A model generated the notes under the pieces. That model was not told where the DNA came from. It made no database searches and was given only the letters and a program-made list of their open reading frames with translations. A stretch of 22,085 nucleotides of DNA from a virus: IMG/VR virus record IMGVR_UViG_3300033571_011469, positions 1 through 22,085 of that record; one strand, 5' to 3'. Positions 1 to 22,085 of the stretch are shown in pieces. The translations under genes were made by a program, and so were the position numbers. The first letter of the stretch is position 1. Each line of letters starts with the position of its first letter.

Positions 1-3000
1 CGGAACCCTGCGAGCAGTTCCGCGCCAGCCTTCATGCCCGCTTCGGCGCTCTTAACCGCTGTCGTGTTCATCATCGCGAGAATCTTCGCTTCGATCTTCG
101 CAGCGACCTTATCCATTTGCGTTTGTAGTTTGGTCGCTTCACCATCTAGCCTTGCTTTCTCCGCAAGATAGATGCCCTCAATCTTTAGCAACGCATCACG
201 GCGCTGATCTTTGAGCGTTTCCAAATGATCGCGAGCGGTCTTTAGTTCCTCATCACGCAAATCATTAGCATCATCCAACGCCTTTTGCGCCGCATCACGC
301 GCAACCTCAAGCGGTCCAACAATCGCCTGCTGCTGCGCCACCCCAATGTCATGCCATTGAGCCGACGCATACGCACCGAAATCGTCAGCCTCCGCGAGCA
401 ACTGCGCCTGCACAGAGTTAATCGCCGCGATATCTTCCTGCGAACCAGCAGCCAAAGCAGCAGCCGCGTCACCCGCACCCGACACACCCGCCGAAACAAA
501 ATCCTGAACCAACGACGGGTCAAGCCCACGCTGCATAAGCGTGCGAATATTGCGGGAGAAATCACGCACAGCGGCAAGACGCTCTTCCAACGTTTGCCGG
601 ATAGCAGCAGGACCGCCCCCAACTTCCAGTTCACGCTCAAGCGTCACCGTTATGCCGTTAGCAAGGCGCTTCGTTTCCTTAACAATCTGCTTCGACGCCT
701 TACTAGATTCGAACGACAGACTATTAACGAACGAACGGAACCCGGACTTGATCTGCCCGACGAACTGATCCCGCTCTTGGATGAGCCTTTGTAGCACGGC
801 GTTCTCTTTGTCGAACGCTTCGTTCGCACCCTTCAACGCGGCTTCTAGGCCAGGGATTGCGGCAGCCCAGCGATCCTCAATCGCCTTAATGTTCTCCTCT
901 GCCTTTTTCTCAGCAACATCGTAGAAAGCATTAGTCTCAGCAATGGACTTTTGGTAATACTGTTCCAGCGTTTCCAACTCTTGCATAACCGTGTCGTACT
1001 GCCGTCGCAACTCAACAGCCTGCGCCGACAACTTACGCAATTCCCCAATGGTCTTTTGCATTTCCTTACGGTTACGCGCCGCCGCCTTCTCCCCGACGAT
1101 GGACGCATCCGTCAAAACAGAGTACGCCTGACGCACCTGATCGCGGATAGACAGGAACCCGTCAATCACACTATCTATGTCGGCTTCACTACCGAACATT
1201 TCGGTAATCTGCGACTCGCGACCGAACGGGCGAGCGACAAGATCACCCAAAGACGCGAACGCCTCACCCGCATACAACACCTTTTCGTTAATGCGGTCGA
1301 TCGCTTCGCCCAACTCAAGCAACGCAGCAAGAGCCCTTTTATTGTTTTTGATGAACTTTTCTGCGCCCTTAACGCCTAGCAGTTCCTCAAGCGGTGATTT
1401 CGTGGGGATGTTCCCGAACACTTGTGAGATTGCCCCTGCGACTGAACCGGAGTTAGCCGCAAGTGCCTGCGTGAAAGCATCGGCAAGGGACTTCGCAAGT
1501 TTCGTCGCCGCACCCTGCGCCCTAGGAATGTTGTATGTCACGCCCTGCGCTAGACCTAGAACCATGTTCCGGCCTATGCCCATGAACACGCGCGACGGAG
1601 AACCTTCCTGAGACTCAGCCCTCGCAGCCGCGATAGCCGCCGCCACAATCCTGCGCGCAGCAGCCGCCACCGGACCCTCACCATTATTCAGCGAGGTCAA
1701 CATGCCGCGCACAATGTTCGCGCCCACGTTCATGCCAGCACCCGACGCGGCAGAACGCATCTGATTAAGTCCCTGAATTAGACCCAACGCCGTGTTGCGT
1801 CCCGCCTGCATAGCCACCGTAGACGGCGAACTGATACCCAACGCGTCGTGGATTCCCTCTGCTGTAGTGTCCCCCGCTAGAGTTCCCGCCGCGTTCAGCG
1901 CGGACTCTTGCTCAGACATACCCTGTGTGATGCCCTGAGCGATAGCATCAGCAACATCTACCCCGGCTTCCTTAGCCTCCGTTACCGCATCGCCCATTTC
2001 CTTTACTTCATCGCGCGCAGCCTTAACCGCACCCTTCATATCCTTATAAAGTTTCGATGTTTTCGGGTCAATTTCACCCGCCTTCATCTGCTTTTCTACA
2101 TCCTTAAGCGCGCCTTCCATGACCTTGAGTTGCTTGCGCGGATCGTCAAGGGTCTTAGCGAACGCCATAGCGTCACCCATGTACCCGCGAATAGCGTCAC
2201 GGTTATCCATCGCAGACGACTCAGCATCAGCAAACGAATCCTTCATCGCCTGCAACGATGTAGTCATGCGATCCTGCGCCGCGCTCTGATTCAGAATTCC
2301 GTTCAATTCATCGAACGCAGTTTTAAGTGCCCGTACCGCAGCCTCAGTAGTGCGAGTAACGTCAGCGATTTCCTGCGTCGGACCCGCAGCGTTACCCATA
2401 GCGATAGCGGACGCCACCGTAGCCGACGTTAGCGACCTCTGCGCCTCTCCCGCAACCTGCGCGCCAATCGCTACGGACTCGTCAGCAATCTGAATTTCCT
2501 TGCCTGCCTGAACGTACGCGTCTGCCTGCGCCTGAATCGCCTGCACCGCCTGAGCCGCACGCAGCGGGTCAATCAAACCCGTAGCCCCCGCCTCAGTAAA
2601 CGACGCGATGACGGCTTCCAACTGTTCGCCACCCGCCATGACAGCAGAGACAACCTCTGCCATAGAAACCCCGGCGATATCGGCTAGTTGCTCAAAGTCC
2701 TGAACGTTGTTCTCAATCCACATGAAGCGGCCCCACTCGTTAGCGAGTAGAGCACCTGCGACAACCTCCGCTGCTGCCCGTTGCGCGGCTTCCCCCTGCT
2801 GCGAAAGAGCATCCGTGAGCGCAGCAACACGCGCTTCCGCTTCCGCACTCCTACCTGACAACACTTCATATGCGACGGACACGCCGATGATCGCCCACCC
2901 GACAGGGCCAAGCGACACCATGAAACCTTTAACCGCTGACGCCATAGATAGGAACGCTGCCTTAATCCCTACCGCTGCGACCTTCGCGCTAGCGGCTAAC

Positions 3001-4379
3001 GTGCCCCATGACACGCGCGCGATAGCAAACTGCGTCTTAAGCGTCGTAACAAAACCCGTGACAGACGCGCGCATCCCCACAAACGCGGTAGTAACCTTAG
3101 TTCGCAAAGTCGTAGCGCCCGCAGCCATGACCCCGAACATCGTCAGCACCTTGCCGCCGATCCACAAGATCGGACCCAACGCCGCAACGATCCCCGCGAA
3201 CGCGACGATCAACGATTTTGCCGGGCCGGGGAGCGCACTAAACCCGTCAAGCAAAACCTTCGCGAACTTCGCGAACTCAGTAACAACCGGGACGATAATG
3301 TCACCGATGCCGATAAGCGTTGCCTGCAACTGCACCATAGCCTGCTGCATCTTAAAACCAGCAGTATCAGCAGCAGCACCGAACGCCTCTTCCGTCATCC
3401 CGGCAGAATCAGCGACAACACCGAACGTGTCGGTGAGCGTCTGCGCATCTGCCCCTAGAATCTGGAACGCAGCAGACGCAGCCTCAGACGAACCTAGGAT
3501 GCGACCCAACTGTTCCCGGTTGCCGCCCAAAGCCTTATCAAGCATTTGCAGCGTGGCGGGTAGACCCTGCTTCGCGATGCTGTCACGCAACGCCTGAGCC
3601 GACAACCCAACGTCCTGCAAACCCTTTTTAGCCTCTTCCGTAGGTACAACAAACGCACGGAACAGGGCAGCGATCTGCGTGACTGACTGTGCCGCATCAC
3701 CATTGACGCGGGTAAGCAGCGCGACAGCGCCGCCCATTTCTGCGAATGACGCGCCTGCCTGCTGCGCGAAAGGCAACACGCGACCGATAGCAGCAGCGAA
3801 CTGTGAAGTCTCAAAGTTACCTGAGCGAGCGGTGGCAACCATCTGATCTGTTGCGTCAGCGGCGCTCAGTACGTCAGAGCCGTATGCGGATAGTGCTCCT
3901 GCGACCGCACGGGCGATATCAGAGGTTTCACCGAGTCCTGCCGCGCCTGCCTTCGCAGACATTTCCAAAGCCTGCATAGCGGTTTCGCCACGCAAACCCG
4001 CCGACGTAACAACAAACAACGCGTCAGCAAGTTCGACAGGGGATTTCGCCGTCTGCCCCGCGAGCGCGAGCACGTCCTCTTGCATCGCCTTGACTTCATC
4101 GGACGCGATGCCGACAAGCCCGACAATCTTATTCATGGACGATTCGAAATCGACCGATGCCTTGACAGCAGCCGCACCCACCGCAGCAAGCGGCAACGTC
4201 ACACCGATAGTCATGCCCTTGCCGACACGCGACATTTCCGTGCCGACAGCCTTAAGCCGATCCGACAAACGCCCCGCATCATCGGCGGCACCGTTAAACG
4301 ACTTTTTAAGCGCCGCCATTTTCGCCTGAACATCACTAATGTCCGCTTCGAACTTAGCGACAACATTAGCGACAGCCAC
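1..4379 (-). CDS. Tail tape measure protein (TP901 family), C-terminus outside window
   Basis: This frame is open from a GTG at 4379 to the left edge, giving at least 1459 residues with no stop. It encodes the tape measure protein, which sets tail length, chaperones tube assembly and is ejected into the host. The N-terminal part (about residues 1-350) reads as the TP901 tape-measure domain: KSPVELADALFVVTSAGLRG, then an AKAGAAGLGETSDIARAV-like stretch, then FAAAIGRVLPFAQQAG. Hydrophobic Ala/Gly/Val-rich segments follow, and the part nearest the left edge is rich in Lys, Glu and Gln and probably coiled coil. The GTG was chosen because it lies two bases after the stop of the frameshifted chaperone and has AGGTAG upstream; the first in-frame ATG would remove 20 residues. 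Family assignment is secure; only the 3' end is missing. Confidence 0.95.
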   Translation of the reverse strand, partial: MAVANVVAKFEADISDVQAKMAALKKSFNGAADDAGRLSDRLKAVGTEMSRVGKGMTIGVTLPLAAVGAAAVKASVDFESSMNKIVGLVGIASDEVKAMQEDVLALAGQTAKSPVELADALFVVTSAGLRGETAMQALEMSAKAGAAGLGETSDIARAVAGALSAYGSDVLSAADATDQMVATARSGNFETSQFAAAIGRVLPFAQQAGASFAEMGGAVALLTRVNGDAAQSVTQIAALFRAFVVPTEEAKKGLQDVGLSAQALRDSIAKQGLPATLQMLDKALGGNREQLGRILGSSEAASAAFQILGADAQTLTDTFGVVADSAGMTEEAFGAAADTAGFKMQQAMVQLQATLIGIGDIIVPVVTEFAKFAKVLLDGFSALPGPAKSLIVAFAGIVAALGPILWIGGKVLTMFGVMAAGATTLRTKVTTAFVGMRASVTGFVTTLKTQFAIARVSWGTLAASAKVAAVGIKAAFLSMASAVKGFMVSLGPVGWAIIGVSVAYEVLSGRSAEAEARVAALTDALSQQGEAAQRAAAEVVAGALLANEWGRFMWIENNVQDFEQLADIAGVSMAEVVSAVMAGGEQLEAVIASFTEAGATGLIDPLRAAQAVQAIQAQADAYVQAGKEIQIADESVAIGAQVAGEAQRSLTSATVASAIAMGNAAGPTQEIADVTRTTEAAVRALKTAFDELNGILNQSAAQDRMTTSLQAMKDSFADAESSAMDNRDAIRGYMGDAMAFAKTLDDPRKQLKVMEGALKDVEKQMKAGEIDPKTSKLYKDMKGAVKAARDEVKEMGDAVTEAKEAGVDVADAIAQGITQGMSEQESALNAAGTLAGDTTAEGIHDALGISSPSTVAMQAGRNTALGLIQGLNQMRSAASGAGMNVGANIVRGMLTSLNNGEGPVAAAARRIVAAAIAAARAESQEGSPSRVFMGIGRNMVLGLAQGVTYNIPRAQGAATKLAKSLADAFTQALAANSGSVAGAISQVFGNIPTKSPLEELLGVKGAEKFIKNNKRALAALLELGEAIDRINEKVLYAGEAFASLGDLVARPFGRESQITEMFGSEADIDSVIDGFLSIRDQVRQAYSVLTDASIVGEKAAARNRKEMQKTIGELRKLSAQAVELRRQYDTVMQELETLEQYYQKSIAETNAFYDVAEKKAEENIKAIEDRWAAAIPGLEAALKGANEAFDKENAVLQRLIQERDQFVGQIKSGFRSFVNSLSFESSKASKQIVKETKRLANGITVTLERELEVGGGPAAIRQTLEERLAAVRDFSRNIRTLMQRGLDPSLVQDFVSAGVSGAGDAAAALAAGSQEDIAAINSVQAQLLAEADDFGAYASAQWHDIGVAQQQAIVGPLEVARDAAQKALDDANDLRDEELKTARDHLETLKDQRRDALLKIEGIYLAEKARLDGEATKLQTQMDKVAAKIEAKILAMMNTTAVKSAEAGMKAGAELLAGF

Positions 4380-4381
4380 GA

Positions 4382-4932
4382 CTACCTACCCTTTCGCGCT
4401 TTTTTCTGCGCCTGATCTTGCTCCCACACGCGCAAATGCTCTAGCGCAATCCACTCCGTCAGTTCTAGCGAGGAGAGAGGACGATGACCCGGACCCCCAT
4501 ACAGGAGTTCATCTACCGTCCTCCCCAACCTCTGCGCTAGTTCGTAGACGAATCTGCGTTCTGCGACTTGGAGGAATCTTTTCCCGCCGCGTCCTGCTCA
4601 TCCTTGCCGATGCCGGACAAACGCAGCCCGACATTCGCTAGACGCTCAACAGCGGCACTAGACTTCGCCAGAATCGCAGGCTTATCAGCATCCGTAAACA
4701 CAGCCTCATTCGACTCAGGATCGAACGTGCAAGCCACGACAACATCCGGGTACACGATGCTCATGTTGACCTGCTGCGTTGTCTGATCGAACGCGTTTTG
4801 CATGAGTGTGATGCGATCACCCGCGCTCATACCGCGCACAAGAACATCCACACCCCACTCAGGGATAGTCACAACCTCCGTCGGAATATCCTGAGCGGCG
4901 AAAATCTTGTCACGCAAACCTACTGCTGCCAT
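4382..4932 (-). CDS. Tail assembly chaperone GT-type fusion, made by -1 frameshift
   Basis: Ribosomes starting at 4932 that slip back one base at the GGGAAAA heptamer (4585-4579) enter a frame open to a TAG at 4384-4382. The product has about 183 residues: 118 shared with the short form plus 65 from the -1 frame. The -1 part contains VYELAQRLGRTVDELLYGG and SSLELTEWIALEHLRVWEQ. These resemble the 'T' domain of phage lambda GT and HK97-like chaperones, where a short helical region ends in a ...LTEW.A...-type motif. The stop lies two bases before the tape measure GTG, the classical gene order. The frame, heptamer phasing and position are seen directly. That frameshifting occurs is inferred from the family, in which a few percent of ribosomes shift. 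Confidence 0.88.
4537..4932 (-). CDS. Tail assembly chaperone G-type (short, unshifted form)
   Basis: This is the zero-frame product of 131 residues, ending at TAG 4539-4537. It is the analogue of lambda gpG and is expected to hold the tape measure protein during tail assembly without entering the mature virion. The start ATG at 4932 is preceded by GAAAGGA. The body is a compact acidic domain (for example IPEWGVDVLVRGMSAGD) followed by a low-complexity Ser/Asp/Lys tail from about residue 110, where the slippery site lies. Its place between the tail-tube genes and the tape measure gene supports the assignment more than sequence similarity alone, because this family diverges quickly. Confidence 0.85.
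   Translation of the reverse strand: MAAVGLRDKIFAAQDIPTEVVTIPEWGVDVLVRGMSAGDRITLMQNAFDQTTQQVNMSIVYPDVVVACTFDPESNEAVFTDADKPAILAKSSAAVERLANVGLRLSGIGKDEQDAAGKDSSKSQNADSSTN
4579..4585 (-). other. Slippery heptamer G GGA AAA for -1 ribosomal frameshift
   Basis: On the minus strand the bases are GGGAAAA, phased exactly as X XXY YYZ relative to the 4932 start (codons GGA then AAA). This is a recognised tail-chaperone slippery sequence type. The -1 frame downstream is open for 65 codons to the tape measure start, whereas the zero frame stops 13 codons later. Confidence 0.88.
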
Positions 4933-4990
4933 TACTTTTTCCTTTCGATTGGCCCACTAAGGGAACGTAGGAAGTTCTAAACCGGAATAG

Positions 4991-5419
4991 TTAGAACGTG
5001 GTGCCTGTAACGCCGCCCGTGACCTGCAACTCAAGTGAGTACGTCACAACGTCACCCACGGGGGACGAAACCTCATACGACGTAATCAGAGCCTCGCCCG
5101 TGAACTTAGGCTGCGCTGACGCGGAACCCGCAGGACCGTACTCAAACGAGATGCTAGAAACGGAACCGGACTTAAGGTTCGCGATGTTGCCAGCGATCAG
5201 GGTGTCCGTGGTGGCGTCGAACATGCCAGACAGGGAAATCGTGGCGTCGCCCAGACCCGTGATGTAGGTCTTGTCGTTCTGACCGAAAGCGGTAGTCTCC
5301 GCTGTCTCAATCTCGCGGGGCAGGCTGATCTCATTGAGCGTATCGCTGATATTAACGAGTGAACCAGCGGTTCCGTCAATGCGGAACTGAGCGTTCTTAC
5401 CATGCTTGAAGGTGGGCAT
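4991..5419 (-). CDS. Tail tube-like protein, short paralogue
   Basis: This 142-residue protein is clearly paralogous to the adjacent upstream 5425-6144 gene. Both begin MPTF.HGK and share EIETAETT.F, DKTYITGLGD.TIS.SG.FD and SYEVSSPVGDVV. Together these match a phage major tail protein (tail tube) fold rich in beta strands. This copy is a single domain and ends soon after the shared region (LQVTGGVTGTTF). It lies directly upstream of the chaperone genes, where the tube protein gene normally sits, and follows its paralogue after a five-base gap. It could be the tube subunit itself or a minor tube or terminator-like partner; the sequence does not decide. The start ATG at 5419 follows an AAGGAGAT ribosome-binding site. 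Confidence 0.75.
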   Translation of the reverse strand: MPTFKHGKNAQFRIDGTAGSLVNISDTLNEISLPREIETAETTAFGQNDKTYITGLGDATISLSGMFDATTDTLIAGNIANLKSGSVSSISFEYGPAGSASAQPKFTGEALITSYEVSSPVGDVVTYSLELQVTGGVTGTTF

Positions 5420-5424
5420 TTTCG

Positions 5425-6144
5425 TTATCTCCTTGCTGCCGAAACGTGGTAGGTGATAGAGCCGGATGATCCGGCGAGGGAATGTGCTGCACGGAGATAC
5501 TGATTAACCGTGCCCGTGCTAGTGATGCTCTCGCCCGTGGTGGACGACGCCGAAACAGCCGTAAACGTCACGAGGTCAACCCACGTTGCGTTGTCGGCAG
5601 AGTGCTGAACCTTAACCGTGGCTGCACCATCACGCGTGTTAGCAGTAACGTGAAAGTTAAACAAGCCACCGCCTGACGTAGCAGCACCGTCGTTAATCCC
5701 AGAGAGTGACGCGGAAGTGCCCGTGTTAAGCAGGCCATTCAGCGCGCGCCCTGAGAACAAGCCGCCGTCTGCCTGAACCTCCGCAGAAATGGCGACAACA
5801 TCCCCAACCGGGGACGAAACCTCGTATGAAGTCAACTGACCGTTAGCGATAATGGAGCGTGCCCCGGCTGTAGCGCCCTCAGGCAACACCGTGAAATGGT
5901 TATCCTCCTGACCGATAGCGCCGCTCAAAACAGCATTAGATGCGTTAGCGGTTCCATCGAACAGGCCGCTAGTAGAGATCGTGCCGTCACCTAGCCCGGT
6001 GATGTACGTCTTATCGTCGTCTGCGAACGTGGTTGTCTCCGCAGTTTCGATCTCTTGCGTCTGAGTCGCTTCGTTCAGGAACGGCGACATATCCGTGCCA
6101 TTCAGCAGCACAACCGTGCGCTTACCGTGACGGAAAGTAGGCAT
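5425..6144 (-). CDS. Major tail protein-like, long paralogue with extra C-terminal domain
   Basis: This protein has 239 residues. Residues 1 to about 130 align with the neighbouring short paralogue (same MPTF.HGK start, EIETAETTTF, DKTYITGLGDGTIS, TSYEVSSPVGDVV). A Gly/Ser/Ala linker then leads to a C-terminal beta-rich module of about 80 residues (FHVTANTRDGAATVKVQHS to the end). Such modules occur on the outside of tail proteins of many siphoviruses and may bind carbohydrate or decorate the tail. The ATG at 6144 directly follows the TAA of the preceding gene. A virion with two tube-type proteins could have a mixed tube, or one copy could be a specialised end protein. The paralogy is seen; the division of labour is unknown. 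Confidence 0.78.
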   Translation of the reverse strand: MPTFRHGKRTVVLLNGTDMSPFLNEATQTQEIETAETTTFADDDKTYITGLGDGTISTSGLFDGTANASNAVLSGAIGQEDNHFTVLPEGATAGARSIIANGQLTSYEVSSPVGDVVAISAEVQADGGLFSGRALNGLLNTGTSASLSGINDGAATSGGGLFNFHVTANTRDGAATVKVQHSADNATWVDLVTFTAVSASSTTGESITSTGTVNQYLRAAHSLAGSSGSITYHVSAARR

Positions 6145-6357
6145 TTACTTGCCTCCCTTGCTAGGAGACTGAGGCTCACGCGGCTTAATAGGCTCAACAG
6201 GCTTAGGCGCAGCATCGGCAGCAACGGAAACATCTGCCTTTTCGATAACGCCCTGAGCAACAAGCCACGACACAGACTTAGGGGGAAGATCGTCCACGAC
6301 AGTACCCGGCTCCACGCGCTTTCCTGCGTAGTCAATGCCGATGAGTACCCGGTACAT
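6145..6357 (-). CDS. Small virion-region protein upstream of tail tube genes
   Basis: This 70-residue protein begins MYRVLIGIDYAGKRVEPG and contains VDDLPPKSVSWLVAQGVIEKA, followed by a Pro/Lys-rich disordered tail. Short proteins with the pattern of an N-terminal beta hairpin, 'LP..S..WL..GVIE' and a charged tail are common in head-tail joining regions of siphoviruses, where they are usually left as hypothetical proteins. The ATG at 6357 has AGGGAG five bases upstream. Its TAA abuts the start of the major tail protein gene, so the two are co-transcribed. It is the first gene of the tail operon after the terminator at 6459-6503. No function is assigned. Confidence 0.75.
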   Translation of the reverse strand: MYRVLIGIDYAGKRVEPGTVVDDLPPKSVSWLVAQGVIEKADVSVAADAAPKPVEPIKPREPQSPSKGGK

Positions 6358-6446
6358 TCCGCTCCCTAGGCGCGCGGCAACCCCGGCACCTAGGGACCAC
6401 GCGTGTCACGTTAGGGCGGGGTCACTTTGGACACGTTGCTGACTTC

Positions 6447-6452
6447 ATTCTA
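6447..6452 (-). promoter_or_regulatory. Possible -10 element (TAGAAT) for the tail operon
   Basis: The tail operon starts just after a leftward terminator, so it should have its own promoter in 6358-6458. The only bacterial-like element I see is TAGAAT, without a good -35. A separated inverted repeat (CGTGTC 6402-6407 with GACACG 6430-6435) lies downstream and could bind a regulator of late transcription. This is weak evidence. Confidence 0.22.
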
Positions 6453-6458
6453 TCGCAG

Positions 6459-6503
6459 GAAAAAGCCCCGGCAGCGAGTCGCGGAGGTCGCATAGCCGGG
6501 GCT
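6459..6503 (-). terminator. Rho-independent terminator of the leftward small-gene operon
   Basis: The arms AGCCCCGGC (6464-6472) and GCCGGGGCT (6495-6503) form a perfect 9-bp stem. A short inner pairing (GCGA with TCGC) shortens the 22-nt loop. On the minus strand the stem is followed by TTTTTCC. It lies 17 bases after the stop of the 6520-6756 gene and separates it from the tail operon. Confidence 0.8.
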
Positions 6504-6519
6504 CTTTCGCTTGTGGCGT

Positions 6520-6756
6520 CTAGTACAGACGCTCCGTGCGCCACGGGAGTGTGGCGAGTTCGGTGTAGGTCGCGGCGAGCGCGTCCGTGGGGATCGCGAT
6601 TGCGTACGGGGCGTCGGCGCTTGTGGCGCTCGCGGTGGTGTACTGCTCAACAGGAGAGTACATATCGACGCGAACCTGCGTGAGCGTTACGGTAGCGCCC
6701 TTCGGGAGCGTCCAACCGTGGAACTTGACCGGGCGGGTAGTGGTAGTGGTGAACAT
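6520..6756 (-). CDS. Hypothetical small protein
   Basis: This gene encodes 78 residues from the ATG at 6756, starting MFTTTTTRPVKFHGWTLPKG. The frame opens further upstream at 6819, but that codon lies inside the -10 region of promoter P1. The ATG at 6756 is downstream of the predicted start site and has AAGGGG before it, so I prefer it. The protein is rich in Thr, Val, Tyr and Ala, apparently beta-rich, with no transmembrane segment. I do not recognise the family. It is the last gene of the leftward early unit and is followed by a terminator. Confidence 0.65.
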   Translation of the reverse strand: MFTTTTTRPVKFHGWTLPKGATVTLTQVRVDMYSPVEQYTTASATSADAPYAIAIPTDALAATYTELATLPWRTERLY

Positions 6757-6803
6757 GGGCGGTGGCCCCTTCCCGGCTGCACCTTGCAGCCTCACATAAC
6801 CCC

Positions 6804-6832
6804 ATCTAAGCAGCCTCATGCTGCGCCGTCAA
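6804..6832 (-). promoter_or_regulatory. Promoter P1 with spacer dyad (class A)
   Basis: Minus strand: -35 TTGACG (6832-6827), 17-bp spacer, -10 TTAGAT (6809-6804). The spacer contains a perfect dyad GCAGC-N5-GCTGC (6810-6824) that abuts the -10. The promoter drives 6520-6756 and lies just after the stop of the gene upstream. It belongs to a family of seven in this window. Confidence 0.82.
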
Positions 6833-6836
6833 GTCC

Positions 6837-7187
6837 TTAGATCATCCTTTCCCTGTCCTCATAGGGATTGTCCACCCGGAAATCTTCCGGCACCCGCTTA
6901 ATGCACTCAGCGCCGACCGGAAACCATCCCATATCGCCGCCTCCGTGCGGGTAGGTCGCATAATCGTCGGGGTGGACGATCAAGCCACCGCCCCCGGAAA
7001 CGTACACACCATCTGAGTTCCCATTACGGCTAGCGTTACGACCGCAGAAAATGCACTCGCGTCCATCTGTGCTGCCGCCTTTACGCCCGTTGTTAATGCG
7101 ATTCCAGTAGGTGTCACCCCACATGACGCCGCTGGCATCTACGATGCGCGCGCCATGCAGGATTTCGGCTGTGAGTTTCCGATTCAT
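6837..7187 (-). CDS. Hypothetical Cys-containing phage protein
   Basis: This 116-residue protein starts at ATG 7187 and overlaps the stop of 7184-7477 by four bases (ATGA), so it is translationally coupled to it. A CIFCGR motif at C45/C48, with H72 and C95 further on (VGAEC), could form a zinc site. A Gly-rich stretch (VSGGGG) lies between. The C-terminus is charged. I do not recognise the family; short early proteins with a 'C..CGR' knuckle are common in actinophages. No catalytic motif is seen. Confidence 0.72.
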   Translation of the reverse strand: MNRKLTAEILHGARIVDASGVMWGDTYWNRINNGRKGGSTDGRECIFCGRNASRNGNSDGVYVSGGGGLIVHPDDYATYPHGGGDMGWFPVGAECIKRVPEDFRVDNPYEDRERMI

Positions 7188-7477
7188 CGGGCGATCCTGA
7201 CTCGCGAAACGGGGATGCCGTGGGCTGCTGCGTACTCGCGCTTCGCCGCGTTAATGGCTGCGCGGCGCTCACGCTGATCCAACTTCGCCATGAGATAGGC
7301 GATGACGTTAGCGAACGGCTGTGCGTCCTCATGGTCCTGCGCGCCGTACAACGCGAGCCATTGGATCGCGTTTTGCAAGTCGGCGTCTGACGGCTTGTGT
7401 GCGTCCATCCCGTCTGCGAGGAACCTGTCTACGGTGTCCTCGTCGGCGCTGATCCGCTCGTTCCATTCGATCTGCAT
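7184..7477 (-). CDS. Hypothetical charged helical protein
   Basis: This gene encodes 97 residues beginning MQIEWNERISADEDTVDRFL. The ATG at 7477 has AAGGGG just upstream and sits about 28 bases downstream of the P2 -10. The protein is predicted mostly helical, with an acidic N-terminal half and a basic C-terminal half (RERRAAINAAKREYAAAHG). No known domain is recognised. It is first in a two-gene unit with 6837-7187. Confidence 0.75.
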   Translation of the reverse strand: MQIEWNERISADEDTVDRFLADGMDAHKPSDADLQNAIQWLALYGAQDHEDAQPFANVIAYLMAKLDQRERRAAINAAKREYAAAHGIPVSRVRIAR

Positions 7478-7504
7478 TGCTTGCCCCTTTCGGTCGATAC
7501 CCTC

Positions 7505-7533
7505 ATCTAAGCAGCCTCACGCTGCGCTGTCAA
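7505..7533 (-). promoter_or_regulatory. Promoter P2 with spacer dyad (class A)
   Basis: Minus strand: -35 TTGACA (7533-7528), 17-bp spacer, -10 TTAGAT (7510-7505). A perfect dyad GCAGC-N5-GCTGC occupies 7511-7525. It drives 7184-7477 and 6837-7187. The bases GATCATTTTTA just upstream (7551-7561) also occur upstream of P3. Confidence 0.85.
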
Positions 7534-7585
7534 GTGGGGGCCGGATCATTTTTAGGTCAATCCCCCTGGGCCGGTCAGTTCCGCA

Positions 7586-7609
7586 CGACCCCTTTCGGGG
7601 TTTCGACTA
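7586..7609 (-). ncRNA. Conserved GNRA-tetraloop hairpin block, left arm
   Basis: Immediately after (and including) the TAG of the 7607-7789 gene, the minus strand reads TAGTCGAAA, then the hairpin CCCC-GAAA-GGGG, then TCG. The same 24-nt block, 22 bases identical, lies on the plus strand at 8427-8450, where the only changes are inside the loop (GCGA). No T-tract follows, so it is not a simple terminator. A downstream GACC (7575-7572) could pair with the GGTC at 7590-7587 as an alternative fold. Confidence 0.55.
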
Positions 7610-7789
7610 GAGCGAGTACGATCCGACCGCGACGTTCGCGTCATCCCCGTACGCCGGGTAGACGGTAAAGTCTCCGCACACCTTCGTTTCATCGTGGGCC
7701 AGAGATGCCGCCGACATTGGATCAGCAGCCGACACCTCCGTAAAGACGTAGCCCCCGCCCCTGACTTCGATAGAGACTGCGTACTTCAT
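7607..7789 (-). CDS. Hypothetical small protein, first leftward gene
   Basis: This gene encodes 60 residues beginning MKYAVSIEVRGGGYVFTEVS. The frame extends upstream to 7843, but that stretch includes the P3 -10, so the start is placed at ATG 7789, which has AGGGGAAG before it. The pattern of a beta strand, an acidic turn, a helix (DPMSAASLAHDE) and a strand suggests a small alpha/beta fold. I do not recognise it. Promoter P3 lies upstream and a conserved RNA hairpin begins at its stop codon. Confidence 0.7.
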   Translation of the reverse strand: MKYAVSIEVRGGGYVFTEVSAADPMSAASLAHDETKVCGDFTVYPAYGDDANVAVGSYSL

Positions 7790-7827
7790 GCGCTTCCCCT
7801 TCCGTGTGCCCCTGTTGGCATGACTCC

Positions 7828-7856
7828 ATCTAAGCAGGCTCACCCTGCCCTGTCAA
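7828..7856 (-). promoter_or_regulatory. Promoter P3 with spacer dyad (class A)
   Basis: Minus strand: -35 TTGACA (7856-7851), 17-bp spacer, -10 TTAGAT (7833-7828). The dyad is GCAGG-N5-CCTGC (7834-7848): relative to P1 and P2 both arms changed (C to G and G to C), so the symmetry is kept. It points away from P4 across the control region. Confidence 0.85.
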
Positions 7857-7948
7857 GTGTTGTCCAAGATCATTTTTAAAACATTTTTGGGTGTCCCGTT
7901 TTGTCCATTTTGAGAATCCAAGCGTTATCGTTTCGTTACCGAAAGCCC
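7857..7948. promoter_or_regulatory. AT-rich divergent control region between P3 and P4
   Basis: These 92 bases lie between the two divergent -35 elements and carry no gene. They hold A/T runs (ATTTTTAAAACATTTTT), repeated TGTCC words (TTGTCCA twice, TGTCCCG once), a direct repeat CGTTATCG/CGTTACCG, and an inverted repeat TTTCG-TTAC-CGAAA (7931-7944) ending four bases before the P4 -35. They could carry UP elements, operators or a replication origin; the sequence alone does not say which. Confidence 0.6.
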
Positions 7949-7977
7949 TTGACATCACAGCGTCAGGCTGCTTAGAT
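7949..7977 (+). promoter_or_regulatory. Promoter P4 with spacer dyad (class A)
   Basis: Plus strand: -35 TTGACA (7949-7954), 17-bp spacer, -10 TTAGAT (7972-7977). The dyad is ACAGC-N5-GCTGC (7957-7971), with one outer mismatch. It drives the rightward early genes from 8030 on. Confidence 0.85.
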
Positions 7978-8029
7978 GGAGTGTAGATCGCAAACAACTG
8001 CGGTCAATAACAGAATAGGGGGAACACAC

Positions 8030-8422
8030 ATGGAAACACGAGTGTTCGATCTGGGCACCATCCGTCTTGACGATGTTGCACTCATCGTGTCCGACATTGT
8101 GCGTGTCTACGAACGCACATTGGAATACACGAACTACATCATCGAAGATGAGTGCGTCCGACTCGTTAACGAAGAGCGGCGACGGCTGACACGCCACAAG
8201 ATCGCGGAAGCGAAAAGCCTACGCGATGCGTTAGACGATCCGAATGATCGACGTTACTCCATGAGTGCGTTTGATGCGGCGAGAAAACTCGCGGAAGCCC
8301 ACGAGTGGTACGGGCGCTGCATCGAACTGGTCACACACTTTGTCCACTTGGACAAGGCCGCAACCATCGAACACATTAAGTCAGAGCGTGCCCGTCGCAA
8401 GCGGATGGGGTGGGATGACTGA
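8030..8422 (+). CDS. Hypothetical helical early protein
   Basis: This gene encodes 130 residues beginning METRVFDLGTIRLDDVALIV. The frame is open from 7976, but that codon is inside the P4 -10, so the start is ATG 8030 with AGGGGGA upstream. The protein is highly charged and probably all-helical, with a basic region around RRRLTRHK and a basic C-terminus (ERARRKR); coiled-coil character is possible. No enzyme motif is seen and I do not recognise the family. As the first rightward early gene it may have a host-takeover or regulatory role, but that is inference from position only. Confidence 0.75.
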   Translation: METRVFDLGTIRLDDVALIVSDIVRVYERTLEYTNYIIEDECVRLVNEERRRLTRHKIAEAKSLRDALDDPNDRRYSMSAFDAARKLAEAHEWYGRCIELVTHFVHLDKAATIEHIKSERARRKRMGWDD

Positions 8423-8426
8423 GTGT

Positions 8427-8450
8427 TAGTCGAAACCCCGCGAGGGGTCG
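8427..8450 (+). ncRNA. Conserved GNRA-tetraloop hairpin block, right arm
   Basis: This is the plus-strand copy of the block at 7586-7609: TAGTCGAAA, hairpin CCCC-GCGA-GGGG, TCG. The loop differs (GCGA instead of GAAA) but remains a GNRA tetraloop, which points to selection on RNA structure. It starts five bases after the stop of the 8030-8422 gene. Confidence 0.55.
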
Positions 8451-8485
8451 CACGGGAATCGCCTCCCGTGCCTGACGAGACAGGC
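8450..8485 (+). ncRNA. Two further overlapping hairpins in the leader of a small membrane protein
   Basis: GCACGGGA (8450-8457) pairs perfectly with TCCCGTGC (8464-8471). GCCTG (8470-8474) pairs with CAGGC (8481-8485). The two hairpins share bases 8470-8471, so they partly exclude each other. With the preceding block they form a compact structured RNA before the GAAAGGGG ribosome-binding site (8485-8492) of the next gene. An attenuator, a processing site or a translational switch is possible. Confidence 0.45.
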
Positions 8486-8501
8486 GAAAGGGGTAACAGA
8501 A

Positions 8502-8603
8502 ATGAAGTTGACTAGGCGCGGCGAGACAGTCGCAGCGGTGGCGTTCCTCGTGCTGATCCTCGCGGGTATGGGGGTCGCGGGGTGGGTGGACGGACTCGCC
8601 TAA
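8502..8603 (+). CDS. 33-residue single-pass membrane protein
   Basis: A basic N-terminus (MKLTRRGE) precedes one hydrophobic helix of about 20 residues (AAVAFLVLILAGMGVAGW), and the protein ends DGLA. The ATG is preceded by GAAAGGGG nine bases upstream, a good ribosome-binding site, behind a strongly structured leader. Small phage membrane proteins of this type can act as superinfection-exclusion or lysis-accessory factors, but nothing in the sequence shows which. It sits alone between the hairpin cluster and promoter P5. Confidence 0.6.
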   Translation: MKLTRRGETVAAVAFLVLILAGMGVAGWVDGLA

Positions 8604-8634
8604 AACAGACATTACGGAATTAGGCAGTTTAGCC

Positions 8635-8663
8635 TTGACTATGCAGCGCGACCCTGCTTCACT
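8635..8663 (+). promoter_or_regulatory. Promoter P5 with spacer dyad (class B)
   Basis: -35 TTGACT (8635-8640), 17-bp spacer, -10 TTCACT (8658-8663), followed by AGACCT as in P6 and P7. The dyad is weaker: GCAGC-N5-CCTGC (8643-8657), with 4-bp arms. Where P6 and P7 have ATG at the predicted start site this copy has ATC, and the gene instead starts 37 bases on behind a ribosome-binding site. Confidence 0.75.
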
Positions 8664-8706
8664 AGACCTATCAGCGCCCCACGGGGCACGACAGAGGGGA
8701 AAGCAA

Positions 8707-8907
8707 ATGTTCACCATTATTCACCGCGACACCTATCAGGTCATCTACCAGGGGCCGCACAGCAACGTCGCATCCCGCAAGATGATGCAGGCAGGCGCGA
8801 TGCCTGCCGGATGGGTCAAGGTCAAGGGCAACACGGCAGACGCTCGCGCCGCCCTCGCGCTTGACGCAGAGCGCACCGCCGCCATGAAGGGAGCGTGGTC
8901 CCGATGA
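8707..8907 (+). CDS. Hypothetical small protein
   Basis: This gene encodes 66 residues beginning MFTIIHRDTYQVIYQGPHSN. The frame is open from 8635, but that part overlaps the promoter; the ATG at 8707 has AGAGGGGAAAG upstream and is chosen. The fold looks like two beta strands followed by helices, with an Ala-rich C-terminal helix (DARAALALDAERTAAM). It is unrecognised. It heads an overlapping chain of three genes (8707, 8904, 9242), so these products may act together. Confidence 0.72.
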   Translation: MFTIIHRDTYQVIYQGPHSNVASRKMMQAGAMPAGWVKVKGNTADARAALALDAERTAAMKGAWSR

Positions 8908-9245
8908 CCTACACAGTAGTCACAGAGCCGAACCCGTGGACGGGCGACGGACAGCCGCCCACCATTTACGCCGTTCAGGTCAATATGTGGGGCGCGGGAC
9001 CGTCTACGCTCCGCGACTTCCCCACAGAGGAAGCAGCGCGGGAGTTCATCGCCGCCGACAGCGCAGCGCCCGTGTGGGATGAGGACGGCTGCTGCAAGTG
9101 GTGCGGCATCGCGAAAAGCGACCTTGCCGTCTATCCCGCGTACTGGTTCGGCTGCAACCTGTGTGAGTCGAACATCGTTCGCGACGACGCCACCCCCGCG
9201 CCAGACAGCGAGTTCGAACCGCGCCACGACAGGGAGGACGCATGA
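8904..9245 (+). CDS. Hypothetical protein with zinc-ribbon-like knuckles
   Basis: This gene encodes 113 residues from an ATG that overlaps the previous stop (ATGA). A GTG three codons earlier is possible but the overlap favours the ATG. Two Cys pairs, CKWC (C64/C67) and CNLC (C84/C87), are spaced like a treble-clef or zinc-ribbon site. The N-terminal 60 residues are a separate alpha/beta region (FPTEEAAREFIAAD). It may bind nucleic acid or protein through the zinc site, but the family is not recognised. Confidence 0.72.
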   Translation: MTYTVVTEPNPWTGDGQPPTIYAVQVNMWGAGPSTLRDFPTEEAAREFIAADSAAPVWDEDGCCKWCGIAKSDLAVYPAYWFGCNLCESNIVRDDATPAPDSEFEPRHDREDA

Positions 9246-9649
9246 CCGCCAACATTAACCCGCTTGCGCTTGTTGGGGTCGATTGCCCGGACTGTCACGG
9301 CGTACGGTTCTGTGAGCCTGAGTGCATCTGCCCCGCCTGCTTCCCCGATAGGTTTATGACTAGCGTGGAGGACAGCATCCGGCAATGGGGCGAGTTCGCT
9401 CCCGCGCTCTCGCACATGAACGTAGGGGGCATCAAATGGGACTGGTCAACATCTGCTGCGAAGCCCACCGTTCATAGTGTCGAAGTCGCCACGAAAGATC
9501 GGACTCTTGTGGAAGTGTTTGTGCGTGGCGGGAAGTTCCATGCCGAATACTGCGAGTACGACAAGCATGAGAACTTTTGGAATGTCACGCACTCCGCTAG
9601 TTTCATGCACCCGCATGAGATCACCGATTGGGTAAACAAGTTCCGTTAG
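9242..9649 (+). CDS. Hypothetical Cys-rich protein
   Basis: This gene encodes 135 residues starting at an ATG overlapping the previous stop by four bases. The N-terminus holds six Cys within 19 residues (C15, C18, C24, C28, C30, C33: CPDC, CEPECICPAC), a likely two-zinc or compact zinc site. The remainder is beta-rich (VHSVEVATKDRTLVEVFVRG). The ending HEITDWVNKFR looks helical. No enzymatic motif is visible. Together with 8904-9245 it makes two zinc-knuckle proteins in one coupled unit. Confidence 0.72.
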   Translation: MTANINPLALVGVDCPDCHGVRFCEPECICPACFPDRFMTSVEDSIRQWGEFAPALSHMNVGGIKWDWSTSAAKPTVHSVEVATKDRTLVEVFVRGGKFHAEYCEYDKHENFWNVTHSASFMHPHEITDWVNKFR

Positions 9650-9657
9650 GAGGAACC

Positions 9658-9840
9658 GTGTCAGGTTATTGGACGGCTACAGAGGTCGCGCGAGAATTGG
9701 GGCTAGCCCCGTCTACCGTGACCGCGTACCGGGCGCGCGGCAAGATGCCTGCCCCGGATGTGCAGTACGGGCGCACACCGCTATGGAAGCCCGAAACCAT
9801 TAAGTCATGGCGTGAGGCATCGCCCCGCGTCAAGGCGTAA
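9658..9840 (+). CDS. Small HTH DNA-binding protein (excisionase/MerR-like)
   Basis: This gene encodes 60 residues from a GTG with a strong TAGGAGG ribosome-binding site seven bases upstream of it. WTATEVARELGLAPSTVTAY is a MerR/excisionase-type helix-turn-helix, followed by the wing-like R..GKMPAPDVQYGRTPLW and an ETIKSW helix. Proteins of this size and layout bind DNA as phage regulators or excisionases. There is no integrase in the window, so a regulatory role for the downstream recombination genes is more likely than excision. It could be a candidate for binding the spacer dyads, though nothing proves it. Confidence 0.82.
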   Translation: MSGYWTATEVARELGLAPSTVTAYRARGKMPAPDVQYGRTPLWKPETIKSWREASPRVKA

Positions 9841-9858
9841 ACCAGAAAGAGGGGCACG

Positions 9859-10554
9859 ATGAAACTCACTCCGCAGCAATACGCGACGCTGCTTAAGCCG
9901 CTCGCGAAGCATCGCGTGTCATCCCGTCAGCAGGGCGGGATGAGCCTGTCCTATCTGGAAGCGTGGGACGTTAAGGCGCACCTTATCCGGGTGTTCGGTT
10001 TCGGTGGATGGTCCGCTGACGTTCTCTCCGCTGATCTCGCGTTCGAAGATCAGGACGACAAGGGGCGTTGGAATGTCGGCTACAAAGTAGTGATGCGTCT
10101 GCGCCTACATGTAGATGAAGATTTCCTAGGAGACACGACATATACGGAAGCCGCTGTGGGTTCAGCGACTCTCCCGCAGCGTGGGGAAGCGCACGATATG
10201 GCGGTCAAGACGGCAGAGTCGGACGCGCTCAAGCGCGCCGCGATTAACCTAGGCACACAGTTCGGGCTGTCCCTGTACGACGGGGGTAATCGTAACGATG
10301 TTGTTGGGCACACGCTGAACCCGCCTGAGGGTTACGCGGTCGCGGTGGAACAGTTCACGCCGCCACCGGATGCCGTGTTCACGCTGTTGAGTGACATGCT
10401 ATCCGTGCAAACTGAGGCAGACCTAAAGGCGATCTATGATCGGCTAGACGAAATGGGCGCGTTGGATTCGCTGCTTTACGACGGCAAGGATGACACCCCG
10501 CGTAGTCGAATCCTTGACCGTCTGGCGCAACTGCGTGAGAACGCGGGGGCGTGA
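9859..10554 (+). CDS. Rad52-like single-strand annealing recombinase
   Basis: This gene encodes 231 residues. The central part follows the Rad52/22 annealing family: a Tyr/Trp-containing N-terminal region (SLSYLEAWDVKAHLIRVFGF, GGWS), a beta region (VGYKVVMRLRLHV), then AVGSATLPQRGEAHDMAVKT and AESDALKRAAINLGTQFGL. The last is the conserved helix found in Rad52-type phage proteins. Such proteins coat ssDNA and anneal complementary strands during phage recombination and replication. The C-terminal 70 residues are a charged helical extension. An AAAGAGGGG ribosome-binding site precedes the ATG. The neighbouring Cas4-like nuclease (11012) could produce its ssDNA substrate. Confidence 0.88.
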   Translation: MKLTPQQYATLLKPLAKHRVSSRQQGGMSLSYLEAWDVKAHLIRVFGFGGWSADVLSADLAFEDQDDKGRWNVGYKVVMRLRLHVDEDFLGDTTYTEAAVGSATLPQRGEAHDMAVKTAESDALKRAAINLGTQFGLSLYDGGNRNDVVGHTLNPPEGYAVAVEQFTPPPDAVFTLLSDMLSVQTEADLKAIYDRLDEMGALDSLLYDGKDDTPRSRILDRLAQLRENAGA

Positions 10555-10922
10555 TGAGTCGCCTTTACACCCCGGCAGATGTGGAAGCGAAACTTGTCGC
10601 GCTCTCGCAAGAGTACGACGAATCGCACAAGCAACTAGACCATGCGGAAATGGAATACGCGTCGGCTAAGTCGCTGTACGAAATTAACTCCGCGAGGGCT
10701 AGGCTCACGATTCGCGCTCGCGCTCTGGAAGCGGGACGCAAGATAACGGTTCAGGAAGTGGACGACGAATCGACAGTAGAGTGCGCGAGCGAACTCACGC
10801 GCCTGAACACGAGTGAGGCTATCGTCCGGGCTGCGCGCGCTAACGCACAACGGCTGCGGACACAGATTGACATTGCGCGTAGTGTCGGCACAGCGGTTCG
10901 CGCCGCTATGGATATGGGGTGA
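10554..10922 (+). CDS. Hypothetical coiled-coil protein next to the annealing protein
   Basis: This gene encodes 122 residues from an ATG sharing one base with the previous stop (TGATG); a GTG one codon earlier is the alternative. The sequence is almost entirely helical with heptad-like Leu/Ala spacing (VEAKLVALSQEYDESHKQLD; RAARANAQRLRTQIDIARS), so a coiled coil is likely. Short coiled-coil proteins are commonly encoded between the annealer and the nuclease of phage recombination operons. A partner role is plausible but not shown. Confidence 0.78.
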   Translation: MSRLYTPADVEAKLVALSQEYDESHKQLDHAEMEYASAKSLYEINSARARLTIRARALEAGRKITVQEVDDESTVECASELTRLNTSEAIVRAARANAQRLRTQIDIARSVGTAVRAAMDMG

Positions 10923-10926
10923 TCGC

Positions 10927-11019
10927 ATGAACCTGATAGACCTGATCGTCGTTGGGCTTGTGTTCGCGCTTGGCTACTGGTTGGGAATGACCGGGGATAA
11001 GCGGGACCGCGATGGATAA
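10927..11019 (+). CDS. 30-residue single-pass membrane protein
   Basis: This small protein begins MNLIDLIVVGLVFALGYWLG and ends with a charged tail (TGDKRDRDG). Residues 3-20 form one hydrophobic helix. The start lies four bases after the preceding stop and the gene overlaps the next start by eight bases, so it fits the operon tightly. The upstream Shine-Dalgarno sequence is poor, and coupling may supply ribosomes. The function is unknown. Confidence 0.6.
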   Translation: MNLIDLIVVGLVFALGYWLGMTGDKRDRDG

Positions 11020-11671
11020 AAATTTCGTACTGTCGTTAATGTCGAACAAGCAGAGTGCGAGGTCTGTGCAAAAGGCTGTCGGACCTAGCGAGATCGGAGG
11101 GTGCCGCGCACAGGTGTGGCATCGCCTGTTCGGGACGCGCACAACAAATCCTGACACGTTGGAAATGGCTGCGTGGATGGGCACAGCGATTCACACAGAG
11201 TTGGAAAAGCGGATCACGCGACTTGACCCTTTCGGTGAGCGTTACATAACGGAAATGGAAGTCAGCGCAGACGGGCTCACGGGTCATGTGGATGTGTACG
11301 ACACCGCCGCACATGAAGTGATCGACTGGAAAACGACCACAAAAAGCAAACTTGCGAGCAAGTCGCACCCGTGGCCTAGCGACCAGCAGCGTATGCAGGT
11401 TCAGTTGTACGCATATCTGCTCACATGCAATGACAAGATCGTGGAAACGGTAACGCTTGTGGGGATTCCACGCGACGGCAACGAGAACCATGTACAGATT
11501 CACAGCGAACCGTACGATCCTGAACTTGCGTTGCAGGGAATCGAGTGGCTGCGCGAACTAGAAACCTTGGATACGCCACCTGAGGGTGACCGTCCGGTGC
11601 GTTTCTGCCGGGACTACTGCAAATTTTATGACGCGACAGGGGAGATCGGTTGCCCCGGAGGGGATCGGTAA
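11012..11671 (+). CDS. Cas4/RecB-like exonuclease with Fe-S cysteines
   Basis: This 219-residue protein is of the PD-(D/E)XK superfamily. H61 (AWMGTAIH), D94 (GHVDVYD), D105 and K107 (EVIDWKTT) fit the RecB-type active site, and QVQLYAYLL (from Q129) fits the motif that follows. Four Cys in the Cas4/AddB arrangement, C31 near the N-terminus and C199, C203, C214 at the C-terminus, should hold a 4Fe-4S cluster. It is expected to resect DNA ends and deliver ssDNA to the Rad52-like annealer three genes upstream. It overlaps the small membrane gene by eight bases. All key residues are present. Confidence 0.88.
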   Translation: MDKNFVLSLMSNKQSARSVQKAVGPSEIGGCRAQVWHRLFGTRTTNPDTLEMAAWMGTAIHTELEKRITRLDPFGERYITEMEVSADGLTGHVDVYDTAAHEVIDWKTTTKSKLASKSHPWPSDQQRMQVQLYAYLLTCNDKIVETVTLVGIPRDGNENHVQIHSEPYDPELALQGIEWLRELETLDTPPEGDRPVRFCRDYCKFYDATGEIGCPGGDR

Positions 11672-12093
11672 TGAGTTTGTGGGAATTGTTTGGGGACGAC
11701 ATAGAACGTCTAGAGAAAATCCACGCCTGTTCCGGGGAATCGTGTCAGGTGTGTGCGCTTGACCCGTCAGCGGCTAGACCGCGTTACGATTCGCGGCAAA
11801 TGGCGCTGTTGCCCGATGAGATCGAAGTGCGTTTCGTGAAGTTCCATCACGATAACCCGCAGGTGTATGACGCTCTTGTGAGTTTGGCGCGTGAATGGAA
11901 GCAGGCGGGTAACGAAAAGTGCAGCATTAAGATGCTCTTTGAGATTCTGCGCTGGCAGTACGGTATCCAAACCCGGACAGGGGAACCGTTCGCGCTTAGT
12001 AACGATTTCACTAGCCGTTACGCGCGTCTGATTGCGGCGAACGAACCTGATTTGGCAGACCTGTTTCATTTCCGTCAGTTGCATGGGGAGTAG
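11671..12093 (+). CDS. Conserved phage hypothetical protein
   Basis: This gene encodes 140 residues from an ATG sharing one base with the previous stop (TAATG). The pattern F..NP.VYDALVSLA..WKQAG, then SIKMLFEILRWQYGIQT, then LSNDF.SRYARLI, then PDLADLFHFRQL is one I associate with a widespread phage protein of unknown function often found near replication genes. An N-terminal CSGESCQVC adds three Cys. The protein is mostly helical. No catalytic site is evident. Its place between the nuclease and the replication initiator suggests a DNA-metabolism role. Confidence 0.78.
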   Translation: MSLWELFGDDIERLEKIHACSGESCQVCALDPSAARPRYDSRQMALLPDEIEVRFVKFHHDNPQVYDALVSLAREWKQAGNEKCSIKMLFEILRWQYGIQTRTGEPFALSNDFTSRYARLIAANEPDLADLFHFRQLHGE

Positions 12094-12097
12094 ATAG

Positions 12098-12934
12098 ATG
12101 ATCGTTCGCGCGCCGCGCCCAGAGTCCCATTTCGTCCAGATCAGGAACGAGGTCATTAGGGACCGCCGACTGTCCTATAAGGCGCGTGGTCTGCTGGCCT
12201 ACATGCTTTCGTTCCCTGACAACTATCGGATTACGGCTGATTTGCTTGCGGAGTCGTCTGATTCGGACGGTAGGCGAGCGGTCTTGAGTGGGTTGGATGA
12301 GTTGCGGGAAACCGGGTATCTAGTAACGGTTACTGAGCGGGATGCGAAGGGGCAGTTCGCTAAGACTTCATTCATCTACGATGACCCACAAACGCCTAAC
12401 ATTACGGAAATGAATGGACATTACCCGAAGTCGGATTATGCGAAGTCGGAAAACCGCACTATAAATACAGAACACTTAGAACAGAACACTAGAACTACTA
12501 CTATCCATCATTCGCCAGAGCCTTTCCCGGAACTGACCCCCTCAGAGCCACACAGAGAGCCGGAAATTCCCCCGGCCCTAGTCACCCCGGACCTACCTGT
12601 CGCGTACGCCAGAGTCTCCTACAGCCCCCTTTTCGAAGTGTTCTGGCAGGTCTACCCTAGGCGCGTCGGGAAAAAGGCTGCATACGGCGCGTGGAAGCAA
12701 GCGATCTGCGAGACTGACGCGGGTTTGATCATCGCCGCCGCTGAACGTTACGCCCACGACCCCAACCGGGAAGATCAGTTCACCGCGCACCCGCAAACGT
12801 GGCTGCGTCAAGGGCGATGGGACGACGAACCGTTACCCGCGAAAAGCACTAGACAAGCGACCGGGGGAGAGCGCAGGATGGATGCCTACGCCGCGCTCGC
12901 TGCGAAGTTCGGACAGAGGGAGATCGGGGCATGA
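12098..12934 (+). CDS. Replication initiation-like protein (wHTH, replisome organiser type)
   Basis: This gene encodes 278 residues. Residues about 20-80 form a winged-helix domain (LSYKARGLLAYMLSFPDNY, ELRETGYLVTV). Residues about 100-175 are a Pro/Thr/Asn-rich linker. Residues about 180-245 hold FWQVYPRRVGKKAAYGAW and HPQTWLRQGRWDDE, a domain typical of phage replication initiator and DnaD-like proteins. The likely role is to bind the phage origin and, with the next gene, load the host helicase. The ATG follows a GGGGAG site and the stop overlaps the next start (ATGA). The linker and internal A/T-rich codons (around 12460-12510) could contain the origin, as in lambda gene O, but I see no clear iteron set. 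Confidence 0.82.
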   Translation: MIVRAPRPESHFVQIRNEVIRDRRLSYKARGLLAYMLSFPDNYRITADLLAESSDSDGRRAVLSGLDELRETGYLVTVTERDAKGQFAKTSFIYDDPQTPNITEMNGHYPKSDYAKSENRTINTEHLEQNTRTTTIHHSPEPFPELTPSEPHREPEIPPALVTPDLPVAYARVSYSPLFEVFWQVYPRRVGKKAAYGAWKQAICETDAGLIIAAAERYAHDPNREDQFTAHPQTWLRQGRWDDEPLPAKSTRQATGGERRMDAYAALAAKFGQREIGA

Positions 12935-13401
12935 CAGACGCGGAAGTGTTAGGGCTGCTGATTTACGCGAACGAACTAGACGGCAGACACTCGCCCAACG
13001 AGGCTAAGGTGCTGGCGTGGCAGGACGTACTCCGCGACGCCGCGCCCGGCATGACAGTAGAGTTCGCGCGCGACACAATCCGACAGCATTACGGCGCGAC
13101 GGACGCGATGCTCACACCCGCTACCCTTGTTGCATCATGGAAAAAGCACGCACGTTACTTACACGAATCACGCAAAGCATTAAGCGATACGTCCCCGGAG
13201 CGACATTGCGGGAAGCAGAATTGCGTATGCACGCACGGCGACCCCTGCTTTAAAGGGTGGATTGACTATGAGGATGCGACTTCCCCGTGCCGCATGTGCC
13301 GGGGCGATCTCGCGAACACGCTTGACCTAATCGCGCCAGTAGGGTCACGGAGCGAACACGATTGGGCGACCCTGCGCCTGCGCCACTTGGAGCGGTCGTG
13401 A
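12931..13401 (+). CDS. Putative helicase-loader-like protein with zinc-binding C-terminus
   Basis: This gene encodes 156 residues. The N-terminal 75 residues (VLGLLIYANELDG, VLAWQDVLRDAAPGMTVEFA, HYGATDAMLTPATLV) fit the small all-helical domain of phage helicase loaders or inhibitors of the G39P type. The C-terminal part has six Cys (C93, C98, C100, C106, C120, C123; CVC, DPCFKGWID, PCRMCRG), a probable zinc ribbon. It is translationally coupled to the initiator-like gene by a four-base overlap, the usual initiator-loader pairing. No Walker motif is present, so it would be a non-ATPase loader. The function is inferred. Confidence 0.72.
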   Translation: MTDAEVLGLLIYANELDGRHSPNEAKVLAWQDVLRDAAPGMTVEFARDTIRQHYGATDAMLTPATLVASWKKHARYLHESRKALSDTSPERHCGKQNCVCTHGDPCFKGWIDYEDATSPCRMCRGDLANTLDLIAPVGSRSEHDWATLRLRHLERS

Positions 13402-13490
13402 TGGTCCACCGCTGCACAGGCTGTGGCGGTTGGGTGTATGGGCTGCGGGAGTGCCAGACCTGTCGGGTTCTCAGGTCGCGCCCCCACTAG
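13401..13490 (+). CDS. 29-residue mini zinc ribbon protein
   Basis: This small protein starts MVHRCTGCGG and carries two CXXC knuckles, C5/C8 and C18/C21, which is the minimum for a zinc ribbon. Its ATG shares one base with the TGA of the previous gene, so it would be translated by coupling. The tail is basic (RVLRSRPH). It may be an accessory of the replication proteins or a free nucleic-acid-binding peptide. It is very short, so the call rests on the Cys pattern and the overlap. Confidence 0.55.
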   Translation: MVHRCTGCGGWVYGLRECQTCRVLRSRPH

Positions 13491-13546
13491 GGGGAATCGT
13501 ACATTCCTGACCTTTCGGAAACTTTCGGGATTTCCTAGGTTTGGGC

Positions 13547-13575
13547 TTAACAGGGCAGGGTCAGGCTGCTTAACT
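13547..13575 (+). promoter_or_regulatory. Promoter P6 with spacer dyad (class B)
   Basis: -35 TTAACA (13547-13552), 17-bp spacer, -10 TTAACT (13570-13575), then AGACCT and ATG at 13582. The dyad is GCAGG-N5-GCTGC (13555-13569), with 4-bp arms. The 35 bases upstream (13512-13546) closely match those upstream of P7 (CGGAAACTTT, then a GGGATTTCC-like word, then TTTGGGC). Confidence 0.82.
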
Positions 13576-13581
13576 AGACCT

Positions 13582-13755
13582 ATGAGCGCAGAAGAGGGGA
13601 ACATGATGAAAGACCCGAAGCGAGTGGAAGCCGGACGCAAGGCTTACGCCACATACAAGCGTAACGCAGCGGCACGCCCATCCACCACGAAGCAGTATGT
13701 GGCAGAACTAGCAGAGAAAATCCGCGAAGCAGCGGCACGCAAGAGCGAAGGCTGA
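13582..13755 (+). CDS. Small basic protein, possibly leaderless
   Basis: This gene encodes 57 residues if it starts at 13582 (MSAEEGNMMKDPKRVEAGRK), where the ATG sits six bases after the -10 and so at the predicted transcription start. Two further in-frame ATGs at 13603 and 13606 have GAGGGG upstream and would give 50 or 49 residues. The core is basic and helical, with similarity in style to AT-hook-like or ribosome-associated small phage proteins (KRVEAGRKAYATYKRNAAA). The function is unknown. Both starts may be used. Confidence 0.65.
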   Translation: MSAEEGNMMKDPKRVEAGRKAYATYKRNAAARPSTTKQYVAELAEKIREAAARKSEG

Positions 13756-13760
13756 TCAAG

Positions 13761-13967
13761 ATGGGCAGAGTCGAAGCCGCAAAGACCATCGCGCTCGCTG
13801 TTCGCGTCAAGGCGCGTCGCACAGAAACCGCAATCACCTTGAGCATGTGCGAAGAAATGGTCAGCGAATACCGCAACGCGTACTACGCGGGATCAGCGAA
13901 TAACGCGGCTGCAAAGATCGCGAATCCAAAGACCGTGTTCCGCTTCGCAACTCAGTACGAACTCTAG
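13761..13967 (+). CDS. Hypothetical small helical protein
   Basis: This gene encodes 68 residues beginning MGRVEAAKTIALAVRVKARR. It starts five bases after the previous stop and has no strong Shine-Dalgarno sequence. It is rich in Ala, Arg and Lys and mostly helical, with one Cys (SMCEEMV) and Tyr-rich EYRNAYYAGS. It may be distantly related to its upstream neighbour in composition. No family is recognised. Confidence 0.6.
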   Translation: MGRVEAAKTIALAVRVKARRTETAITLSMCEEMVSEYRNAYYAGSANNAAAKIANPKTVFRFATQYEL

Positions 13968-13980
13968 GGAGTCAACTAAC

Positions 13981-14148
13981 ATGAACGCACCGAAGGTCAC
14001 GATCAAGCGCACTACTTACGGTTGGGATGTTCTCGCAGACGGCGCGGTCGTTACTACATGCGCTAGCCGACGCGAAGCGCAGTACGAACAGGATATGGCC
14101 CGTATTCGCTTTGCTGCGTCGAACACCGTTACGACGGAGGGCAAGTGA
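13981..14148 (+). CDS. Hypothetical 55-residue protein
   Basis: The start MNAPKVTIKRTTYGWDVLAD suggests a beta hairpin, followed by a helix (SRREAQYEQDMARIRFAA). The ATG at 13981 follows AGGGAGTCAACTAAC, a usable ribosome-binding site. Many phages carry small proteins that begin with a strand-turn-strand 'GW.V..DG' pattern, but I cannot name one. It sits between the small P6-driven genes and RusA. Confidence 0.6.
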   Translation: MNAPKVTIKRTTYGWDVLADGAVVTTCASRREAQYEQDMARIRFAASNTVTTEGK

Positions 14149-14179
14149 TGGACACCATTACTTACGAGGCGGGTCGATC

Positions 14180-14278
14180 ATGCAGACAACTCCCGCGCGA
14201 CCCAACGCCGTGATCTACGTTTACGGGTTCCGTAACGCTGTGCGGAAACTCAGGCAGATCATCGAACGCGAGGGGTAA
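14180..14278 (+). CDS. 32-residue basic peptide (uncertain)
   Basis: The frame begins MQTTPARPNAVIYVYGFRNA and continues with a basic helix (VRKLRQIIEREG). The ribosome-binding site is weak (GAGGCGGG). A competing frame from an ATG overlapping the previous stop (14148-14213, 21 residues) looks less protein-like and may only serve to couple translation. Length is the main doubt. Confidence 0.4.
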   Translation: MQTTPARPNAVIYVYGFRNAVRKLRQIIEREG

Positions 14279-14290
14279 CATTTCATCGCG

Positions 14291-14296
14291 TATAAT
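14291..14296 (+). promoter_or_regulatory. Consensus -10 (TATAAT) before a GTG start
   Basis: The perfect TATAAT ends eight bases before the GTG at 14305, and no -35 is recognisable. This spacing would give an mRNA starting at or within a base or two of the GTG, as in actinobacterial leaderless genes. There is no Shine-Dalgarno sequence between it and the start, which supports this reading. Confidence 0.5.
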
Positions 14297-14304
14297 TGTT
14301 ACTC

Positions 14305-14724
14305 GTGAGTAGCGAACGCGAGTCGTGGCAATTCACCGTGCCAGGAAAACCGATCACGCAGGGTTCCATGAGTGTGTTTAACGGTCGCGTAGTCCACCAA
14401 AAAAACAAGGAACTAACGGCGTGGCGTAACGATATCTACCGCGCGTGTGCTGCTGTAATGGATGCGCCGCTAACGGGAGCGGTGCAAGTGGAAATCACGT
14501 TTTCACTTGAGCAGCCGAAAAGTGCGCGGAGGGCTACACCGTATGTCAGACCCGATATCGACAAACTGGCGCGTGCTGTATTGGACGGGCTCACGGGAAT
14601 CGCGTTCGCAGATGACGGTCAAGTCACGCGACTGGTCTGCGAAAAGCAGTACGGAATCCCCGGCGCTCACATTCGAATCCGCGCTGTCGGAGTGCCACCG
14701 CTTTTTCCTGAACACGATAGATAA
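14305..14724 (+). CDS. rusA: RusA-like Holliday junction resolvase
   Basis: This gene encodes 139 residues. RPDIDKLARAVLDGL (R82-L96) and FADDGQV (F101-V107) are the RusA signature, with the metal-binding Asp residues D84, D86, D94 and D103/D104 all present. The N-terminal FTVPGKPITQGSM is also typical of the family. The enzyme resolves four-way junctions produced by phage recombination and replication as a dimer. The start is a GTG at 14305, just after a TATAAT and without a ribosome-binding site; an in-frame TTG at 14296 overlaps the -10. The protein is of the usual family length. Confidence 0.9.
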   Translation: MSSERESWQFTVPGKPITQGSMSVFNGRVVHQKNKELTAWRNDIYRACAAVMDAPLTGAVQVEITFSLEQPKSARRATPYVRPDIDKLARAVLDGLTGIAFADDGQVTRLVCEKQYGIPGAHIRIRAVGVPPLFPEHDR

Positions 14725-14745
14725 CGTAATCTTTCGGCCCGTGAT

Positions 14746-15105
14746 GTGGCTGATCGGTGGCAGGCTATGAAACCCGAAATGCGGCAAGCCGTATTCGACC
14801 GTGATCGCGTGTGTCAAAAATGCGGGAAGCACCTTTACGATTCCGTTGCAGTTCATCACCGGAAGTTGCGCAAGCACGGCGGCAAAGATGCGTTATCTAA
14901 CCTGATTGCGCTTTGCTCTCCGTGCCACAACATCGCGCCCGAATCGGTGCATCAAAACCCGCGTGACAGTTACGAAAATGGGTGGCTTGTGCCGTCGTGG
15001 GCTGACCCTAGCGAATGGCCCATGACAACCCCTAATGGCTCCCGTGTCCTGTTGGACGACGACGGAGGAACACGAATAGTGGAAGGTAGAGAACATGGCT
15101 GGTGA
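14746..15105 (+). CDS. HNH endonuclease
   Basis: This gene encodes 119 residues from GTG 14746; an ATG at 14767 is the alternative. CQKCG (C23/C26) and CSPCH (C57/C60/H61) bind the structural zinc. AVHHRKL (H37/H38) followed by N52 and H61 form the HNH active site (LSNLIALCSPCHN). It is a stand-alone small HNH nuclease of the type often found near terminase, where it assists packaging-end cleavage, or among DNA-metabolism genes. Here terminase is about 2 kb downstream on the same strand, so either role fits. It overlaps the SSB gene by 11 bases. The C-terminal 35 residues are acidic with no motif. Confidence 0.88.
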   Translation: MADRWQAMKPEMRQAVFDRDRVCQKCGKHLYDSVAVHHRKLRKHGGKDALSNLIALCSPCHNIAPESVHQNPRDSYENGWLVPSWADPSEWPMTTPNGSRVLLDDDGGTRIVEGREHGW

Positions 15106-15475
15106 AGCCCAAATCGGGTTTACGGGGTTCGTTCATAAAGACCCTGAGATTCGGTTTATGAATGGTGGCGATGCTGTCGCGACGCTCGTTGTGAAGGTGA
15201 CTCCGTTTAAGCGCGGTCCTGAAGGTGTGAAGCGCGGCGAACCGTCGTGGTATCGCGTCAGCGTGTGGGGCAAGCAGGGCGAAGCGGTAGCAGATACCGT
15301 TAAGGAAGGCGACCGCGTTACCGTCATAGGCGTTGTGGAAATGCGCACCTATGAAAAGGATGGGCAAAAGCGCACGGGCGCGGAGGTTCGTGCGGATTCA
15401 GTCGGCATCGTCCCCAAAATCGAAAACCCAACTAAGACAGCAGCATCTAACGAATCGGAGAGGGCACCGTGGTAA
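15095..15475 (+). CDS. ssb: Single-stranded DNA-binding protein
   Basis: This gene encodes 126 residues with the OB fold of bacterial-type SSB: IGFTGFVHKDPEIRFMNGG, AVATLVVKVT, SWYRVSVWGKQGEAVADTV, GDRVTVIGVVEMRTYE. The C-terminus is ERAPW instead of the acidic DDxPF tip. It keeps a terminal aromatic after Pro but lacks the Asp run, so it may not bind the host's SSB-interacting proteins in the usual way. It coats ssDNA in replication and recombination, in keeping with the Rad52-like and Cas4-like genes. The ATG follows GGAAGGTAGAGAAC. Confidence 0.9.
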   Translation: MAGEAQIGFTGFVHKDPEIRFMNGGDAVATLVVKVTPFKRGPEGVKRGEPSWYRVSVWGKQGEAVADTVKEGDRVTVIGVVEMRTYEKDGQKRTGAEVRADSVGIVPKIENPTKTAASNESERAPW

Positions 15476-15762
15476 CGATGAGTAACGAGTTTCCGTCAGT
15501 CGCTTTTGTGGACAGCCCGAATCTGCGGGATCAGATCACGCATGCCGTAGCAGAGGCGGTTGCCCCGGCACCCGTACAGGAACCTGTACCAGATGCGGGT
15601 CAGGTCGATAGTGTAGAAGCAGCGGCGATCCTAGGGGTCACGGCGAATAATCTCCGTCAGATGGTTCATAAGGGGCAGATTATTCCTGTCGGCACGCGGG
15701 GACGCAGGACAATCTTTAACCGCCCAGATGTGGAGGCTCTGCGAGAACGGCGAAGTAAGTGA
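15469..15762 (+). CDS. HTH DNA-binding protein (excisionase/MerR-like)
   Basis: This gene encodes 97 residues from the GTG at 15469, which has GGAGAGGG just upstream and overlaps the SSB stop by seven bases; an ATG at 15478 is the alternative. A Pro/Ala/Glu-rich N-terminal region precedes an HTH from about residue 50 (SVEAAAILGVTANNLRQMV, then HKGQIIPVGTRGRRTIFN, DVEALRERR). The layout matches excisionase/MerR-like phage regulators. It is the second such protein in the window after 9658-9840. Either could bind the repeated promoter dyads, but there is no direct evidence. Confidence 0.8.
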   Translation: MVTMSNEFPSVAFVDSPNLRDQITHAVAEAVAPAPVQEPVPDAGQVDSVEAAAILGVTANNLRQMVHKGQIIPVGTRGRRTIFNRPDVEALRERRSK

Positions 15763-16250
15763 GGCGCGCCACTCTCTACGCGCTGATTGTGGGCGTGCTG
15801 GCGGGAATCCTTATTGGGTTCCCGTTAGCCGCTCGCGCGGAAGCGGGAGAGTGCCGCGTCGTCAAAATTCTGCAAGACGCAGGCTTTAAGGGTCACCCGT
15901 TGCGCATCGCGTACGGGGTTGTCATGCGCGAATCCAAGGGTCAGAACCTTTCCGAAAGCAGCCCGTGGTTCAGCGGAGCCCTGGGTATTTTTCAGATACA
16001 GACCTCCGCACATTCTGGTAAGTGGTGGTGGTCCCGTGCCGCGATGCTGAACCCGGCGCGGCAGGCGCGCATCGTCTATCTCCATATGACGAACAAGGGG
16101 CGATGGTGGCAACCGTGGGGACTCACCCCTAATGGTCGCGGCGTAGACGCAACGCAATACCCGTGGTCGCAATGGCAAATCACTAACTGGATATGGGTTC
16201 CCTACGAACGTTACTACCAGTCGTTCCCGCACAAGTGCGTTAAGCGATGA
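15759..16250 (+). CDS. Exported lysozyme-like (transglycosylase-fold) protein
   Basis: This gene encodes 163 residues from a GTG overlapping the previous stop (GTGA). A signal peptide is clear: basic MRRA, hydrophobic LYALIVGVLAGILIGFPLA, and an ARA cleavage site near residue 27. The mature part has VVMRESKG (E58 as candidate catalytic acid), GALGIFQI and WWQPWG, a lysozyme/SLT-like pattern that cleaves peptidoglycan glycan strands. C32 and C160 could form a disulphide outside the cell. It could be a Sec-exported endolysin, a virion-associated lysin or a wall-remodelling enzyme. Its place among DNA genes, far from a visible holin, is unusual. Confidence 0.75.
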   Translation: MRRATLYALIVGVLAGILIGFPLAARAEAGECRVVKILQDAGFKGHPLRIAYGVVMRESKGQNLSESSPWFSGALGIFQIQTSAHSGKWWWSRAAMLNPARQARIVYLHMTNKGRWWQPWGLTPNGRGVDATQYPWSQWQITNWIWVPYERYYQSFPHKCVKR

Positions 16251-16558
16251 ACGACGCAGAGCATCGCGCGCGAGCGCGGCAACTTTTCGAACAGATCATC
16301 CGGCACAGCGTGGAACAGTCAGGTTGCACACTCGCAGGCTGGTACTGGTACTGCGACGATTGCCAAAATCACGGCAACGCCGATACGGAAGCGGAAGCAT
16401 GGATTGTTGCGAGGGCACATGAGCAATACAAATCGTCTATCCGATTGGGTGATGCGCGGTGCGAACTTTGTGTTATCAGGATCGGACAACGCGATACCTA
16501 CCCCGTCAATAACGGTCCCCGGTGGGGCACCGACACAGTACGATCTAGTACGCCGTAA
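16247..16558 (+). CDS. Hypothetical Cys-containing protein with long 3' overlap
   Basis: The frame encodes 103 residues from an ATG overlapping the previous stop by four bases. Residues 1-60 look genuine: a helical start (RARARQLFEQIIRHSVEQ), then GWYWYCDDCQNHGNADTEAE with C36/C39, a pattern I associate with small actinophage proteins. From about residue 60 the frame runs 140 bases into the next gene (ATG 16419), and the translation there looks like a shadow of it. The gene may have lost its original stop, or the tail may be a true overlap. Confidence in the N-terminal half is higher than in the end point. Confidence 0.55.
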   Translation: MNDAEHRARARQLFEQIIRHSVEQSGCTLAGWYWYCDDCQNHGNADTEAEAWIVARAHEQYKSSIRLGDARCELCVIRIGQRDTYPVNNGPRWGTDTVRSSTP

Positions 16559-16715
16559 CAGTTTTATTCATGGTGCCGACACGATGCGTAACAAGTTCGT
16601 GGAGCGCATGACTTGGTTCGCGGAGTATGCGCCTGATAGGGAGTCAGCGGATTATCTGTGGCGCGTGATCATGGACGTTAAAGACTTCCGGGTCGCGCCA
16701 GAGGACGCAGACTAA
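16419..16715 (+). CDS. Hypothetical protein
   Basis: This gene encodes 98 residues from ATG 16419, which has GCGAGGG upstream (an earlier in-frame start at 16404 lacks one). It begins MSNTNRLSDWVMRGANFVLS. The C-terminal half is helical and charged (NKFVERMTWFAEYAPDRE, ADYLWRVIMDVKDF). No family is recognised. The 5' 140 bases overlap the end of 16247-16558 in another frame, and the stop shares a base with the next start (TAATG). Confidence 0.65.
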   Translation: MSNTNRLSDWVMRGANFVLSGSDNAIPTPSITVPGGAPTQYDLVRRNSFIHGADTMRNKFVERMTWFAEYAPDRESADYLWRVIMDVKDFRVAPEDAD

Positions 16716-16858
16716 TGCTTGCGTGCCGCGTGTGCGGTACAGAACTAGCGCGCATTAAGACGCTCACGATCTTCCGCGTCCACGACGAAATGTTGGATTT
16801 CTGTTCCAAAGATTGTTTAACCCGATACATGAAAGGAGGGAAACCAAATGACACTTGA
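16715..16858 (+). CDS. 47-residue zinc-finger-like protein
   Basis: The protein starts MLACRVCGTE and has C4/C7 and C30/C34 (DFCSKDCLTRYM), spaced like a small zinc finger of the MYM/TRASH style, in which the second pair is followed by a Leu/Tyr helix. It shares a base with the preceding stop and overlaps the next start by 11 bases. The likely role is protein or nucleic-acid binding. It is one of several tiny Cys-pair proteins in this phage. Confidence 0.6.
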   Translation: MLACRVCGTELARIKTLTIFRVHDEMLDFCSKDCLTRYMKGGKPNDT

Positions 16859-17078
16859 CGTTAACGAAGTCGTGGAAGAGGCGTATCAACGTGGCGCAAT
16901 CGAAGGGTACAGGCGCGGCAGAGAGGACGCCGCTAACGCTGTCGCTGACCTGTCCTCACACCTTGAATCGCGGTGGGTTCGTATCGACTTTCTGAACTAC
17001 GAGGACGGACAGAAAGAGCGCCCGGACATTTGGGTACACGCAGCGCACGCGACAGGCGTAGCACGCGGCGAATACTAA
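16848..17078 (+). CDS. Hypothetical small protein
   Basis: This gene encodes 76 residues beginning MTLDVNEVVEEAYQRGAIEG. The ATG has a strong AAAGGAGGG ribosome-binding site that lies inside the previous gene's end. An amphipathic helix with EAY.RG..EGYRRGREDA is followed by a short strand region (RWVRIDFLNYED). This 'Y.RG...G...G' helix is a common feature of small phage proteins of unknown function. It is the last gene before the terminase pair. Confidence 0.68.
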   Translation: MTLDVNEVVEEAYQRGAIEGYRRGREDAANAVADLSSHLESRWVRIDFLNYEDGQKERPDIWVHAAHATGVARGEY

Positions 17079-17133
17079 CCGTGCGTTATGCTGATCGTGG
17101 GCCACAATCCCCCGACCGTTAGGAGTAGTTGCT

Positions 17134-17604
17134 ATGGCGCGCCCACACAAGCCCCGGCTAACGCCGGAAGTTCACGCCCACATTGTTCAGAGTTTGCGCC
17201 TAGGGAACTACGTCGAACACGCCGCATCCACAGCAGGGATCGCACGCAGCACCGTCTATGACTGGTTGCGTAAAGGGGAAGCCGCTCTTGCTATGCAGGA
17301 AGCAGGCGAGGAACTAGACGAAATGCAGCAACGTTACCTTGACTTTATGATGGGCGTGGATCAGGCACGTTCGGAGGCGATCACCACGAACCTGCAAATG
17401 ATCCAAGACGCGGCACCGAAAAATTGGCAGGCAGCCGCGTGGTATCTAGAGCGCACCGCCCCACAGTTTTTCGGCAGGCACATGCGAACCGAAATCACCG
17501 GACCCAATAACGGTCCCGTTCAGGTGGAAGTATCGAAGCAGGAACTCGTAGACGAACTACTGTCCGTGCTAGAGGCGATGGACGACGGCGAGGATGAATC
17601 CTAA
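17134..17604 (+). CDS. terS: Terminase small subunit
   Basis: This gene encodes 156 residues. The N-terminal helix-turn-helix (VEHAASTAGIARSTVYDWLR) matches the DNA-recognition domain of small terminases. A central helical oligomerisation region and KNWQAAAWYLERTAPQFFGR (residues about 95-115) are highly typical of the family, and an acidic C-terminal tail would contact the large subunit. It recognises the phage DNA for packaging. The ATG is preceded by TTAGGAGTAG after a 55-base gap that may hold a promoter I cannot define. It overlaps the large subunit by 11 bases. Confidence 0.92.
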   Translation: MARPHKPRLTPEVHAHIVQSLRLGNYVEHAASTAGIARSTVYDWLRKGEAALAMQEAGEELDEMQQRYLDFMMGVDQARSEAITTNLQMIQDAAPKNWQAAAWYLERTAPQFFGRHMRTEITGPNNGPVQVEVSKQELVDELLSVLEAMDDGEDES

Positions 17605-19144
17605 CGATCTGCTGTTAGCGGCTCCGCGCAGTAAGCGTGCCGCCGCCCTCATGCAGTTGGACCGCGAAAAATTGTTGTCCCTGCGTAGTGCGCTTTATGA
17701 GGGTGTTGACCCGCGATGGTTGCCGTACCGGAACGATCCCGTCAAGTTCGTGACCGATGGGCTAGGCGAATCCGTGTGGAGCAAGCAGGTACAAATCCTG
17801 AACTCCGTGCGGGACAACAAGCGCACCGCTGTTCCTGCCTGCCACTCTCCGGGTAAATCCCATATCGCTGCGCGCGCTATCGCGTGGTGGGTCGCTGTAC
17901 ATCCCGCCGACAAAGTGCGCGTCGTTACGACGGCTTCCACGTTCCGTCAGGTGCGCGGGATTCTGTGGCCCCACATTCGCAGACTCCACGCGGCACACAA
18001 CCTTCCCGGTGAAGTGCTGACAACGGAGTGGAAGATAGACGATATCGTTATTGCGGACGGGTTCTCTGCCGCCGACCATAACGAAGCCGCTGTGCAGGGT
18101 ATCCACGCGGAGAATCTGCTGATCGTAGTAGATGAGGCAGGCGGCATTTCCCAAATCATCGGTAACGCTATCGAAGCCCTAATGACAGGTGGGCATACAC
18201 GGCTGTTGCTGTTGGGCAACCCGCCCACAGATCAGACAGGTTCATGGTTCGAACGCGCCTGTAACTCAGACCTGTACAACGTGATCCCCATTGACGCGTA
18301 TTCGACGCCGAATTTCACGGGTGAAGTGGTGGGGGATTGGGCGAAAAACCTTGTCAGCCCCGATTGGGTCAATGACGTTATTAAAGAGTTCGGGCCGGAT
18401 GCCCCGTTCGTTCAGGCACGCATCCACGCGCGCTTCCCCCGCACAACAACGAACGCCACTATCCCTGTCGATTGGCTAGAGAACGCGGTAGCCGACACGG
18501 TTCCCGACGAAGGAAGGGTGAGGCTAGGTGTGGACGTTGCCGCCGACGGTGGTGATGAGTTCGTTATCGCGCGCGCTGACGGGCTGTGTACGCACATCAT
18601 TCACACATCCACGAATAACGATAACGCTGTTGCTGTTGCGGGGACCGTACTAGAACACATCCACCGCGCACAGTCCTCACATGCTGACCGTGGGATCGCG
18701 GAGAAAGTGCGCGTGAAGATTGACGCTATCGGCGTCGGGTGGGGTGTGACTAGCCTGCTGCAAGAGTGGGGCAAGGAAGGCAGACACGGCGCAGAGATCG
18801 TCGCGGTGAACGTAGCGGAACGTGCGTACGACCCGGAAAAGTTCGCGAACCAGCGCGCCGAAATGTGGTGGAATCTGCGGACGCTGCTGCAACCTGACGG
18901 CGATGGGGAACAGGATTGCACGCTAGCCGTAGACCGGAAGGTGATTGCGCAGTTAGCGGCACCCACCTACCGCGCTAACGCTTCCGGTCGTTTGCAGATC
19001 GAATCGAAAGCCGATATGAAGCGGCGCGGCGTTAACTCTCCCGACCGCGCGGAAGCCGTATTGTTAGCGATGTTCGAACCGCCGACACGCAGTTACGGCA
19101 TTGCGCCGCCATTGAGCATCACGCAGCAGAGCGACTGGATTTAG
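17594..19144 (+). CDS. terL: Terminase large subunit (packaging ATPase and nuclease)
   Basis: This gene encodes 516 residues. The ATPase domain has Walker A ACHSPGKS (82-89), Walker B LLIVVDE (175-181, catalytic E181) and the coupling motif LLLLGNP (204-210). The Walker A is of the variant H-x-x-GKS form instead of the standard GxxxxGK[ST]. The RNase H-like nuclease domain has D314 (LGVDVAADGG), D377 (VKIDAIGVGWG) and D484 (NSPDRAEAVLL). The enzyme pumps DNA into the prohead and cuts the concatemer at the end. It is of usual length and complete. It is transcribed opposite to the tail genes in this window. Confidence 0.96.
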   Translation: MNPNDLLLAAPRSKRAAALMQLDREKLLSLRSALYEGVDPRWLPYRNDPVKFVTDGLGESVWSKQVQILNSVRDNKRTAVPACHSPGKSHIAARAIAWWVAVHPADKVRVVTTASTFRQVRGILWPHIRRLHAAHNLPGEVLTTEWKIDDIVIADGFSAADHNEAAVQGIHAENLLIVVDEAGGISQIIGNAIEALMTGGHTRLLLLGNPPTDQTGSWFERACNSDLYNVIPIDAYSTPNFTGEVVGDWAKNLVSPDWVNDVIKEFGPDAPFVQARIHARFPRTTTNATIPVDWLENAVADTVPDEGRVRLGVDVAADGGDEFVIARADGLCTHIIHTSTNNDNAVAVAGTVLEHIHRAQSSHADRGIAEKVRVKIDAIGVGWGVTSLLQEWGKEGRHGAEIVAVNVAERAYDPEKFANQRAEMWWNLRTLLQPDGDGEQDCTLAVDRKVIAQLAAPTYRANASGRLQIESKADMKRRGVNSPDRAEAVLLAMFEPPTRSYGIAPPLSITQQSDWI

Positions 19145-19157
19145 GAAGGGGCAGCCC

Positions 19158-20168
19158 GTGGCACGGGTACTACTGACAGGGGCATCCGGGTTCGTAGGGT
19201 CGCACGTTCTCCGTCACCTACTAGCGAACACAGACGATGAGATCGTGTGCCTTGTGTCTTTCCGGCATCGCGGAATCACAGACCGAATCCGTTACGCCGT
19301 GGCGGGTTTGGACGATGACTACCAGAGAGTGCAGGTCATCACCCACGATCTGACAGCACCGTTCAGCGCCGTACTTAACTATGAGATTGGGGAGATCGAC
19401 TACATCCTGAACGTCGCATCTGACTCCCATGTGGACAGGTCGATAACGCACCCTGCGCCGTTCATCGAAAACAACGTATCTTTAGCGGTTAACGTTTTCG
19501 AGTTTGCGCGACGCCGCGACATTAAACGCATCTTGCATGTTTCGACCGATGAAGTGTACGGGCCAGCAGCACCGGGCCACGCACACAAAGAGTGGACCGA
19601 TCAGTACCTACCATCGAACCCATACAGCGCGTCTAAAGCAGCGCAAGAGTCCATCGGTTACGGGTACTGGCGCACCTACGATATGCCCCTAGTCATCACG
19701 AACACGATGAACATTATTGGGGAAATGCAAGACCCGGAAAAGTTCGTGCCGATGGTGATGCAATGCGTGATCGCGGGAGAGCCTGTCCCCATCCACGCAT
19801 CCCCGGAAGGCGTGATCGGTTCCCGGTTCTACTTGCACGCGAGGAACCAGGCTGACGCGTTGCTGTTCGCTCTCACGCAGGACGCCCCGACATTCTGGGA
19901 ATCCCCCACCCCGGCTAAATGGCATGTCGTGGGAGAGCGCGAAGTAACGAATCTGGAAATGGCGCAGATGGTCGCTGACTGTCTAGGCAAACCGCTGCGC
20001 TATGACCTCGTGGATTTCCATTCCTCGCGTCCCGGTCACGATCTCAGGTACGCGCTTGACGGGTCGAAGATCGCTGACGCCGGATGGAAAGCACCGCTAT
20101 CGCTAGAACAATCGTTGGAACGTACTGTGCGGTGGACGTTGGATCATCCGCAATGGCTGAACCTGTGA
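19158..20168 (+). CDS. NAD-dependent sugar-nucleotide 4,6-dehydratase-like protein (RmlB-like extended SDR)
   Basis: This gene encodes 336 residues. The Rossmann glycine motif TGASGFVGSH (7-16), NVASDSHVDRSI (85-96), STDEVYG (129-135) and YSASK (156-160, Tyr and Lys of the SDR catalytic pair) are present. The T130-D131-E132 triad is the one used for dehydration in dTDP-glucose 4,6-dehydratase, so dehydratase activity is more likely than epimerase. The substrate cannot be read from the sequence. The GTG start has GAAGGGG upstream and lies 13 bases after the terminase stop. In phages such enzymes may supply deoxysugars for decorating the virion or host surface. No glycosyltransferase is visible nearby. 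Confidence 0.9.
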   Translation: MARVLLTGASGFVGSHVLRHLLANTDDEIVCLVSFRHRGITDRIRYAVAGLDDDYQRVQVITHDLTAPFSAVLNYEIGEIDYILNVASDSHVDRSITHPAPFIENNVSLAVNVFEFARRRDIKRILHVSTDEVYGPAAPGHAHKEWTDQYLPSNPYSASKAAQESIGYGYWRTYDMPLVITNTMNIIGEMQDPEKFVPMVMQCVIAGEPVPIHASPEGVIGSRFYLHARNQADALLFALTQDAPTFWESPTPAKWHVVGEREVTNLEMAQMVADCLGKPLRYDLVDFHSSRPGHDLRYALDGSKIADAGWKAPLSLEQSLERTVRWTLDHPQWLNL

Positions 20169-20170
20169 GG

Positions 20171-20539
20171 ATGAACATGAAGTATCTGATTGCTATTGCC
20201 GTGGTGATGATCGCGCTTACCGCGTGTGCGCGCCCCGCAGCCACCCCGGAGGCGACCGTTACGGTGACGGAGGCGGCTCCCGTTCCCGCGCCAGTCCCCG
20301 CGCCTGAGCGCGCGACGGATGACGATGACCTGTACCTATCGCTGCTTGCGTCTGAGGGGATCAGGGCTAGCCGGGAAACCAGCATCGAAGTAGGCAGGTC
20401 GATTTGTGACGCGCTAGATGACGGGTATGACAAGGCTGTTCTAGCGTTGGTCGCGGTGGATTCGGGGTTTACGGAGCGTGAGGCGGCTGCGCTTGTGGCT
20501 GCTGCTGTCGTCGTGTATTGCCCGTGGCACGAGTCGTAA
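20171..20539 (+). CDS. Secreted lipoprotein with DUF732-like domain
   Basis: This gene encodes 122 residues from ATG 20171; a second ATG at 20177 has a better-placed GAGG. A signal sequence (MKYLIAIAVVMIALTAC) ends in the lipobox LTAC with C19 as the lipid-anchored Cys. A Pro/Ala/Thr/Val spacer follows, then DLYLSLLASEGI, IEVGRSICDALDDGYDK and AAALVAAAVVVYCP. This is the pattern of DUF732, an actinobacterial (especially mycobacterial) secreted domain with two conserved Cys. Phage copies are plausible superinfection-exclusion or envelope factors. It lies two bases after the dehydratase stop, and a terminator follows about 100 bases downstream. Confidence 0.85.
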   Translation: MNMKYLIAIAVVMIALTACARPAATPEATVTVTEAAPVPAPVPAPERATDDDDLYLSLLASEGIRASRETSIEVGRSICDALDDGYDKAVLALVAVDSGFTEREAAALVAAAVVVYCPWHES

Positions 20540-20636
20540 GTTACTGACGGGTAGCCCTTGCGTGGGGTTAGCGGGTCTGCTTGACTATGAGTGCGGCACC
20601 ACGGAGCGCCGTTAGTAAGTCTCCAAAAGGGTCAGA

Positions 20637-20674
20637 GAGAGTCCCCGCCTTATCCCCCTGAGGCGGGGGCTTTC
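20637..20674 (+). terminator. Rho-independent terminator after the terminase operon
   Basis: The arms CCCCGCCT (20643-20650) and AGGCGGGG (20661-20668) form a perfect 8-bp stem, extended by G-C and A-T pairs on the outside. The T-rich GCTTTCTCGTTTCT follows on the plus strand. The preceding gap 20540-20636 has no convincing gene; it contains a degenerate promoter-like stretch (20559-20587) and a possible 24-codon frame from 20587 that I do not call. Confidence 0.8.
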
Positions 20675-20738
20675 TCGTTTCTACCCCTCGCGGGAAAACG
20701 GACATAACGGAAACTTTTAGGAATCCCCCGATTTGGGC

Positions 20739-20767
20739 TTGACGGTACAGCCTCAGGCTGTTTAACT
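20739..20767 (+). promoter_or_regulatory. Promoter P7 with spacer dyad (class B)
   Basis: -35 TTGACG (20739-20744), 17-bp spacer, -10 TTAACT (20762-20767), AGACCC, then ATG at 20774. The dyad is ACAGC-N5-GCTGT (20747-20761), perfect and extending to 7-bp arms (ACAGCCT/AGGCTGT). The outer pair is A-T where other copies have G-C. Upstream bases match those of P6. Confidence 0.86.
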
Positions 20768-20773
20768 AGACCC

Positions 20774-20989
20774 ATGAGCGAAACGAAACTGACCCGCAAG
20801 GCGATTGACGCGCTGCGCGTTATCGACGCAAACACAGTCGCGGCAGGCGGCTGCTGCACCTACTGGATCGGTCATGGCGTCGCGTGGCAGATGACGGAGA
20901 AACTGTCTGCCCGTGGCCTGATCGAATGGGCTAGCGAGAGCGGTTGGAACCTGACCGCCGCTGGACGTGACGCGATTGGGGGCAAGTGA
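20774..20989 (+). CDS. Small winged-helix-like protein, apparently leaderless
   Basis: This gene encodes 71 residues beginning MSETKLTRKAIDALRVIDAN. The ATG lies six bases after the P7 -10, at the predicted transcription start, and there is no room for a Shine-Dalgarno sequence, so a leaderless mRNA is likely. The order of helices and the ending LSARGLIEWASESGWNLTAA followed by GRDAI look like a winged-helix DNA-binding fold, with an internal Cys pair (GGCCTYW). It is a candidate regulator of the promoter family by size and fold only. No close family is recognised. Confidence 0.72.
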   Translation: MSETKLTRKAIDALRVIDANTVAAGGCCTYWIGHGVAWQMTEKLSARGLIEWASESGWNLTAAGRDAIGGK

Positions 20990-21384
20990 TGACAACGAAC
21001 CGCTACCCCGGAATCTGCACCGCGTGTGGCACCGCCGTGGACGCTCACGCAGGCGTGCTAGATCGACGCGCCGTGTATTGCTCAGAGCCGATCAGCGGCG
21101 CGAGCGAGTATGAGATCGACGGTGAAAGCATCGTCATCCACACCTACGCGTGCGACCGCTACCGCCGCCGTGAGGCGCGCGAGCAAATCGCCGCCCGTCA
21201 CGCCCCACGCCCTGAGGTCACAGACGAACAGCGCGAGCGCGCAGCGCATTGGGCAGCCAAGGAAGCAGAGTGGGCAGCGCAGGGGATGCGCTCATGCGGT
21301 CGCTGTGGGGGCGCAGGCGGGTCGCAGGCGTGGCCCGGATACGTCTGCTACGGATGCCAGGGCAAGGGCCGCGTCCCCGCCTAG
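20989..21384 (+). CDS. Hypothetical protein with DnaJ-like zinc motifs
   Basis: This gene encodes 131 residues from ATG 20989, which shares a base with the previous stop (TGATG); a GTG one codon earlier is possible. CTACG (C10/C13) lies at the N-terminus, with a long charged helix in the middle (TDEQRERAAHWAAKEAEWAA). The C-terminus has CGRCGGAG (C103/C106) and CYGCQGKG (C120/C123), two CXXCXGXG repeats as in the DnaJ zinc domain. Such short DnaJ-type zinc modules in phages may bind host chaperone partners or nucleic acid. There is no J-domain. Confidence 0.75.
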   Translation: MTTNRYPGICTACGTAVDAHAGVLDRRAVYCSEPISGASEYEIDGESIVIHTYACDRYRRREAREQIAARHAPRPEVTDEQRERAAHWAAKEAEWAAQGMRSCGRCGGAGGSQAWPGYVCYGCQGKGRVPA

Positions 21385-21415
21385 GGGCGCAGCAGGACGC
21401 GAGAGGATAGCCACG

Positions 21416-21682
21416 ATGGACACCCGGAAGTTCGACAAGATGCTCAAACTAGAAAACGCGCTCCGTGTTTCTGGCGCGGCACGCGCCCTCGCGCCGACTA
21501 ATTGGGAGCGGGAGCGTGCAACCAAATCCTATGAGAGCGACAAGGTTCGCTTTTACGCGTTGTTGGATTCCCTCACGATTGGAGTTCCTAGCCGCCACTG
21601 CGTGAGAGGATCGGAAGGGTCAGCCCCCGAAAGGGGGCTTTTCCTTTTACCCGCTAGGAAGCAGGATCTACGGGCTCAATGA
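21416..21682 (+). CDS. Small hypothetical protein whose frame crosses a terminator
   Basis: This frame of 88 residues begins MDTRKFDKMLKLENALRVSG. The first 60 residues are helical, basic and gene-like (NWERERATKSYESDKVRFYA, LLDSLTIG). From about residue 70 the frame reads straight through the terminator at 21622-21645 and stops at 21682, beyond the stop of the converging gene at 21654. The last 20 residues are therefore probably rarely translated, or the mRNA ends inside the frame. A ribosome-binding site (GAGAGGA) precedes the ATG. The family is unknown. Confidence 0.5.
   Translation: MDTRKFDKMLKLENALRVSGAARALAPTNWERERATKSYESDKVRFYALLDSLTIGVPSRHCVRGSEGSAPERGLFLLPARKQDLRAQ
21622..21645 (+). 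terminator. Rho-independent terminator of the last rightward operon
   Basis: AGCCCCC (21622-21628), GAAA tetraloop and GGGGGCT (21633-21639) form a perfect 7-bp stem followed by TTTTCCTTTT. It lies between the converging genes, just before the end of the minus-strand virion gene. Confidence 0.88.
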
Positions 21683-22085
21683 GTCGGTAATGTTGCGGCT
21701 CATTCTCAGACCATCCCAGGTTCATGTGAACTATGGAGGACTGGTTTGACACGTTCACGAACCGCATAACATAAACCGTATCGTCACGCAGCGTGTGGAT
21801 CTTCTGTCGCGTGATATCGCCGCCAGCCTTAGCGGTATTACCGACCAGTTCGGAAGCGATAGGTGTTCCTCCTGTGACTGCGCTCGCAGCGGACAATGAT
21901 GCCGCTGCGGTGTCGGGGAACTTCCTATTCAGGTTCCTGGGGGTGATGTAGTTGTACTGCGTCACCGTAGCGGGAGCCTCTAGTAGTGTCGCCTGGATCT
22001 CCCCCCGGTCGCTAGCGATGTCATAGAACTGAAACTCCACTTCAGCGTCATTGGTGTCAATCGCAAAGTAGACAGAAGCACCAGC
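21654..22085 (-). CDS. Virion structural protein, N-terminus outside window
   Basis: The frame is open from the right edge to a TAG at 21656-21654, giving about 143 residues. The start is outside the window; the GTG at 22040 is internal because the frame continues upstream with AGASVYFAIDTNDAEVEFQF. The pattern FQFYD, then YNYITPRNLNRKFPDTAAA, then a closing strand region (VYVMRFVNVSNQSSIVHMNLGW) resembles a common phage structural protein with a 'N.NR.......A' centre and a final ..R..N.S....I...W.E strand. It is usually seen among head or minor structural genes. It may be a decoration or minor capsid component. The orientation matches that of the tail genes. Confidence 0.68.
   Translation of the reverse strand, partial: AGASVYFAIDTNDAEVEFQFYDIASDRGEIQATLLEAPATVTQYNYITPRNLNRKFPDTAAASLSAASAVTGGTPIASELVGNTAKAGGDITRQKIHTLRDDTVYVMRFVNVSNQSSIVHMNLGWSENEPQHYRLIEPVDPAS

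Follow-up and report, generated by a model that had tools for sequence, protein, structure and literature searches.

Type II hammerhead ribozymes with a pseudoknot were described in prophages by Perreault et al. in 2011, where they flank genes in clusters and a role in transcript processing was suggested (PMC3088659). The clustered prophage hammerheads of that study cut in vitro and in E. coli, and sets such as the triple one around ardA in Agrobacterium, in which several ribozymes flank single genes or small blocks as they do in the phages studied here, were proposed to divide long transcripts (PMC3088659). The hammerhead of the haloviruses HF1 and HF2 (HHphage) likewise lies just before an early virus gene, and the 5' end of its mRNA was mapped near the cleavage site (PMC3088659). 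Theta (HDV-like) ribozymes of gut phages are also self-cleaving and are thought to process phage transcripts (PMC10879173). According to a 2023 paper, it is still not known what biological reason underlies such ribozyme associations (PMC10085705).

The window analysed here (22,085 nt) is a 22-kb fragment without close cultured relatives, and the contigs compared with it come from uncultured viruses. In this window the sequence-only reading had singled out a 24-nt hairpin repeat that follows a gene in both divergent arms. The repeat, with 22 of 24 bases shared by TAGTCGAAACCCCGAAAGGGGTCG (7586-7609, minus strand) and TAGTCGAAACCCCGCGAGGGGTCG (8427-8450, plus strand), was borne out. Its two mismatches both fall in the tetraloop, which is GNRA in either copy; the two copies are the only matches in the whole window at up to three mismatches, and none was found at that threshold in 100 dinucleotide-preserving shuffles of the window. 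Each copy indeed stands directly after a gene, with the TAG stop of the preceding gene overlapping the minus motif and a TGA (8420-8422) a few nucleotides ahead of the plus motif. The lack of a T-tract was also confirmed, since no intrinsic terminator or attenuator (G+C-rich hairpin plus T-tract) was found in 6700-8800, where 1.8 were expected.

The natural unit, however, is not 24 nt. From its architecture, the repeat forms the 5' half of a hammerhead ribozyme of type II (Table 1), and only this half was recognised earlier because the 24 bases end one base beyond the predicted cut. The intact ribozyme extends past the repeat to 8489, and the hammerhead sequence of the minus copy extends to 7573 and then breaks. 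The two arms thus share a matching 24 nt but their copies are not equivalent, the plus copy being complete and the minus copy truncated. A free-standing hairpin or terminator was ruled out by the Rfam match of the plus copy together with the zero terminators found. The suggested link to RNA processing stands, whereas an attenuator or RNase-site hairpin does not, as a self-cleaving hammerhead needs no RNase.

Table 1 Features of the hammerhead locus, with positions in the window.
Feature	Position	Strand	Basis
Promoter-like element copies	6796-6834 (-), 7497-7535 (-), 7820-7858 (-), 7948-7974 (+), 13546-13572 (+), 20738-20764 (+)		
Promoter-region sequence joined to truncated end	7499-7573	-	96% identical in relative L017, no ribozyme preceding there
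Truncated hammerhead: stem II 3' strand, GAAA, stem III (GAAA loop), UC^G site, stem I 5' strand, pseudoknot loop	7573-7608	-	Family model R1
Gene preceding truncated copy, ~60 aa, TAG stop overlapping motif	7607-7789	-	ORF, start inferred
Gene upstream of intact ribozyme, ~130 aa, no assigned function	8030-8422	+	ORF, start inferred
Complete type II hammerhead ribozyme	8428-8489	+	Rfam RF02276, 40.0 bits vs cut-off 37
Stem II 3' strand GUC, partner 8479-8481	8429-8431	+	Sequence; 100% of cells paired, 30 sequences
Core GAAA (G12 A13 A14 A15.1)	8432-8435	+	Invariant in 30-sequence alignment
Stem III ACCCC/GGGGU, GCGA tetraloop	8435-8448	+	Sequence; two-sided changes at 3/5 pairs
Predicted cleavage site C^G after H17, C8449/G8450	8449-8450	+	Inferred from hammerhead architecture
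Stem I hairpin GCACGGG(A)/(U)CCCGUGC with pseudoknot loop	8450-8471	+	Family stem I pairing, own vs swapped strands
Pseudoknot 5' strand UCGCCU, 6 bp with AGGCGA at 8482-8487	8459-8464	+	Own vs swapped complementarity; double changes
Core CUGACGA (8472-8478) and stem II 5' strand GAC	8472-8481	+	Sequence
Gene downstream of intact ribozyme, 33-aa probable membrane peptide MKLTRRGETVAAVAFLVLILAGMGVAGWVDGLA	8502-8603	+	Identical in L017 and L058

By sequence, the plus copy is a complete type II hammerhead. The core CUGANGA and GAAA, the A15.1-U16.1 pair (A8435-U8448) and H17 (C8449) are all present; stems I and III are closed and stem II is open, in the order GAAA, stem III, cleavage site, stem I, CUGANGA; and the loop I-to-tail pseudoknot, a feature common but not universal in type II, is found as well. 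The core segment CUGANGAGAC at 8472-8481 occurs only once in the window, both strands counted. The family model R1 gave the plus copy 82.8 bits (E 5e-22), a score that is not independent because the plus copy is among R1's 30 sequences; the Rfam score is independent. Folded alone, in a calculation without the pseudoknot, its minimum free energy fold lies about 2 kcal/mol from the hammerhead fold. A Shine-Dalgarno-like AAAGGGG follows the ribozyme, then the ATG at 8502. The plus copy probably cuts the mRNA between the two genes.

The search for further copies in relatives, which had been put forward with a covariance model in mind, returned many more. Scanning viral contigs for the exact pattern yielded 25 loci, and a type I or II hammerhead lies at the motif in every one but L024. 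With a strict descriptor, 94 non-identical contexts were recovered, most of them type II, with 79 distinct type II copies, counted as distinct sequences and not as independent origins, many loci overlapping or coming from near-identical contigs; row L001 of this tabulation is the window's own plus copy. No match to the descriptor was found in a block-shuffled control sequence. In an alignment of 30 sequences, hand-picked from the descriptor matches and including the window's plus copy, 93.2% of cells were paired against 74.2% in column shuffles, and the covariation score was 0.485 against 0.117. Sliding the partner by one column lowered pairing to 40% or less, and two of the pseudoknot pairs showed 16 and 12 double changes. 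Stem I formed 5.89 of 6 pairs within copies and 3.17 with strands swapped between copies, and the mean pseudoknot complementarity was 5.06 bp with own strands and 3.54 bp with swapped ones. The argument that loop changes keeping GNRA point to a functional RNA was right in that a stable tetraloop is kept, but the rule is wider: it concerns stable tetraloops generally and not GNRA alone, because 35 of the 79 copies have a GNRA stem III loop and another 32 a UNCG one (67 of 79 together). Type I hammerheads were also seen between genes in L004, L010, L015, L018 and L027, with the same GUCGAAACCCC-GCAA-GGGGUC segment, and stand in series of two to three each in L010, L015 and L027.

The minus copy (7608-7573) runs AGUC, GAAA, CCCC, GAAA, GGGG, UC, GUGCGG and AACUGACC. 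It matches piecewise the first 36-38 nt of intact copies (e.g., L012:3766-3829), stem I strand and pseudoknot loop (AACUGACC) among the matched pieces. With filters off, R1 gave it 27.2 bits, from the 5' half, with the core in the 3' part unmatched, and no Rfam match was found even at E 10. As regards type II membership, neither CUGANGA nor the 3' strands of stems I and II were found. There is no CUGANGA within 400 nt 3' of the copy, and the only minus-strand occurrences in the window (3146, 2485, and 388) are all far from it. Reading it as a hammerhead of type I or III, with CUGANGA upstream, or as one with a very long stem I was rejected: no CUGANGA is near it on that strand, and the closest letters, CUGACCG, break the core at two positions. 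The 36-nt family match stops at 7573, where the homology to L017 begins. Of roughly 110 candidate 5' halves, drawn from 1 Mb of loci both related and unrelated, 99 had a core within reach and 12 did not, and the minus copy was the only convincing one of these 12 not explained by a contig end; one other plausible partial copy was ended by a contig end and the remaining coreless ones resemble chance matches. The minus copy is best read as a truncated ribozyme that is probably catalytically dead and would be unable to cut in cis because its 3' half has been lost.

The surroundings of both copies show signs of gene exchange. From the ribozyme rightward, L017 and L058 share 96-97% identity with the window; this homology starts at the ribozyme's 5' end, and the upstream gene differs in each while the ribozyme is retained. 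The gene for the 33-aa peptide lies just 3' of a hammerhead in both of these relatives too. Searches of viral contigs gave no relatives for either flanking gene product; local tblastn later matched the plus-strand gene in L096, L097, L101, and L104, and the ~60-aa minus-strand gene had no relative in either search. The homologues of the upstream gene in L104, L096 and L097 have hammerheads on both sides, and that in L101 has the upstream one only, its downstream side being cut off. In L104, whose homologue is 63% identical, the hammerhead on each side is kept with the letters of stem I and the pseudoknot changed. Two adjacent genes of 97 and 116 aa that lie in the minus arm of the window (6837-7477) are found in the plus arm of L058 before a hammerhead (2741-3387), and likewise in L059. 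This relocation between divergent arms suggests an inversion or exchange; genes are shuffled at the locus, and the truncation of the minus copy is consistent with such an event. Several gene blocks, on both strands, are headed by a promoter-like repeat, CTTGAC...CAGGCTGCTTAGATG, and three minus-strand copies of it have an ATGATC motif immediately upstream.

The relatives carrying arrays have a major tail protein 92-97% identical to that of the window, and the best cultured relative by this protein is an Arthrobacter phage (39%). Two adjacent, related major-tail-protein genes lie at 4991-5419 and 5425-6144 on the minus strand (phrog_10528 and phrog_9522), and a nucleotide-sugar epimerase/dehydratase gene (19158-20168, plus strand) lies directly 3' of the large terminase gene. 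Cultured phage DNA gave no match to the locus or the ribozyme, and a host search in genome contigs gave no match.

In related phages, up to eight hammerheads follow one another in series, ribozyme-gene-ribozyme, with small early genes between them. In 80% of copies the stop codon of the upstream gene ends no more than 12 nt ahead of G12, compared with 3.3% at positions displaced by 60-600 nt, and the downstream start codon lies most commonly 32 nt after C3; the tabulation took the longest overlapping frame, and one L017 stop and several starts that were mis-assigned were kept in, which only blurs the peaks. The commonest stop register is TAG-UC-GAAA, in which the last base of the stop codon lies in stem II. 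Because the stop codon stands against, and often overlaps, stem II, a ribosome that terminates on the upstream gene would sit over GAAA and stem III. The hammerheads might therefore be gated by translation, with folding delayed by the terminating ribosome and cutting tied to completed upstream translation; we offer this as a tentative idea that we consider rather unlikely. If it were true, cutting in arrays of as many as eight ribozymes would be coupled, gene by gene, to the finished translation of the small early genes. Some arrays are headed by a ribozyme without a gene just upstream (4154-4229, minus strand, in L097, L094 and L098; 4196-4263, minus strand, in L102), and these have a longer stem III. 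A hammerhead at the head of an array would trim the 5' leader of the transcript.

We consider it highly likely that the intact hammerhead cuts itself between two co-transcribed early genes and that the minus copy is a truncated relative with no cis cutting. Ribozyme identity, covariation, placement and truncation rest on the sequence. Cutting is inferred because the core is intact and similar prophage clusters cleave in vitro and in E. coli (PMC3088659), and the separation of the mRNAs and any effect on their stability and expression would follow from it. The P4 transcript would fold and cut itself co-transcriptionally between C8449 and G8450. The upstream mRNA would then have the stem III tetraloop hairpin at its end, carrying a 2',3'-cyclic phosphate; the downstream mRNA would open with the stem I hairpin, which bears the 5'-OH, and its own ribosome-binding site would come next, so that a polycistronic early transcript would become gene-sized mRNAs with hairpins at their ends. 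On the minus strand, the gene would have kept the 5' half of its ribozyme, with the 3' half lost at the join to the P2 promoter region.

Three other readings were weighed. The element could be a non-catalytic hairpin (attenuator, RNase site, or 3'-end protector) whose likeness to a hammerhead is incidental, given that the stem III hairpin is common to both copies, each after a stop codon, and that only the 5' half is kept in the minus copy. We regard this as very improbable, as the plus copy scores above the Rfam cut-off; across the 30 sequences the catalytic core, stem I and the pseudoknot show conservation or covariation; and a 5' half standing alone is hardly seen elsewhere, the sole other plausible partial copy in 1 Mb being due to a contig end and the rest being chance-like. 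Improbable, though somewhat less so, is the reading of the plus copy as a ribozyme by descent that now serves mainly as a boundary at the DNA level, the conserved 62-nt repeats allowing recombinational swapping of gene cassettes. The homology of L017 and L058 begins at the ribozyme's 5' end with different genes upstream, the minus copy is itself broken at a junction, and 34% of block ends lie inside hammerheads, which cover 17% of the length. This two-fold excess is confounded with gene borders, and we do not claim recombination at ribozymes: gene borders are where phage mosaic joints lie in any case, and the borders in arrays are ribozymes, so the boundaries are not independent. Moreover, the compensatory changes in stem I and the pseudoknot lower the likeness of the DNA repeats and preserve the RNA fold.

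Continued use of the truncated copy, either cut in trans by the 3' half of the plus copy or serving as a 3'-end hairpin, seems about equally improbable. Outside the loop its 5' half has every letter intact, its stem II GUC is compatible with the GAC of the plus 3' strand, and GUGCGG can pair with CCGUGC via two wobbles. However, cutting in trans was rejected for poor arm pairing, the trans stem I arm giving -7.8 kcal/mol against -14.5 kcal/mol for the plus copy's own arm. The half is also absent from the relatives L017, L058 and L059, and a young deletion would appear just as intact. Self-cutting by the plus copy, with a minus copy that has lost its function in cis, is the reading we retain.

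A previously unexplained hairpin can now be read as a defined catalytic RNA. In an uncultured phage family most like actinobacterial phages, small early genes can have hammerhead borders at a near-fixed distance from stop and start codons, and the regular eight-copy arrays, alongside variants that occur naturally with one copy or in truncated form, allow the ideas of mRNA division and translation coupling to be tested directly.

With phage hammerhead clusters on record since 2011, the plus copy adds a member to a known kind. It shares with described type II hammerheads (RF02276; PMC3088659) the core, the stem order (II open, III and I closed), the short stem II, the pseudoknot and the phage setting, and we found no difference from them in the plus copy, whereas the minus copy is without the 3' half. 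The halovirus HF1/HF2 hammerhead differs in having a core variant and in belonging to archaeal viruses (PMC3088659), and the theta ribozymes are of another ribozyme class and are described as associated with tRNA genes, not with mRNA borders (PMC10879173). Compared with clusters of the Agrobacterium ardA type, the relatives here have up to eight ribozymes in series in a near-fixed stop register, and the window has one intact copy. No description of the stop-codon register or of such array lengths was found in the passages of the literature examined. The notable parts of this system are its stop-codon register and its eight-fold arrays.
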